DNA of 64,000 nucleotides from Cylindrospermum sp. NIES-4074 (GTDB lineage Bacteria > Cyanobacteriota > Cyanobacteriia > Cyanobacteriales > Nostocaceae): assembly GCA_003994795.1 (NCBI GenBank), contig AP018269.1:5233677-5297676 (forward strand). Reading direction: 5' to 3'. Below the pieces are notes generated by a model. The model was not told where the DNA came from, ran no database searches, and saw only the letters and a list, made by a program, of their open reading frames with translations. Shown piece after piece: positions 1 to 64,000 of the stretch (its first letter is position 1; each line of letters opens with the position of its first letter). The position numbers were made by a program, and so were the translations under genes.

Positions 1-1263
1 TTGCCTGATTACATGGTGCCTAGTGCTTTTGTCTTCTTGAATGCTCTACCATTAACGCCCAATGGTAAGATAGACCGCTTGTCTTTGCCAGCACCTAATT
101 TAGCACAGTCAGAGATGGCAGCAAGTTTTGTTGCGCCCCGTGATGATTTAGAATGTCAGCTAACGCAGATTTGGGAAGCAGTTTTAGGCATTAAACCCAT
201 TGGTGTGAAGGATAACTTCTTTGAATTGGGCGGACATTCGTTGTTAGCGGTGCGCTTATTCGCAGAAATAGAACGTATTTTCGCTAAAAAACTACCTCTT
301 GCTTCCCTCTTTCCATCTGGTACAGTGGAAGCGATCGCCTTTTTGATGCGCTCAGAACCAGAAAAACAGGATCAATCAATAGCTACTTGGCCGTCTTTGG
401 TCGCAATGCAACCCCAAGGTTCCAAGCCACCTGTTTTCTTAATCCACTCTCTGGGAGGAGAATTACTCTGTTACCGAGATTTTGTCATTTATCTAGGGAC
501 AGACCAACCAGTTTATGGGCTACAACCCCAAGGGCTAGATGGAAAACAGCTTCCTTATACCCGGCTTGAAGACATGGCTGCCCACTACATTCAAGAAATT
601 CAAACAGTTCAACCCCAAGGCCCTTATTATCTAGCGGGTTACTCCTTTGGGGGTGTGGTTGCCTACGAGATGGCGCAACAACTCCACAGGCAAGGTCAGA
701 AAGTGGGTATTCTTAGTATGTTTGACACCTGTCGTCCTGGCTATAGTGAGCGGTTATCCTTCCTGAGGCGAATTCCCTTACATTTAGATAATCTTGTCCA
801 CAAGGGGCCTGACTACATTTGGCAAAAGGCTCTGGGTTTGAGCCAAGTGGCTAAATATCATCTTCAACAGGGATACAAGTATTACTTAAATGCGACACCT
901 CAAGTATTGGATATTGCTCAACAGATAGACTATACAGAAAAGCAGTTAGACATTATCAGTGCTAACGCTCAATCTCTTAGTAGATATACTTTTGAATCTT
1001 ATCCTGGTGCAGTTACTCTGTTTAGGACTGAGGATCAAAATCGAGGTAATGCTGTGGGCGTAAAATACGAACCGCAATTTGGCTGGGGTGAAATTGTTAC
1101 AGGTGGATTAGATATCCACTATATTCCGGGTTCTCACCTTTCTCTGCTCAATGAACCCCATGTACAATTGCTGGCAGAAAAATTTAAAGTTTGTCTAGAG
1201 AAGACGCAGAGAATGAACTTAGCGTCTGTTAAAAAAGGCGATCGCCTGTCATCATCATCGTGA
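1..1263 (+). CDS. Non-ribosomal peptide synthetase, C-terminal part (A end, carrier, thioesterase)
   Basis: This is the end of a modular peptide synthetase; the reading frame runs in from upstream, so the first codon shown is not a start. Residues 1-30 are the end of an adenylation domain, with the A10 motif NGKIDR at 21-26. A peptidyl carrier domain covers about 45-115, with DNFFELGGHS at 71-80; Ser80 should carry the phosphopantetheine arm. A type I thioesterase fills about 140-400, with GYSFGG (nucleophile Ser215), Asp242 and His379 (GSH) as the likely triad. The thioesterase marks the last module: it would release the finished peptide by hydrolysis or cyclisation. The adenylation specificity residues lie outside the window, so the product cannot be guessed. 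An uncertain 20-residue tail follows the thioesterase. Confidence 0.95.
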   Translation: MPDYMVPSAFVFLNALPLTPNGKIDRLSLPAPNLAQSEMAASFVAPRDDLECQLTQIWEAVLGIKPIGVKDNFFELGGHSLLAVRLFAEIERIFAKKLPLASLFPSGTVEAIAFLMRSEPEKQDQSIATWPSLVAMQPQGSKPPVFLIHSLGGELLCYRDFVIYLGTDQPVYGLQPQGLDGKQLPYTRLEDMAAHYIQEIQTVQPQGPYYLAGYSFGGVVAYEMAQQLHRQGQKVGILSMFDTCRPGYSERLSFLRRIPLHLDNLVHKGPDYIWQKALGLSQVAKYHLQQGYKYYLNATPQVLDIAQQIDYTEKQLDIISANAQSLSRYTFESYPGAVTLFRTEDQNRGNAVGVKYEPQFGWGEIVTGGLDIHYIPGSHLSLLNEPHVQLLAEKFKVCLEKTQRMNLASVKKGDRLSSSS

Positions 1264-1319
1264 CTACCCAAAAAATGGTTTTTTGAGGAGTATATTCAAG
1301 ATGCGATCGCCGTCTTTAA

Positions 1320-2117
1320 CTAATTAGCGGTATTTGTTTGACGGCGACGACGTAACCCCAAGATACTAACAGCTCCTATAGCTACCAATGACAGAGCTAC
1401 AGAGGGTTCTGGTACGCTGACAAGGTTTCCCTTACCAATATCAAGAACGACCACAAGATCGTTAAAGTCGCGATCGGAATTTTGCTGTTTACCAAAGCCT
1501 CCAAACAAATCTTCAAAGCCTAGTACAACGTATTCATCCTTAGAATAGGCAAAGGAAACCACATGCTGTAGTCCATCAGGATTAGCAGCAGCATTTTGGG
1601 TACTAAAGGTATAAGAAGAGTTACCACGGACGTAGCCATCAGCTCTCAGGAAAAAGTCTAGTTGAGTGCCGGCGGTGATTTTACCCAGTTTGACTCCATC
1701 ACCTGGTTTCAGGAGATAGTTGTTTGGATCAGCTGCATACTTGGGGTCCTTAGAGGGAACAACTTTAAAAACTAGCCCAGACTGATTGGTGGTTCCTGTC
1801 GCCTGGTAAGCTAACTGGTTTCTATTCCAAGCAACCTGATTGATGAAATATGCTGTTACATCGTAGTCGTAGTTCAGTTTTAATTTGGTGGGATCTAGTT
1901 GCAGCAATCCACTATTCGCCAGGGGAAGTCTTTCCGCTGACACGAATTGTTGGAAGGGAGCGTCGTCAAAACCAGTTTGGGCCTTGCTGTATATCGTTGG
2001 TTGAGTCCAAGAGTTATCCCAGACAAAACCAGCAGCAGATGCAGTGTCTACCTTAGAGACAAATCCGGTCAAGGTAGCAGTAGCAGCAATTAGAGTAGTA
2101 ACGAGTTGGTTTTTCAT
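1320..2117 (-). CDS. PEP-CTERM sorted exported protein with DUF4114 domain
   Basis: This 265-residue exported protein has an N-terminal signal peptide (about residues 1-28, hydrophobic core then AAG). At the C terminus it has a PEP-CTERM sorting tail: VPEP, a hydrophobic stretch, then the basic end LGLRRRRQ. The middle has the DUF4114 signature, with GFEDLFGGFG and the acidic motif DRDFNDLVVVLD just before the tail; that acidic run looks like a calcium-binding site. PEP-CTERM proteins are cleaved by an exosortase and placed at the cell surface or in exopolysaccharide. The specific function is unknown. A second DUF4114 end is found on the phosphodiesterase-like protein near 13 kb. It is convergent with the upstream synthetase gene. 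Confidence 0.9.
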   Translation of the reverse strand: MKNQLVTTLIAATATLTGFVSKVDTASAAGFVWDNSWTQPTIYSKAQTGFDDAPFQQFVSAERLPLANSGLLQLDPTKLKLNYDYDVTAYFINQVAWNRNQLAYQATGTTNQSGLVFKVVPSKDPKYAADPNNYLLKPGDGVKLGKITAGTQLDFFLRADGYVRGNSSYTFSTQNAAANPDGLQHVVSFAYSKDEYVVLGFEDLFGGFGKQQNSDRDFNDLVVVLDIGKGNLVSVPEPSVALSLVAIGAVSILGLRRRRQTNTAN

Positions 2118-3174
2118 GTGCTTGATAAATAAAGTGGAGGTAACAACGAGAGCAGTATACTTTCAAGAATGATTTCAAGCTTTTTAGTTCTATTTGTTAC
2201 TATAGTCAGCTTGTCACCCTTGTTGCTTATTTTTACTCAGTTGTTTATTTAAGATTTAAGTATTTGCCGTTTTTCAGGATTAGTACTGAAATTAGCTTTC
2301 TGATTGATAACTGTATAGGCAGTTATATTATTCAGAACTTAAACTCTAATACATCATACACTAATTATCTTTTATACTCAACAATTAAATTATATATCAA
2401 ATAACCTCTTACCAAAAGGGTATTGCTCGGTAATTACGTAAACCGAGGAGCAAGTACCTAAGGGATAGCACTAAATGAATTCCATAAAATTTTCTAGTTG
2501 TTTTAAATATATATACGGATAAACAAAATTAGCTAGAGGAATTAAGTAAGGGATATTACGTAATTAACTGATTAAGCACTTTTTAATGGCTCACAAAAAG
2601 GTATAGCCTTAGGTAGTAGCTTATGCCGAATTTTTCAGCCCGACCGCAATTTTACTGTGCTTCTCAATTTGCCCCGTCACTACCTTTACCAGTTGAATTA
2701 CTATCACGGGTAAACACCTAACCTTCTCGCTTCAATGCCGTAGCAGTTATCAGTCGCGTTTAGTCGGACTTGGTGCAAAATATAATTTGGTTGGGTAACT
2801 TCTTCACAGTTACTTGATAATTAGCCATATTGGCTATGCTTGATTAATTCACTCAGCGATATATTAGGATTCCTGATTTTTTAAAAACCAGTGTATGTCT
2901 GAAGTTTCATCTCTACCCCTTGGCTTTCCTATTGCCTCTCTCTAGGAGTAAATTAATGAATCAGATGGGATGGCTATGATCTAACTTAAGGCATAGAGAA
3001 TACTTATTGATCCGCTTGATTTGCTCCCCTATTCCTAGCAATTGGGAAAAATATGCTCTTGATGGGTACAAACACTACAAGTAGAGTAACAATGGCTTGG
3101 GGAGTGAAGGAGCAATTTTAAGGTGGTGGATATACTGTTGAGCAGGAGTTAGATATTCAGCAGAGGTTAATAAA
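2118..3174. other. Intergenic region without recognisable gene
   Basis: About 1 kb of AT-rich sequence lies between two divergent genes, so it should hold both promoters. I see no convincing open frame. A bulged hairpin is formed by TTGCTCGGT and ACCGAGGAGCAA around 2424-2455. The rest shows no repeat or RNA gene that I can name. Confidence 0.5.
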
Positions 3175-3525
3175 ATGGCAACTTGGCAATGTATAAAGCA
3201 ATGTGGAGCCTGCTGCAATCTTTCACCAGCAGACCGTCCAGACTTGGATGAGTATCTTTTACCAGCAGAACTGGAACTATATCTGAGTATGGTAGGTGAA
3301 GGGGGATGGTGTGTGAATTTCGACCATACCACAAGAGAATGCCGCATCTACAACGATCGCCCTCGTTTCTGTCGTGTGGAATCAGAGATATTTCAGGATA
3401 TGTACGGCATTGAGCCTGAAGAACTTAATGATTTTGCCATAGACTGCTGTCGTGAGCAAATAGATGGTGTGTATGGCGATCGCAGTTTAGAAATGCTGCG
3501 TTTTGACCAAGCTGTTGGTTTTTAA
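3175..3525 (+). CDS. YkgJ family cysteine-cluster protein
   Basis: This 116-residue cytoplasmic protein has the N-terminal cluster CIKQCGACC (residues 6-14) followed by further cysteines in GWCVNF, RECRIY, RFCRVE and DCCRE. This spacing matches the YkgJ / UPF0153 family, predicted to bind zinc or an iron-sulphur cluster. Homologues are widespread in cyanobacteria but have no established activity. The ATG start (MATWQC) is preceded by an AGAGG motif. It stands alone; the next gene starts about 100 bp downstream. Confidence 0.85.
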   Translation: MATWQCIKQCGACCNLSPADRPDLDEYLLPAELELYLSMVGEGGWCVNFDHTTRECRIYNDRPRFCRVESEIFQDMYGIEPEELNDFAIDCCREQIDGVYGDRSLEMLRFDQAVGF

Positions 3526-3628
3526 AGCTGTATATTTCGGCAATTTAGCCTGAACAGTTGCAATTTATGACAAACATCTGAGAAAATGAGAAGAATATGA
3601 AAACAATCTAGCAAGCAAACAACTGCCT

Positions 3629-4105
3629 GTGAAACTCGACTCTGCACCTAGAAGCTCATCTGGCATATCTGAGACTGTAAGCCAGCCAGAACCAACAGAT
3701 AGCAACGATTCGCTCTTAACTACTGCACAGGCAGTATCTCTAGAAGAAAAACCCTCTTTAGAACTAGCCTCAATCATTGAGCCACTTTCATCTGTAGTTA
3801 CCAGTAGTCCCAAAAAGCGGGAATCAGTAGCAGCAGTTTTTGGCACAACCTTTATTACCATCTTTCTCGCAGAAATTGGCGATAAAACCCAACTTTCCAC
3901 CCTGCTAATGAGTGCAGAATCTCATGCACCGTGGGTGGTATTTATCGGTTCTGCGGCTGCACTGATAACTACCAGCTTATTAGGTGTGCTTTTAGGTGGT
4001 TGGATCGCTAACCGACTTAGCCCAAAAACAGTAGAAAAATCAGCAGGTGTAATGTTGCTGCTGATTTCTCTCATGTTGTTTTGGGATGTATTTACTAGTA
4101 ATTAA
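3629..4105 (+). CDS. GDT1/UPF0016 half-size cation exchanger, first half
   Basis: The last ~90 residues of this 158-residue protein form one half of a GDT1/TMEM165-type transporter. The hallmark is EIGDKTQLSTLL at about residues 86-97 within a first membrane helix, followed by two more helices. Full-size members carry two ExGD-K/R-S/T repeats and exchange Mn2+ or Ca2+ for protons; here each repeat is on its own gene, the second being the next gene 17 bp downstream. The ~70-residue N-terminal extension is polar, rich in Ser/Thr/Glu and probably disordered. The predicted start is GTG. Related split pairs are known in other cyanobacteria, where the two halves are thought to work as a heteromeric manganese exporter. 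The pairing here is inference from adjacency and complementary motifs. Confidence 0.88.
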   Translation: MKLDSAPRSSSGISETVSQPEPTDSNDSLLTTAQAVSLEEKPSLELASIIEPLSSVVTSSPKKRESVAAVFGTTFITIFLAEIGDKTQLSTLLMSAESHAPWVVFIGSAAALITTSLLGVLLGGWIANRLSPKTVEKSAGVMLLLISLMLFWDVFTSN

Positions 4106-4122
4106 CTATACTGAAATTAAAT

Positions 4123-4425
4123 ATGGACTGGCATCTTTTAGGACTGAGCTTTATTACAGTTTTTCTGTCGGAATTAGGTGACAAAAGTCAGTTAGCGGCG
4201 ATCGCGCTTTCCGGTCAGAGTCAATCTCGGCAGGCTGTATTTTTCGGTACAGCGGGGGCATTACTGTTAACCAGCTTATTGGGAGCATTAGCAGGGGGAG
4301 TAGTAGCAGAGTTCATCCCCACACATTTGTTAAAAGCGAGCGCTGCTGTAGGATTTGCTATCCTTGCTATCCGCTTGCTTTGGCCCCACAGTGAAGCTGC
4401 TGCTGACTCTGAACCAACACCTTAA
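4123..4425 (+). CDS. GDT1/UPF0016 half-size cation exchanger, second half
   Basis: A 100-residue membrane protein with three predicted helices and the second hallmark repeat, ELGDKSQLAAIALS (about residues 17-30). It starts 17 bp after the first-half gene, so the two are almost certainly co-transcribed and translated in a fixed ratio. The acidic residues of the two ExGD motifs from both halves would together form the ion pathway. The likely substrate, Mn2+ or Ca2+, is inferred from the family. It lacks the polar N-terminal extension of its partner. Confidence 0.9.
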   Translation: MDWHLLGLSFITVFLSELGDKSQLAAIALSGQSQSRQAVFFGTAGALLLTSLLGALAGGVVAEFIPTHLLKASAAVGFAILAIRLLWPHSEAAADSEPTP

Positions 4426-4463
4426 TTATTGCAGCTTGTGCAATTCCTAGCTTTGAGGTTTGC

Positions 4464-4495
4464 AGTTGCGCGGGGGTATTGAAGATAGCGCAACT
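4464..4495. terminator. Possible terminator hairpin between convergent genes
   Basis: AGTTGCGC (4464-4471) pairs perfectly with GCGCAACT (4488-4495) across a 16-base loop. It lies between the end of the GDT1 pair and the end of the minus-strand membrane gene. There is no long T-run on either side, so intrinsic termination is only plausible. Confidence 0.4.
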
Positions 4496-4527
4496 ACAAG
4501 CCATAAATTAAACTAACCATTTAACCC

Positions 4528-5019
4528 TTAAGCTTGCCGCCAGCACCAGTTGAACAGCATCCCGCCCGCCACGAGTTTAACAGCTTCCAGCAGCCAATAA
4601 CCGCCGTGCAGTAAATCCATTGTCGCTGGAATCGCCGCAGCAGCTTGAAATAAGTTGAGTTGAATTCCTACAGCGCACATTTGCGGAGTAAAGAAATAGG
4701 TATCAAGTAAAGAAACAGTGAGCAGCAATCCAGATAGAACAATACCGCGCAAACCCCACTGAGATTGTGTTTTGCTCAAAGCCAACACGCTAGTCAACAC
4801 TACAGCCGCAGATAATAATTCTAAGCGATTAAAATTCCAAAAAATCACATAGCCTGCTGTACTAAAACCAGCTTGGTTCATCATGCCAGAAAAGTAAAGA
4901 CTAGGCATAATTACCCAATCTAAAATTAAGGTAGCACTCAACCAAAAGCCCAAAGTTAGCATGATGGCAGTTTGCCAAGTTGGGCGCTTGTATTCAAACG
5001 TAGAAGAAATAGTATTCAT
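4528..5019 (-). CDS. Conserved hypothetical membrane protein
   Basis: A membrane protein of about 163 residues with four to five hydrophobic segments, the first being TAIMLTLGFWLSATLILDWV. I do not recognise a named family. The segment LDWVIMPSLYFSGMMNQAGF recalls cyanobacterial DUF4149-like membrane proteins, but that is a weak match. The frame is open further upstream to a TTG at 5085, which has an AAGGA motif 5 bases before it. I chose the internal ATG (MNTISS, 5019) because the extra 22 residues look like untranslated leader (Lys/Thr-rich). It faces the divergent DUF2808 gene across a 260-330 bp spacer. Confidence 0.7.
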   Translation of the reverse strand: MNTISSTFEYKRPTWQTAIMLTLGFWLSATLILDWVIMPSLYFSGMMNQAGFSTAGYVIFWNFNRLELLSAAVVLTSVLALSKTQSQWGLRGIVLSGLLLTVSLLDTYFFTPQMCAVGIQLNLFQAAAAIPATMDLLHGGYWLLEAVKLVAGGMLFNWCWRQA

Positions 5020-5345
5020 AGGAATAATTGCTGGTGTTGTCTTTTTAGTTTTAACTACAGAAGTTAATTTGACAATAAAAATCAATTATCCTTAACAATA
5101 GCAATTGCTCTTATTTTTGCTACCAAAATGAGATAAGTTTTAAGTTTAATTACGAAATAATAAAAACCACATATTTATTTAGCTGTTTAATGTTGACTTA
5201 ACCCTGAATTAAATTAAAATTATGGTAATTACAGCAGTCAGCAATCAGATTTGTCAAGATTTCCATTAGCCCTCAGGCAGATGCTGGGCATAATGTTACT
5301 AAACTATACTATTTGCTTCAATAATCTTTGTATTTAAAATCTTAA

Positions 5346-5924
5346 ATGCGCGTTGCACTTTTATTTAGTACAGCATTAGCTGTGTTCACAATCATTGGCG
5401 GCTCTACTCTCAAGCAAAGTCAAGCAATTCAGTTACAAGATGGGACAATATACTTTGCCCATCCCCCACGGCTGCTCAAGACCACAACTACTTACAACGA
5501 TGTCAGCGTATGGGGTGCAACATACTACTTTACAGTCAGCTTGCCAGAGGATGCAGGCGAACCCTTGCAAAAAATCACAATTAACCAGCGTGAGGGAGTA
5601 GACTACATTCGCTTTGACCTAGAAAACAGTTTCGCTTTTGAAGGGACTGGCTCCGATAAAAAACAGAGGCTAGAACTGAAAGATGCAACTAGCGACCAAA
5701 AGACGCAAACCGTATCCCTGACATTTGACCCCCCAGTTTCTCCAGGTCAAATTATCACAATAGCTCTGAAACCGTGGCAAAATCCTAGATATGAGGGTGT
5801 TTATTTATTTGGGTTAACGGCTTTTCCCGCAGGGGAAAAATCTCATGGTCAATTTCTGGGTTTTGGTAGACTGCATTTCTACAGCCATAGTGTTAACTAT
5901 TTTCCCTTCCCCTACGGTTGGTGA
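5346..5924 (+). CDS. DUF2808 exported protein
   Basis: This 192-residue protein has a signal peptide (residues 1-27, ending SQA) and the DUF2808 pattern: an early IYFAHPPRLL, a central beta-rich region, and a C-terminal block with FPAGEKSHGQFLGFGRLHFY. The family is largely cyanobacterial, with members exported to the periplasm or surface, and its function is unknown. It is convergent with the adenylate cyclase gene, with a 9-base gap. The ATG start is the first in the frame and fits the signal peptide. Confidence 0.85.
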   Translation: MRVALLFSTALAVFTIIGGSTLKQSQAIQLQDGTIYFAHPPRLLKTTTTYNDVSVWGATYYFTVSLPEDAGEPLQKITINQREGVDYIRFDLENSFAFEGTGSDKKQRLELKDATSDQKTQTVSLTFDPPVSPGQIITIALKPWQNPRYEGVYLFGLTAFPAGEKSHGQFLGFGRLHFYSHSVNYFPFPYGW

Positions 5925-5933
5925 ATGAAGATT

Positions 5934-8519
5934 TTATTTTTCCAGAAACGTCCACACACCCTCATCCCAATCTGCATCTGATGGGGGTGATTGTAACCAA
6001 TGTTGACAACGCCGCAAATGCCAAAGAGCAGCTTTGTCATGGCTATCAACAGCCAAAACTTTGGCAAACTCAGCTTTAGCAATTGTAAACTGGCGGTTGA
6101 GATAATACTCGCGTCCTTTGTGATAGTGCTCAATTACTTGCAGTTTGTCACTACTAATCGGGTCAGAACGTAAACCTACTAATTCGTAGATAGCTACCGG
6201 CTCATATCTGCCTTTAACCCGAATATAATCTAATTCTCTAGCCCAAATATAATTTTGGCATGGTTGATAAGTGTTATCGCTAATAATGATATCAGCACCA
6301 TACTGTTTAGTAATGCTTTCTAGTCGAGAACCAAGATTAACACCATCGCCAATGGCAGTAAATTCCATCCGCTTACTAGAGCCAATATTACCACTAATTA
6401 CAGTATCAGAATTGATGCCTACACCAATATTAATTCTGGGTTTATTAGCAGCATAGCGGCGTTGATTAAATTCATGTAGGCGATGGCGCATTTCTAGAGA
6501 TGTTTGGACGGCCATCCAAGCATGGTCTTCTAATGGTAGGGGGGAACCAAACACAGCCATAATGGCATCGCCAATGTATTTGTCTAGAGTACCTTTATGT
6601 TTAAAAACTGCATCTACCATTGATTCAAAATATTCATTAAGCAAACTTACCACTTCTTCAGCTTCCAAATGTTCTGTCAAAGTGGTGTAGCCTCGAATAT
6701 CAGAAAATAAAATGGAAACATCTTTGCGATCGCCTCCTAATTTAGCATCATCCAATTTCAGCAGTTCTTCTGCTAATTCCTGCGTCATGTAGCGATACAT
6801 CGTACTCTTGAGGCGCTTCTCATCGCTGATATCTTCCATCACAACCAGCGCACCACATACTTGCTGCTGATCACTTGCATCTGCAATTGTGTTAAGCGAT
6901 AAATTTATACTGTGCTGTTCTGCATTTTTGTCTAGAAGTATCCGATCAGGATAATATTGCTGGCTGCATTTTAAATCAGCAGCATGTAAAGCATCCCGAC
7001 ACCATTTACTAAAATCTCCTTCTTTAATATTAATGACATCACTAATTAATTGACCTTCTAAATGGTCTTCTTGCTCAACTCCTAGCAAGCGTTTGGCACT
7101 TTCATTAGCGGTGATAATAAATCCGGCTTTATCAGTGGAAATCACACCATTAGAAAGATTACGCAGGATGTCTCGCTGCATTTGTTCCTGTTGCTTAACT
7201 TTGGCAAATAACTGAGCATTTTGCAATGCTACTCCTGCTTGGATATTAAAAGCTTCCATGAACTCTTCATCATTGTAGTCAAAACTAGCTTGGAAGATTT
7301 CGGGAGCCTTAGGCCAAAAATCCGGATTATAAGGCGGAAATTCCCCTGATTTCTTTTTATTTACTAACTGGGTAACACCAATCAATTCTTGATCAGCGTT
7401 AAATACTGGCATACAAAGTAAACTACAGGTACGATAGCCATTTTGCTGGTCAATTTGTTTGGCGGTATCCGAATCTGAATGGTCATATAAGTCAAAGGGA
7501 ATATTCAACTTTTTACCAGAAGCAGCCACTATCCCCGCAAACCCTTTACCTACTGGTACACGCAACTCCTTGGTTGAGCCATCGTCTTGAGTAATTTTTG
7601 TCCACAACTCATGGCGATCGCGATCGATTAACCAGAGAGTACTGCGATCGGCTTTCATCAGTTCCTTGGCTTCATCCATCACCCGCTTCAAGGTATCTTC
7701 TAAGTCCAGGCTACTTTGACTTAGGGACTTAATCGCTTTCATCAGCGCTGCGGTTGCTCTTTGTTTTTGGGTTGCTATATAAAAAGAGCGAGACGACTCC
7801 AAAATTAATCGAATTGAAGGAGCAAATTCTTGAAACAATTCTTCATCAGCCTTAGTAAATCCTTTAGTATCAATGCGTTCTGAGAGGAGAGGATCTGGAT
7901 CATTTAGGGCTTTTAATTTATTCAATAATTGTACTACCGCCACTAATTGTCCCTGTTCATTCAATAAGGGTAAAGCTAGCATTGTGTAAGTGCGATAGTC
8001 AGTTCTTTTGTCTTGTTTCTGGGCAAAAAATGAGCGCGGATCGTTATAAAAATCAAAGGGAATATTGATCACTTGCTTAAAAGTGGCAACTTCACCAGCA
8101 ATACCTTTATCTGCGGGGATACGGATTTCTAGAGAGCGATCGCCTTCAGCCTCAGCGACAATTGACCAGAGTTCTTTTTTTTCTTCATCCAGTAAAAATA
8201 TAGTTGTGCGGTCTGCTCCCAGTAATTCCCCAGTTTTCAAGGTAATCGAATGCAACATTTCTTGCAAAATTGTTTCAAACCCATGAGAATCCAACATTGA
8301 CAGGGTTTGATTGACAATCTGTAATTTTTGCTCAACTTCTTTAACAACCTGTTTAAAAGTATCCTGATTCAGCGGAGCGAGAAAGTTGGAAATAGTACCT
8401 TTTTTTGTAGTAATAGCGCTCACAGGCTTTAAATTTGTTTGTAAATATTGGTTTTCTTGTTTGGGAGTAATAATAATCAAATTCGTGGTCTCTCCACAAC
8501 TAAGTTGATGCTCTGACAT
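5934..8519 (-). CDS. cyaB: Class III adenylate cyclase, GAF-GAF-PAS-CHD (CyaB type)
   Basis: This enzyme makes cAMP from ATP. Counting from the upstream ATG at 8528, GAF-A is at about 85-250, GAF-B at 275-440, a PAS domain at 455-580 and a class III catalytic domain at 600-780. A short TPR-like tail completes the 864 residues. Both GAF domains keep the NK...F...DE pattern of cyclic-nucleotide-binding GAFs. Catalytic residues are visible: metal Asp610 (FSDIRGYT) and Asp654 (YIGDA), with Lys650 and Thr724 (MEFTAIGDG) in the purine-selecting positions. A Thr there is the class IIIb signature, associated with bicarbonate stimulation. The layout and length match Anabaena CyaB1/CyaB2; I cannot say which. 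The start could be 8528 (MLFMSEH) or 8519 (MSEH). Confidence 0.93.
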   Translation of the reverse strand: MSEHQLSCGETTNLIIITPKQENQYLQTNLKPVSAITTKKGTISNFLAPLNQDTFKQVVKEVEQKLQIVNQTLSMLDSHGFETILQEMLHSITLKTGELLGADRTTIFLLDEEKKELWSIVAEAEGDRSLEIRIPADKGIAGEVATFKQVINIPFDFYNDPRSFFAQKQDKRTDYRTYTMLALPLLNEQGQLVAVVQLLNKLKALNDPDPLLSERIDTKGFTKADEELFQEFAPSIRLILESSRSFYIATQKQRATAALMKAIKSLSQSSLDLEDTLKRVMDEAKELMKADRSTLWLIDRDRHELWTKITQDDGSTKELRVPVGKGFAGIVAASGKKLNIPFDLYDHSDSDTAKQIDQQNGYRTCSLLCMPVFNADQELIGVTQLVNKKKSGEFPPYNPDFWPKAPEIFQASFDYNDEEFMEAFNIQAGVALQNAQLFAKVKQQEQMQRDILRNLSNGVISTDKAGFIITANESAKRLLGVEQEDHLEGQLISDVINIKEGDFSKWCRDALHAADLKCSQQYYPDRILLDKNAEQHSINLSLNTIADASDQQQVCGALVVMEDISDEKRLKSTMYRYMTQELAEELLKLDDAKLGGDRKDVSILFSDIRGYTTLTEHLEAEEVVSLLNEYFESMVDAVFKHKGTLDKYIGDAIMAVFGSPLPLEDHAWMAVQTSLEMRHRLHEFNQRRYAANKPRINIGVGINSDTVISGNIGSSKRMEFTAIGDGVNLGSRLESITKQYGADIIISDNTYQPCQNYIWARELDYIRVKGRYEPVAIYELVGLRSDPISSDKLQVIEHYHKGREYYLNRQFTIAKAEFAKVLAVDSHDKAALWHLRRCQHWLQSPPSDADWDEGVWTFLEK

Positions 8520-8528
8520 AAATAGCAT

Positions 8529-10247
8529 TTGATATAGCAGGATGAGATTTTAGGTGTGTTTAACAATCCCATTAAATTTATGTATGTGCGGCTTTTTGCA
8601 ACCATAACTTAAGATGATCCACAGTTTAATACCTTGTTCAGCCAGCGTCATCCTGTGCCAGAAGGAGGCTAAATAATTCAAAATCACCTAAGTTCTGATG
8701 CTGATGGCAACTCCTGCGGTGTAAGGTGGCAACCGATGCTCAGACTTCTCTCAAAATTAAAAATTTCTTCTATGGATCGCACTCCTCAGATGCAAAAGTA
8801 AGATAGTTTACCATTGATCTTCAACGGTCTGGGTTTTCACAACCTCCTGATAGAGTGTTGACAGTAGATTTTCCAACAATGGTGGTATAATCAGAGTGTA
8901 GACGCAGAGTGCATAACTTGGCGATTTTCATTAAATATTTCAGCTATAGATACTTGTGCGATCGCCTCCGGCGGGCGGGTACGCCATCGCTACGCGGGTG
9001 CTGTTTGGTTGCACCGCGCCAAAGGCAAGGTGAAGGCTTGCTGGATACAGCAAGCTTTGGCAACATATGCACCATCGCTTCTAGTAGGCGCTTCTCGCCA
9101 TCCCGTAGCGTACCGTAGGTAATCGTCAGTTTTGCATATATCAACTGCCTACCGAGCAATTACAAGACTTACACACTACCCAACTGTCACCTCAGCTAAA
9201 CGCAGTGTCGCCTAAACTCCTATTGCCAAGCAGAAGTCTCACTCCACCCATGAGCGCGACCTACAGAATGACAGAATAGCGTTGAAATACATAATTATTA
9301 TACAGATAATACATTGGCTACTTGACTGACAGTGCGAGTGGAGCTACTGTATACATAGTTCCTAGACATACGGCTAAATTTATCACCCGCTGTTCAAAGG
9401 CTTAAGATTACTAGAGTTGGGAAAGTAACGGATCTAAGCGACTGAATTTATACAATTTACCTTGGCCAATTATCCCTATCCCATTTTGGGAGTAGTGAAA
9501 GAGGCTATTTCCCGCTTACAGATGATGGGAAGGTGTTAGGTAACGAAAAGGTTAACTGTGGAATATAATTTAGTCTTTAATTTGGCAGAAAGATTCGTTA
9601 GTTAATTGGCAACTACCACTTTTTCAGGCTGCTACTGACAAACTATTTCAGCTATTAATGGGCAAGTAGAACGCCAATTTCGCAATCATATAAAGTTATG
9701 TAACAGATTTCAGATTGTTGCATAAAAATTAGGTCAAGTGCTAGATAGATAAGCTGAAGCACTTTATGTTCATCTCAGAAGTTGTCCATAGTTATGTTTT
9801 GTTGTTGGATTTGCATAAATCCGCAATAGATTTCCAATGTTTACCCAATTGCTGTTTCTTGGAAAAGGTAAATTTACATTATGATTCACACAATAGACAA
9901 AACAAGTACTAAGGTGAAAAGTGCGGCGATCGTTGCCAGCGACACTGGTAATCCACGACCATGGCCAGCATTTCTGCCAAAACGTCCACTCACTAAAGCG
10001 CCAGATCAACAAGAAACCACTCTTGAGCCTAGCAAAGAGCCATCTACTCCTTCTACACCAAACCCAGAGTCCCCCAAAAGTACAATCTGAAGTTGTTTAT
10101 TTCTGTCTACCTAAATTGAACCGTAGCCACCACTAACTCTTCTACCTCCAGAGAATCTCTTCTAAAATGAGAAACAATAGAGGGATGAGTGGTAAATACG
10201 GTTCTTTTTCAATGTTGATAGGTCTTGATTAGGAGGCACATTTTCAG
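8529..10247. other. Long intergenic region with repeat remnants
   Basis: About 1.7 kb without a convincing gene. From 8956 to about 9120 there is a patchwork of short GC-rich repeats typical of Nostoc-group spacers, including gcgatcgcctccggcgggcg (also found inside the lipoprotein gene near 51.37 kb). It also contains a hairpin CTTGCTG-GATA-CAGCAAG near 9037-9054. The remainder is AT-rich with no open frame longer than about 70 codons. One small frame at 9881-10090 is listed separately. Confidence 0.5.
9881..10090 (+). CDS. Possible small Pro/Ser/Thr-rich peptide (doubtful)
   Basis: A 69-codon frame begins with ATG and encodes a low-complexity, Pro-, Ser-, Thr- and Glu-rich C-terminal half (SKEPSTPSTPNPESPKS). 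An AAGG lies 11-13 bases before the start. There is no recognisable domain. It may be a small unstructured protein or a chance frame; proline-rich composition in an AT-rich spacer is mildly in favour of coding. Confidence 0.25.
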   Translation: MIHTIDKTSTKVKSAAIVASDTGNPRPWPAFLPKRPLTKAPDQQETTLEPSKEPSTPSTPNPESPKSTI

Positions 10248-12647
10248 ATGACTCAAAACGGCAAAGACTACTCTTGGCAATTAGGTTTAGTAGGTTCTTT
10301 AACATCTGCTGGTGTGTTAGTCGTTGGCATCATATTTCCTTTTTCAAATTCTGCCTTTGCCCAGAGTGTCATTACTCCTGATAACACATTAGGAACTGAA
10401 AAATCTCAGGTAATCAACAACTACGAAGATAAGGCTATTGAAGCAATAAAAGGTGGAGCAACTCGCGACAACAATCTATTTCACAGCTTTCTGGAATTTA
10501 ATGTTAGTGAAGGACGTTCAGCTATTTTCTTGAGTCCCAATAATATTCAGAACATTCTAGTCAGGGTAACGGGCAGTAACCGTTCTGATATTATGGGGCA
10601 GCTGGGTATTATGGATTCTAATGCTAATTTATTTTTGATTAATCCTAACGGGATCAGCTTTGGAAGGAATGCCACGCTGAGTATAAATGGTTCGTTTGTG
10701 GCGAGTACAGCGAGCGGTATCAAGTTTATGGATGGTACTGTTTTTAGTGCAAATACTCCCCAAACAATACCTCTGCTCACAGTAAGCGTACCAATTGGGC
10801 TGCAATTTGGAGCGGCTGGGGGAGAAATCTATCAGGAGGGCAAATTAGAAGTACCAACAGGTAAAACCTTGGCCTTAGTGGGCGGTAATGTCACCCTAGA
10901 TGGTGGCAACATCAGTCTAGATCGTAATAGTCTACTAGCACCAAATGGTCAGATTGCATTGGGAGGAATACTAGGCGTCGGCACAATAGGAATCAACCTT
11001 GACAGCAATAACCAGATTTTAAGCTTTCCTAATGATGTCGCCCTAGCAGATGTATCATTCAGAAATCAAGCTCGGATAGATGTGAGTGGCGAGGGTGGTG
11101 GTTATGTGCAGCTACAAGGTAGACAGGTAAAGCTAACTGATGCATCACAAGTTGTTGCAGACACCAAAGGCAGTCAAAACGGTAGAGGAATTTCTATTCA
11201 GACAGAGCAGTTAACTCTCGAAGATGGATCGCAAGTAAAAGCTTCTGCTCGTGAGGGTACAGGTTCCGGGGGAAGTTTGGTGGTTAAGGCGACTGACTTT
11301 GTAAAAGTGATTGGAACAGTACCAATTGGTAAATCCAATGCTGGTAATCCTAGTGGTTTGTTTGCTGAGACGTATAGTGAAGGTGCAGCGGGTGAGTTAA
11401 CCATTGAAACAGGAAAGTTAATTGTTCAAGATGGGGGAAATGTAACAGTTAGTGCTCGGACGGGTAGCCAAGGTAATGGGGGCAAATTGAAAGTGACTGC
11501 CGCAGATTTGGTAAATATAAGTGGTACAGCACCAAATCGAAATGAAGACCCCAGTGGCTTGTTTACTCAGACTGAAGGTATTGGAAATGCAGGAGCCTTG
11601 ACGATTAACACGAGGCAATTGCTTGTCCAGAATGGAGCAGTGATCTCATCTGCTACTTTAAAGAATAGCCAGGGAGACGGAGGGACAATTACCATAAACA
11701 CTTCTGACTCCGTAGAACTTAGTGGGACATCAGCAATTGGTAAGTTTCCCAGTGGCATATTTGCTCAAACTTTAAATATCCGAAATGCAGGTTCTGTGTC
11801 GATGACCACAGGGCAATTAATTATGCGGGATGGAGCTATATTAGCCGTCAGTGCCCGAAACGGAGGAAAGGCAGGCAACTTAGACATTACAGCCCGCGAC
11901 ATTCGTCTAGATGGCAAAGCACAACTTACCGCTAGAACTACATCAGGTAAAGGTGGCAATATTACACTGGAATTACAGAACTTGCTGCTGTTACGCAATC
12001 AAAGTCAAATCTCTACTACGGCAGGCACTGCTACTAGTGGTGGAGATGGTGGCAATATAACTATTAATACCCCAAAAGGCTTTATTGTTGCTGTCGAGAG
12101 TGAAAATAGCGACATCAGCGCTAATGCTTACACTGGCAAAGGCGGTAACGTTACAATCAAAGCTTTTAATCTTTATGGTATCAAAAATCGACCAAAACTA
12201 ACTGAATTTAGTGATATTACTGCTAGTTCTGAGTATGGAATCAACGGTACAGTTGAAATCAACACCTCTGAGATTAACCCTAGTCAAGGATTAATCGATT
12301 TGGCAGCTCAACCAGGTGAGCCAAAACTCAGCCAATTATGTCAAGGACGCGCAGGTCGAAAAGAAAACAGTTTTACTATCACTGGACGTGGTGGTTTGCC
12401 TTCTAATCCTTTGGAACCCTTTAGTCCTGATGCTTCAGTAACAGATTGGATTACTCTCGACAAAGGTAACGAAAGTTTCTCTAATGTGCCTGTTACCCAA
12501 AATAGCACTCAGTCTGCTCCAGAAACTATTGTAGAAGCTACAGGTTGGGTAATTAATGACAAGGGAGAGGTCGTCCTCACTGCTAATGCACCCACCCCGG
12601 AATCTGATGGTTCTTGGCACAAGTCAAGTGATTGCACTACGCCTTAA
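10248..12647 (+). CDS. TpsA-like filamentous haemagglutinin-domain exoprotein
   Basis: This 799-residue secreted beta-helix protein has an extended signal peptide (about residues 1-39, cleavage near AFAQ). It is followed by the haemagglutination-activity / TPS domain with NLFLINPNGISFGRNA near residue 130. The NPNGI motif is the classic two-partner secretion marker. The body is a repetitive right-handed beta-helix in which units of about 75 residues recur, such as GDGGTITINTSDSVELSGTS. The C-terminal ~120 residues (SQLCQGR, GLPSNPLEP) match the conserved end of cyanobacterial members. Such proteins pass the outer membrane through a TpsB pore and act in adhesion or surface interactions. No TpsB gene is visible in the window. 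The start follows an AGGAGG-like site (gattaggaggcacatt), a strong ribosome-binding site. Confidence 0.92.
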   Translation: MTQNGKDYSWQLGLVGSLTSAGVLVVGIIFPFSNSAFAQSVITPDNTLGTEKSQVINNYEDKAIEAIKGGATRDNNLFHSFLEFNVSEGRSAIFLSPNNIQNILVRVTGSNRSDIMGQLGIMDSNANLFLINPNGISFGRNATLSINGSFVASTASGIKFMDGTVFSANTPQTIPLLTVSVPIGLQFGAAGGEIYQEGKLEVPTGKTLALVGGNVTLDGGNISLDRNSLLAPNGQIALGGILGVGTIGINLDSNNQILSFPNDVALADVSFRNQARIDVSGEGGGYVQLQGRQVKLTDASQVVADTKGSQNGRGISIQTEQLTLEDGSQVKASAREGTGSGGSLVVKATDFVKVIGTVPIGKSNAGNPSGLFAETYSEGAAGELTIETGKLIVQDGGNVTVSARTGSQGNGGKLKVTAADLVNISGTAPNRNEDPSGLFTQTEGIGNAGALTINTRQLLVQNGAVISSATLKNSQGDGGTITINTSDSVELSGTSAIGKFPSGIFAQTLNIRNAGSVSMTTGQLIMRDGAILAVSARNGGKAGNLDITARDIRLDGKAQLTARTTSGKGGNITLELQNLLLLRNQSQISTTAGTATSGGDGGNITINTPKGFIVAVESENSDISANAYTGKGGNVTIKAFNLYGIKNRPKLTEFSDITASSEYGINGTVEINTSEINPSQGLIDLAAQPGEPKLSQLCQGRAGRKENSFTITGRGGLPSNPLEPFSPDASVTDWITLDKGNESFSNVPVTQNSTQSAPETIVEATGWVINDKGEVVLTANAPTPESDGSWHKSSDCTTP

Positions 12648-12742
12648 CTGGAATGTTAGTTTTGAAATAGCGGGATGGGGCATTTTGGAGTAACGCTAAT
12701 TTGTCATTTTTAACCAATTAGTGTCACCCCATCAAAGTCCTG

Positions 12743-15700
12743 TTAAGCGATCGCACTCAAGGTCACTTTCACAATCACGTCGTTGTAATCTTGATCACCG
12801 CCATTTGGTAGATCCTCAAAACCAAAGGTGTTATCTGCTAACAAGCGAATATGGTCTACTTTATCTGTATTCGCCCCTAAAAATGGGAAGTAAACCGCTG
12901 GATCATTATTCGGATTAGCATCGAGAATGGCATCGGGTCTGCCATCAACAATCATAAATGGTGCGAATATAGAACCACCGGAAAAAGTGCCTGTATATGT
13001 TGCTGTTCCTTGATTGTTCACCGTTAAGTCAATGCCAGAAACACGCCCGCGAACAGCCGCTTGGGCATAACCAGCCTGTCCAGGGAGGATATCTGCTATG
13101 CGATCGCCATTGGTGTCAATTCCACCATTTTCATCAGCCACCTGATAGAAGCCGACAAAGTTATTGAAAGCCGCTTCTCGGTTAACAGTAAAATCTGCTT
13201 TTACAGAAGTGGTAACACCCCGCAAATCAATCAGTTCTCCCTGTTGCTTTCCTTGCAGACCTGTACCCAAAGATAAAGATTGACTTGTGGGTTTTAACTG
13301 CACCACCAAATCCTGGAAATCTGCAACATTTTGATTAGATCCATCCTTCCAAGCGAGGGAGAAACCACCATCACCCAAGTCTGTAATTTTTTGCCTTGCT
13401 GGGTCAGAAAAGAGTATGTCTGCGGTGGAAGTAAATCCAGCTTTAACAGCATCAATTGTGCTGTTTTTAACCAAATAAAATCTCAAGTTATCAGCGAATT
13501 TCAATTCCAACAAGCGCGTGAGATTGTCGGTATTAAAACCATTGGGATTATTAGCAATAGCAGAGAAAATTACTTTCGCTCTGTCCAGCGCCGCTTTAGC
13601 ATACTCAGTCGCACCAGGGGCTATGCCGTTGATTTTACCTTGAGCATCATCAACAGTAAACATACCAAATTCATTTACCAGATTAGAATTGCGCCCAGTG
13701 AGCTTAATTTCTAGTCTTGGTTTAGCACCTACACCAGTAATTTTAAAGATATCATCACTACTCTTGGTGAGATTAGCAGGAGCCAAATTAAGGGGTTTTT
13801 CTAGCTCCAAAATGATGGACTCGTTGTTGTCAATTGCTGGAGGTCTGCCGATGGAGAAAGGATAGTTATTATCATTTGCAACTAAGATAGTTTTTTCATC
13901 CAGCACCAACACATCTTCAATGGTTTGGAAAGGGAAACTAAAAGTAGTGTTGCCATCTTGATTCAAGTCATTAGGATCTTGAATATTCAGCAAGTCGGCA
14001 ATTTCTTCTTTGGCAACATAGCCGTCTTTATCCTGCTTAGATAAATCAACTTTGAAGATTTTCTTGAATTTGGCAGTAGTACCTTGACCATTATCGCGCT
14101 CAATCACCAAATATTCATTTTGGTTGATGACGGTGAAATCACCAATGGAGTTGCTAGGGCTGTCTTTCCGGTAGAAGCCAAGCTGTCCTTTAAACTGTCC
14201 AGATGCTACATCAAATTCATAAATTCGTAGTGAATCAGCAGGATCACCAAAAACAGTGCCTTCTAGTAATGGATACAGGGTTTTTTGATCAGGACTGATG
14301 GCCATGCCTTCAAACCCTCTGGAACCACCAAGGTTAGAGACGGCTGAATCTTCTATAAATTTGTCACGTACCAGGTCGCCTGTACCAGGGAAGTCTGTAA
14401 AATAACCATCAACCCCTAAATTAATGAACTGTTCAAATTCCTTTTTCGGGTCACCGTTGTAATCTGATGCCAAGAAAAAGCCTTCGCTGCGGAAGGTGTA
14501 GGGATGCACTAGCAAGCCTGCGGTATGGGCATCTGTAACTAGGGTTGTGGGAGTTCCCAGCACTCTATCAGCATCGCTGATTTGGTTATCACCATTGAGG
14601 TCATCTGGTTTACCATCATTATTGCGGTCTACAGTCTGGGCGGGAAGAATTAGGCGTTTGTCGGGGCCAATGCCAGAGGCGTATTTAGCAATATTTGCTA
14701 GTTCAGTGGGTTTGGTCAGGTCGCCGTAAGTGCGGGTGTCATTGCTAACAGCAAAGTCATAGGGCTTGGTTGCTGCCCCACCAAATAGTTGAATTAGTGG
14801 AATGTTGATGTTTGCCGCAGGCATGATGGTATTTTTCAGTTCTTGGAGATTGCCTACCTCGAAGGACTGAATAAACACCCGTTTGGGGTCGGTGAATTTT
14901 TTGGCAACTAGGGTATCAACTAATTTCTGACCTAAGTTGATGCCTAAATTAGCAAAGTAGGTGGGGTGCTTGGTTTCGGGATAAATGCCAATTTGGCGAC
15001 CTGTGCCTTTTTCTACCTGGCTGACTAAATCAATGATTTCTTCCAAGGTGGGAATTTTCAGCCCATCTTGGTCAAATTTGGTGCCGCGCAAGCTGGGTAG
15101 ACGCTCAACTGCATTCAGGGTTTTGAGTTGTGCTAGGGTAAAGTCTTCGGTAAACCAACCTGTGACGCTGATACCATCAATAACTTTGGTAGTTCTTAAA
15201 TTAGCGAACTCTGGACGGGTTGCGACATCGGTTGTGCCAGTGATGTCATTTTCATGACGCGCTACCAAAAAACCATCCTTGGTTGCTACCAAATCAGGTT
15301 CAATAAAATCAGCACCATCGGCGATCGCTAATTTGTAAGCTTCTAAAGTATGTTCGGGACGAGAACCACTGGCTCCCCGGTGTCCAATAACCAGAGGTGC
15401 ATTCCCATCTAGGGTTGAGAACACAGTTTTTTTCACAACATCGGGGTTATCTGGCGATCGCACAAATTCTCCGGTAATTTGGTCGCGCACCAAGTCACCT
15501 GTCCCCGGAAAGTCTGTAAAATAAGCATCAACACCTAAATTGATAAATTGCTTAAATTCCTGTGCTGGGTCGCCGTTGTAGTCTGATGCTAGATACTGTT
15601 TTTCGTTGCGGAAGGTATAAGGATGTACCTGCAACCCTGCTGCATGGGCATCACTAACTAAAGATGTGGGAGCAGTCAGAGTTTTGTCAGCATCGTTAAC

Positions 15701-17104
15701 TGCACCATCACCATTAACATCATCCGCTTTACCATCACCATTACCATCAACGCCTTTCACGGAAACAATCATCCGCTTCCAAGGCCCAATACCAGCGGCA
15801 TAAGTGGCAATTTCCTGTAAACCTGCTGGTGTCCGCAGATCAGCATAGGTGAGAGAATTTTTGCCCACAAAATCGTAGGGTTGAATCTCAATTAGTGAAC
15901 CATCAAGTCTGACATCCTCAGCATCCAAAAGCTGAATTAAGGGAATGTTTATTCCCGCTTTGGGCATAATTGAATTTTTCAATTCCTTGAGATTGCTTAC
16001 CTCAAAGGATTGAATAAACACCCGATTGGAGTCAGTGAAGTTATTCGCAACTAAGGCATCAACCAACTTCTGACTCAAGTTGATGTTCTGATTGGCAAAA
16101 TAGCTGGGATGCTTGGTTTCAGGATAAATGCCAATTTGGCGACCTGTATCTATCTCCACCTGCTTAACGAGGTTGATGATTTCATCCAAAGTGGGAATTT
16201 CATACAAATCGTTAAATACTTGGGTGCGAAAGTCCTGCGGCATCTTGGCCCGCAGTGTCTTGATTTCAGCTAGGGTGAAGTCTTCCGCAAAGAAGCCTTC
16301 TTGAGAAACTCCATCGACGATTTTTGTTTTTCGGCGATCGCTAAACTCTGGATGATCTGCCACATCAGTGGTATTAATTATATTTGGCTCATGACGCGCA
16401 ATTAACACACCATCTTGAGTGACAACCAAATCAGGTTCAATGAAGTCAGCACCCCGCTCAAGTGCCCGCTTGTAAGCCCCTAAAGTATGCTCTGGTAGTT
16501 CCCCACTAGCCCCCCGGTGTCCAACTACCAGTGGCGCTTTACCACTCAATGTATTGAGCTTAACAGTATTGGGTGTGGCAACGGGAGCATCTAACAGTTT
16601 GCCACTGGCATCGAAATGTAACACATAAGGGCCAAATTCTTCCCCAATCCAAATACTACCATCTTTGCCAAAGACGAAGGACTCAATATCAAAGTCTGCA
16701 CCAGTCAAAAGGCGTTGGCGCAGCCTACCGTCTAGGTAATCACTAGTATTTTGGTTAACAATATTGAAGGGAATTTTCTTGTCAGGGTCAGACAGTTGGA
16801 TGAAGTTCAACACCTTGACGCTACCATCTCCCCCAACTTCTGCACCCCGGAAACTAGGATCAAGGCGATAAATCCGCAATAAGAAATCTGAACTATTGGC
16901 CTTAGCGCCAAAACCATTATCAGGCATAAACCAGAAGCTATTTGCATCAGCAAACTGTACCCCGCTAAACCCCTGAACTGGCTGTTTTGCAAAGGGAATG
17001 CTTCTGCCGTTGGTAGTTCCCGTAATGGTGCTACCTGATGGAGGGCCATCAGCGAAGGTATCAGCGGGGAGTGTAGCGAAGCCTTTGAGTGTTACTTTTG
17101 CCAT
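12743..17104 (-). CDS. Phytase/esterase-like protein with two inserted glycerophosphodiesterase domains and DUF4114 end
   Basis: A giant multidomain protein of 1,453 residues. The N-terminal ~180 residues are the first half of an esterase-like phytase beta-propeller ([20 protein letters not shown]). Two GDPD domains then follow at about 190-545 and 570-900, each with GHRGAS, EHTL and FIEPDLV plus RHE, the metal and catalytic residues. Each GDPD has an EF-hand-like calcium loop ([38 protein letters not shown]). The propeller resumes at about 920 ([20 protein letters not shown]). The C terminus has two DUF4114-like modules ending [17 protein letters not shown]. It probably scavenges phosphate from glycerophosphodiesters outside the cell. 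It has no clear signal peptide; type I secretion is possible. The frame extends to a GTG at 17128; I prefer the ATG at 17104. Confidence 0.9.
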
Positions 17105-17128
17105 AGTTTTAGTCTTGGGTAGTGCCAC

Positions 17129-17536
17129 CTGAAAAGAGTTTGAGCGAGAGAAAGTGCGATCGCTTCGTGCGATCGCGCCTTTCTACAGCGATACAAAAAA
17201 TACCGAGAGAAACATCGTATTTAATTACAATAGAAAGACCCTACTAGAAAGACACTCTCTTTAGTAGTTACTTAGTTTTAGTAGAGATAGTGGACAAAGA
17301 TTTAGATAAGGTTGCGAATTGGTTAGATAAGCTTATGAATTGATTAAGAGATGGAGCAAAAAGTCACAATATTCAGCCTTTTCGCTAGATAAATCTTGAC
17401 TTGATATTTAGTCTGCGGAGGCAGACTTTGTTTTTGTAGCCGCGACTTTAGTCGTTAGGCTGACTGGACAGCTTAATATTAGTCTGCCTCCGCAGACTTT
17501 TTTTTTGTAGCCGCGACTTTAGTCGTTAGGCACTGT
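17129..17536. other. Intergenic region with HIP1 palindrome and repeats
   Basis: This spacer lies between two minus-strand genes. It has two HIP1 octamers back to back near 17158-17178, able to fold as gcgatcgc-ttcgt-gcgatcgc. It also has two tandem copies of the two-hairpin repeat listed next. No open frame is seen. Confidence 0.6.
17409..17531 (+). repeat. Two-hairpin interspersed repeat, two tandem copies
   Basis: Copy 1 (17409-17460) and copy 2 (17480-17531) each consist of stem 1, a spacer ACTTTGTTTTTGTAGCC, and stem 2 (GCGACTTTAGTCGT), then AGGC. Stem 1 is AGTCTGCGGAGGCAGACT in copy 1 and AGTCTGCCTCCGCAGACT in copy 2, i.e. the inner bases are swapped. Related copies occur at 22701-22756, 25182-25280, 59361-59411 (reverse) and 59550-59602. 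Confidence 0.8.
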
Positions 17537-18835
17537 TTACTTTTTCACTAAAATGTAAGCTGTCGCATATTCAGGTAATTGGCTGATATTCTGCCCAAAA
17601 TCTTTTTTATTCTCAAAAATACCTGCCAAAAAATCGAGTTGATAAAGATTCGGCAAAAATGCTCCACCTGTATCCGCAATCACTCCCATTCGCAATTGCT
17701 TACGTCCCCCTTGAGAATGCTCAATCACAATCAACTTACCTAAACCAATATTTAAGACATCTCCCGCAAAAGTCACCCCCGGTTTAATAGAAATTTTCGC
17801 ATCTATTTTGTATCCATAGCCTTTGATAGCATCAACCCGTCTAAAATACCAATAACGCTTTTGGGCTGTCGCTCTTAATCCCCTAATGTAAGACATTCCA
17901 TTATTTCTGTCTACATTAAAAAAGGCTTTAGATCCATCTGTAAAATTAATTAGTACTGTTCCTTCCATCAATGCTTCTTCTAAACCATCACGGGTTAGAT
18001 AAGCCAGAGGTTGAACTTTACCAAATTCTCTACCACCTGGTTCATAAATTCCTGACAAAACATCTTGTTTTGTGTATCTTTGATAAAACTTATTTGTAGC
18101 AAATTTTTCTTTTAAACTATAGATTGGTATGTTAAAAGTTGATGTTTTTGTACGAGAAGCTGGATGAGTAAAAACAGCATATTTCGTAATTCGCAATTTA
18201 TTTTGACTCTGATTTTTTGGGTTATGAGCAGACCATTTAATCACTCGGAAATGGGTGTTGATAAAATCAGGGTTTTGTAAACGACTAGCTCGATTATTAC
18301 TAATATCCTCTTTTAAGACAGTAGTCATGAAATCTAATGTCTTGAGAACATCTTGTACAGTTACCCCTTGATTACCTAGTATCCCTGGACGTAAAATATC
18401 TGGATCTGCCTTAGCATGGTCTTGGAAATATTTTCTAGTATTTAAGAGAACACTTAATAAATCTTTTTGATTAAAATTAACTTTAGTATTTGGCAGTTTC
18501 CCTGGAGTGAGAACCTGACTACTATTTACGCTAAATTTATACTTTTGCCACTCATCAATAACTGGATAGGGTGTAGATGTTGATGCCAAATATTTCTTTA
18601 TTGGCAAAATTGTGGTAGGAATACTAGTAGATTGAACTGAAGCGAGGTAAATCTGTGATTGCGGTAACGTCAAATTTGCCTGCGTAGTAATGGGTAAATT
18701 ATCTACAGTCTGATTTTGTAGCGTTAACTGTTTATCTTTTGGTTGAATAAATAAATTGCTATTAGCTAAACAAATGAGTAATCCCGTATAAATGGTTACG
18801 GCAATACGAAGTTTATGGTTAAATTGGATCAGCAT
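17537..18835 (-). CDS. MltA/3D-domain-like exported protein (putative lytic transglycosylase fold)
   Basis: This 432-residue protein has an N-terminal membrane anchor or signal (residues 9-25). The second half follows the MltA order: SRTKTSTFNIPIYSL, then YTKQDVLSGIYEPGG, then GTVLINFTDGSKAFFNVDRN (291-310), then a final 3D barrel with GVIADTGGAF, where Asp388 corresponds to the catalytic Asp of the MltA DTGGA motif. MltA enzymes cleave peptidoglycan glycan strands to 1,6-anhydro products. The match is by pattern only and the sequence is divergent, so activity is uncertain. It lies 47 bp downstream of pxcA on the same strand. The ATG start is at 18835. Confidence 0.65.
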   Translation of the reverse strand: MLIQFNHKLRIAVTIYTGLLICLANSNLFIQPKDKQLTLQNQTVDNLPITTQANLTLPQSQIYLASVQSTSIPTTILPIKKYLASTSTPYPVIDEWQKYKFSVNSSQVLTPGKLPNTKVNFNQKDLLSVLLNTRKYFQDHAKADPDILRPGILGNQGVTVQDVLKTLDFMTTVLKEDISNNRASRLQNPDFINTHFRVIKWSAHNPKNQSQNKLRITKYAVFTHPASRTKTSTFNIPIYSLKEKFATNKFYQRYTKQDVLSGIYEPGGREFGKVQPLAYLTRDGLEEALMEGTVLINFTDGSKAFFNVDRNNGMSYIRGLRATAQKRYWYFRRVDAIKGYGYKIDAKISIKPGVTFAGDVLNIGLGKLIVIEHSQGGRKQLRMGVIADTGGAFLPNLYQLDFLAGIFENKKDFGQNISQLPEYATAYILVKK

Positions 18836-18882
18836 AAATAATAATTGTATCTACTAAATGTCTAAACGATATTAACTTGATA

Positions 18883-20142
18883 TCACTCATCCATCTCTTT
18901 TAATGTAGCTAATGCTGAAGGAGATAATCGACTGAGATAGCGGAATATCCAGTATTTAACTATAGTATCTAAAATTACGGGAAATGTTGCAATAAAGAGA
19001 AAGATTCCGCTTCTACTTGCTGCTATACCTAAATGTTCTGCTAATCCTTCAAGAAGAATCTCCCATCCATGCGGTGAGTGAAATCCTACAAATATATCTG
19101 TGAACAAAATAATTATAAAAGCCTTAGCGCTATCACTTAGACCATAGACAATTTGATCGATAAAAGATTTCACGACCACTATTTCTTTTTTGCTGAAAGC
19201 GATAATTAGGCTAAAGGCAATAAGTGATATCAAATCAGCGAACACATTGCTGATAGCAGCACTACTTTTCTTCCGGAACTCTTTGGCTATTTCAATGGCT
19301 TTATCTTTAATTTCTTTTTCTATTGCTGTTGGTGAAAGTTTTGGTGTCAGATGAAGTAAACTCTCAAATTTCAATTCTTCTTCAAAACTCTTTAATTCAT
19401 GGAAAGCTTCCTCTTCCATATCTGAATTGAGGAAAATTTGAGTTATATTTTCACCTCTCATCCGTTCTACTATGGGATTTATTAAGAGGTTCTTAGAAAA
19501 CTGCTGGGTTAAAAGCGGCACAATGATCAGAATTAACAAGAATTTGATAGTTATTCTTGTCCGATTTCTACTTTTTCTGTAATCTTTCAAAAATCGTTCT
19601 TCTGTCTTTGGTGAAAAATCTTGTACGATTTTATTTATTGTTCTGTCAATAGATCTAGGCAATATTCCATTTTTTTGAGATAAGGACGGTACTTTAGCAA
19701 TATCATTCGATGAATCAGATTGGTTGTTGACCGCTTGACGATTAATCTTGCTAATTTGTTCCTCATTTGGGGTATATTTGGTTATGACTTCATCAATAAA
19801 TGTCAGTTTTTCTAACAATATGGGGTCTGAATTATTAACGAGGCTACGACTCAATTGAAATTCTCCTAACCTTACCTTGATAATTGCTAAATTTCTATCA
19901 AGGTGTCCTTGCCAATAAGACATCACATTTTCAGTATAGTTTCTAGATTGGGGTGATATCTTTTGACCGCCAAAGTGTTCTATTTCGGCATTTTTAATGT
20001 TCTGAGCTGCTTGATATGCTTCTAGGAGCGCTCTTGCTGATGTATCTACAAACCATTGATTAAATGTATGCCAGTATTCTGTTATTTTTTGGCGGAGTAA
20101 TTCTGTTTTTCTGGAAAAATACGACGATTTCTTTGTAGACAT
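18883..20142 (-). CDS. pxcA: Proton extrusion protein PxcA (CemA family)
   Basis: A 419-residue inner-membrane protein of the PxcA/CemA/Ycf10 family. The C-terminal half holds about four hydrophobic segments and the family hallmark VGFHSPHGWEILLEGLAEH near the end; the N-terminal ~200 residues are soluble and partly helical. PxcA is needed for light-induced proton release in cyanobacteria and supports CO2/HCO3- uptake and acid tolerance; the chloroplast homologue is CemA. I chose the ATG at 20142 (MSTKKSS) rather than the TTG at 20181, because the latter adds a leader-like extension. A carbonic anhydrase gene lies 105 bp upstream on the same strand, which fits inorganic-carbon handling. Confidence 0.9.
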   Translation of the reverse strand: MSTKKSSYFSRKTELLRQKITEYWHTFNQWFVDTSARALLEAYQAAQNIKNAEIEHFGGQKISPQSRNYTENVMSYWQGHLDRNLAIIKVRLGEFQLSRSLVNNSDPILLEKLTFIDEVITKYTPNEEQISKINRQAVNNQSDSSNDIAKVPSLSQKNGILPRSIDRTINKIVQDFSPKTEERFLKDYRKSRNRTRITIKFLLILIIVPLLTQQFSKNLLINPIVERMRGENITQIFLNSDMEEEAFHELKSFEEELKFESLLHLTPKLSPTAIEKEIKDKAIEIAKEFRKKSSAAISNVFADLISLIAFSLIIAFSKKEIVVVKSFIDQIVYGLSDSAKAFIIILFTDIFVGFHSPHGWEILLEGLAEHLGIAASRSGIFLFIATFPVILDTIVKYWIFRYLSRLSPSALATLKEMDE

Positions 20143-20246
20143 TTTGTTTTCTATGGGTAATTTTTTGTAAAAAAATAACAATAATGGGTAACAAATAGTT
20201 GATAATTATCTTAAATATTACCCAATATTACTTAAGTATAAATTAA

Positions 20247-20921
20247 TTATTCCGAGTGTACTCTAATTAGCGGATTTGGTACAGGAAAGGAGCGATTTTC
20301 CATTATTTTAAATTGACCCGTGTTAGCATCATAAGCAAAGACTTCTCCAGTTTCAATTTCATATATCCAGGCATGAAGAGTGAGTTGACCACTGTGCAGC
20401 TTAGAGCGAACTATTGGATAGGTTTCGAGATTTTCCATTTGTGTCAGGACGTTTTGCTCAATGGCAATTTTTAAAAGTTTATCGGCGGGATAGTCTTTGT
20501 AGTTATCCATGACTAAACGGCGGGTAGGTTCCCCATAACGCCTCAACCAGTCATAAACTAAAGGCATCTGTTGAGCAAGATTACCTATTTGTAATAGCCC
20601 TTTCATAGCTCCGCAGTGGGAATGACCACATATTACAATATCATTGATATTCAAAGCTTGAAGAGCATATTCTATCCCTGCGCCTTCACCGCTATTGGGT
20701 GTTCCATAAGCTGGTATGATATTACCAATGTTACGGATCACAAACAAATCACCTGGCTGGCTTTGAGTAATTAAAAATGGATCAATCCGTGAGTCTGAAC
20801 AAGTAATAATTAGTACTTCAGGATTTTGACCGTGAGACAAATTCTCGAACAATTCGCGGTGTGTAATGAAATAATTGTCTTGAAACTCATTTAGTCCGTC
20901 AATTATTCGTTTAATGGGCAC
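20247..20921 (-). CDS. Beta-class carbonic anhydrase
   Basis: A 224-residue zinc enzyme interconverting CO2 and bicarbonate. The zinc site is explicit: Cys41 in CSDSR (with Asp43 and Arg45), His100 and Cys103 in GHSHCG. The motifs VIRNIGN and GAGIEYAL also match beta-class enzymes of the bacterial/plant type. There is no signal peptide, so it is predicted to be cytoplasmic or carboxysome-linked; it lacks the C-terminal extension of carboxysomal CcaA, so I give no symbol. It is followed on the same strand by pxcA. The start MPIKRI has a good AGAGGAATTC site before it. Confidence 0.92.
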   Translation of the reverse strand: MPIKRIIDGLNEFQDNYFITHRELFENLSHGQNPEVLIITCSDSRIDPFLITQSQPGDLFVIRNIGNIIPAYGTPNSGEGAGIEYALQALNINDIVICGHSHCGAMKGLLQIGNLAQQMPLVYDWLRRYGEPTRRLVMDNYKDYPADKLLKIAIEQNVLTQMENLETYPIVRSKLHSGQLTLHAWIYEIETGEVFAYDANTGQFKIMENRSFPVPNPLIRVHSE

Positions 20922-21445
20922 AGATGAATTCCTCTCACAAAATTTTACTTTAGTATATTCTGCCTATGAGATTTTACAAAGGGTGACTGTAGAGACACCG
21001 TGACAGAAGTGCATCTCTACAGGATTTACCTAATGTACAATCCACTTGGCATCAGAAACAATACAGACACCGCCAAATTTCTTCAATACAGGTCTAATTG
21101 CTTCTACTAATTCATGTTCTTGTTTTATGGATGCAATTTTTCCCATCCTTCGCATTTTAAGATGGTTTAATTAGGGGTTAATTATCAATAATATTTTAAT
21201 TTTATCAGCAATATTACGTAATAGCCAATATTAATTGTATAATAAATCTATAGTTGAACTTGAAACAGGAGACGATTAACGATCGCTCACAACCATAGCC
21301 TCAATCCAAGGATACCAAGGCTTTTGTTGGTTTTCGCCATTGCTTCCTGATGGTCTATTCAGATCGCGTTATATGTCTTAACACCATAATTAGTAAATGG
21401 CACTTTACTTAGTCTATAGATGTAAATAAAATAACAGTTAATCCT
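20922..21445. other. Intergenic region with a short hairpin and one small frame
   Basis: This 524 bp divergent spacer contains a hairpin TGTAGAGA...TCTCTACA at 20985-21021 and a 41-codon minus-strand frame (listed separately). The rest is AT-rich promoter-like sequence. Confidence 0.5.
21030..21155 (-). CDS. Possible small protein (41 residues)
   Basis: A 41-codon frame reads MRRMGKIASIKQEHELVEAI and continues RPVLKKFGG, then VCIVSDAKWIVH and a stop. Its composition (amphipathic helix then a beta-like end) looks like real coding rather than spacer. No domain is recognised. No strong ribosome-binding site precedes the first ATG; AAGG directly precedes the second Met. It may be a small gene or the remnant of a larger one. 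Confidence 0.4.
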   Translation of the reverse strand: MRRMGKIASIKQEHELVEAIRPVLKKFGGVCIVSDAKWIVH

Positions 21446-22633
21446 ATGAAACTTAGCTTATGCATGATTGTGAAAAATGAAGAAGCTACACTACCTAAAT
21501 GCTTGAGCAGCGTGATCAATGTCGTAGATGAAATGATAGTGTTAGATACAGGCTCAAGCGATCGCACGCCCGAAGTCGCAGCAGCATACGGTGCAAAGGT
21601 TTATCACTTTACATGGACTAATGATTTTAGCGTAGCCCGGAATGTCGCTCTAGAATACGTCTCCGGTGATTGGGTTTTGGTTTTAGATGCTGATGAAACG
21701 CTGACACCAGAAATTGTCCCAGCTTTAAAAGACGCTATCAGCAGGGATGAATATCTGTTAATTAATCTGGTGCGTCAAGAAATTGGGGCGGAACAATCCC
21801 CTTATTCTATGGTTTCTAGGCTATTTCGCCATCACCCAGATATCCGCTTTGAACGTCCTTATCATGCTTTGGTGGATGACAGTATCGCCGCAGTTTTAGC
21901 TCAAGAACCCCATTGGCAGGTGGGATATTTACCAGGGGTAGCAATTCTACATTCAGGATATCAAAAAAAGGCGATCGCCGAAAATAGCAAATTTGCCAAG
22001 GCCCAAGCAGCGATGGAAGACTTTCTGGCTAGCCATCCCGATGATCCTTATGTTTGCAGTAAGTTGGGGGCGTTATATGTGGAAGCTGGGAATATCACCC
22101 CAGGTTTGGAGTTATTGAGACGGGGAGTTGCTGCTAGTGAAGAAAATTATGATATTTTATATGAATTGCATTATCATTTAGGTATTGCTTACAGTCATTT
22201 AAAAAATTTTCAACAAGCTATTTTTCACTATCAATCTGCGATTAAGTTGCCAATTTACCCTATACTTAAACTGGGAGCATATAACAATTTAGGCAATTTA
22301 CTCAAAGCATCTGGAGATTTTAAAGCTGCGAAATCTGCCTACGAAACCACTTTGAAAATTGACCCCAATTTTATTGCCGGACATTATAATCTAGGGATGA
22401 CATTTAAGGCTTTGGGTTTGTTTACAGATGCGATCGCCGCTTATAAAAAAGCCATTAAATTAAATCCCAACTATGCAGAAGCTTATCAAAATTTAGGAGT
22501 GGTGCTGCTGAAAGTCGGCAATGTCCGCGATAGTGTGACAGCCTTCAAAAATGCGATCGCCATTCACAAACAGCATAACCCAACAGAAGCACAGCGACTA
22601 CGCCAAGAGTTACAGGAAATGGGATTAATGTAA
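21446..22633 (+). CDS. GT2 family glycosyltransferase fused to TPR repeats
   Basis: This 395-residue protein has an N-terminal GT-A glycosyltransferase domain (about 1-190) with MIVKNEEATLPKCLSS, LDTGSSDRT (nucleotide binding) and VLDADE, the metal-binding DxD-like motif. From about residue 200 there are five or more TPRs, for example GAYNNLGNLLKASGDFKAAK and AYQNLGVVLLKVGN. GT2-TPR proteins of this type transfer sugars onto glycans or proteins, with the TPR part binding partner or acceptor. The substrate is unknown. The start is clear, after AATCCT, with no operon partner. Confidence 0.88.
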   Translation: MKLSLCMIVKNEEATLPKCLSSVINVVDEMIVLDTGSSDRTPEVAAAYGAKVYHFTWTNDFSVARNVALEYVSGDWVLVLDADETLTPEIVPALKDAISRDEYLLINLVRQEIGAEQSPYSMVSRLFRHHPDIRFERPYHALVDDSIAAVLAQEPHWQVGYLPGVAILHSGYQKKAIAENSKFAKAQAAMEDFLASHPDDPYVCSKLGALYVEAGNITPGLELLRRGVAASEENYDILYELHYHLGIAYSHLKNFQQAIFHYQSAIKLPIYPILKLGAYNNLGNLLKASGDFKAAKSAYETTLKIDPNFIAGHYNLGMTFKALGLFTDAIAAYKKAIKLNPNYAEAYQNLGVVLLKVGNVRDSVTAFKNAIAIHKQHNPTEAQRLRQELQEMGLM

Positions 22634-22700
22634 TTGGTAATTGGTGATTGGTTAGGCAAAATTAATTTCACACTTAGCTGTGGAATTTTAAAATTCCATA

Positions 22701-22756
22701 TTAGTCCACGTAGGTGGACTTTGTTTTTGTAGCCCCAGACTTGTAGTCTGAGGGCT
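22701..22756 (+). repeat. Two-hairpin interspersed repeat (variant stems)
   Basis: Same family as at 17.4 kb, but stem 1 is AGTCCACGTAGGTGGACT and stem 2 is CAGACTTGTAGTCTG, both with compensatory changes. The spacer ACTTTGTTTTTGTAGCC is unchanged. It sits just beyond a perfect palindrome TGGAATTTTAAAATTCCA (22681-22698). Confidence 0.75.
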
Positions 22757-22773
22757 ATTTTTACTACCATTCC

Positions 22774-23940
22774 CTAAATTCGAGAACGCACAAATTTCTC
22801 TAACCTATCCAGACCTTTTTCAATGGTTGGTAAATCGGTGGCGTAGGAAAGGCGAATATTGTTGTCAGCACCAAAGGCAATTCCCGGAATGACTGCAACT
22901 TGGTGTTCTTCTAACAAAGCGTCACAAAATTCGAGGGATTTAAGACCAGTTTTGCTGATGTCAGGAAACAGATAAAAAGCACCATTTGGTTTGGCTGTAC
23001 TCAGTCCAGGTATGGCGTTGAGTCTGTCGAACATCACTTGTCGCCGTTTAGCGAAAGCTTGGCGCATTTCTTCTACACAGTCTTGGGAACTTTGTAGCGC
23101 GGCGATCGCTCCATATTGGGCAAAGGTACACACGTTAGAGGTACTATGTCCTTGAATGGTACTTGCGGCTTTAATAATTTCCACAGGCCCCGCTAAATAG
23201 CCCAAACGCCACCCTGTCATGGAGTAAGCTTTCGCAAACCCGTTGCTGATTAAGGTGCGGTTGAAAATCTCCTTCCCTAAAGAACCAATGCTGATTTGTT
23301 CAGCACCGTCATAGAGAATCTTTTCGTAAATCTCGTCAGAAACAACTAAGATATCTGCATCAACTATAACTTTCGCCAGTGCTTTAATTTCCTCTGGCGT
23401 GTAAACCATCCCTGTAGGATTAGATGGAGAGTTGAGGATAAATAGCTTTGTTTTCGGCGTAATTGCTTTTTTGAGTTGTTCTGGGGTAATTTTATAACCC
23501 GTTGAAGCATCTGTCTGTACAATTACTGAGACACCACCCACCAAAGTCACCATTTCGGGATAACTCAGCCAATAGGGTGCGGGGATAATTACCTCATCAC
23601 CAGGGTCAATGAGGGCGACGATTAAGTTATACAGAGAATGTTTACCGCCATTAGTGACGATGACATTTTCTGACTTGTAATCAAGACCGTTATCAGTTTT
23701 TAACTTATGGGCGATCGCTTCCCTTAACTTTGGTTCTCCAGCTGCGGCACCATACTTGGTTTTGCCTTCATCCAAAGCTTTGACTGCTGCGGCTTTGATA
23801 TGCGCTGGAGTGTCAAAATCTGGTTCTCCAGCGCTAAAACTACACACATCTATACCTTCTGCCTTTAGTGCCTTAGCTTTAGCTGCGATCGCTAAGGTTA
23901 AAGAGGGTGTCACCTGACTTACTCTTGCTGCCAGCTTCAT
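22774..23940 (-). CDS. aspC: Aspartate aminotransferase, class I/II PLP-dependent
   Basis: This 388-residue cytoplasmic transaminase is of the class Ib aspartate aminotransferase group. Visible landmarks are [11 protein letters not shown] (substrate loop), [18 protein letters not shown] and the cofactor-binding [17 protein letters not shown], where Lys237 should form the PLP aldimine. It transfers the amino group between aspartate/glutamate and their oxo acids; plant and cyanobacterial relatives can also act on prephenate, so the exact substrate range is open. It is a single gene, convergent with the GT2-TPR gene. The ATG start MKLAAR fits the family. Confidence 0.9.
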
Positions 23941-24328
23941 TCTTACTTATTTCGGCTAATCTCTATATATTAAGGATATCCCAGAATCTCAGTCGAGATT
24001 TGCCTTTTCACAATTCCCACCCCTGGCTAGTTGCTAAACATTTTCACCACATAAACCTGACCATTTGCCCTAGTACTTTGTCAAGTTAGTTTTGAGAGTT
24101 TGTAGTAAGCACTGAAGTGCTTAGAATAATCAGGACTTTAGTCCTGACTACGAACTTGCTTATCCACCAATTTAAACTTGACGCACTACTAGTAGCAATA
24201 CCATCACCAAATTTGGTAAATTCAGCATTGAGGATGTTAGTGTGCAAAGTTGCATTCACCAGAAGTGTTCCCCCTTTCTGAAGCGCTAAGAATAATTTTG
24301 CGTCTTGGCGTGACATCAAAAACCATCC
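23941..24328. other. Intergenic region with paired palindromes
   Basis: This spacer between two minus-strand genes has two neighbouring palindromes, AGCACTGAAGTGCT and CAGGACTTTAGTCCTG, at about 24107-24152. They are arranged like, but differ in sequence from, the two-hairpin repeats elsewhere. A 77-codon frame across this region has no domain and is not called. Confidence 0.5.
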
Positions 24329-25012
24329 CTACAACAAACCTTTCTTTTTCAGTCTAGCTAGAGCATCTTCAGCAGCTGCTTTCTCCGCATCTTTTTTATT
24401 ACGTCCAGTACCTTCACCATATTCTTTTCCATCCACCAATACTTTTGCTATGAACTCAGGTGCATGAGAAGGGCCCCCTACTTGTTTTGTATCATATTTG
24501 GGCGGATTTGTGATCCCGTTTCCTTGCACCCATTCCTGAAAGCGATTTTTTGAGTCTACATTGGAACGAGGTACAACAATTTTTTCTGATACGGAATCAA
24601 AAAGCGGTTCTATAATTGCGCGAACTACTTCAGTATTGGAATCGTTATCCAGATAGTAAGCGCCAACAACTGCTTCAAAAGTGCTACTAAGCAAATTAGG
24701 ATTTTGGAAACCGCCATCGCGAATAGCACCTCTTCCTAATCGCATTCTGAAGTCTAAACCGACTTCAAGAGCGAACTTTGCTAATTGTTTTTCGTCCACA
24801 AGTGCAGAACGACGACGTGTTAATTCATCTTCTCCCTGTTCTGGATAACGACTATAGAGATATTCGCCACTTAAGAAGTTGAGTAAAGCATCACCGAGAA
24901 ACTCTAGGCGTTCGTTTTGTTCACCCTCTCCTGGGTTTTCGTTGATATAAGAACGGTGAGTAAGTGCTTGTCGCAGAAGTTTTTCGTTACGGAATGTGAG
25001 AAGTTTATGCAT
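24329..25012 (-). CDS. rnc: Ribonuclease III
   Basis: A 227-residue double-strand-specific RNase. The catalytic domain (1-150) carries the signature NERLEFLGDALL, with Glu34, Glu37 and Asp41; the C-terminal dsRNA-binding domain (about 155-225) is complete. The second metal motif reads LLSSTFEAVVGAYYLD: Glu113 is kept, but the usual Asp three residues before it is Ser110. Cyanobacteria commonly carry more than one RNase III gene, so this could be a specialised paralogue. The start MHKLLTF is an ATG. The gene upstream on the same strand is the NYN-LOTUS protein, 277 bp away with a likely terminator between. Confidence 0.92.
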   Translation of the reverse strand: MHKLLTFRNEKLLRQALTHRSYINENPGEGEQNERLEFLGDALLNFLSGEYLYSRYPEQGEDELTRRRSALVDEKQLAKFALEVGLDFRMRLGRGAIRDGGFQNPNLLSSTFEAVVGAYYLDNDSNTEVVRAIIEPLFDSVSEKIVVPRSNVDSKNRFQEWVQGNGITNPPKYDTKQVGGPSHAPEFIAKVLVDGKEYGEGTGRNKKDAEKAAAEDALARLKKKGLL

Positions 25013-25059
25013 TTGTATTTTTTGTCTTGTAGCGGAGATTAACTATTTTCTCAAACATG

Positions 25060-25078
25060 AAAAAACCGCTAATAGCGG
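25060..25078 (-). terminator. Intrinsic terminator-like hairpin
   Basis: On the minus strand ACCGCT-ATT-AGCGGT is followed directly by six Ts. It lies downstream of the NYN gene and upstream of rnc, so it could end transcription of the former. The stem is short, 6 bp. Confidence 0.5.
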
Positions 25079-25181
25079 TAGTGTTTTGAAAACCCAGTTT
25101 AACAAATAAACTAGATTTTTAGCAAAAATTTAGTCCAGGATTATTTCATTCTTTCAACACCTACAATGATTTTTAGGTATT

Positions 25182-25280
25182 TAGTCTGCGTAGGCAGACT
25201 TTGTTTGTGTAGACAAGCCAGTGCGTTGGGCGGCTCCGCCGACTTAAAGCAACTGGCGTGCGACTTCTAGTCGTTAAGGC
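25182..25280 (+). repeat. Two-hairpin repeat interrupted by a second repeat
   Basis: This begins with AGTCTGCGTAGGCAGACT and TTTGTTTGTGTAG and ends with GCGACTTCTAGTCGT. Between these halves about 50 bp of a different GC-rich repeat is inserted (gccagtgcgttgggcggctc and following, through aactggcgtg). It shows one repeat family nested inside another. Confidence 0.7.
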
Positions 25281-25289
25281 TTCTGAAAT

Positions 25290-26072
25290 TCAGGCAGTTA
25301 TCCTGTCTAAATCGATTAAAAACAATTCCTGATGTTGTCTTCGGACGTTCCCTGATTTTACAGCAGCATTAACAAACTCACCAAAGTTCTTAAATTTCTT
25401 ACCACTAGGTGTATGGATAGAGGAAGAACCCTGATATTTGGGAAAAAGCTCACACATTAAGTTGTTAATATAGCCTAATCCTGTTCGCTTTCCTTGACTT
25501 AATGCAGTTTTGATAGCTTCGGTCAGACACTCCATAGCCTCATTATAATCAATTTGAGACTCAACAGCTTTTTTCCCAACTAACTCAGGTAACTCATCTA
25601 TAAAGTGGAAATTATGAGCACCAACCAATTTAATTAATTTTGGACTTGCACTACCTCGTTGAGCGAAGACAATCACTTTTTTACCCAAAGACTTCAGAAC
25701 GCAAATCAATCCAGCAAAGTCCCAATCTCCTAATACCAGGACGATTATATTAGGACTAGGTAATGGTTTTGGAGTAAACAGTTTAACACAGTCAGCCATC
25801 AGTCGATGATCAGCGCTATTTTCTGAAGAATCAGGAACATCAACGCATTCAAAACCTACTGTTTCCAGCTTATTTTTGGCATGAATTTCGTTTTTACGCT
25901 GTGAATTGTAGTAAATTTTTTTGCAAGATACAGTCCCCTGAGATTCTGCAAATTTCACCACTAAACTAGCGAATTTTGTGAGAGAGGAAACATTTTGAAG
26001 ATCGCAAAAAATAGCAACAGTATTTTTCTGCTGTCTTATTTGTCCGTTTGAGGCTAGATGTAAGTCTGTCAT
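25290..26072 (-). CDS. NYN-domain nuclease-like protein with LOTUS/OST-HTH domain
   Basis: This 260-residue protein has an N-terminal NYN domain (PIN-like RNase fold) at about 15-165, with acidic residues in IFCDLQN (Asp24), SADHRLMADC and VLGDWDFAGL. The C-terminal ~85 residues (EAMECLTEAIKTALSQGKRT... FKNFGEFVNAAVKSG) resemble an OST-HTH/LOTUS winged helix, which binds RNA. NYN-LOTUS proteins are thought to cut or bind RNA; this one may act in RNA turnover or defence, but its targets are unknown. It is cytoplasmic and has no operon partner. Confidence 0.8.
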   Translation of the reverse strand: MTDLHLASNGQIRQQKNTVAIFCDLQNVSSLTKFASLVVKFAESQGTVSCKKIYYNSQRKNEIHAKNKLETVGFECVDVPDSSENSADHRLMADCVKLFTPKPLPSPNIIVLVLGDWDFAGLICVLKSLGKKVIVFAQRGSASPKLIKLVGAHNFHFIDELPELVGKKAVESQIDYNEAMECLTEAIKTALSQGKRTGLGYINNLMCELFPKYQGSSSIHTPSGKKFKNFGEFVNAAVKSGNVRRQHQELFLIDLDRITA

Positions 26073-26775
26073 TGTGATTTATCCAGTATTTTTTGGTAAA
26101 CTGGACAGTTGCAATAAATCACACATTTAGCAGCAGCGCAGCTCTATCAAAGGGATTTATACTCAATAATCCATCCCCTCTCATCAAGCTCTCTATGTTA
26201 ACCAGTTTCAGTGTTAACCAGTTTTAGTCTCAGAAACAGAATTCATAAAATACATAAACTTTTGCAAGCTATGCATCCTTCCTGACAAATCCTGCATCAT
26301 CCCTTCGGCTGAACATTTATCCAAATACCTTACCTTCTTCGTATTAGTAGCCTAATTAATCATGGAATAAGATATCAGGCTAAATGTTCAAACGAATGGA
26401 TAATGCAGGACTTGTCAGAAAGGAATTCTGCTTCTGAGACAACAACCGACGCTTACACGTTAGAGTTTTGCTTTAAAGTGCATTTATTTTGCTGTCTTCT
26501 CAACATTAAGATGACTGATATTGAAATGTCAATATAATTTTTTGTAACAATTTGTTACCTTTATCCCTTTGCTGGAAATACTCTGCCTAAATCGTGATGC
26601 GGGGCTAGGAAATCTTGCGTTTTCAAAGTATTTATATTACTTAGCTTAAGTAATACTACGTAATTAGGCGGCTAACCATTCCCATAATTAAAGCTACAAA
26701 GAATTCTTCCTCAGGATTCCGGATATAGGTGGTGATGTCAGAAAAGCTATAAAAGGATTTCTAAGTAATCAGCTT
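26073..26775. other. Divergent intergenic region with a long inverted repeat
   Basis: This 700 bp spacer lies between the NYN gene and the kinase gene; its central part folds on itself (next entry). Otherwise it is AT-rich and presumably carries both promoters. The kinase gene has no clear Shine-Dalgarno motif. Confidence 0.5.
26228..26440. repeat. Long imperfect inverted repeat (foldback / MITE-like)
   Basis: The outer arm GTCTCAGAAACAGAATTC (from 26228) pairs with GAATTCTGCTTCTGAGAC (to 26440). The inner arm 26278-26322 (CTTCCTGACAAATCCTGCAT onward to TGAACATTTATCC) pairs with 26379-26423. A 33-base one-sided insertion separates the inner and outer arms on the left. The loop is about 56 bases. 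The total stem is over 60 bp with few mismatches, so the transcript would fold strongly. Confidence 0.8.
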
Positions 26776-28569
26776 ATGAGCCACCATATAAACGGTACAG
26801 TATTGCAGGCGCGCTACCAAATCGTCCAAAGCCTGGGTGCAGGGGTATTTGGACAAACATATATTGCTGTAGACATAGATTACCCAGAAAACGCGAAATG
26901 CGTTATTAAACAGCTGAAGGTGAACAGCGGTCATTCTAGCTATTTAGACTACCTCAGATTACGCTTTCTTACGGAAACTGAAACCCTCAAGCATTTGGGA
27001 CGCCATAAGCAAATTCCTCAACTCATCACCTGCTTTGAAGAAAATGAGCGGTTCTATTTAGTACAAGAGTTTATTGAAGGACACGCCTTAACGGCGGAAC
27101 TACCCATCAATCAAAAGTGGGGACGGATGTGGAGTGAACACGAGGTTGTGCAATTCCTCAAAGATGTTTTAGAGATTTTAGAATTTGTTCACTCTCAAGG
27201 CTTTATTCATTGCGATGTTAAACCAGAAAACTTAATTAGACGCAATGCTGATGGTAAATTAGTGCTAATTGATTTTGGCTCGATTCAGCCAATTGACTTT
27301 AACATAGATGCAGAAATACCCATTAGTCGAATTCCTACTACCTCTTTAGGATACATACCGCCAGAGCAATTTATTGGACAAACAAAGCCTAATAGTGATA
27401 TCTATTCTTTGGGAATAATTGCTATCCAAGCTTTAACAGGCACAGCACCTCTGCAATTAAAAATAGATCCTTATAGTAATGAAATTATCTGGCGTTCGGA
27501 AAACACCCCAGTTAATGATTATCTAGCTGCTGTCCTCAGTCGCATGATCAGATATAATTTCCAAGACCGCTTTCAGTCTGCGAGTGATGTATTGCGGGTA
27601 CTCAGGCAAATAGTTTGGGAAGCACAGCCACAACCAATTATAAATTCACAAAATCCAGTTTTCTCTAAAACCACGGTTGATGGTCATAATCTTCCCCAGA
27701 ATTCTGTATTTGGAAAATCATCTCCACTACTAACGGGTCTGAAAGTTGGACTGACGGTTAATTCTTTATTTCTGGGATTGGGTGCATATTCTTTAGTTAA
27801 CACTCCTCCCAGCAATTCTGAGGCTGAAACTTTATATAAAGCATCAAAAGAATATCAAAAGGGGGATTTGCAAGAGGCGATCGCACTCGCTAAGTCTATT
27901 CCTTCTCATAGCGATGTTTATCCAGAAGCTCAAGCTACAATCGGAGAATGGCAAGAGCAGTGGCAAATGGCTGTGGAACAGTACCTCATAGCTGAACAAG
28001 CCATGAATGAGGGTAGATGGTCAGATGTCATACTTGCTGTTCCTGAAGTTCCAGATATTCTCTATTGGCAGTCTAAAACAGGCAAGTTAGTTCAGCAAGC
28101 GCAGGCTAATATCGAAACACAGACGCAAGCCTTGTTAGCTAAAGCTTATGAAAAAGCAGAAATCAAAGATTTTTCGGCTGCTTTAGAATGTCTGCGTCAA
28201 ATTCCTCAAGAAAGCTCTGCTGGTGCTATAGTTCAAAAAAAGTTGGCTGAGTACAGTCAAAAACGGCAGATTAGAGCCAAATACTTTTTACATAAAGCCT
28301 ATGCAAAAGCATCATCTAGTGACTTTAATACTGCTATAAAGTTCTTGCAAAAAATACCTAAAGATACTCAAGTTTATGCTCAGGCTCAAATTAGATTGAA
28401 TGAATATACTCAAAAGCAACGTCTACAAGAAGAAGCTGAAAATATAGCTATATTGAAAAATGTTTCTGCTCCACAATCAAAAAACTCATTTGTTCCCAGC
28501 AATTCAGATATGAGGAAGATGAACTTACAGCCTGAAAATTACCTACAAGAAGTAAATATTAAACAGTAG
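26776..28569 (+). CDS. Serine/threonine protein kinase, membrane-anchored, non-RD
   Basis: This 597-residue protein has an N-terminal kinase domain (about 12-280) with glycine loop LGAGVFGQTY, ATP lysine Lys45, catalytic loop IHCDVKPENLI (Asp147) and metal-binding DFG (166-168). The usual HRD Arg is Cys146, so it is a non-RD kinase that may not need activation-loop phosphorylation. A single membrane segment follows at about 320-342 (LKVGLTVNSLFLGLGAYSLV). The C-terminal ~240 residues are helical TPR-like repeats (ALAKAYEKAEIKDFSAALEC). It converges with a second kinase gene, the stop codons being 4 bp apart. Substrates are unknown. Confidence 0.9.
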   Translation: MSHHINGTVLQARYQIVQSLGAGVFGQTYIAVDIDYPENAKCVIKQLKVNSGHSSYLDYLRLRFLTETETLKHLGRHKQIPQLITCFEENERFYLVQEFIEGHALTAELPINQKWGRMWSEHEVVQFLKDVLEILEFVHSQGFIHCDVKPENLIRRNADGKLVLIDFGSIQPIDFNIDAEIPISRIPTTSLGYIPPEQFIGQTKPNSDIYSLGIIAIQALTGTAPLQLKIDPYSNEIIWRSENTPVNDYLAAVLSRMIRYNFQDRFQSASDVLRVLRQIVWEAQPQPIINSQNPVFSKTTVDGHNLPQNSVFGKSSPLLTGLKVGLTVNSLFLGLGAYSLVNTPPSNSEAETLYKASKEYQKGDLQEAIALAKSIPSHSDVYPEAQATIGEWQEQWQMAVEQYLIAEQAMNEGRWSDVILAVPEVPDILYWQSKTGKLVQQAQANIETQTQALLAKAYEKAEIKDFSAALECLRQIPQESSAGAIVQKKLAEYSQKRQIRAKYFLHKAYAKASSSDFNTAIKFLQKIPKDTQVYAQAQIRLNEYTQKQRLQEEAENIAILKNVSAPQSKNSFVPSNSDMRKMNLQPENYLQEVNIKQ

Positions 28570-28573
28570 CTTT

Positions 28574-30685
28574 TCAGGGTGTTGACTCAGGAGTTGGTAG
28601 AATGGGTACGATGAATGGCTTTATTTTTGAAGCTTGTAGTTGAATTTGAGCTTGGTTACGGGCATCTATTGCTTGTTGGTAATCAGGCTTATATTTAATA
28701 GCTTTTTCATAAGAGGCAATCGCATCTTCATATCGTTTCAAATTCAAGAAGGCGTTACCTCTGCTATACCAACTTTCATAATTATCTACTTTGTAACGAA
28801 CTGCTCTATTATAGGAGGCGATCGCATCTTCGTATTTCTGCAAATTGTATTGAGAATTCCCCAACCCATACCATGCTAAATAGTCATTGCGCTTCAAGGC
28901 TATTGCTTTATTATAAGATGTAATTGCTTCTTCATAACGTTGAATTTGATGTAATGACCAGCCCCGACTATACCAGGCTTGATAGTTGTTGGGATTATAT
29001 TTAATTACTTGATTAAATGATTCAATTGCTTCTGGATAGCGGCGCAAATTAATAAGCATATTACCTCTAGATAACCAAGCTTGGTAATAATTTTGCTTAT
29101 ATTGTACCGCTTTATCATAAGCTGTAAAAGCATCTTGATAGCGGTTTAAATTAACTAGTGCATTCCCCCGATTATACCAAGCTGATTCATAATCCGGTTT
29201 TAGCTCTACTACTTTATCATAAGCTGTAACAGCTTCATCATACTGTTTTAAGTTATGTAGAGCTAATCCCTTTTTGTACCAGGCTTGATAATAATCTGGT
29301 TTAAACTCTATTGCTTTGTTATAAGATTTTATGGCATTGTCATATTGATTTAAACTACTAAAAGCTTCCCCTTTAGCATTCCATACTTCTGGATAGTCAT
29401 CTTTTAGTTGTATTGCTCTGTCAAAAGAAGCGATTGCTTCTGAGTAGCGCTGTAATTTCACCAAAGCAAAACCTCTACCACTCCAAGCTTCTAAATAATC
29501 TGATTTGATTTGAATTGCTTTATCATAGGAGGCCAGTGCTTCTTGATATTTTTTCAATTCAAATAAGGCTTTACCTTGACCATTCCAGGCTTGAACATAA
29601 TCTGGTTTGAGATTTACAGCTTTATCATAAGCTGCAAGGGCGTCTTCATAGCGTTGTAATTCTAACAGTGTATTTCCTTGTTTAGATAATTCTGTAGCGT
29701 TATTACTATTGATGTGATTGATCAAAAATAGTGAACCCACACCGCTGAGACTAATTAAAAATATACCTAATAAAATCTTGAGAAAGATGCCTTTTTTAGG
29801 CTGATGAGTTTTAAGATTATTTGGTGGAGAGGCAGGAGTAACTACAATTGTGCCTGAAAAGGGCTGGGTTAATTCTTGCAGTGCTTTTAACGCTGCTGTT
29901 GCTGAAGGATAACGTTGTCGAAAATCATAGCATACCATTTTGTTTAAAAATTGAGCAAATTCGGGCGAGACTGCGGCAGAATTTTGCCAGATAATTTCAT
30001 TAGTTTCAGCATCTTTTTCTAGTTGTTCAGGTGATAATCCAGTGAGAGCTTGAATAGCAATTATCCCCAGTGCATAGATATCACTGCTAAATTTTGGTGT
30101 GCCTTGAGCTTGTTCACTAGGGATATATCCGGGAGTTCCTATAGCTACAGTAGATATGGTTTTTCCTTGGGGAGTAATTACCTGGGTAGCGATTTGTTTA
30201 ACTGCACCAAAATCTATTAATATTAGTTTGCCATCTTGCTGGCGTCTGAGGATGTTTCGCGGATTGATATCGCGATGAATTACCTTTTGTTGATGGACAG
30301 ATTCTAAAATTTGCAATATTTCTCGTAACAGGGTAATTACTTCATCTTGACTTAGCTTCTTTCCTGGGGTTAATTCTTCACTCAGGTTATTACCTGCAAT
30401 GAATTCCTGTACAAGATAAAATTCTGCATTTTCTTCAAAGTAAGCGAAAAGTTGGGGAATGCGATCGCCATTCCCCAATTTATATAAAACTTGCGCTTCT
30501 GTATCAAATAACCGCCTAGCTGTCTCTAAAGTTACTGAGTCAGTTGATTGAGGCTTAAGTTTCTTGACAACACATTGAGGTGAACCAGGAAGCTGGGTAT
30601 CATAAGCAACAAAGGTTTCACCAAAACCCCCGCCTCCCAAGTGGCTAATAATTTGGTATCTTCCAACAAGTGTGTTTCCCAGCAT
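28574..30685 (-). CDS. Serine/threonine protein kinase with ten TPR repeats
   Basis: This 703-residue protein has a kinase domain at about 10-275 with LGGGGFGETF, ATP lysine Lys41, HRDINPRNIL (Asp139) and DFG (158-160). The lysine normally two residues after the catalytic Asp (HRDxK) is Asn141. A transmembrane helix at about 301-323 is followed by ten consecutive 34-residue TPRs (about 331-680), each with a YxxAI/L core and ending in a P/N-D-Y turn. The TPR array should lie outside the cytoplasm or face the other side of the membrane from the kinase and could sense a partner. It is convergent with, and related to, the neighbouring kinase. Confidence 0.92.
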   Translation of the reverse strand: MLGNTLVGRYQIISHLGGGGFGETFVAYDTQLPGSPQCVVKKLKPQSTDSVTLETARRLFDTEAQVLYKLGNGDRIPQLFAYFEENAEFYLVQEFIAGNNLSEELTPGKKLSQDEVITLLREILQILESVHQQKVIHRDINPRNILRRQQDGKLILIDFGAVKQIATQVITPQGKTISTVAIGTPGYIPSEQAQGTPKFSSDIYALGIIAIQALTGLSPEQLEKDAETNEIIWQNSAAVSPEFAQFLNKMVCYDFRQRYPSATAALKALQELTQPFSGTIVVTPASPPNNLKTHQPKKGIFLKILLGIFLISLSGVGSLFLINHINSNNATELSKQGNTLLELQRYEDALAAYDKAVNLKPDYVQAWNGQGKALFELKKYQEALASYDKAIQIKSDYLEAWSGRGFALVKLQRYSEAIASFDRAIQLKDDYPEVWNAKGEAFSSLNQYDNAIKSYNKAIEFKPDYYQAWYKKGLALHNLKQYDEAVTAYDKVVELKPDYESAWYNRGNALVNLNRYQDAFTAYDKAVQYKQNYYQAWLSRGNMLINLRRYPEAIESFNQVIKYNPNNYQAWYSRGWSLHQIQRYEEAITSYNKAIALKRNDYLAWYGLGNSQYNLQKYEDAIASYNRAVRYKVDNYESWYSRGNAFLNLKRYEDAIASYEKAIKYKPDYQQAIDARNQAQIQLQASKIKPFIVPILPTPESTP

Positions 30686-30747
30686 CCGGTTTGCCTAGTT
30701 AAGTGCGATATCATCTGATTTCAATCTTGCCACAGGGGAACAGGATG

Positions 30748-30821
30748 ATGGGGGAGTGTGGGGAGTGTGGGGAGTGTGGGGAGCAGGGGTGACTAATGAC
30801 TAATGACTAATGACTAATCCA
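30748..30821 (+). repeat. Short tandem repeats upstream of the rhomboid-like gene
   Basis: Three to four copies of gtggggagt (30753-30785) are followed by four copies of gactaat (30790-30818). Similar gtggggagt runs occur at 62803-62876 and within the long inverted repeats near 45.7 and 46.5 kb. They are probably slippage-prone spacer repeats. Confidence 0.75.
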
Positions 30822-30822
30822 A

Positions 30823-31527
30823 ATGATTCCTATTAGTGATGACATTCGCTGTCGGAGTAAGCCGATTATTAATTATTGGCTGATTGGTATTAACCTTGTG
30901 TTATTTTTATGGGAGCTAAAGCTAGAACTTGGTGGTGAATTAGGCTATTTTGTCAATAGCTGGGGTGTAATTCCACAGCAGGTGAATGAGGCAATTAAAA
31001 ATGCAATTTTTGTCAACCCTGCGGCTTGGATAGTTGTGTTTTGGCGTGCTTTTTCTCTGCTGTTGGCGATATTTCTCCACGGCAGTTTTAGTCAAATATT
31101 GGGGAATTTACTATTTTTATGGGTTTTTGGGAAGGCTGTTGAAAATATTCTGGGACATGGACGCTATTTGGGACTTTATCTGGCTGCTGGTGTTTTGACA
31201 GGGGTGGTGCAAATTGTAGCTGAACCAAGTTTAACAGTGCCATTGATTGGGGCAAATGGGGCGATCGCATCTATTTTAGGGGCATATGTTTTGAAGTATC
31301 CCCAAGCCAAAATTGATACAATTGTCCCACTTATAATACTGTATATGCCTGTAGAATTACCAGCTTTTTTCTATCTATTCTGGTGGTTTGTCCAACAAAT
31401 ATTTTACGGAATTGGCAGTTTAAATATTCCTGGGGATGTGAATCAATCTATGATTGTCTACTTGGCACAGGTTGCAGGATTATTGATGGGAGCGGGTTTT
31501 ATGCACCAGGTGCAACGCAAAGCTTGA
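30823..31527 (+). CDS. Rhomboid-family membrane protein lacking catalytic Ser and His (pseudoprotease)
   Basis: This 234-residue polytopic protein has the rhomboid pattern: HGSFSQILGNLLFLWVFG (His86 and Asn94 of the usual H-x-LGN block) and GHGRYLGLYLAAG. The expected catalytic GxSG is GANG, so the nucleophile position is Asn145 (codon AAT at 31255-31257). The expected histidine in the last conserved helix is Gln216 (LAQVAGLLMG; codon CAG at 31468-31470). Both members of the Ser-His dyad are therefore replaced, while the fold-defining residues are kept. I infer an inactive rhomboid that binds rather than cleaves membrane partners, as iRhoms do in animals. The ATG start is close behind gactaat repeats. 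It is divergent from the kinase gene. Confidence 0.82.
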   Translation: MIPISDDIRCRSKPIINYWLIGINLVLFLWELKLELGGELGYFVNSWGVIPQQVNEAIKNAIFVNPAAWIVVFWRAFSLLLAIFLHGSFSQILGNLLFLWVFGKAVENILGHGRYLGLYLAAGVLTGVVQIVAEPSLTVPLIGANGAIASILGAYVLKYPQAKIDTIVPLIILYMPVELPAFFYLFWWFVQQIFYGIGSLNIPGDVNQSMIVYLAQVAGLLMGAGFMHQVQRKA

Positions 31528-31780
31528 GAGGTAGATTATTTGTTGATGGCGATGGGCTACGCACCATCGCTTCCAGATCAAAAACGAAATCTGAGCGATC
31601 GCACAAAAATCAATATTCGGTGTATCTCCCCCCGCAAAGGTTTGAGGCTTATTTCTTTCTCAAAAATGTTTAAGTCCCGTTACTTATTTTTTCCGGGTTG
31701 CTTCCTGATTATACTCTCCCCGTAGTAACAAAAGAGGGTTACTTCGTAGATTGGCATAAATTTTACTTTTCAAACATCCT

Positions 31781-33397
31781 CTAACTAGACAGTAAGGAGC
31801 TAATCCCGAGCTTTTCCAGCACCATGTCGGCCGTCTCTAGTGCGCCTTCAACCCAGCCTTGAGCATCTGAATAGGCTTCACCACAGATGTAGAGTGAGCA
31901 ATCAGTGCCAAGCGGTTGGATGATTTTTTGCTTAACCTCTGAACTCTTCACACCGATATTCCAACTGTTCCATCCACCGCCAAATGGGTCATCACCCCAG
32001 TCGCGGAATGCAGCGTTTTGTACATCAGGTGCATAGTTGAGACCATGAATAATCGCAAGCTGGCGTGCAACTTCTTCAACCATCGGTGCTGGAGCTACAT
32101 ATTTGTTCCATTCGCTGTTAAGTTCTTGCCTGCTTGATCCTAGATATGGATCGTTCACCAGTTCCGCAACTTGCCGACGCGTTTGCCAAGCCCGATGCCT
32201 TTGTGGACGGAGACCGTCCCAGAAACCGATGTTTGTGCCATCATCATAACTTGCCATCAGCATCGAGGCTCCCTCAGTTGCTGGTTGACCGTCGTCTTTA
32301 CTCCAGTAATAAGTTTGTCGTACTGGCAGATCTGTGACTGTTCGTCCAGACTCAACAGGAACGAATTTTTCATTTTTTTCATTTTTTTCATAAACTGTGT
32401 AGCCTGCTGCACGCCACCACGGGTTTGTATAGGTTGTGAACAATTTGAAAAGAGGACGTGGCGTGACACTGGCAATAAGGTGCTGAATCTCTAAAAGGGG
32501 TGGACTTGTGGGGACAAGCAGATCCAGTGAGCGACGGGGCATGGCGAGGATCAGTGACTTTGTAGCGATCGCTTCTCCCTCAATGTTCAACTCAAATCCG
32601 TCGTTGTTCCGATTGAAGCCTTCGAGCCTACTATTGAGTCGAATTTGTCCACCCGCTTGGCAGAAGCACTGTGCTAACGATTTGGGCACCTCCTGAAATC
32701 CTTTCTTAAAACCTTTGTATTCCGGGTTAATGCCAAAATCAGAAAGATACCAAGGAATTGCATCAGCAGCATTCCAGTTAATCAGTGTGGAGTTATAGCC
32801 ACCAGCATCGACCCCCAGCTCGTAGGCTTCACGACTGATAACGCGTGTTAGCGTATTCCAAAAGCCCTGTTTCCATAGTGGTGTTCTACCAAAACTGGCA
32901 TTTTGCGCCATTTCTCGACGCTGAGATTCAGTCAGCCCCGGCTTTGTAATTCCTGGTAGGATTTGCTCAATTGCGTTGATGATAATGCGGCCTGCTGTAC
33001 CACCACGCTCCAGAAATAGGAGATTATACGGCACTTTGTCGGGTTTAGTGATGAAATCAGATAGCCGGAGATAGACACCACGAAGATAGGCGATGTTTTG
33101 TGGCTGATCAACCGGAAAGTCATACAACTCAATCTGCTGTTCCGATGGAAGTATTTTATTCAGTTCTGTGATCAGTTTTGTAATTAGTGGTTGTACGGCT
33201 GGGAGAATACGCATGCCCCCCAGTTCTGCAACCATGTTAGAGATATCGGGTGGTCGTACCGAGAGTAAACGCCCCCCAATGTAATCACTTGCTTCAAAGA
33301 CCACGATATTTTGATTTGGGTAGGCTGTTTTCAGCCGCCACGCACTATAGACACCCGATACACCACCACCAACGATCGCAATATCTATTTCTGCCAT
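31781..33397 (-). CDS. Flavin amine oxidase (amino-acid/monoamine oxidase family)
   Basis: This 538-residue FAD enzyme has dinucleotide motif IAIVGGGVSGVYSAWRL (residues 6-22), then FEASDYIGGRL. The C-terminal FAD-binding end is LYICGEAYSDAQGWVEGALETA. This is the amine oxidase / L-amino-acid oxidase family, which oxidises an amine to an imine that hydrolyses to an oxo acid or aldehyde, with H2O2 as by-product. No signal peptide is seen, so it is predicted to be cytoplasmic. It is last in a run of minus-strand genes, 27 bp after the ThDP-enzyme gene, so the two are probably translated from one message. The substrate is unknown. Confidence 0.88.
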   Translation of the reverse strand: MAEIDIAIVGGGVSGVYSAWRLKTAYPNQNIVVFEASDYIGGRLLSVRPPDISNMVAELGGMRILPAVQPLITKLITELNKILPSEQQIELYDFPVDQPQNIAYLRGVYLRLSDFITKPDKVPYNLLFLERGGTAGRIIINAIEQILPGITKPGLTESQRREMAQNASFGRTPLWKQGFWNTLTRVISREAYELGVDAGGYNSTLINWNAADAIPWYLSDFGINPEYKGFKKGFQEVPKSLAQCFCQAGGQIRLNSRLEGFNRNNDGFELNIEGEAIATKSLILAMPRRSLDLLVPTSPPLLEIQHLIASVTPRPLFKLFTTYTNPWWRAAGYTVYEKNEKNEKFVPVESGRTVTDLPVRQTYYWSKDDGQPATEGASMLMASYDDGTNIGFWDGLRPQRHRAWQTRRQVAELVNDPYLGSSRQELNSEWNKYVAPAPMVEEVARQLAIIHGLNYAPDVQNAAFRDWGDDPFGGGWNSWNIGVKSSEVKQKIIQPLGTDCSLYICGEAYSDAQGWVEGALETADMVLEKLGISSLLSS

Positions 33398-33424
33398 GAT
33401 TTTTGATCCTTTACTGTGCTTGGC

Positions 33425-35305
33425 TTAGGAAATAAGCGGAACATTTGCTGCCATCTGATGAAAAAAGTTGAGTGGTGGTTGAACTGTATAGCGTGTAGAC
33501 CTTTCCTCGATAGATAGCGGTAAGGGAGTTTCTTTGGCAGTTCGTACATCAAGGATATATGATCGTCCTGTTTTTAATACATAATCAATGCCCAGCTGCA
33601 CAGCAGAACTAACATTCTGGGGATGATTTACAATTGCTCCATCTTGAGCACCAAATGCCTTTGCTAGATTTACGAAGTCGAATTTTGGCCTTTCAATTCG
33701 CAGATATTCAGGGTCGTTAGTCTTTGGTTTCCAGCCATAGCCTGGTGTTGAGCTATAGGCATGGACAACCTCTTCCAGCCCCATTTGTAGGGTACGGTAT
33801 TCCTGATTGTTCATAATTATATAAAGTACGCCTAGTTGGCGGTGTGCCGCAGTCCACCAAGTCTGCGGATAAAAGAGTGATGAGCCATCACCCACAGCGT
33901 TAACAACCAAACTTGTTTCGATACCTTGCCAGCCAGTACTTTCAAGTTTAATTCCCAGCGAAGCAGGCATTGACCAACCAAGGGAGCCGCCAGCTACGCA
34001 ATAGTAGCTAATCGGTGTAGACTCTTCATTGCCAAGTGGGAGAAAATATTGAAACGGTGCTGGATCGGAGACTGCCTCATGGACGTACACAAACCGCTTT
34101 TCCAGACCACGCTTGTGAATCTCCTCTCGGAGTGCATCAGCAACAACAACAGCCCAAATCTCATCTTGTGTGAGTGCTAGTTCCAAGTATTGTTGCCATT
34201 TTTGATGCCGTTGAGCATCTTGTTTCTGCAATTTATCATTGCGTTCTGGTGCTTCGGCAGGTGGATTTTGGCCAATCAGGTTGTTGATGAGTGGGAGTGT
34301 TGCTTTGATGTCGCCAAAAATTGCCGCTTCACCATAATAGTTTTTGCCAAGATCCCAAGAGTTGTTAGTCAGGTAAACTTGCCGGACTGTAGGAGGAATG
34401 AGGGGGCCAGAGGAATATTTGAAGACTGTGACCTGAGCTTGACAACCAAACCCGCAGAGAAATGCAACATCATGATTTTTAAATACTTCTTGAATCTTTT
34501 CTTGCGCGCCTGGGAGTTCTCCTTGCCAGTGAAAGTCATTGTTCGGGAAATTTGCTACACTACTGAAAGTCTGAAGCAGCACTGGCGCACCAAGAAGTTG
34601 GGCAAGTTCCTGCAACTCTGACCAAGCATCAGCGTAGCCAACAGCATCACCAGCGATAATAATCGGATTTCTTGCTTGTGCTAGTAGAGTTGCTGCCTGC
34701 TTGATCGTATGGCGATCGCCAGTAAAATGGGGTGATATCTGCGTGACACCTTGGATACGATCATCTGCACTGATGCTACGCATATTAAATTCCCAAGGCA
34801 TAGAGATAAACACCGGGCCATTGGGTGGTGCCATTGCCTCTTTGAAGGAACGCTGGAGAACTAGGGGAATTTCTTCTGGTGTCCGTACCTCATGCGCCAA
34901 TTTTGTGTACTGCTGCGCCAGATGAACTAAGTTTGAAGCCAAAAGTGGCTCTTGTGTCACCAATTCATTTTGCTGCTGACAACAGAGGATAACTAAAGGG
35001 ATATGCGATCGCCAAGCATTGAAAAGATTACCAATACTATGAGCTATACCAGGTGTAACATGGACAACAACTACCCCTGGCTTGCCACTCATCCGTGCCG
35101 AACCCATAGCTGCACCGATGGCAATGTTTTCATGCAGACATTCAATATACTGGACTTGATTTTCTGGATATGATGTGCCATCAATAATGGGAATTTCGTT
35201 TGTACCTGGTACACCAAAAATATAGTGAATGCCTATCTCACGCAGAACATCGAAAATGTAGTCGCGAGTCCAGCGTTCTGAGTGCTGTATAGTCTGATTT
35301 GTCAT
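33425..35305 (-). CDS. ThDP-dependent decarboxylase-like enzyme (benzoylformate decarboxylase type)
   Basis: This 626-residue protein has the three-domain layout of ThDP enzymes. The N-terminal Pyr domain has YIFGVPGTNE and the activating Glu in ECLHENIAIGAAMG; a central Rossmann domain follows. The C-terminal PP domain has the ThDP motif GDGSSLFYPQTWW...NN. Relatives include benzoylformate, phenylpyruvate and indolepyruvate decarboxylases and acetolactate synthase; I cannot pick among them by eye. Sitting 27 bp before an amine oxidase, it could act on the 2-oxo acid that oxidase makes. It starts 41 bp after the S9 peptidase gene ends. The start is ATG (MTNQTIQ). Confidence 0.87.
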   Translation of the reverse strand: MTNQTIQHSERWTRDYIFDVLREIGIHYIFGVPGTNEIPIIDGTSYPENQVQYIECLHENIAIGAAMGSARMSGKPGVVVVHVTPGIAHSIGNLFNAWRSHIPLVILCCQQQNELVTQEPLLASNLVHLAQQYTKLAHEVRTPEEIPLVLQRSFKEAMAPPNGPVFISMPWEFNMRSISADDRIQGVTQISPHFTGDRHTIKQAATLLAQARNPIIIAGDAVGYADAWSELQELAQLLGAPVLLQTFSSVANFPNNDFHWQGELPGAQEKIQEVFKNHDVAFLCGFGCQAQVTVFKYSSGPLIPPTVRQVYLTNNSWDLGKNYYGEAAIFGDIKATLPLINNLIGQNPPAEAPERNDKLQKQDAQRHQKWQQYLELALTQDEIWAVVVADALREEIHKRGLEKRFVYVHEAVSDPAPFQYFLPLGNEESTPISYYCVAGGSLGWSMPASLGIKLESTGWQGIETSLVVNAVGDGSSLFYPQTWWTAAHRQLGVLYIIMNNQEYRTLQMGLEEVVHAYSSTPGYGWKPKTNDPEYLRIERPKFDFVNLAKAFGAQDGAIVNHPQNVSSAVQLGIDYVLKTGRSYILDVRTAKETPLPLSIEERSTRYTVQPPLNFFHQMAANVPLIS

Positions 35306-35346
35306 ACCTTATTATGCCGATTCAATGATGCCAAAACAGTAATCGA

Positions 35347-37260
35347 TTAAAAACGCAAACCTGATTTTGTCAGCCATAAATCGAAGAAATATAGCTCCGC
35401 TTCTAAAGCACGCTTAATATTTTCTGCCTGCCGAAAGCCGTGCTGTTCGCCGTCAAAGAGAAAATAACCTACAGGAATATTTTTACCCCGCAACGCCTCG
35501 ACAATTTTCTCCGTTTGGTTGGGAGGAACAATTCGGTCTTCATTGCCTTGAAAAAATATCAGGGGTGAAGAGAGTTTGTCAGCATGATGCACAGGAGAAC
35601 GTTCTTCATAGAGGTCACGTCGATCTGGATAAGGGCCAATTAACCATTCGAGATAGTGCGACTCAAATTTGTGCGTATCCCGAACCAAAAGCTCTAAATC
35701 ACTAACGCCATAAAAACTAGCTCCAGTTTTAAAGAAATTGCGAAACGTTAAAGCGCTTAATGTTGTATATCCACCAGCACTCCCTCCTGTGATAGCTATT
35801 CGTTGGTCATCAACTAAATTTTTTTGAATGAGATACTTCGCTGCATTGATACAGTCATCAATATCAATAATTCCCCATTGTCCTTTCAGGCGATCGCGAT
35901 ACTCTCTACCAAATCCCGTACTCCCACCATAATTAACGTCCACAACCGCAATACCCCGACTTGTCCAAAATTGCTTTGACAAACTTAAAGTATCGTCAGA
36001 TGCCGCAGTAGGACCACCATGACACATCACTAATAGAGGAGGTAAACTCTCAATAGGTGCAATATACTCAGGATTTTTGGGAGGGTAAAAAAAGGCTTGT
36101 GCCGTCAAATCTTTTTCGGTGGGGAACTCAATAGCTTCTGAAGTAGAAAAGTAAGGCTGCCATTGCTCGTTTTCCTCAGTAGACCGACGCAGGGTTTCCA
36201 TTTCGTAAGTCTCTAAGTCAATTTGAACTAGAGCCGGGGTTATAGTGGGTGAACCTGCAATAGCCACAATTTTTCTGGCTGTGGCATGAATAGCTGTAAA
36301 ATAAGTAAAAATTGTATCAATAGGCTTAAGTAAACCCGTCAAAAGGTCAATAATTCCTAATATCCACCTGCCTTTTTTAGTATAAGTGCAGACAATAAAG
36401 TCAGCCGATACAAATGCATAAGTAGAAATTCCAAATTGCCAGGGAGGTTGAGCAAAATCAGCCTCATCCAACAGAACTGGTTCGACCTTGGCATTCACAA
36501 ATCTATAAAGGTTCCAGTAACCGTTCCGGTCAGACATAAAGTAAAGTACACCATCCGGCGACCACTTTGGTTGTAATACAGATTCATCTAAACCACCTGC
36601 AACTTTTTGTGAGTTTTCCAATTTACCCTCATCTGTACAATCAGCAATCCACAATTCTGTAGCTACCCAAGGCATATTGGGATGATTCCAAGTTAGCCAG
36701 GCAATTTGCTTACTATCATGATTGAGTCGAGGAGATGAATAGAAGTCATTACCTTCCACTAGAGACTCTAATTTCCCACCGTCAGCAACCCCAACAGCAA
36801 CAATCGAATTGACAGGCTGATTAGAGTCATTTGTGTGATCTTCTTGGATGCAGATAATTCGATGCCGAGCTGCATCGTAATCGCCATCGGCGTATCGTTT
36901 TTTCCCCTCAGATGTCAATGGCTGGGGAGTATCTATATTAGTTTGTCGATAAATTCGTTGATCATTGAAGTTGGAAAAATATGTAACTCCATCCTTAACA
37001 ACAAAAGCACCACCTCCATATTCATGGACTAGTGTTCTGGCGCTGAAACCCTTGGGAGTAACGTCAACAATTTCGCCGTTGGCAGTTCGTTTGACAATTA
37101 CATACCGACCTTTTTCTGATGGTCGTGACTCAATCCAATAAATGTCTTCATTATCTAACGCTACTTCTTGAATATTAATTGTTTCAGCAACGATAGCGTC
37201 AGCAGTAATGGGAGACTTCCAAAATCCGTAGGGAGATTCTAGGGGTTGCGGCAAATTCAT
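35347..37260 (-). CDS. S9 family prolyl oligopeptidase-like serine peptidase
   Basis: This 637-residue cytoplasmic peptidase has an N-terminal seven-bladed propeller (about 1-370, for example PKWSPDGVLYFMSDRNG) and a C-terminal alpha/beta-hydrolase domain. The triad is visible: Ser in ITGGSAGGYTT, Asp in GNEDRIVPPNQT and His in DGEQHGFRQ. It resembles the acylaminoacyl/dipeptidyl-peptidase branch of S9, which cuts short peptides admitted through the propeller. It lies between an emfourin-like inhibitor gene and the ThDP enzyme gene, all on the minus strand. A role in supplying amino acids to the two downstream enzymes is an inference. Confidence 0.92.
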   Translation of the reverse strand: MNLPQPLESPYGFWKSPITADAIVAETINIQEVALDNEDIYWIESRPSEKGRYVIVKRTANGEIVDVTPKGFSARTLVHEYGGGAFVVKDGVTYFSNFNDQRIYRQTNIDTPQPLTSEGKKRYADGDYDAARHRIICIQEDHTNDSNQPVNSIVAVGVADGGKLESLVEGNDFYSSPRLNHDSKQIAWLTWNHPNMPWVATELWIADCTDEGKLENSQKVAGGLDESVLQPKWSPDGVLYFMSDRNGYWNLYRFVNAKVEPVLLDEADFAQPPWQFGISTYAFVSADFIVCTYTKKGRWILGIIDLLTGLLKPIDTIFTYFTAIHATARKIVAIAGSPTITPALVQIDLETYEMETLRRSTEENEQWQPYFSTSEAIEFPTEKDLTAQAFFYPPKNPEYIAPIESLPPLLVMCHGGPTAASDDTLSLSKQFWTSRGIAVVDVNYGGSTGFGREYRDRLKGQWGIIDIDDCINAAKYLIQKNLVDDQRIAITGGSAGGYTTLSALTFRNFFKTGASFYGVSDLELLVRDTHKFESHYLEWLIGPYPDRRDLYEERSPVHHADKLSSPLIFFQGNEDRIVPPNQTEKIVEALRGKNIPVGYFLFDGEQHGFRQAENIKRALEAELYFFDLWLTKSGLRF

Positions 37261-37408
37261 ACTTTTAATCTATTTGATATTTTTAACTAAATTAGCTGAG
37301 AAGTATTTGTGAATACCAAAGTCATTTCTAATTGAGAAATTATCAAGTCACTACTAAATATATTTAAAATTGCTCAAAACCCGATTTTATAGGCAATAAG
37401 TCTGAATT

Positions 37409-37798
37409 TTAGTCTTTTAAATCTCTTAGCCACTTGATTAGTGGCTGTAATGTTTTTGGTACTGCATCTTCATTCACTACAACTGTATGACACTGACTAT
37501 TTTTTTCTACTGTGAGCTTGTATTGAAAATGGTCAGGTGGGGGTAGATAAGATGTTATGTTTGGAGGTAAATTAAAAAAGTCAGCACTATTCAGTAATTG
37601 CCGTACTTGATTAGCTTTATCTATGTCAAGATGGGCAGTATTAACAGTAGTTTTCGTAGTGATTCCTGCATAACCACCTGTACGTTCGAGAGTAATTTGT
37701 ATAGTTTCATACATTCTAGAATCAGCCGCTAATTGTAAATTAAAACTGACACAAAACCAAAGTAATATTATCAGAGCTAGATGCTTTAATGCCATCAT
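37409..37798 (-). CDS. Emfourin-like M4 peptidase inhibitor
   Basis: The core of this 129-residue protein (from about residue 30) reads ITLERTGGYAGITTKTTV, then LLNSADFFNLP, then FQYKLTVE, and ends with a helix LQPLIKWLRDL. This matches the emfourin (protealysin inhibitor) family, which blocks M4 metallopeptidases and is usually encoded beside one. An M4-like peptidase gene does lie two genes upstream on the same strand. With the start given there is a hydrophobic signal (residues 5-24). An internal ATG at 37714 (MYETIQI) would give a signal-less protein beginning where canonical emfourins begin. Neither start has a clear ribosome-binding site. Confidence 0.8.
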   Translation of the reverse strand: MMALKHLALIILLWFCVSFNLQLAADSRMYETIQITLERTGGYAGITTKTTVNTAHLDIDKANQVRQLLNSADFFNLPPNITSYLPPPDHFQYKLTVEKNSQCHTVVVNEDAVPKTLQPLIKWLRDLKD

Positions 37799-37813
37799 AT
37801 TAGTTGATTTATT

Positions 37814-37852
37814 CTCATAAAAGAGAAGCTATTAAAACCCCTCTTTTATGAG
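37814..37852. promoter_or_regulatory. Perfect 12-bp inverted repeat in the peptidase-inhibitor operon
   Basis: CTCATAAAAGAG (37814-37825) and CTCTTTTATGAG (37841-37852) pair perfectly across a 15-base loop, between the 92-residue gene and the inhibitor gene. It could be an intercistronic RNA hairpin that shifts expression between peptidase and inhibitor, or an operator. Confidence 0.5.
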
Positions 37853-37864
37853 CAGAGAGTGAAA

Positions 37865-38143
37865 TTAAAATGCGGAAAATCGCCGCCGCTTAATTACTGG
37901 TAGCCCTTCTTCGTTTTCTTCAACAATTTCGTGAGTAGTAGTTGGAGCAAGTTTGCCATCCTTCAATTTTTCAGCTTCTCCTCTAGTAATAACGTCTGAT
38001 ATAAACTTATCTTCAGAGGAGTAAACTGTTGATGTGGATTCTTGAGCAATGTCACTTTCTGGCTCTATAACATTTGTTTGTTCTCCCATTTGGTTTTGAT
38101 TAAGCCTTGTTTTTAACGACTCTTCCTCAGTTTTGTTTTGCAT
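37865..38143 (-). CDS. Small protein sharing the C-terminal tail of the neighbouring M4-like peptidase
   Basis: This 92-residue, Glu/Ser/Thr-rich, probably disordered protein belongs to no family I recognise. Its last third, from EDKFISDVITRGEA to the end, resembles the end of the peptidase encoded just upstream: THEIVEENEEGLPVIKRRRF here against THKLLEENGRLVLKRQFF there. It ends in the basic-aromatic RRRFSAF. The start ATG is 12 bp after the peptidase stop and has a good GAAGGA site, so translation is probably coupled. It may be a substrate, an adaptor or a propeptide-like partner of the peptidase; this is speculation from the shared tail and adjacency. Confidence 0.75.
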   Translation of the reverse strand: MQNKTEEESLKTRLNQNQMGEQTNVIEPESDIAQESTSTVYSSEDKFISDVITRGEAEKLKDGKLAPTTTHEIVEENEEGLPVIKRRRFSAF

Positions 38144-38155
38144 TTTTAGAATCCT

Positions 38156-39589
38156 TCAAAGACTGTCAAGTTTATTACATCCACATTTTAGCCCACAATC
38201 AAAAAACTGCCTTTTGAGAACTAACCTACCATTTTCTTCTAATAGTTTGTGGGTTTTCCTTCTAGCAGGTGCAGATATAGACTCACTGATGACAAAAGAA
38301 GCAATCTCTGGACGTTGAAGCTCAACGTTATCTTGTTGGAAAAGGTCTTCTACAAAAGAGTTTGCAGCGTCTACAGCAGAATATACAGCAACATCCTCTC
38401 CAGCTACAGCAGCTGATTCAACATGAAACCTTCCAGTTTGACCAGCAAGATTAACTGTAATTGTATCTACTTCCAGACCAAATCTTTCTCCAGAAATAGC
38501 CAATTGAGGGAGTTCTATGGGTTGGTTATCCGAGATTGATAACATGGAGGAATGCAATCGAGTAACTTCTTTGGCTGCTCGAAGTGACAATATACCATGC
38601 TTAACAAATGCAGCTTTAAGGGATTCTGTATACCTTCCACCATTTCTACTACTATCTGCTATGATCATGTGAGATGCCACTTGACTGAAATAGCGAGGAA
38701 CAATTGGCGCAGCTAAAATTCCATCGTTCGCTAGTTGACCTATAACTTGGCTAATTTGTAGTAAGTCTGCTTCGTTAGGTGAAGAATTCAAGGTCAACAA
38801 CATATTACACACAGCTTCAAAAAAAGCAGCAGTAAATATGCGAGAGAAAGAATGTGGCTCTGATGATATTGAAGAAGCTGGAGCTCTTGGGGGAAGAGTT
38901 TCAGGTCTTTGATAGAAGAAAAAATTTACGGCATTACGTAAACAGTCTAAATCTGTACTCTCTGAACCATGTTTGGATCTGATAGCCCAACCCAATTGTT
39001 CTGCAAGCCGAGAAAGACGTGATGAGAGATAATGTCCATTTGTCTGTGTAATCACTTCTTCTCGTATAGATTTGAGTTGCAAAGCCGAAAGAATACTACT
39101 TATGTCACCAAAAGATTCATGGAAGGCCGCAACTTCAATACTCATGGCATCCCATAATTGAGGTCGTATGGCATCAAGTATCGCGTGTCCTAATTCATGA
39201 CAAATTATGTCTGGACTTTCTCCTGAGTAAACTGTTGTTCCATTAACTCTGTCGTGATAAAAATTAAGTGCTTGACGGTCATAATTAGCATTTAAATCAA
39301 CACCCTCATCCAGCTTAATACGTAATTTTTCTCCAACTTCTTCTTCCCATTTTATTGATGTAGGTAAAATTGCCTTCCAAAAATCAATTCCTCTCTGCAA
39401 TGCTCCTACTGCATTCCAGTACCGGAATTCTTTTGTTCTTGGATCATAAAGTTCTGGTTCGGGTCTAGTATCTTCAATTTCAAATGGAAGAGTTTGAGTA
39501 TCTATATTAGGTGTTGGTACTTCAATTAAATTGATTGGAGAACCTGTGGCTCCTGGATCATCTTGCCATTGCTTAACTTTATCGCCCAT
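38156..39589 (-). CDS. M4-like (gluzincin) zinc metallopeptidase
   Basis: This 477-residue protein has the zinc motif HELGHAILD (His131, Glu132, His135) and a downstream FHESFGDI, in which Glu158 is the likely third ligand, as in thermolysin-type NExxSD. The spacing of 23 residues is slightly longer than in thermolysin. There is no signal peptide or obvious propeptide, unlike secreted M4 enzymes. After the catalytic domain there is a ~130-residue tail ending FFDCGLKCGCNKLDSL, with three cysteines close together; the segment before that is shared with the next gene. An emfourin-like inhibitor is encoded two genes on, which supports the M4 assignment. A GAGGA ribosome-binding site precedes the ATG. 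Confidence 0.83.
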   Translation of the reverse strand: MGDKVKQWQDDPGATGSPINLIEVPTPNIDTQTLPFEIEDTRPEPELYDPRTKEFRYWNAVGALQRGIDFWKAILPTSIKWEEEVGEKLRIKLDEGVDLNANYDRQALNFYHDRVNGTTVYSGESPDIICHELGHAILDAIRPQLWDAMSIEVAAFHESFGDISSILSALQLKSIREEVITQTNGHYLSSRLSRLAEQLGWAIRSKHGSESTDLDCLRNAVNFFFYQRPETLPPRAPASSISSEPHSFSRIFTAAFFEAVCNMLLTLNSSPNEADLLQISQVIGQLANDGILAAPIVPRYFSQVASHMIIADSSRNGGRYTESLKAAFVKHGILSLRAAKEVTRLHSSMLSISDNQPIELPQLAISGERFGLEVDTITVNLAGQTGRFHVESAAVAGEDVAVYSAVDAANSFVEDLFQQDNVELQRPEIASFVISESISAPARRKTHKLLEENGRLVLKRQFFDCGLKCGCNKLDSL

Positions 39590-40587
39590 GACTTTATCCT
39601 CATTAAACTCTTAAAGTGCTACCCTACAAGCTATGCAGATTTTTTGCTAACCTTAAAATAGCTAAGGGGCCAATATTGCATTTCAACACGCTACGTTTAT
39701 TACTTTGTCGCCGCTTTGTCTTTAGAGGATGTCTGAAAACTTTTTGGTGATGTATCAAGCACCCGGAGATCCCCCTAAATCCATGCCAGTTCGCACAACG
39801 GGACGGCACTTCCTTCAAGTCGGGCATTGCCCGCCCAACGCAGTGGCTCCGCCGACTTGTTCGCGCAGCGTCTCCGAAGGAGAAGCATGTGGCGTGGGTA
39901 AGGGGGGATCTCGATCAATTGTGATACTTCTCAGACATCCTCTTAATGTTAAAACTTTCCTGTTTTAAATTCTTTAGTTCACATTAAAAAGCGCAAGTTT
40001 TTAAATCTGCTTGCTACTATGTTGTTTCAAGAGTTAAATTGCTTCTTCAGTCAAAGGTTGTACTTTTAGCTTAAACCTAGTGTTTCTTTGGATGTAGTTG
40101 GTGTTAAGCCGATATGTAACCAAACATCTACAAGATGCTATATATTATTGATGTGGTGTTGGGCGCGTTATTTTTTAGGCGGTAGTAGTAATGACCAAAG
40201 GGAACTTCAGTTTAAAACCCCGCCGTCTATACAGCACTAATACCAATTCCCCATAAAGTTGAAACAAATGAGATCCCCCCAACCCCCCTTAAAAAGGGGG
40301 GCTAGGATAAATCATATGTATCAAGGTTTAAGAGAAATGGTATAACAATTGGTTGGGGTCTGAATCCCCATCCAATTGTTCCTTGTGCCCTCTGCCTCCT
40401 GTCTTGTTCAATCACCTCATTTTTCTCAATTGTCGCTGTACAATTTGCCTGATTGCACTACTCACCAAATCATGTTGATGAAGAGAATAGCTAGAAAAAA
40501 GAGTTCCCTCTAATCCTAGAAGAAACTCCTTTGCGTTTTTAAGTAATGGTATTTAAAACAAGGGTAAATCTCCTGTTGGAGATAAAA
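39590..40587. other. Intergenic region rich in interspersed repeats
   Basis: About 1 kb upstream of the M4-like peptidase operon. It has a composite repeat at about 39763-39917, bounded by inverted ends gagatccccct / aaggggggatctc and filled with GC-rich blocks such as cccgcccaacgcagtggctc. It also has the foldback element at 40240-40343. No gene is recognised; the small frames here derive from the repeats. Confidence 0.6.
40240..40343 (+). repeat. ~100-bp interspersed repeat, MITE-like, copy 1
   Basis: The ends ATACCAATTCC and GAAATGGTAT form imperfect terminal inverted repeats. The centre is AACCCCCCTT-AAA-AAGGGGGG. A second copy in opposite orientation lies at 57502-57597 with about 85 percent identity by eye (shared blocks ttgaaacaaat, gatccccccaacccccctta, catatgtatcaag). 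Confidence 0.8.
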
Positions 40588-41232
40588 CTATGCTGCTAGA
40601 GAAGCTTTTTGCTTACGCTTCACCAACAACCCCATAGCACCAAAAATGCCTATAGCTGCAATAGACATAGGTTCAGGAACGGCTTTGATAGGAATTTGTC
40701 CAGCGACTGTGTTTCCGTTTTTGAAGACTACGCTACTCAGCAATCCATCTGATGGATTAGCTCCCAGATTGTTTATGTATCCTGGAGCGAATTCTAATCC
40801 CAGACTTGCAGTTTCTAGACCTGTGCTTGTGGCTATGAAGTTGGTGAACAGAAGACTATCTTGGAGAGTATCTTGGACTAGTTGACCAGTTTGACCGAGG
40901 AGACTGCTAGTAAATGTCTTCAAAATAGTGTTTGAAGAATTACGTACATTTACAGTCCAACTTTGCAAGGACAAGGAAAAGGGCAATACAGGTGAAGCAG
41001 GTATAAGATCTCGATCCAGTGTGTAAGTCCCATCAAGAGAACCATTTTGCAAATCCACAGCTATTCCTGTTGAACCTGGGAGAGCTTGGGGAGCAAAGTT
41101 TGCAGAAAAGTTAACTGTTTGTAAATTTACAGCTCTAGCGGGAGCAGTTCCTACAGCAGCCAGCATAGCAACGCCAAGGGCTGCGGTGGCTGTAGCTTGA
41201 GATAATTTCTTCAAAGATGTTGCTTGCAACAT
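40588..41232 (-). CDS. PEP-CTERM sorted exported protein
   Basis: A 214-residue protein with a signal peptide (about 1-34, TAPARA) and a PEP-CTERM tail: VPEPMSIAAIGIFGAMG, then the basic end VKRKQKASLAA. The body has a beta-rich, Ser/Thr/Asn-rich composition without a recognised domain. I set the start at the ATG at 41232 because GGAG lies 11 bases before it and the signal peptide follows directly; the frame stays open to a TTG at 41346, which would bury the signal. A decayed relative with the same tail lies about 600 bp upstream. Confidence 0.85.
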   Translation of the reverse strand: MLQATSLKKLSQATATAALGVAMLAAVGTAPARAVNLQTVNFSANFAPQALPGSTGIAVDLQNGSLDGTYTLDRDLIPASPVLPFSLSLQSWTVNVRNSSNTILKTFTSSLLGQTGQLVQDTLQDSLLFTNFIATSTGLETASLGLEFAPGYINNLGANPSDGLLSSVVFKNGNTVAGQIPIKAVPEPMSIAAIGIFGAMGLLVKRKQKASLAA

Positions 41233-41815
41233 AAAGTTGTTTTCTCCAAAAAATAGGGAATTTGAGGGCGATCGCACAGAGTCTACGAGAAAAAACTTAG
41301 ATTTTTTCGGTGGTTGGTGTAAAAAATTCGGATGGCCTATTAACAACGACTAAAAAGGTGAAGTACCTTTTTTTGAGGATGTATCTATCTTTGGATAGAT
41401 TTTTTTGCCATTAAATTCAAGTTTATTTTTCCTGTACAGAGAATAAACTGAGATTTATTTTTACACGCTCACTTATCTTGACAAGCGTAGTTAAAAATAG
41501 CAATTAACATATTAGTACTTTACGAAAAAATTATATTGTCTGGGTTTGTGCTTACAGCCGTCAAGCTATTAAAAAGCAAGTTGCAATAGGATATATACCT
41601 ATCTGGGCTACCGAAATATTGTGTATTGAATGTAAATTAACTTCTCAGAAATTTCACAATGGCTGTGATTGACTGCTGTTTTCTTCTTTAAGACAAGAGG
41701 CCAGAGGTGATGAGGCAACGAGGCAAAGGGTTTCTCTCTTCACCCAGAGAGAAACCCTTGATATCTTTGGTTATTCGCGTGAGGCGTGAGATATTTTCTG
41801 CTATTCAGTATAAAG
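41233..41815. other. Intergenic region, no gene seen
   Basis: AT-rich sequence between the PEP-CTERM gene and a related gene fragment. Several short frames are present but none has domain content or a ribosome-binding site. Confidence 0.5.
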
Positions 41816-41925
41816 CTATATTGCTAAAGAAGCTTTTTGTTTACGCTTCATCCACAAACCCATCGCACCAGCAACCGCTGTACCATCGATGGTAAAGGGT
41901 TCGGGAACATCCCGGATTTCTTCTT
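41816..41925 (-). pseudogene. Decayed PEP-CTERM gene, 3' fragment
   Basis: Reading minus, the frame ends ...EEIRDVPEPFTIDGTAVAG, AMGLWMKRKQKASLAI, stop. The VPEP motif, hydrophobic stretch and KRKQKASLA end closely match the intact PEP-CTERM protein at 40588. Upstream there is no signal peptide or body domain in frame, so only the sorting tail survives. It is probably the remnant of a tandem duplicate. Confidence 0.75.
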
Positions 41926-42039
41926 TAATTTCCCAGAGCCGTCTTCCCCAAAGTATGAGAATCTTCCAGTTATGGTTTTTGGAGTTTTACACAAAAAAAG
42001 CAGTGTTTATCCCCAGGAAGCTTTGTTAAAACTTGATAA

Positions 42040-43590
42040 TTATTGAGATTCTTTACTGTTGTGATCTCTATCCTCAAAGTTGTCTGTGATGGGTTTGACA
42101 ACTTTAGCGATCGCTTCTTGGATAAAAACTTTGATAAACTCATCACGGCGATTGATTTGAAATTGTTGCTGTACAACTTCCGTCATGCCCCCATCACCCC
42201 AATCTTGGTCATGGCGGAAATATTCAATAAAACTCTTGCCAGCAATGCGCGTTAAATAAGCTGCTGTTACTCCTTGAATGGCGCGACCAATAATAAAAGT
42301 AGCAACATTAAGTTGCAAAGCAGTCGAGAGTAATTGAATTGCTCCCTTGACAATGCCTAAACCAGCGATGGTTTTACCTAAAGACAGGGCTAATTCTCGT
42401 CCCCGTTCCATGTTTAACTCACAGCCGTAAACTCTGCCAATTTCTACCACCATTTGAGCATTAACAGCGGCTGTTGCCAGTAAGTCTACGACTGGGAGAG
42501 GGGTGACTGATACCACACCAGCACCAATCCACTGATAGCGCTCAACGATTTTATCAGCTTGACGACGACGTTGGGAATCAATGAGTTTTCGCGCTTCTTC
42601 TCCTAACCGCAGAGATTGAAGGAGAATGTTATCTGCGACCAAATCTTCACCCTCAGCCCGTAAAACCGCAGCCATCCGCCGCAAAAGGGGTACAATATCG
42701 GGTTCTGGCTGGTAGGTTTCGCCAGTTTCTAATTGTGCAGATTGGGGATTAGCAGCGATCGCCACGACATCATTAGGGGCAATAAATCCTAGCACCCGTT
42801 GACGCAACCGCGCGAGGATAGAATCCTTATCTTCATCTGTATATAAATCAGTTTTGTTGAGCACCAAAAGCGATCGCTTGCCAATTTCTGCCAAACCCCG
42901 TAGCGGTTCATATTCTGAGCGCCGTAAGTCATTATCCACCACAAATAACAATAAATCTGCTTCTGTGGCTAAAGCCCGTGCTAGTTGTTCTCGTTCTGTT
43001 CCGGCTACCCCCGCTTCTAAAATCCCTGGCGTATCGGTAATTAATATTTTGCGTTCTAAACCCTTCAACCGCAAACAATAGGTTTCCCCGACTTGGGTTG
43101 TACCCATTGGTGCATCCACTTGACCCACCATGCGTCCCATAATGGCATTGACTAGGGAGGTTTTGCCAGCACTCCCTGTACCAAACACCACCACTTGAAT
43201 TTCACCCCGTGCTAAATTAGCTTCAATTTCCCGTGAACGACTGAGTAAAGCCTGACGTGTGACTTCATCTTGAATTTGCTCTACCTGTTGTCGCACAGCT
43301 TGGAGAGTGGTAGAAGCGGCATCTGATTTAGCTGCGGGAATTTGGGCGGGAGTTACTCGCTTACGTCCACTGCGTCGCTGTTCACCTTTTTGCAACACCA
43401 GAACATAATAGACAAAAGCTGCAACCAAGCCGCCAATTAGCACAATCAGCAGCAACAGCAGCAAATTGCCTAGCAGTGGTGAATAGGACAACTGCCAGTA
43501 AAGGCGTGAGAGGGAATCAATCAGCCACAGGGTTAGCCCCAAAATGACGATTAAACCAACAATCAGCGTAACTAGGCGCGAGAGAGGCAT
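42040..43590 (-). CDS. Membrane-associated Era-like GTPase with DUF697 domain
   Basis: This 516-residue protein has two N-terminal transmembrane helices (about 8-30 and 40-65), a basic linker, and a GTPase domain. The GTPase has P-loop GTGSAGKTSLVN, G2 region GTTQ, G3 DTPG and G4 NKTD. A C-terminal DUF697 (YcjF-like) domain has GAGVVSVTPLPVVDLLATAAV and further amphipathic helices. Homologues occur throughout cyanobacteria and are suspected to act in membrane or stress processes; no specific role is established. The frame opens at a TTG (43599); the ATG at 43590 (MPLSRLV) is preferred. Confidence 0.88.
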   Translation of the reverse strand: MPLSRLVTLIVGLIVILGLTLWLIDSLSRLYWQLSYSPLLGNLLLLLLIVLIGGLVAAFVYYVLVLQKGEQRRSGRKRVTPAQIPAAKSDAASTTLQAVRQQVEQIQDEVTRQALLSRSREIEANLARGEIQVVVFGTGSAGKTSLVNAIMGRMVGQVDAPMGTTQVGETYCLRLKGLERKILITDTPGILEAGVAGTEREQLARALATEADLLLFVVDNDLRRSEYEPLRGLAEIGKRSLLVLNKTDLYTDEDKDSILARLRQRVLGFIAPNDVVAIAANPQSAQLETGETYQPEPDIVPLLRRMAAVLRAEGEDLVADNILLQSLRLGEEARKLIDSQRRRQADKIVERYQWIGAGVVSVTPLPVVDLLATAAVNAQMVVEIGRVYGCELNMERGRELALSLGKTIAGLGIVKGAIQLLSTALQLNVATFIIGRAIQGVTAAYLTRIAGKSFIEYFRHDQDWGDGGMTEVVQQQFQINRRDEFIKVFIQEAIAKVVKPITDNFEDRDHNSKESQ

Positions 43591-43987
43591 GAATGGCAAA
43601 AGTTAATGGGTGATGAAGTACGCAGATGCTTCTAATCTTAACGGGTTCAGCATTTATCGAAACAATCGGGTCTAAAACCTCGCCTTTTAAGGCAAAAGTT
43701 TTTGGAGCGGGGTATAAATTCCCGTTACAAAAACGGCCTCCTGCCTCCTGCCGCAAGCATTGCTGCCTTCGTTAACTCCCCTGGAAAAAAAAGGAACGTT
43801 TGTTAAACTGGGTTGTGACATTGTATCAAATCTACTATAGGAATCAGGTTTGAATTTTGAAAACTTCCTCAGACTTAAATCCATATCCCACAAGTCTTTT
43901 ATCTTAATACCATTTCAGAAATCAAATCATATTCCTATATTAATCATTGATTGCTGAATTCCTGAGTTTTTGTGAAAATACTTAAGT
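43591..43987. other. Divergent intergenic region
   Basis: About 390 bp between the GTPase and histidine kinase genes. It should contain both promoters; no repeats of note, no open frame and no RNA gene recognised. Confidence 0.4.
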
Positions 43988-45694
43988 GTGAGTTCAAAAA
44001 TGAATTTGACATCTCAATTCAAATACTCTAACCGGGTTAAAGGACTATTCTACCGACTAAGTATTAGGCGAAAAATTGTTTTTGGATATGGTCTAGCTTT
44101 GGGAATTGCCGTTTTGGGGACAACAATAGGGTTAGTGATTGGCGATCGCTATTTCCAACAAGCTAGACAACAGATGACTTTGGCAAATGAGGAAGGAAAT
44201 TTGTTAAGTAGTTTGCAAGGAATACTTCTAGAAATTCAGTGTCATCGACAAGAAATCATCCCTATTTTAGGTCAGCAGTCAGCTTTGCAACAAAAAAAGG
44301 CTGACATAGAGGCTCATTTGCTGGAAGCGGTAACTTTAATCTCCCAGTTGAAAGATTTTAGTCAAATTCATTATCAAACAGATTTGCTGATTCTGATTAA
44401 AACCTCTGATTTTCAGGTAACAGCCTATTTACAAGAACTTAAGGCGTTGAACCAGCAAGTTGCCTTAGTGAGTCTAAAACCAGGGGGAGTAGTAAAAGCG
44501 CAGCAATTACTTTGGGAATTTAGTAAAACTCAGACTGCACTCGACTTTTATCGATTTTCTCATCAATTGACCGATTTTGCGAAAACAATTCAAATACGTC
44601 AAGAAAAAGCAGATGTAGCCCAAAATCAAGCGGCAGTGCTGCAAGCACAAATTATTATTGGCAGTATGCTGGTATCTGTGGCGATCGCTGCGATGCTCAC
44701 TTTGTACATCAGTAGAATTATTGCTGATCCCATTAACACACTCACCGATGTTGCTCAAAAAGTTACCCAAGAAGGCAACTTTGACTTACAAGCACCTGTC
44801 AATACCAAAGATGAAGTCGGGGCATTAGCTGACTCCCTTAACCAGCTAATCCGACAGGTGAAGCAGCTTTTAGCATTACAAAAAGCAGAAGCTCAAACAA
44901 GACTCATTCAAAGTGAAAAAATGTCTAGCTTGGGACGGATGTTGGCTGGTGTCGCTCATGAAATTAATAATCCTGTGAATTTTATTACTGGTAATCTTGT
45001 ACACGCACAAACCTATATTGATGATTTATTAAAGTTACTGCAAACATACCAAACAGAAATTCCCCAGCCACCAACTGCCGTGCAAGCTACGATAGAGGAA
45101 ATCGATTTAGAATTTTTGGTAGTTGATGCGCCTAAACTATTCCAATCTATGATAATAGGGGCTGAACGCACCCGCGAAATTGTCCGCAGTTTAAGAGACT
45201 TTTCCCGTTTGGATGAGGGTAAAGCGCAGTTAGTAGATTTACACGCTTGTATTGACAGTACATTATTAATTTTGAACAATCGCCTGAAAAATAGCATCAG
45301 CGTTGTTCGCAACTACGGAGATATTCCCGCCATTTCCGGCTACACGGGTTTACTCTATCAAGTATTTATGAATCTTTTGAGTAATGCGATCGATGCTTTA
45401 GAGGAAAAATTTACTAGCGATTCCCAATTTTCACCCCAAATTACTATTTCTACAGAACGGGAAGATAATGATTGGGTGGTGGTGCGAATTACTGATAACG
45501 GCTTGGGAATTGCGCCAGAAAATCAACAAAAGATATTTGAAACGTTTTTCACCACCAAACCACGAGGTATAGGTACAGGTTTGGGGCTAGCCATTACCCA
45601 GGAAATTGTGGTAGAAAACCACAAGGGCAAAGTTACCTGCTGTTCTGAGTTGAATAAAGGCACAGAATTAGCGATCGCACTACCAATTCAATAG
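43988..45694 (+). CDS. Sensor histidine kinase with HAMP domain
   Basis: This 568-residue membrane kinase has TM1 at about 32-52, a helical periplasmic sensor region (55-215), and TM2 at about 222-242. A HAMP domain (245-297) and a short coiled coil follow, then HisKA with the phospho-acceptor His324 (AGVAHEINNPVNF). The HATPase domain has N-box FMNLLSNAID, G1 TDNGLGIAP and G2 GTGLGLAI. No response regulator is adjacent. The first possible start is GTG at 43988; an ATG at 44000 (MNLTSQ) is an alternative. The stop codon TAG at 45692 touches the edge of the long inverted repeat described next. Confidence 0.92.
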   Translation: MSSKMNLTSQFKYSNRVKGLFYRLSIRRKIVFGYGLALGIAVLGTTIGLVIGDRYFQQARQQMTLANEEGNLLSSLQGILLEIQCHRQEIIPILGQQSALQQKKADIEAHLLEAVTLISQLKDFSQIHYQTDLLILIKTSDFQVTAYLQELKALNQQVALVSLKPGGVVKAQQLLWEFSKTQTALDFYRFSHQLTDFAKTIQIRQEKADVAQNQAAVLQAQIIIGSMLVSVAIAAMLTLYISRIIADPINTLTDVAQKVTQEGNFDLQAPVNTKDEVGALADSLNQLIRQVKQLLALQKAEAQTRLIQSEKMSSLGRMLAGVAHEINNPVNFITGNLVHAQTYIDDLLKLLQTYQTEIPQPPTAVQATIEEIDLEFLVVDAPKLFQSMIIGAERTREIVRSLRDFSRLDEGKAQLVDLHACIDSTLLILNNRLKNSISVVRNYGDIPAISGYTGLLYQVFMNLLSNAIDALEEKFTSDSQFSPQITISTEREDNDWVVVRITDNGLGIAPENQQKIFETFFTTKPRGIGTGLGLAITQEIVVENHKGKVTCCSELNKGTELAIALPIQ

Positions 45695-46701
45695 GCAACA
45701 AGTATAGCAAAGTGTTGAGTGCTGAGTGCTGAGTGTAGGGAGTGTGGGGAGTGCTGAGTGCTGAGTGCTGAGTGCTGAGTGCTGAGTGCTGAGTGCTGAG
45801 TGCTGAATAAGTGGGAAGTTAAAAGTTAGGGGCCATTAATTTTTCTTTTCCCCCCTCTCCCCACACACCCCCCTCTCCCCACACTCCCCTGCCCCCTTAT
45901 ATGTCAAGATTTGGTGGAAAGAGAATCAAGGAAAAAATGAATTATGGGACTTTTTGACCAAATTATTGGCGCTGTGGCTAGTTCTAATCAGCAAGGCGGT
46001 TTGGGACAAATCACCAGTCTTCTGAACACTGTAGAAGACTTGAAAAATAGCACGGGTGCAGATAATGGCACTATCCAAACGATTTTATCAGTGGTGGGTG
46101 GTCAAGTGCGATCGTCTTTGCAAGAAAAGCAAGCTACTGATGGTGATGGTGCTGCTGAAAATTTAGTTAATCAATTTGCTGGGACATCTCCTAATTCCCA
46201 AGCTGTTGAGTCACTATTTTCTCCAGCCATCCAACGACAAGTGGCAGAAATAGCCGCCCAGCGCACTGGCTTGGATGCTGGTATGATTCAACAATTGCTA
46301 CCTTCAATAGTGCCTGTAGTCCTAAATTTCTTGCAAGCTGGCGGAAATCCGTTGCTGAGTTCCTTCCTCGATGCAGATAGCGATGGTGATGTTGATATCG
46401 CTGACGCCATCAAGTTAGCTAGTCGCTATTTGGGGCGTTAGAAAGAGGGGTGTGGGGAAAGGGGAGAGGGGGGAGTGTGGGGAGAGGGGGAGGAGGGGGA
46501 GGAGGGGAAAAGAAAAATTAATGGCCCTAACTTTTAACTTCCCACTTACTCAGCACTCAGCACTCAGCACTCCCCACACTCCCTACACTCAGCACTCAGC
46601 ACTCAGCACTCAGCACTCCTCCTCAGCACTCAGCACTCCCCTCACTCCCTACACTCAGCACTCAGCACTCAGCACTCAGCACTTTTCTATACTTATTGCC
46701 T
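45693..46701. mobile_element. Putative 1.0-kb inverted-repeat unit carrying a DUF937 gene
   Basis: The left arm (45693-~45900) and right arm (~46450-46701) are inverted copies. The outer ends AGGCAACAAGTATAG and (reverse) AGGCAATAAGTATAG match, then come gagtgctgagtgctgag tandems. A 45-base core, AAGTGGGAAGTTAAAAGTTA onward, is at 45809-45853 on the left and 46504-46547 on the right, followed by G/C-rich runs. Between the arms lies a single gene. No transposase is present, so it would be non-autonomous; two separate insertions of one repeat in opposite orientation is the alternative. The right end supplies the last eight codons of ccs1. Confidence 0.6.
45944..46441 (+). CDS. DUF937 (YidB-like) protein
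   Basis: This 165-residue soluble protein begins MGLFDQIIGAVASSNQQGG, has QQLLPSIVPVVLNFLQ in the middle and ends with FLDADSDGDVDIADAIKLAS, a dockerin/EF-hand-like acidic loop. The pattern is DUF937, a family of helical proteins of unknown function. The gene is enclosed by long inverted repeats on both sides and points toward ccs1. An AAGGAAAAA site precedes the ATG. Confidence 0.85.
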   Translation: MGLFDQIIGAVASSNQQGGLGQITSLLNTVEDLKNSTGADNGTIQTILSVVGGQVRSSLQEKQATDGDGAAENLVNQFAGTSPNSQAVESLFSPAIQRQVAEIAAQRTGLDAGMIQQLLPSIVPVVLNFLQAGGNPLLSSFLDADSDGDVDIADAIKLASRYLGR

Positions 46702-48067
46702 CATTGCTTGTTGTCTGTGAACTCAGTTGATCTAGAATCTGTAAGACTTCCCGCTCAAAAACCACTTGAGCGCGATTGGTTTTACCACCGACATACAAGC
46801 GATCGCCTTTTTGCAAAGCCCAAATTTGGGAATGGGAAAAATAACTCATCACCACACCCAGCATCAACAAAGCAAATCCTGTGTAAACAACGGGTATACC
46901 CGGATCAACTTTAATTTGTAAGCCAGTACTGCCAACAAGCTCATGAATTTTTAAATTCACGCCATTGATTTTGGCAGACATTCCTGCACGTATAGTATTA
47001 ATTAACTTGCCAGTGGCATCATAAATTAACACCATTCCTTGCAAGTCTTTAGCTATTAAAGAAACACCTTCACTCAAATCTGGTTTAATGGGAATCCATG
47101 TACCCCAGAGTCGTCCTTTACCCTTAGTGTCTAATTGCCCCATAGGCAATTGGAAAATTGGGCTGTTGTTAAATTGAACTTTAACTCCAGCAATTCCCCA
47201 ATCAGTTTGATAAAAAGTTACGCCATTGTAGCGTAGAGGTTCATTGACAAATATCTTTTTGTGGTCAACTTCTTTCCCCTCTTTATTCAAGACAGACATA
47301 TCTGAATAAAACTGGTCAATTCCCCCTGTTGGTGTGTAGTCAATCCAAAAGCGATTAACGCGCACAGACCAATCTTTCAGGACTTTTGGAGATGCCCAAG
47401 GGCCAGCATCAATAATATTTGTCACCTGAAAAGTATCACCGCTACCAACCATTTCTTGAGCGATAAATCCCGTCATCGCTCCTAAAATTCCCCCTAACAA
47501 AATTGTGACGATACCAATATGCACAATAATTGGCCCAATGCGTCCGACTATCCCCTTACGGGCGTAGAGAATATCATCTTTTTCTTGAAAAATTCTATAA
47601 CGCTGTTTCTGCAATATGGGGGTGAGGGCATTGAGGGAACTAATATTTAGTTCTGCGCTCAAAGCTAATTTTTGAAATTGTCGGGGTTCGTCGAAATATT
47701 TCCAACGTTGGGCGGTTTTGAGGGCTGGTAATTGGCGGGTAAAAGTGCAGGCGGTTAAGCTAGTACCAAACAAAATCAGTAAACCGAGAAACCACCAAGT
47801 ACGATATACATGATCTAACCCAACTACCTGAATTACCTTCCAACTCAAGAAACCAAATAAGGCGGGATGTTCTGGGTAGTTAGCTTGATAAAATCCGGGT
47901 GACTGACCTTGTTCAATGACGGTGCCAGTGACGCTGAAGAGGGCGATGATCAGGAGGAGTGCGATCGCTAATTTTAAATTTGTCAGCACAGGCAAAACCT
48001 CACGCCGCAAGAAACGCCCAGGTATTGACCACCAACTTATTTCTGATGTTGTATTCTCTAAAGTCAT
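46676..48067 (-). CDS. ccs1: Cytochrome c biogenesis protein Ccs1 (ResB family)
   Basis: This 463-residue membrane protein has three N-terminal helices ([40 protein letters not shown]; a third near residue 170), a large lumenal domain at about 205-390, and a final helix near 400 ([18 protein letters not shown]). Ccs1/ResB works with CcsA in System II heme delivery to c-type cytochromes in the thylakoid lumen; these include cytochrome f and c6. It starts 3 bp after the ccdA stop, so the pair forms an operon. Its last residues EAISIEKC are encoded within the inverted repeat that borders the DUF937 gene, suggesting a replaced C terminus. Confidence 0.93.
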
Positions 48068-48070
48068 TGC

Positions 48071-48811
48071 TTACAAATTTCCCAAGGGAATCCGCGAAAT
48101 TAAGGAAAACACACCAAATCCTACCAACAGCACCCCACTAACTGGGTTAATCCAACCAGACCAGCGGCGTAACTCCAGCAGCTTTTTAATGGAAGCAGTA
48201 AAAGTACCCGCCAAAATTAATGGCGCCACATATCCGGCTGTATAGGAAAGTAGCAGCACCGCGCCTAAAATTAAATCTTGTGTATTGGCAACCCAACCGA
48301 GTAAGCTAGCTAAAACAGGGGTACTGCAAGGGGAAGCGACTAAGCCAAAAGTCAGCCCAATTGAGTAAGAACGGACTCCTGGCGGTAAATCTGCGGAAAT
48401 CCAATTGGTTTCGCCCAAAGAGGGAAATTGCAGCGGTAATGCTTCCAGTAAGTTCAACCCCATCAAAATGGCGATGATGCTGACAATAATTGGTAAGCCA
48501 ATTCCCACTTGACCGTAGACTTTCCCAACTAAACCTGCTATAATTCCCATCCCTGCCAATGTGGTAGCTAATCCCAAAGCAAACCAAGTTGACTGGGCAG
48601 CAGCTTGGAGGCGGCTTTTTGCTTCATAACCGCCAATATAGCCGATGGTAATTGGCAACATAGAAAGCATACAGGGCGTGAGGCTGGTAAGCAAGCCAGC
48701 TAAAAAAATAATGCCAATGCTCACCACGCTGAGGTGCGTCAATTGGTTAGAGACAAGGGTGTTGGCAAATTGTTCTAATTCGTAAATGCGCGTTTGCAGG
48801 TTCTCAAGCAT
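48071..48811 (-). CDS. ccdA: Cytochrome c biogenesis protein CcdA
   Basis: A 246-residue thiol-disulphide transporter with six membrane segments. It carries one redox cysteine each in LTSLTPCMLSMLP (TM1) and ASPCSTPVLASLLG (TM4), the two CcdA hallmarks. It passes electrons from cytoplasmic thioredoxin across the thylakoid membrane to keep apocytochrome cysteines reduced. It is upstream of and nearly overlapping ccs1, together forming the System II pair. The start is ATG (MLENLQ). Confidence 0.93.
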   Translation of the reverse strand: MLENLQTRIYELEQFANTLVSNQLTHLSVVSIGIIFLAGLLTSLTPCMLSMLPITIGYIGGYEAKSRLQAAAQSTWFALGLATTLAGMGIIAGLVGKVYGQVGIGLPIIVSIIAILMGLNLLEALPLQFPSLGETNWISADLPPGVRSYSIGLTFGLVASPCSTPVLASLLGWVANTQDLILGAVLLLSYTAGYVAPLILAGTFTASIKKLLELRRWSGWINPVSGVLLVGFGVFSLISRIPLGNL

Positions 48812-49314
48812 AGGTATTCATGAGCGGAAATGCTTACTCTGCTTGAATTTTAGCTTATTTTGGGCTGACGGGTTGTAGGTTAGTTAAACCCAATGAAACC
48901 CAACCTCAATATTTGGACATATAACTTTTTTAAATATAATTTTTAGGAAATTTGTGGAAATTAGTAATTTTTGCAATAGCATAGGTTAATTCTCAAGATT
49001 ATTGAGAATATTTTCAATAATTTTACGAAAATTCGTTATTACAGGGATTGATATTTTAGCTCTTTTTTCTGTATACTTGACATAGATATAATCCAAAGGG
49101 GCATTATTGCTTTAAAATAAAGCATTAAACCCTATAATATTGAAAGTTTAGCAATAATTAAGGTAAGAAATTCATTTGTAGGGACACAGCACTGCTGTGT
49201 CCTTGCGTCTTTTGTATCTGAAGTTTTATTATCTTTGCCTAGAGAAAAATACACAAAATCACTAAGAGCATATACTGAGTTGCAAGACTGTAAAATTACT
49301 AAAGGATTTAGTAA
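48812..49314. other. Divergent intergenic region
   Basis: About 500 bp, AT-rich, with a hairpin GGACACAGC-ACT-GCTGTGTCC at 49182-49202. That sequence context (gtagggacacag...) is common as a spacer repeat in Nostoc-group genomes. No coding frame is recognised. Confidence 0.5.
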
Positions 49315-51024
49315 ATGTATAGCAGGCAACACAGAACTTCCAAGAGCAATTCAAATGATTCTGAAACACCAGCCTCGAATCAGTTTGCCCCGCGCCCCTT
49401 CGTAGTTCAACCCCAAGTTGCAGAACCAACGACCCAACAAAACCAAACAGCTGATTTACAGGCTAAAGAAGGAAAAACCAAAGAAGTTAGTGATGGCTTC
49501 CCAGACCCATCTGTATTTACTCGTCATACAGCACCACCAAAGCAGCCAAGAATTCAGATGAAGCTGACCATTGGTAAGCCTAATGAGTTGACGTCCCATG
49601 AACTGACCCATGAGGTACAGCAGGGGGATGGAGTTCAAATGCGACAGATGGGGGAAAACTCCACCCTACAGACAAAAGAATCTACAGAGAATGATGACCA
49701 TAAACGCATTGCTGGCGACATTACTGGAGTCTTTGAGGGCGGCAAGCCCGGTTCGGTTCAAACAGTGGACTCTGGTATCGTCAGCTATGGCAAGCATCAA
49801 GCAACCATAGCTTCAGGGTCACTTTACTTAATTCTCAAGGCTTACACTGAGTCTTCCAAGACCAGTACAGCGGCTAAAGTAGCTGAGTATTTAGCGCAGG
49901 TTCAGAAAAAAGATGAAACCCTGCGTAAAGACGAAGCATTTCATAACCTGCTTAAAGACGCAGCTAAGGACCCGGAAATGGTTCGCGCCCAAGATGATGT
50001 CTTTAGCCAGAAGTACTGGAAGCCAGCTAGGCAAACTGCTGAAAAAGCGGGAATTAAATCTGCTCTCGGCGAAACAATCTTCTATGACACCAAGATCCAG
50101 GGGGGATTAGAAGCTGTCTTGGAAAGCACTAAGCAGCGGCTAAAAGATAAGAAGTATACTGAGCAGGAGTTTTTAGGCATCTTTCTCGAAGAGCGCGAAA
50201 AGCGCCTTTATGCGATCGCTAAACAGAAGCGTGCCAAGGGCGATGAGAAAACTGCCAAGATGCTAGAAAATTCTGCTAAAAACCGTGTAGGAGCACTTGA
50301 TGCCTTGGTTAAGTCGGGAAACCTGGATCTGATTGGTGACGAAAAGGGACAGATCAAGATTGGAGGCAGAAAGATCACTGCGCTAGGGAAAGGCTCAACT
50401 ACCAGTAACAATGCAAGTGCAGCAAATCCCAGCAGCAATCAGGCTGCCACTTCGAGTCAGCCTGCAAAAGCAACACAGTCTGCCACTTCGAGTCAGCCTG
50501 CAAAAGCAACACAGTCTGCCACTTCGAGTCAGCCTGCAAAAGCAACAGCCGAGAAAAGTCAGGTAGGATTTAAGCCGAGTGATCCTAAAGGGCACATCGC
50601 CAAGCTGCACCCTGGACTGCAAGCTAAGGTGCAAACCCTGATTGAGAACGCCCACAAGAAGGGACTCAACGTTTGGATCGTCCAAGGTCTACGCACTATT
50701 GAGGAACAAAACGAGCTGTACGCCCAGGGGCGGACAAAGGGTGAAAAGGGCAAGACTGTCACTAACGCTAGAGGGGGTAAGAGTTACCACAACTATGGCC
50801 TTGCTGTGGATGTGGTATTTCATGGTTCTCAACCCTACGGTGAGGGCAATGACTGGAAAGCTCTTGGAGAAGCAGGCAAAGAGGCTGGCCTTGAATGGGG
50901 TGGGGACTGGAAGAGTTTTAAAGATAGACCCCATTTCCAGATGCCTGGTCTAAAAATCAGTCAGCTTCAGGCATGGTACGCCAGTGGAGGTATGAAGAAC
51001 GTCTGGAAGAACGTTACAAATTGA
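49315..51024 (+). CDS. Putative injection-system cargo: leader, lysozyme-like domain, M15 peptidase
   Basis: This 569-residue protein lacks a signal peptide. Residues 1-110 (MYSRQHRTSK..., NQFAPRPFVVQPQ, PRIQMKLTIGKPN, LTSHELTHEVQQG) look like the leader of cyanobacterial DUF4157/eCIS-core proteins. The zinc-peptidase-like DUF4157 is shortened to its last part. Residues 130-350 (ITGVFEGGKPGS, DSGIVSYGKHQAT) resemble a lysozyme/chitosanase-like hydrolase. A linker at 375-415 has three ATSSQPAKATQ repeats. Residues 420-545 are an M15 peptidase: H492 and D499 in SYHNYGLAVDV, then EWGGDW and H540 in DRPHF. Two cell-wall-cutting domains behind such a leader suggest a contractile-injection-system cargo. 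No CIS structural genes are in view. Confidence 0.78.
   Translation: MYSRQHRTSKSNSNDSETPASNQFAPRPFVVQPQVAEPTTQQNQTADLQAKEGKTKEVSDGFPDPSVFTRHTAPPKQPRIQMKLTIGKPNELTSHELTHEVQQGDGVQMRQMGENSTLQTKESTENDDHKRIAGDITGVFEGGKPGSVQTVDSGIVSYGKHQATIASGSLYLILKAYTESSKTSTAAKVAEYLAQVQKKDETLRKDEAFHNLLKDAAKDPEMVRAQDDVFSQKYWKPARQTAEKAGIKSALGETIFYDTKIQGGLEAVLESTKQRLKDKKYTEQEFLGIFLEEREKRLYAIAKQKRAKGDEKTAKMLENSAKNRVGALDALVKSGNLDLIGDEKGQIKIGGRKITALGKGSTTSNNASAANPSSNQAATSSQPAKATQSATSSQPAKATQSATSSQPAKATAEKSQVGFKPSDPKGHIAKLHPGLQAKVQTLIENAHKKGLNVWIVQGLRTIEEQNELYAQGRTKGEKGKTVTNARGGKSYHNYGLAVDVVFHGSQPYGEGNDWKALGEAGKEAGLEWGGDWKSFKDRPHFQMPGLKISQLQAWYASGGMKNVWKNVTN
50447..50548 (+). repeat. In-frame 33-bp tandem repeat in the cargo linker
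   Basis: Three near-identical 33-bp units encode ATSSQPAKATQS, forming the flexible linker between the lysozyme-like and M15 domains. The unit number could vary between strains. Confidence 0.8.
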
Positions 51025-51128
51025 GGGAGTTCCAGCAGCAAACAGTCTGCCACAGCGAAACCACCCGAACGGCGACGGCTGGATGGACATCGAGCAGGTA
51101 CGCAAATTCTTCATTGAGGTTAATATCA

Positions 51129-51587
51129 ATGGTTAACAACAAATTTGTGTCTGCGGTTGTCGTTGCCTGGGTGGTTGTCGCCTGCGCGATGCCAACAACT
51201 GCACCCGTGAAGACACCAGCCCCAAAGGCAACATATTTAACTTGTAATTTTTCGGAGGAACAAATGACCAGTAATGAGATCACGATCAAGGAGAGCACGC
51301 AACCGACGATTTCAGGACACCTAGTTGGTGTTAGCAACATTTGGGAACGGGAGCTACCGGATGATCAGGGTGCGATCGCCTCCGGCGGGCGTTTCGCCAT
51401 CGCTCCCCGCATGAGCGCGAGCCTTTCCATCCAGGACATTGCCTCGGAGCAGACACGTGCTGAGAAGGTGTTTGCTGGCAGCGTGTTATCCCTGGGAGCT
51501 GATCGCTACTGCGTCGTCAATGTCGAAGAAGGGAATTCGACACCCGGCATGATCACCCTGCGTAAGATCATGGCTGTCAATAAATAA
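51129..51587 (+). CDS. Small lipoprotein following the cargo gene
   Basis: A 152-residue protein with a lipoprotein signal: hydrophobic residues 7-18, then VVAC with Cys19 as the acylated residue, and a Pro/Thr/Lys linker. The ATG at 51129 has GAGG ten bases before it; the longer open frame from 50973 overlaps the cargo gene and is not favoured. The globular part has no recognised family. Residues about 81-98 (GAIASGGRFAIAPRMSAS) are encoded by a GC-rich interspersed repeat inserted in frame. Its position 104 bp after a cell-wall hydrolase gene makes an immunity or inhibitor role possible, but that is only inference from context. Confidence 0.7.
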   Translation: MVNNKFVSAVVVAWVVVACAMPTTAPVKTPAPKATYLTCNFSEEQMTSNEITIKESTQPTISGHLVGVSNIWERELPDDQGAIASGGRFAIAPRMSASLSIQDIASEQTRAEKVFAGSVLSLGADRYCVVNVEEGNSTPGMITLRKIMAVNK

Positions 51588-51655
51588 GCGGCTTGATAAC
51601 TTACTGCCATTAATTCAGTCTCTAAGCTGTATTGCTGTGGATGGAGGTAAAACCT

Positions 51656-52573
51656 CTAATCTATATCCTCCCAGGTAATTGTCATCATCTTTTCTTTGTC
51701 AATTTCCGAAAGCTGAACTAATCTGTTAGCCTGTCTTTCAATTGTTTTTTCAAAGATATTCCTCACGAGTCTACCATTCCCAAATTTTTTATCTTTTTGA
51801 GCATATAAATTTGTGAATTTATCAAGCAGTTTTTGCTTGGCGTCTTTGGTTATTCTAAAATGGTTCTGTTGGCAGACTTTCTCAAAAATATTTAATAACT
51901 CTCGTGGTTTATAGTCATCAAAATGAAAATATCTATTAAATCTTGATTGTAGTCCAGGGTTAGCATCGATAAATCTTGACATTTCATCACTATAACCGGC
52001 GACGATAACAACTAACCTATCTCTATGGTCTTCCATTCGTTTAAGTAAAGTATCTATCGCTTCTTGTCCAAAATCCTTTCCAGAACCTGCCGGTGCTAGC
52101 GCATAAGCTTCATCAATAAATAGCACACCATCTAATGCTGATTCAACCAATGCGTCTACCTTAATTGCTGTTTGTCCAACATACCCTGCAACTAATCCTG
52201 ATCTATCAGTTTCGACAAGATGACCTTGAGAAAGTATTCCTAATTGTTTGTATATTTCACCCATGAGACGAGCAACTGTTGTTTTCCCGGTTCCGGGAGG
52301 GCCACAAAATACTGAATGTAGAGAGACGGAAATATTAGATAGTCCTTGTTCCTGACGCATTTTCTGAATTTTCAAAAAATTGATGAAAGTATTAATTTCA
52401 TCTTTGACGTTTTCCATTCCCACAAGATTATTGAGTTTGTTAAGAATATTTTCTAAATTTTCAGAGTTAGAATCATCGTTACCTGTACTATTAAAATTCT
52501 TACTTCCAGAGAGTTGTAACTCTCTCTTCATTCGCTGCAATTCAGCATCTATTTCAGGATCTCGATAAGTCAT
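51656..52573 (-). CDS. CbbX/SpoVK-type AAA+ ATPase
   Basis: This 305-residue protein has a helical N-terminal region and an AAA+ core: Walker [10 protein letters not shown] (91-99), Walker [12 protein letters not shown] (about 142-152), arginine finger region [10 protein letters not shown] and sensor-2 area [10 protein letters not shown]. The sequence belongs to the SpoVK/CbbX group; CbbX remodels Rubisco, while others act on unknown proteins. The N-terminal ~45 residues are Asn/Ser-rich and probably disordered. It converges with the lipoprotein gene. Whether it serves the cargo protein next door, as ATPases do in some injection-system loci, is unknown. Confidence 0.85.
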
Positions 52574-52832
52574 AATCAGTCTATTTTTATTAAATTCTCT
52601 AGATGTTAGTGTAAATATACTCCAGATATTTTTTTGAGAAAATACGTATTTTTACTGAATAATTATAAATTAAATCAAATAATTCTGAAATTCAGATATA
52701 GAAGAAAAGTTAATGGTTAATAAAATCTCTCGTTGCATTGGTTCAAAATAAATCGAAATTTATATCCCCTGCGTATTAATTATTGTGCAGGGGTGCAACA
52801 AGAGAGATAGGTAAGTTTTTCAGTTATTAAAA

Positions 52833-53018
52833 CTACTCATCTTCGTCTCCTGGTGGGCGTTCACTTTCGCTTTGTTGGGCATTCCACTCCAAAACCATGC
52901 GTTCCAACATTTCAGCCTGGGTACAGCCGTTAACAATGGCGTACGATTTTATTAACCGTCTCACTTCAGGGCTAATGTGGCTCATCACTAGTTGGTTATC
53001 ATTTGCCATGTGGGACAT
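52833..53018 (-). CDS. Small ribbon-helix-helix-like protein
   Basis: This 61-residue protein reads [19 protein letters not shown] then AEMLERMVLEWN, which has the strand-helix-helix rhythm of a small RHH DNA-binding protein. It ends in an acidic tail (PPGDEDE). Such proteins are often autoregulators or antitoxins; no toxin-like gene is adjacent. The start may be either of the first two Mets (MSHMAND). Confidence 0.6.
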   Translation of the reverse strand: MSHMANDNQLVMSHISPEVRRLIKSYAIVNGCTQAEMLERMVLEWNAQQSESERPPGDEDE

Positions 53019-53236
53019 ATTCTGAAGTATCCTACTTCTTCAGTTTAGAAAATTTTCAGCTTCATTGCACAAATAATGTTGGAACTTAAAAAAATGTAGT
53101 AATTCATACTTTTTTGTGTAAACTGCTAAAAAATTATTTTATAGCGTTTCTCGACTCAGTGAGGTATGGAAAGACGTAATTAACCACAGATAAACACAGA
53201 TGAACACAGATAAATTCGTACCTCAGCAGACTAATA

Positions 53237-53361
53237 AGGGAACTCCAACAAATAAATTATCCAATCTTGTGGGATGGGCGTCTCGCCCGTCCAATAAACT
53301 GGGCGGGCTAGAAGCCCACCCCACAAGAATTAGTTGGATATTTTTTTAGTTGTAACTCCCT
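53237..53361. repeat. Foldback interspersed repeat (125 bp)
   Basis: The left arm AGGGAACTCCAACAAATAAA and following pairs with the right arm ending TTTTAGTTGTAACTCCCT. Inside, CTTGTGGGATGGGC pairs with GCCCACCCCACAAG and ggcgtctcgcc / gggcggg blocks sit at the centre. Part of the left arm recurs at 59429-59470 (agggacttccaacaaataaa). Confidence 0.75.
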
Positions 53362-53636
53362 AACCGCTATATTAGGCTGATTTTATAGGTAGGGCAAAGA
53401 TATCAACTAAATCCCGAACCTATACCCTATTAAAAACAATAAATTGGCTGAAATCCTTATCAAGTAATATTTTGAATTTTTGAGTATTTTAGTAATACCT
53501 GTGAATCAAGATAACTTTGATAGTGAGAGAATAATATATGAAGTATTTATTGAGCGGGAAATTAATAGCCGGAAGTCCTGATAAACCCATCAAAATAGGG
53601 AAAGCCATAATTAGAAATATTTAACTTTAGACCCTA

Positions 53637-53737
53637 AGAGTAATCCACTTTCATAAATTATCCCGTGGTCTCGCCTGCCCCCAAACAGGCGAGACGCCTG
53701 TTCTACAAAATATGGGGGATATTTTTGAAGTTGGAAC
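53637..53737 (+). repeat. ~100-bp interspersed repeat, copy 1
   Basis: Runs from AGAGTAATCCACTTTCATAA to TTTTTGAAGTTGGAAC, with the inner palindrome gtctcgcctgcccccaaacaggcgagac. An inverted, longer copy is at 61815-61974. Confidence 0.8.
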
Positions 53738-53836
53738 AGTCTAATGGAGAAGATATAATACAGCGACTTCCTGACTCTGGCATTTTCTAATTTGACTCTT
53801 CATCCGCAAAGCAAAAAGGTGAGACAGGGAGAAAAA

Positions 53837-56800
53837 ATGAACAAAACCTTTGCAACCATTGACGGGAATGAGGCTGTAGCCCGTGTTGCGTACAAATTAA
53901 ATGAAGTAATTGCTATTTATCCTATCACCCCCTCTTCAGCAATGGGTGAATGGGCAGATGCTTGGGCTAGTGAAGGTAAACCGAATCTTTGGGGGACTGT
54001 TCCTAGTGTTACCCAAATGCAAAGTGAAGGTGGGGCGGTTGCTGCGGTACATGGGGCTTTACAAACGGGGGCTTTAAGTACGACTTTCACGGCTTCTCAG
54101 GGATTATTGTTGATGATTCCTAACCTCTACAAAATTGCTGGGGAATTGACTAGTGCTGTAATTCACGTTGCTGCCCGTTCTTTGGCAACTCACGCTTTAT
54201 CTATTTTCGGTGATCATAGTGATGTGATGGCAGCGCGTGCTTCTGGTTTTGCTTTGCTATGTTCCGCTTCGGTGCAGGAAAGCCAAGATTTAGCACTTAT
54301 TGCCCATGCAGCAACTTTAGAGGCAAGAGTGCCGTTTATGCACTTCTTTGACGGGTTTAGAACCTCCCATGAAGTGCAAAAAGTTAAGTTATTATCAGAT
54401 GAGGATTTGCGATCGCTCGTTCCCCAGTCTCTCATATCCGCTCACCGTTCCCGTGCCTTAACTCCAGACCGTCCAGTATTGCGCGGTACGGCTCAAAATC
54501 CCGATGTCTACTTTCAATCTCGTGAAGGCGCAAACCCTTACTATAACGCCTGTCCAGAAATTGTCCAAGGAATTATGGACAAATTCGGGGAAAGAACAGG
54601 AAGATATTACAAAATCTATGAATATCATGGCGCACCGGATGCGGAAAGAGTAATTGTGATTATGGGTTCCGGTTGCGAAACTGTGCAGGAAACAGTAGAT
54701 TATCTCAACAACCACGGGGAAAAAGTGGGAGTTGTGAAAGTGCGACTTTACCGCCCCTTCGATGTGCAAAGGTTTGTGGCAGCATTACCTAATAGTGTAA
54801 AATCTATTGCTGTTCTTGACCGCACTAAAGAACCAGGTAGCGCTGGGGAACCGTTATATTTAGATGTAGTCACAGCAATTCATGAAGCTTGGGAAGATCA
54901 GGAGATGGCGAGAATTCTCCTCAATCTTAACTCTTCAGAATCACTCAGCACTCCTAAAGTTGTGGGTGGGCGTTATGGTCTTTCTTCCAAAGAATTTACC
55001 CCCGCAATGGTGAAGGGTATATTTGATAATCTTACCCAATGCAAACCCAAAAATCACTTTACCATCGGTATTAATGACGATGTAACGCATACATCCCTCA
55101 ACTTTGACCCGACATTTTCCACAGAAGCGGATAATGTGGTACGGGCAATGTTCTACGGCTTAGGTTCTGATGGTACAGTAGGGGCAAACAAAAATTCCAT
55201 TAAGATTATTGGGGAAGAAACCGACAACAACGCCCAAGGTTACTTTGTCTACGACTCTAAAAAATCTGGTTCGATGACGGTTTCTCATCTGCGCTTTGGG
55301 CCCCAAGCAATTCACTCAACATACCTCATCGACCAAGCTAACTTTATTGGTTGTCATCACTGGGGTTTTACGGAACACATCGATATTTTAAAAGCGGCTG
55401 CACCTGGGGCAACTTTTCTCCTCAATAGTCCTTATGATGCGGATACTGTTTGGCAAAATTTGCCGCTGAAGGTGCAACAGCAAATTATTGACAAGCAACT
55501 CAAATTTTACATCATCAACGCCACCCAAGTTGCCCGGAATAGCGGCATGGGTGGACGCATCAACACCATTATGCAGGTGTGTTTCTTTGCTTTGGCGGGA
55601 GTGTTGCCAGAAAAAGAGGCGATGCCTGCGGCGAGCTACGCTAACGCTAAAATTAAACAAGCGATCGAAAAAACTTATGGGAAAAAAGGCGCTGAAGTTG
55701 TCCGCATGAACCTACAAGCGGTAGACAACACCCTAGAAAATTTGCATCAAGTAGAGACATCCCATAGAACAATTGTAGAAACGTTGCACGCAAAGTCTCC
55801 ACAACCGAATGCGCCAGAATTTATCCGGGATGTCTTGGGTAAAATCATGATTTGGGAAGGTGATGATTTACCTGTGAGTGCCTTACCCGCTGATGGCACC
55901 TTTCCCAGCGGTACCGCTAAATGGGAAAAACGCAACGTGGCAGAAGAAATACCGGTTTGGGATGCGGATGTCTGCGTTCAGTGCGGTAAATGTGTGATGG
56001 TTTGTCCCCATAGCGCCATCCGCGCAAAGGCTTATCAACCGAGTGAATTAGTTAACGCACCTATCACCTTTAAGTCAACTGCTGCTAAAGATAAGGATTT
56101 CGCTAACCAAAAATTTACCATTCAAGTTGCGCCTGAAGACTGCACAGGTTGCGCCATTTGTGTAAATATCTGCCCAGCGAAAAATAAAGCCGAACCCACC
56201 CGCAAAGCGATTAATATGGCGCTGCAACTATCTCTGCGTGAGGAAGAACGGAAAAATTGGGATTTCTTTTTGAGTTTACCAAATCCTGACCGACGGCAGT
56301 TGAAATTAAACCAAATTCGTCAACAACAACTGCAAGAACCGTTGTTTGAGTTCTCAGGTGCTTGTGCTGGCTGTGGTGAGACACCTTATTTAAAATTATT
56401 AACGCAATTATTTGGCGATCGCTCTATAATTGCTAACGCTACCGGTTGTTCTTCCATTTACGGCGGAAATTTACCCACCACCCCTTGGACGAAAAACGCC
56501 GAAGGACGCGGCCCCGCTTGGTCAAACAGCTTATTTGAAGATAACGCCGAATTTGGTTTTGGTTATCGTCTCTCCCTAGATAAACAAACCGAATTTGCAG
56601 CGGAACTCCTGCAACAATTGGCTGGTAAACTGGATGATAACTTGGTGCATTCCCTCCTCAAAGCCGAGCAAAAATCGGAAGCTGACATTTGGGAACAGCG
56701 GGAACGAGTAGCAACCCTCAAACAAAACCTCGATGAAATATTACGCGATGTAGAGACGTTCCACGCACCGTCTCCAGAAAAGGATGATTTGACGGCGAAA

Positions 56801-57481
56801 ATCCAAAACCTCAAATCTCTTGCAGACTACTTGGTGCGAAAAAGCGTTTGGATAGTTGGTGGTGACGGTTGGGCTTACGACATCGATTTTGGCGGTATTG
56901 ACCACGTACTTTCCACCGGTCGCAACGTCAACATCTTAGTGATGGATACTGAAGTTTATTCTAACACAGGCGGACAAGCTTCCAAAGCCACACCAAGGGC
57001 AGCAGTTGCCAAATACGCCACTGGTGGTAAGCCTGCATCTAAAAAGGACTTAGGTTTGATTGCTATGACCTACGGAAATGTTTACGTGGCGAGTGTAGCA
57101 TTGGGTGCGAGAGATGAACATACCCTCAAGGCATTTTTGGAAGCAGAAGCTTACAACGGCCCATCACTAATTATTGCCTACAGCCATTGTATAGCCCACG
57201 GCATCAACATGACTACAGCAATGAATAACCAAAAAGCGTTGATAGAATCAGGTCGTTGGTTGCTGTATCGCTATAATCCCGATTTGCAAACACAGGGTAA
57301 AAATCCCTTACAATTGGATATGAAAGCGCCTACCCAGTCGGTAGAGCAATCAATGTACCAAGAAAACCGCTTCAAAATGCTTACCAAGAGTAAGCCAGAA
57401 GTTGCTAAACATTTGTTATCACAAGCCCAAGCAGAAGTAGATGCACGCTGGCAAATGTATCAATATTTGGCAAATAGGTAA
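53837..57481 (+). CDS. nifJ: Pyruvate:ferredoxin (flavodoxin) oxidoreductase
   Basis: This 1,214-residue single-chain enzyme oxidises pyruvate to acetyl-CoA and CO2 and reduces ferredoxin or flavodoxin. Domains in order: ThDP Pyr domain (YPITPSSAMGEWAD), domain II, CoA/gamma domain (FYGLGSDGTVGANKNSIK), a two-cluster ferredoxin domain (CVQCGKCVMVCP; CTGCAICVNICP), and the ThDP PP domain with the proximal cluster cysteines in CAGCGETPY and the ThDP motif VGGDGWAYDID...N. Length and order match NifJ. In diazotrophs it can feed electrons to nitrogenase; in other cyanobacteria it serves fermentation or mixotrophy. I chose the ATG at 53837 (MNKTFATIDG), preceded by GGGAG; the open frame starts 45 bp earlier. 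Confidence 0.96.
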   Translation: MNKTFATIDGNEAVARVAYKLNEVIAIYPITPSSAMGEWADAWASEGKPNLWGTVPSVTQMQSEGGAVAAVHGALQTGALSTTFTASQGLLLMIPNLYKIAGELTSAVIHVAARSLATHALSIFGDHSDVMAARASGFALLCSASVQESQDLALIAHAATLEARVPFMHFFDGFRTSHEVQKVKLLSDEDLRSLVPQSLISAHRSRALTPDRPVLRGTAQNPDVYFQSREGANPYYNACPEIVQGIMDKFGERTGRYYKIYEYHGAPDAERVIVIMGSGCETVQETVDYLNNHGEKVGVVKVRLYRPFDVQRFVAALPNSVKSIAVLDRTKEPGSAGEPLYLDVVTAIHEAWEDQEMARILLNLNSSESLSTPKVVGGRYGLSSKEFTPAMVKGIFDNLTQCKPKNHFTIGINDDVTHTSLNFDPTFSTEADNVVRAMFYGLGSDGTVGANKNSIKIIGEETDNNAQGYFVYDSKKSGSMTVSHLRFGPQAIHSTYLIDQANFIGCHHWGFTEHIDILKAAAPGATFLLNSPYDADTVWQNLPLKVQQQIIDKQLKFYIINATQVARNSGMGGRINTIMQVCFFALAGVLPEKEAMPAASYANAKIKQAIEKTYGKKGAEVVRMNLQAVDNTLENLHQVETSHRTIVETLHAKSPQPNAPEFIRDVLGKIMIWEGDDLPVSALPADGTFPSGTAKWEKRNVAEEIPVWDADVCVQCGKCVMVCPHSAIRAKAYQPSELVNAPITFKSTAAKDKDFANQKFTIQVAPEDCTGCAICVNICPAKNKAEPTRKAINMALQLSLREEERKNWDFFLSLPNPDRRQLKLNQIRQQQLQEPLFEFSGACAGCGETPYLKLLTQLFGDRSIIANATGCSSIYGGNLPTTPWTKNAEGRGPAWSNSLFEDNAEFGFGYRLSLDKQTEFAAELLQQLAGKLDDNLVHSLLKAEQKSEADIWEQRERVATLKQNLDEILRDVETFHAPSPEKDDLTAKIQNLKSLADYLVRKSVWIVGGDGWAYDIDFGGIDHVLSTGRNVNILVMDTEVYSNTGGQASKATPRAAVAKYATGGKPASKKDLGLIAMTYGNVYVASVALGARDEHTLKAFLEAEAYNGPSLIIAYSHCIAHGINMTTAMNNQKALIESGRWLLYRYNPDLQTQGKNPLQLDMKAPTQSVEQSMYQENRFKMLTKSKPEVAKHLLSQAQAEVDARWQMYQYLANR

Positions 57482-57501
57482 TAGGTAATAGCTTATTACA
57501 T

Positions 57502-57597
57502 TGTTTCCCTTAAAACTTGATACATATGGTTTTTCTTAGCCCCCCTTAAAAAGGGGGGTTGGGGGGATCGAATTTGTTTCAACCTTATAGGGAATTT
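57502..57597 (-). repeat. ~100-bp interspersed repeat, copy 2 (inverted)
   Basis: The reverse complement of this segment matches 40243-40340 over most of its length, including the AACCCCCCTTAAAAAGGGGGG core and catatgtatcaag. It lies directly after nifJ. Confidence 0.8.
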
Positions 57598-57857
57598 ATA
57601 AGATAGCGAATCTTTTTCAACGCTGAAACCAAGCGCGTAACCAGCGCCACAGACGACGGAACCAACCCCACAACCCACGACGAGAAACTACAGGTGCTTT
57701 TGGTTGAGAAAGACGCTCAATAGCATTGTTGCAATCTTGCACTTTAGCATCAATTCCCATTGCTTGATATAGTTCACGGGCATTGCGATAAGCACCCAGC
57801 GCGTCTGATTCTCGATTTATGTTTTTTAAAGCCAGAGCTAAATTAAACCAAGCATTA

Positions 57858-59044
57858 AGCTGTTGTGCAGCTTGATTGTATAATAGAGGTTAAGTAATCA
57901 AGCAAAAACCAGGAAGGTATGCCAGCAAAAAACCATTTATCTCAAGAGCAGAGGGAACGGCTATTAAAAAATCTAAAAGAGCAAGAAAATCCCTATGTAA
58001 GAGAGAAGATTCTCATCTTATTGTTGATGAATGATGGTAAAACATACCAAGAAATTAGTAATTTTTTAGATATTGCATATCCAACAGTAGCATATTGGGC
58101 AGTGCATGGAGATCCTGACAACCTAGAAAGTTTTTTAGATGGGAGAAGAGAAGGAAACTTCCGTAAAGTAACTAAAGAATATGAGAATTTGTTGTTACAA
58201 GTAATTGAGAAAACCCCCGAAGAATATGGATATGAATTTGGGAGATGGACATCGGCAAGATTGGCAACATATCTGGAAATAGAAACAGGTATTAAGTTAA
58301 GTAGCTCTCAAGTGAGGAGAATTTTAGAGAGAAAAAAGTACGTTTACCTTTGGGCAAAGTACAGCCTAGAGGACAAACAAAATCCAGAGAAGCGTAAGCT
58401 ATTTAAGGAAAAACTATCAGAGTATTTGAAAATAACTCTCATAAACCCAAAGCGTTTACAGGTATGGTTTTGGGATGAAAGTGGATTTAGTTTAAGAGTG
58501 ATAAGAAGAAAAACATGGATTCGTAAAGGTAACAAAAAGAATGTGACGGGGCAAAGAAGAAGAGGAAGAGTAAATATTATGGGAGGACTGCGTTATCATG
58601 ACAAAAAAAGAATGAACTTTATAATTAAAAAGGGAAATGCAGATGTCTTTTATGAGCAGTTGAACTTATTGAATAATTTCTTGATGCAAGAATGGATAGA
58701 GCAAGGAAACAAGCTAGAAGACTTTAAGAATGATTCTGCCAAAATAGTCATTATCCTAGATAATGCCAGCTTCCATAAAAGAAAAGATATCCTAGCTCGT
58801 ATTGAGGCAGAAATGCCAAATATTATTTTGGAGTTTTTACCAGCTTATAGTCCAGATTATAATTTAATTGAATTGGTTTGGCATTCAGCAAAAGAATATA
58901 TAGCGCATAGATTATTTGAGTCGGTAGAACAGTTAGAAGAGTTATTAAATAAATTACTGAATGAAGGAGGTCTTCTGATTAAATGGGAGCGCAAAATTAA
59001 AAACAAAGGTAATGCTGTTTATTCAATTTAGATGCGTAACAGCT
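57858..59044 (+). mobile_element. IS630-family insertion sequence, 1,187 bp
   Basis: Terminal inverted repeats of about 26 bp are visible: left AGCTGTTGTGCAGCTTGATT, right (reverse) AGCTGTTACGCATCTAAATT. It is flanked by TA at 57856-57857 and 59045-59046, the target duplication expected of the IS630/Tc1 group. It encodes one intact transposase and has no internal stop, so it may be active. Confidence 0.9.
57919..59031 (+). CDS. IS630-family transposase
   Basis: This 370-residue DDE transposase has an N-terminal helix-turn-helix region (LLLMNDGKTYQEISNFLDIA) for end recognition. The catalytic triad is Asp186 in VWFWDESGF, Asp281 in IILDNASFHK and Glu318 in YSPDYNLIELVW; the 36-residue gap between the last two is typical of IS630. 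It is full length without frameshift, unlike many IS630 copies that need one. A strong AGGAAGG site lies just before the ATG. It has inserted in the small TPR gene, opposite in orientation. Confidence 0.95.
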   Translation: MPAKNHLSQEQRERLLKNLKEQENPYVREKILILLLMNDGKTYQEISNFLDIAYPTVAYWAVHGDPDNLESFLDGRREGNFRKVTKEYENLLLQVIEKTPEEYGYEFGRWTSARLATYLEIETGIKLSSSQVRRILERKKYVYLWAKYSLEDKQNPEKRKLFKEKLSEYLKITLINPKRLQVWFWDESGFSLRVIRRKTWIRKGNKKNVTGQRRRGRVNIMGGLRYHDKKRMNFIIKKGNADVFYEQLNLLNNFLMQEWIEQGNKLEDFKNDSAKIVIILDNASFHKRKDILARIEAEMPNIILEFLPAYSPDYNLIELVWHSAKEYIAHRLFESVEQLEELLNKLLNEGGLLIKWERKIKNKGNAVYSI

Positions 59045-59130
59045 TAGCTATTTCAATGTTGTTCTCGTTACTGGGATTGGTTTCTTCCACCATTGTTTAC
59101 AGCAGGTAAATATTGTGGTTCAAATCTCGG

Positions 59131-59345
59131 AACTTCCACCCTAGAGCTAGAAAGTTCCACCCCTAAAGGTAGAAACTCCAAGAAAAAAGCTCGACACTTC
59201 CACCTTAGAGCTAGAAAGTTCCACCCCTAAAGGTAGAAACTCCGAGATAAAAGCTCGGAAGTTCGACCCTAAAGCTCGACACTTTCACCCCTAAAGGTAG
59301 AAACTCCGAGATAAAAGCTCGACACTCCGAGAAAAAAGCTCGACA
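59131..59345 (+). repeat. Degenerate ~64-bp tandem repeat
   Basis: About three units share the blocks cttccacccctagagctagaa-like, CACCCCTAAAGGTAGAAACT and CCGAGATAAAAGCTCG, with partial units at the end. The reverse frame shows repeated SECRAF, a by-product of the repeat. Confidence 0.75.
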
Positions 59346-59360
59346 TTCCGAAAAGCACCA

Positions 59361-59411
59361 GACGATTAAAATCGCGGCTACCAGAACAAAGCCTGCCTCC
59401 GCAGGCTCTAA
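59361..59411 (-). repeat. Two-hairpin interspersed repeat (reverse)
   Basis: The reverse complement reads AGAGCCTGCGGAGGCAGGCT, then TTGTTCTGGTAGCCGCGA, then a partial second stem. It belongs to the same family as the copies at 17.4 kb, with a diverged spacer. Confidence 0.6.
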
Positions 59412-59549
59412 TACCCTTGACTTTACGTTAGGGACTTCCAACAAATAAATTACCCAATCTTGTGGGGTAGGCATACTTCTCTACGAGACGCTACGCGAAC
59501 GACAAGCTCAGTGACCACCTGCGTGGGTTTCAAACAGCTAATTTTTCCT

Positions 59550-59602
59550 TAGTCCACGGAGGTGGACTTTGTTTGTGTAGCCGCGACTTCTAGTCGCTAG
59601 GG
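59550..59602 (+). repeat. Two-hairpin interspersed repeat
   Basis: Stem 1 is AGTCCACGGAGGTGGACT, the spacer TTGTTTGTGTAGCC, and stem 2 GCGACTTCTAGTCGC. Stem 1 is of the CCAC/GTGG type seen at 22.7 kb. Confidence 0.75.
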
Positions 59603-59672
59603 CTTAAGTTGACACGCATGAGCAGTGCTGTGCCCCTACCGTGTGGTCTATTTACTTGAAAATTGCTGTAAT

Positions 59673-60059
59673 TTAACCGGCAGATGAAAGTAACCGATTC
59701 AAAATAACTTTGCCATTACCTTGTATTACTTGCACGCGAAGAAAATTAGGATCGCTTGGTCTCCATACAACTTGATATTTAAGTTTATTATTGCGCCAAG
59801 TGTATATTTGACGTTCGTGAGTTCCTGAGGCTGTAGCACCAACTAAGGTAATTTTAGAGCCATTAGGCAGGTGTGTTCCTGTGTAGCAATATGCATTATT
59901 TCGATAGGACAAATCGATATTCCATTCCCCATCACTAAATGAGGCGGTGGGATAAGTAAATTTAGCAGCAGCAACAGCGTGGTTGCTAATAGCGACATCT
60001 GCAATTGTGGGGACAGAAAGACCTAAGATTGCAGCAACAGCAATGGTTTTGAGGTTCAT
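59673..60059 (-). CDS. Small secreted hypothetical protein
   Basis: A 128-residue protein with a signal peptide (about 1-31, ending AVAAA) and a ~95-residue beta-rich domain with one internal cysteine. Short motifs are SFSDGEWNIDLSYRNN, NGSKITLVGATASG and YQVVWRPSDPNFLRVQV. I do not recognise the family; it is probably a periplasmic or extracellular beta-sandwich. It stands alone between repeat-rich spacer and a long promoter region. Confidence 0.75.
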   Translation of the reverse strand: MNLKTIAVAAILGLSVPTIADVAISNHAVAAAKFTYPTASFSDGEWNIDLSYRNNAYCYTGTHLPNGSKITLVGATASGTHERQIYTWRNNKLKYQVVWRPSDPNFLRVQVIQGNGKVILNRLLSSAG

Positions 60060-60593
60060 AAGTTTACTTGGGGAAAATTTTAATTATGCTAATATTATAT
60101 GCTTTATTAGTGACTTGGTTACGTTGTAAATGCCGAGATAATACTTAAAAATCTATTAAATATCCTTTAAGTGAAACCTGTAAAACCTGTGTTTTTGATT
60201 TAACAAAAGGTTTTCAGTTTTACACATCTCAATAATTACTGTTCCCCTCGTTCCCTGGCTGTGCTTCAGTATCTTTACTTGAGGCAGATCCTCAATGTCT
60301 GCATTCCCAGCCGGAGGCTAGGAACGAGTCAATTAAGTTTTAGTTGCTATATCGCTGTCATTCTGTTTTGCAGACATCTGGTAAAGATTCCTGGCGCGAT
60401 TCACACAGCAAGCCCTTCAGCTATTTTTGGCATTAATTCCCACTTAATTGGACAATAGGCATTTAAACTATATTTAAAACTCAGGTATTAAGGTTATCCG
60501 ACACAATTTACTTTTCAATAATTTAACTGATGACTGATGATAAATAATCATGCTTAGATAAAATTTAAAGGTTAAAATGCTAAAAGGAGTCTT
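60060..60593. other. Divergent intergenic region
   Basis: About 530 bp with one GC-rich spacer palindrome (AGCCGGAGGCT, near 60311-60321, inside gttcc...ggaacg ends) and otherwise AT-rich sequence. It should include the acsF promoter; AAAGGAG lies just before the acsF start. Confidence 0.5.
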
Positions 60594-61670
60594 ATGATTA
60601 AATCTCTGGAAGCGCCCCAGACAGAATTACTGAAACCAGGTATTAAAGCACCTGTTCAGGAAACATTATTAACACCCAGATTTTATACTACAGATTTCGA
60701 TGCTGTAGCAAAGATGGATTTTTCAGCCAATGAAGCTGAGTTACGCGCAGTCATTGAAGAACTTAGGGCTGATTATAATCGCCATCACTTTGTCCGTGAT
60801 GATGAGTTTAAGCAATCTTGGGATCACATTCAGGGGGAAAAACGCCGCGCTTTTATTGACTTTTTAGAACGTTCTTGTACTTCAGAGTTTTCTGGGTTTT
60901 TGCTGTTTAAAGAATTATCTCGCCGTCTGAAAGACAGTAATCCTCTTTTGTCAGATGCATTTAATTTTCTGGCACGGGATGAAGCACGCCATGCAGGATT
61001 TTTGAATAAGTCGATGGCAGATTTTAACCTCTCCCTAGACTTAAGTTATTTAACTAAAAGTCGTACTTATACGTTTTTTCCTCCAGAGTGGATTATTTAC
61101 ACGGTTTACCTATCGGAGAAAATTGGCTATTGGCGCTATATTTTGGTGTATCGCCATATGCAAGCAAATCCTGAATACCAAGTCTATCCGCTGTTTCGCA
61201 AGTTTGAGAGTTGGTGTCAAGATGAAAACCGACATGGGGATTTTTTCAAAGCACTATTGCGATCGCAACCCCGGCTATGGAACAATTGGCGATCGCGTTT
61301 ATGGGTGCGCTTCTTCCTCTTAACGGTGTTTGCTACCCACACCATGACTGTCTTTGAACGGGCGGATTTTTACACAGCCATCGGCATCCACCCCCGCAAA
61401 TACAACAATAGGGTGATTGCAGAGACGAATAAAACCGCCGCACGGGCTTTTCCCCTGATTTTGAATACAGATCACCCGGAGTTTTTCTGGCGCTTGGAAC
61501 AGTGTTCTGACAAAAATCTGCAACTCATCGCCCTCAATAATAGCGATCGCCCCAAAATTGTCAAATTTTTCCAAAGAATCCCCCTGATTCTGGGAATTAT
61601 CTGGCAAATGTTGCGAGTTTATCTGATGAAACCCATTGATGCAGAATCAATCCGCGAAACCGTACGTTAA
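60594..61670 (+). CDS. acsF: Mg-protoporphyrin IX monomethyl ester oxidative cyclase
   Basis: This 358-residue diiron enzyme forms the fifth ring of chlorophyll using O2. Ligand motifs are clear: ERSCTSEFSGFLLFKE, FLARDEARHAGF (Glu130, His133) and WCQDENRHGDFF (about 211-222). The FADFYT-like segment ERADFYTAIGIHPRKYNN also fits. Cyanobacteria often carry two versions, one for full and one for low oxygen; I cannot tell which this is. It is monocistronic with a strong terminator-like hairpin after it. An AAAGGAG site precedes the ATG. Confidence 0.94.
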   Translation: MIKSLEAPQTELLKPGIKAPVQETLLTPRFYTTDFDAVAKMDFSANEAELRAVIEELRADYNRHHFVRDDEFKQSWDHIQGEKRRAFIDFLERSCTSEFSGFLLFKELSRRLKDSNPLLSDAFNFLARDEARHAGFLNKSMADFNLSLDLSYLTKSRTYTFFPPEWIIYTVYLSEKIGYWRYILVYRHMQANPEYQVYPLFRKFESWCQDENRHGDFFKALLRSQPRLWNNWRSRLWVRFFLLTVFATHTMTVFERADFYTAIGIHPRKYNNRVIAETNKTAARAFPLILNTDHPEFFWRLEQCSDKNLQLIALNNSDRPKIVKFFQRIPLILGIIWQMLRVYLMKPIDAESIRETVR

Positions 61671-61730
61671 CTCAACGTTCTCGGTGCATCAAGACACCAT
61701 GACACCGCTTTCCAAATAAATAAATTATCT

Positions 61731-61759
61731 AGAGACGCTTTAGAAAGCGTCTCTATTTT
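61731..61759 (+). terminator. Intrinsic terminator-like hairpin after acsF
   Basis: AGAGACGCTTT (61731-61741) pairs with AAAGCGTCTCT (61744-61754), followed by ATTTTC. The 11-bp stem lies 60 bp beyond the acsF stop codon. Confidence 0.65.
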
Positions 61760-61814
61760 CCATATCACTGTAAAATTATCTTTGTTGTCTGTGCCATCAA
61801 AGGCAAATAAGAGT

Positions 61815-61974
61815 GTTCCAACTTCAAAAGTATCCCAAATATGTAGAACAGGCGTCTCGCCTGTTTGGGGGCAGGCTTCAAAAGTATCCCAAATATGTAG
61901 AACAGGCGAGACGCCTGTTTGGGGGCAGGCGAGACGCCCACCCTACGAGATAATTTATGAAAGTGGATTACTCT
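61815..61974 (-). repeat. ~100-bp interspersed repeat, copy 2 with internal duplication
   Basis: The reverse complement matches 53637-53737 at both ends. In the middle, about 54 bp (ttcaaaagtatcccaaatat onward through gtttgggggcagg) is present twice, at about 61823-61876 and 61877-61930, making this copy longer. Confidence 0.8.
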
Positions 61975-61993
61975 AACTAATGACTAATAACTA

Positions 61994-62803
61994 ATGACTA
62001 AACTACAAATTTTTCTAGATATAGCCACAGAAGCGGCCTTAGCTGCTGGCGTTGTGTTACAAGATTACTTAGGTAAATTAGAAGATGCAATTATTGAAAA
62101 AGGACGCCCTGGTGATTTAGTCACCGCAGCTGATAAAGCTTCAGAAAAAGTGATATTAGAAGTTTTGCATCGCCATGTTCCCCAACACTCTATCCTCGCT
62201 GAAGAATCAGGAAAAATAGGCAATCAAGATAATGAATACCTCTGGGCTATTGATCCTCTAGATGGTACAACCAACTATGCCCATCAATACCCCAGTTTTG
62301 CCGTTTCCATTGGATTGTTAATTAATGGCGTTTCCCAAGTTGGTGTAATTTATGATCCTTTTCATAATGAGCTATTTCGGGCAGCCGCTGGCTTGGGAGC
62401 AACACGCAATCGCCGCCCCATCAAGGTTTCAGAAACATCTGAATTAAGTAAAAGCTTACTAGTAACGGGATTTGCTTACGATCGCCGCGAAACATCAGAC
62501 AACAACTACGCAGAATTTTGCCACCTCACCCATCTTACTCAAGGAGTCCGGCGCAGTGGTTCAGCATCTCTAGATTTAGCCTACGTTGCCTGTGGGCGTG
62601 TTGATGCCTACTGGGAAAGAGGAATCGCACCTTGGGATGTTGCCGCTGGTGTAATTTTGTTACAAGAAGCCGGGGGGAAAGTCAGCGCTTACGATCGCAC
62701 TCCCTTCAAGATTGATTCAGGTAGAATCCTTGCTAGTAACGGTAATATTCACGACGTTCTCAGTCAGACACTGACACAAACACCGCCCCTGTCAGCTTGG
62801 TGA
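61994..62803 (+). CDS. suhB: Inositol-1-monophosphatase family protein
   Basis: This 269-residue Mg2+-dependent sugar phosphatase has the family motifs in order: metal-binding Glu in ILAEESG, AIDPLDGTTNYAH (two Asp ligands) and the C-terminal APWDVAAGVILLQEAGG (Asp ligand). It hydrolyses inositol monophosphate or related phosphates; close relatives can also act on fructose-1,6-bisphosphate or histidinol phosphate, so the substrate is not certain. The start overlaps a gactaat-type repeat (actaatgactaaac). No operon partner. Confidence 0.9.
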   Translation: MTKLQIFLDIATEAALAAGVVLQDYLGKLEDAIIEKGRPGDLVTAADKASEKVILEVLHRHVPQHSILAEESGKIGNQDNEYLWAIDPLDGTTNYAHQYPSFAVSIGLLINGVSQVGVIYDPFHNELFRAAAGLGATRNRRPIKVSETSELSKSLLVTGFAYDRRETSDNNYAEFCHLTHLTQGVRRSGSASLDLAYVACGRVDAYWERGIAPWDVAAGVILLQEAGGKVSAYDRTPFKIDSGRILASNGNIHDVLSQTLTQTPPLSAW

Positions 62804-62876
62804 TGTGGGGAGTGTGGGGAGTGTGGGGAGCCTGGGGAGTGTGGGGAGTGTGGGGAGTGTGGGGAATGTGGGGAGT
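62803..62876 (+). repeat. gtggggagt tandem repeat
   Basis: About eight copies of a 9-base unit directly follow the phosphatase gene. The reverse frame reads PHSPHSPHS, which is an artefact of the repeat. Confidence 0.8.
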
Positions 62877-63030
62877 GAGAGATATTAAATACTATTCCCC
62901 CTCTTCCCCCTCTCCCCGACACCCGACACCCGTCACCCCACACCCTATTCCAAACAACTAGTGACAATTGACTCATAAGGAGAAGTAAACTAGATAGAAT
63001 ATAACTGCTCCTTGGGTGCAACATATCTAT

Positions 63031-63996
63031 ATGTCTTTGAGAATAGATCGTGGACTATTTAAATATGATTTCATAGATTATCACGCAGTACTGTGTGTTC
63101 CAGTTGACGCGGACGCAAAAGAGATCCGTAAACGCTATCTCAAAATAGCCCGCCGCTTGCACCCAGATAGCTGTAACGCTACGAATGAAGCTGAAAAACA
63201 GCTGGCCAATGAACTGTTATCTAAACTGGTGAACCCAGCGTATGAAAAACTGTCTCTAGAACGCGATCGCACAGAATATATTCTAGTTTTATCGCAAATG
63301 GGTAAGCGCCTAGTGCAAGAATCATCTTCGGTGGAACTGCACAGCAAAGTGGCGAAGGAATTAGCTACGACTTCTAATATCGATCACATCTATAAAAGTG
63401 CGATCGCTAAAATCGCTGCTACCCAGTTTGATGAGTTGCTGCAAGCGCCGCAAGTTATTGCCCAAATTAGTGAGTTAAATTTAGTGTATTTAATGCGGAG
63501 TGCTGGCCAATCAATGGCAACACAGACACCCCAATCATCTAAAACGCACTCTAATACAACACAGTCAAACACAGCAAAAAATCCAGCACCGCCACCAGCA
63601 CCGCCACCAGCACAACCCAAAGAAGAATCAGCCGCCGAACAATATATCCGTCGCGCCCAAACTCTGATTGAAAAAAATCAATTTGCCCAAGCCAAAGTAG
63701 AATTACAAGACGCCCTCAAGCTAGAGCCGAAAAATAGTCGCTGCCATAGCTTGATTGCAGTGGTGTATTTAAGGCAAAATCAGCTGAAAATGGCCAAAGT
63801 TCACTTTGACAACGCACTGAAATTAGACCCCAACGACTCAGTAGCTTTGGAATGGAAACCCAAAGTTGAAAGGGTTTTGGCGAAACAATCAGGTGGAACT
63901 CATGTGAATTCATCTCCAAATCATGGAGGTAAGCAACCAGATAATTCTGGAGGCGGCGGTTTGTTTGGTGGTTTGTTTGGTGGGAAGAAAAAATAA
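63031..63996 (+). CDS. DnaJ-domain protein with TPR repeats
   Basis: This 321-residue protein has an N-terminal J domain (about 12-75) with the HPD motif at 44-46 (ARRLHPDSC), needed to stimulate DnaK. A helical middle (80-160), a Pro/Gln/Thr linker (165-205, PAPPPAPPPAQP) and about three TPRs (205-290) follow, then a Gly-rich end (LFGGLFGGKKK). It lacks the zinc-finger and C-terminal domains of true DnaJ, so it is a type III J protein that recruits Hsp70 to a partner held by the TPRs. I prefer the ATG at 63031 (MSLRID) over the GTG at 63016. Confidence 0.88.
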   Translation: MSLRIDRGLFKYDFIDYHAVLCVPVDADAKEIRKRYLKIARRLHPDSCNATNEAEKQLANELLSKLVNPAYEKLSLERDRTEYILVLSQMGKRLVQESSSVELHSKVAKELATTSNIDHIYKSAIAKIAATQFDELLQAPQVIAQISELNLVYLMRSAGQSMATQTPQSSKTHSNTTQSNTAKNPAPPPAPPPAQPKEESAAEQYIRRAQTLIEKNQFAQAKVELQDALKLEPKNSRCHSLIAVVYLRQNQLKMAKVHFDNALKLDPNDSVALEWKPKVERVLAKQSGGTHVNSSPNHGGKQPDNSGGGGLFGGLFGGKKK

Positions 63997-64000
63997 TGGT

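Follow-up and report, generated by a model that had tools for sequence, protein, structure and literature searches.

The 569-residue protein encoded at positions 49315-51024 (+ strand) of the window, the whole 64-kb stretch of DNA analysed here (C1:5233677-5297676, from a genome of 7.70 Mb in five contigs), is probably a peptidoglycan-cutting cargo, or effector, of a contractile injection system (CIS) encoded about 126 kb away. We infer its loading, delivery and activity from what can be observed directly: the anatomy of the protein, the repetition of its N-terminal tag within the genome, the CIS locus, and the co-occurrence of the tag with one type of sheath. The first-pass annotation had already proposed a CIS cargo, and a genome search strengthens that reading by locating genes for sheath, tube, gp25, baseplate J, spike and AAA+ ATPase.

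Architecture of the window protein

The 569-codon reading frame is present in the ORF listing, and the M15 peptidase and its residues H492, D499 and H540 are present as first annotated. A signal peptide had been described as lacking, and the protein indeed has no hydrophobic N-terminal segment (the highest 15-residue Kyte-Doolittle mean over residues 1-100 is 0.03). The protein begins with a leader of 88 residues (MYSRQHR...NQFAPRPFVVQPQ...GFPDPSVFTRH...PPKQPRIQMKLTIGK; 49315-49578, +), delimited by identity, by a boundary of DNA similarity and by dN/dS. The 94 nt preceding it (49221-49314, +) form a 5′ flank that is part of the same repeated cassette, as placed by the start points of blastn matches between leader genes. 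A 14-pair hairpin with a T-rich tail is seen at 49177-49207, approximately 110 nt upstream of the leader gene.

The leader is followed by a stub of DUF4157 (Pfam eCIS_core) at residues 89-106 (49579-49632, +), in which the HExxH motif is kept as HELTH at residues 95-99. An earlier reading, that this domain had been reduced to its last 15 or so residues, was close to the mark: the last 18 eCIS_core positions remain, in a Pfam match that covers only profile positions 61-78 of 79 and scores 11.7 bits, below the 22-bit cut-off. No second eCIS_core match was found elsewhere within the 64-kb window by Pfam profile search. The rest of the protein comprises a GH46-like glycan hydrolase region with putative catalytic residues E141 and D152 (residues 121-350; 49675-50364, +), identified by Pfam, PDB match and alignment; a low-complexity linker of TSSQPAKATQSA repeats (50389-50556, +), read from the translation; and an M15 peptidase of the L-Ala-D-Glu endopeptidase type (residues 430-553; 50602-50973, +), identified by Pfam and PDB searches. 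Elsewhere in the window, a DDE_3 transposase gene with winged-helix domains lies at 57919-59031.

A CIS with a sheath like that of the Streptomyces cytoplasmic type

The CIS genes are located at 5.411-5.458 Mb and encode tube proteins, a sheath, two Pvc16_N proteins, an AAA+ ATPase, Baseplate_J, Tail_P2_I, gp25, a spike and CIS_tube. Between the window gene and the closest tube gene there are 126 kb, and the genome holds one match each to Phage_sheath_1 and gp25. The window gene had been described as an orphan cargo locus, which is accurate within the window and does not hold genome-wide. A genome without any CIS locus and phage relatives without the leader had together been named as findings that would speak against a cargo; the phage relatives are indeed leaderless, and the CIS is present.

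The sheath matches that of the Streptomyces cytoplasmic CIS (8bky) over its full length (E 1.5e-111, residues 5-563), whereas the match to Anabaena All3325 of the tCIS (7b5h) is confined to residues 376-560 (E 3.9e-52). Structures 8BKY and 8BL4 were deposited by the Streptomyces CIS-Sc paper, in whose available sections the codes 8bky and 7b5h are named (PMC10066040). Since 8bky is by far the better match, we dropped an identity with the thylakoid-anchored tCIS of Anabaena; the CIS, known here from its genes alone, is Streptomyces-cytoplasmic-like (class IId) as judged by the sheath match. Two further candidates were rejected. Delivery by a T6SS found no support in the genome, where TssB/VipA (PF05591) had zero matches and an E. 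coli control was positive. The AAA+ gene beside the cargo locus (51656-52573, -) was set aside as a loading ATPase, being SpoVK/EccA/CbbX-like, weakly IetA-like and on the opposite strand.

The downstream lipoprotein

A predicted lipoprotein of 152 aa (51129-51587, +), recognized as an ORF with a lipobox (VVAC) by eye, is co-directional with the enzyme gene. Its likely start, ATG 51129, lies 104 bp past the enzyme-gene stop, at the spacing first annotated; the mechanically listed ORF at 50973-51587 (204 aa) overlaps the enzyme gene. On the + strand, nothing resembling a promoter or a terminator was found in the gap between the two genes. A short frame in that gap (NHPNGDGWMDIEQVRKFFIEVNING, within window 51025-51136) resembles a coding remnant by eye. 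The lipoprotein had no relatives in 290 other genomes of the order, and searches for its identity gave a best Pfam value of 0.21, not above chance, a best NCBIfam value of 0.043, and nothing in PDB or PADLOC. From its position and compartment it is a plausible candidate for an immunity protein.

Small downstream genes accompany other leader genes as well. A small same-strand ORF begins within 120 bp downstream of 6 of the 12 leader ORFs of this genome, against 7 of 84 genes in a background of crude ORF calls of at least 300 aa (binomial 2e-4), and of 3 of 9 leader ORFs in other genomes. In two of the twelve cases the ORF that follows is lipoprotein-like (window; 5461135-5461698).

These ORFs bear on the alternative that survives best, to which we give a substantial if less than even chance: that the cargo is fired inside the producer or its filament, as a wall hydrolase serving regulated cell death, with a lipoprotein that only limits damage from leakage or is unrelated. 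Such self-directed lysis would suit a sheath that matches the Streptomyces cytoplasmic CIS along its full length and the Anabaena tCIS only in part, and envelope-targeting effectors have been proposed for the Streptomyces cytoplasmic CIS (Casu 2023, PMC10066040, as far as the text is accessible). However, the lipoprotein-like ORFs, and the small ORFs found more often behind leader genes than in the background, hint at protection from a toxin directed at foreign cells.

Enzyme domains and their likely substrate

The domain first annotated as lysozyme-like does belong to the lysozyme superfamily, and can be named more exactly as GH46-like because Pfam Glyco_hydro_46 matches residues 168-315 (E 1.6e-16, 61 bits against a cut-off of 27). 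In a PDB search the nearest type of solved relative was a chitosanase (7c6c, E 8e-13). Both E141 and D152 are invariant in eight of eight aligned relatives, the assignment of the Asp being made by eye, and E141 is taken as the putative catalytic Glu because it is aligned with a position that distinguishes 7c6c from 7c6d (E against A). GH46 chitosanases (7c6c, 1chk) resemble the window domain in fold family, by sequence, and in the position of this Glu, but the similarity is remote, and the window domain is part of a fusion that includes a leader and an M15 domain.

Within the M15 part, the Pfam families VanY and Peptidase_M15_4 match residues 430-502 (E 6.7e-13) and 485-543 (E 1e-14), respectively, and the three zinc residues form an H-x(6)-D...H site. 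The closest solved structures are 2vo9 (E 4.3e-26) and LysB4 (6akv, 7.5e-26). These LAS-type L-Ala-D-Glu endopeptidases, like CwlK, share the M15 domain and zinc residues with the window protein but are leaderless endolysins or autolysins.

The GH46-like region was matched in 8 of 291 genomes of the order, our genome included, and all eight fall in the set with the same type of sheath (p 2e-5). All relatives in the seven other genomes are leaderless ORFs, and most of them have repeats resembling PG_binding_1 by eye. Five viral contigs carry remote relatives (24-30% identity); by eye, four of these are large tail-type proteins and the fifth is endolysin-like. Because of these repeats and viral relatives, peptidoglycan is favoured over chitosan as the substrate, though not to the point of proof. 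The leaderless phage and cyanobacterial relatives also fit a history in which the enzyme domains would have been captured behind the leader.

A true chitosanase and peptidase, used for nutrition or against fungi or eukaryotic grazers, is the use to which the chitosanase structures nearest to the GH46-like region would point. In addition, the leader ORF at L154:2078-4531 (-), from another member of the order, has an IpgD-like domain at its end (E 1.4e-33), a hint that the machine may carry some cargos that act on eukaryotes. We nevertheless consider this use unlikely for the window protein, to which a peptidoglycan-type M15 domain is fused and which has no secretion signal, and whose cyanobacterial and viral relatives have the wall-associated settings just described.

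A repeated leader cassette

A search with residues 1-126 of the window protein found nine further sites in the genome at E <= 1.2e-17 and a tenth at 3.4e-5; a twelfth, divergent leader ORF at 667159 was detected by profile search only (E 5e-4). Five of the nine close leader ORFs are found within the CIS locus or next to it, at 5.408-5.463 Mb. The other four map to 0.27, 2.57 and 4.12 Mb and to the 220-kb contig C4, those at 4120671 and C4:205190 being near-duplicates. The nine leaders are 47-81% identical to the window leader. In every one of the nine blastn comparisons, DNA similarity to the window gene stops at codons 83-90; in eight of them it sets in 5-94 nt ahead of the start codon, and in the ninth inside the ORF, at +46.

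The passengers behind this edge vary. Of ten close ORFs, the window ORF among them, three carry eCIS_core, and the others show a weak alpha/beta-hydrolase match, DUF4329 or no match; the full eCIS_core is missing from seven, including the window ORF and a 150-aa ORF at 5419247 that was so counted on the genome-wide search alone. The first-pass annotation had linked the leader to eCIS, and a similarity check bears this out, as the leader is common to the window protein and DUF4157/eCIS_core proteins of the same genome. The whole genome contains 16 eCIS_core matches in 15 ORFs. In one DUF4157 protein beside the CIS (C1:5429224-5430399), leader and core are separated by a run of 20-residue repeats that are nearly identical (VQREGLPEEEEVQAKSLSDT). 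Other shared N-termini also precede DUF4157 on C1, namely MYKP..SRIPTTAPK (2579734, 5118165, 5690023), MVYKRVQ (4283356, 101003, 5337477), MSKSG.RTSAAAWQPTSQ (4203478, 3110424) and MSRHK.QKSSF (3140906, 2694203), and these several families coexist with a single sheath match in the genome.

The leader dN/dS is 0.19-0.37 in all nine pairs with the window gene (median 0.33, maximum 0.87 over 45 pairs). The retained DUF4157 stub, and the evident duplication and deletion, could be taken to mean that decayed DUF4157 genes were fused to unrelated genes and that the leader is idle in the window protein. Such a relic is quite improbable, given that the dN/dS values indicate purifying selection, that the passengers are intact and that the design of a leader without DUF4157 is also found in other genomes. 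It is very improbable indeed that the protein is a phage endolysin or autolysin of the usual kind with a chance extension at its N-terminus. Phage, Geobacillus plasmid and CwlK-type enzymes do share 44-54% identity with the M15 part (best rows among the matches listed), but at least ten genes have the extension as a conserved element, and the phage and plasmid records (best 15 of 289 and best 25 of 45) match residues 398-553 only.

The leader and the sheath in other genomes

Our order sample comprised 291 genomes, in each of which the best 17 or 20 candidates were scored. The sheath of our genome finds 119 of them at E <= 1e-10 and 79 at E < 1e-140, the latter being the cut chosen to define an own-type sheath; in the remaining 40 sheath-positive genomes the similarity, among the matches listed, lies mainly in the C-terminal third. 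A strict leader profile (A1) was positive in 30 genomes, every one of which has an own-type sheath, compared with 79 of 291 overall (Fisher 8e-20, inflated by kinship). With our own genome left out the count is 29 of 29 (Fisher 3e-19, again inflated by kinship). None of the 40 genomes having only other, weaker-matching sheaths contains the strict leader, and within the same family (n=29) the sheath is present in five of five leader genomes against 9 of 29 (p 0.001).

Among the 79 own-type-sheath genomes, 49 had no strict leader and 18 no broad leader in the best 17 or 20 candidates per genome. The broad profile (A3) was positive in 75 genomes, 61 with an own-type sheath and 14 without, the latter having another sheath type (12) or none (2); part of this spread is expected because A3 includes the motif before DUF4157. 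At E <= 1e-5 the broad leader was detected in 13 genomes of a phylum sample of 254, which partly overlaps the order sample; the own-type sheath occurs in 17 of the 254, and these include 12 of the 13. Two broad-leader genomes fall outside the order, and both have the own-type sheath.

The leader also occurs apart from DUF4157 in these genomes. Among 22 leader matches, hand-picked with a preference for those ending before the DUF4157-proximal part, HELTH is present in 7 and missing in 15. Ten of the non-HELTH leader ORFs were scanned, and none had eCIS_core at E <= 0.01; the five outside the scan include two that look like DUF4157 variants by eye and one 80-aa fragment. M15_4 was matched in two of the ten, in one above the cut-off but over profile positions 40-70 only, and in the other below it. 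Three more carry PG_binding_1, an IpgD-like domain and annexin repeats, respectively, and the remaining five gave nothing. The M15_4 and PG_binding_1 matches are modest evidence that wall-active domains recur behind the leader. In one genome (G246), at least four open frames of 96-99 aa consist of the leader only (contigs C27, C1, C38 and C77), at least some near contig ends, as if the repeated cassette broke the assembly. A leader search of named genome contigs returned a sole locus, in Dendronalium phyllosphericum CENA369; the leader relative there is a DUF4157 protein, with a tube-like gene about 3.5 kb away. This named relative and the gene content suggest that the window comes from a filamentous cyanobacterium.

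Taken beyond the window protein, we lean slightly towards a reading of the leader as a sequence-conserved, DUF4157-independent address tag, a DNA cassette of 5′ flank and approximately 88 codons that has been copied onto passengers on the chromosome and a second replicon. By such fusions the machine would gain a range of cargos that includes wall hydrolases, an alpha/beta hydrolase and a protease-like protein; the tag would follow its own sheath type and not the tCIS, with DUF4157 as an optional second module.

Comparison with known systems

Because AlgoCIS and Streptomyces coelicolor cargos share N-termini, and PVC has loading signals, the general kind is already known, to judge from the available parts of those papers. 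The AlgoCIS cargos Cgo1 and Cgo2 of Algoriphagus machipongonensis have a disordered N-terminus in common and different C-termini, and have been shown to fill the tube (PMC8894135, accessible sections). They resemble the leader proteins as cargos of one CIS with a shared N-terminal domain and different C-termini, but carry a central DUF4157 and are encoded in the CIS cluster (PMC8894135, same sections); the window-type tag, by contrast, would work without a full DUF4157, and its genes are scattered. For S. coelicolor, where shared N-termini of CIS cargos are likewise described, the CIS-Sc effectors Sco4256-4258, set beside the window protein by description, are alike in sheath type and proposed envelope targeting but have a transmembrane helix and in-cluster genes (PMC10066040, in the text available).

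The signal peptides of PVC/Afp effectors are also hydrophilic N-terminal loading signals, with an AAA+ ATPase in the CIS locus (PMC11495950, PMC11297309, in their accessible parts). In the available text they measure 50-70 residues and are grouped by alignment (PMC11495950), and a specific conserved signal sequence of eCIS effectors is reported as not detected (PMC11297309, likewise in part); the window leader, in contrast, has approximately 88 residues, a conserved sequence and a shared 5′ flank. The DUF4157 eCIS-associated toxins are a further parallel, being DUF4157-linked and including some peptidoglycan-active or -binding candidates and some immunity genes (PMC8213781, PMC11297309, in the sections at hand), but the DUF4157 of the window protein is cut to 18 residues. 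A pairing of GH46-like and M15 domains among eCIS toxins was not found in our literature search, nor was a sequence-conserved tag of comparable length that recurs as a cassette, does without DUF4157 and goes with a single sheath type. As subscription papers and preprints lay mostly outside its coverage, the search is weak evidence that the DUF4157-independent, cassette-like tag and the dual wall hydrolase are new, whereas CIS cargos with shared N-termini are not.

Proposed mechanism and implications

The preferred reading, a wall-cutting cargo of the distant CIS, suggests a simple sequence of events. The N-terminal 88 residues would act as a loading tag for the CIS, without the full DUF4157 domain. 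After firing, the GH46-like domain would cleave glycan strands and the M15 domain the L-Ala-D-Glu bond, and we propose that the target wall is thereby breached at two different types of bond. The target might be other cells or the producer's own filament, and the downstream lipoprotein may shield the periplasm of the producer or its sisters.

A conserved, sharp-edged tag found on many passengers and with one sheath type makes loading directly testable, and it reveals cargos that are distant from the CIS locus and have no DUF4157. If the dual peptidoglycan hydrolase is what it appears to be, it would represent a concrete candidate for the envelope-targeting effectors that have been proposed for CIS of the Streptomyces type.
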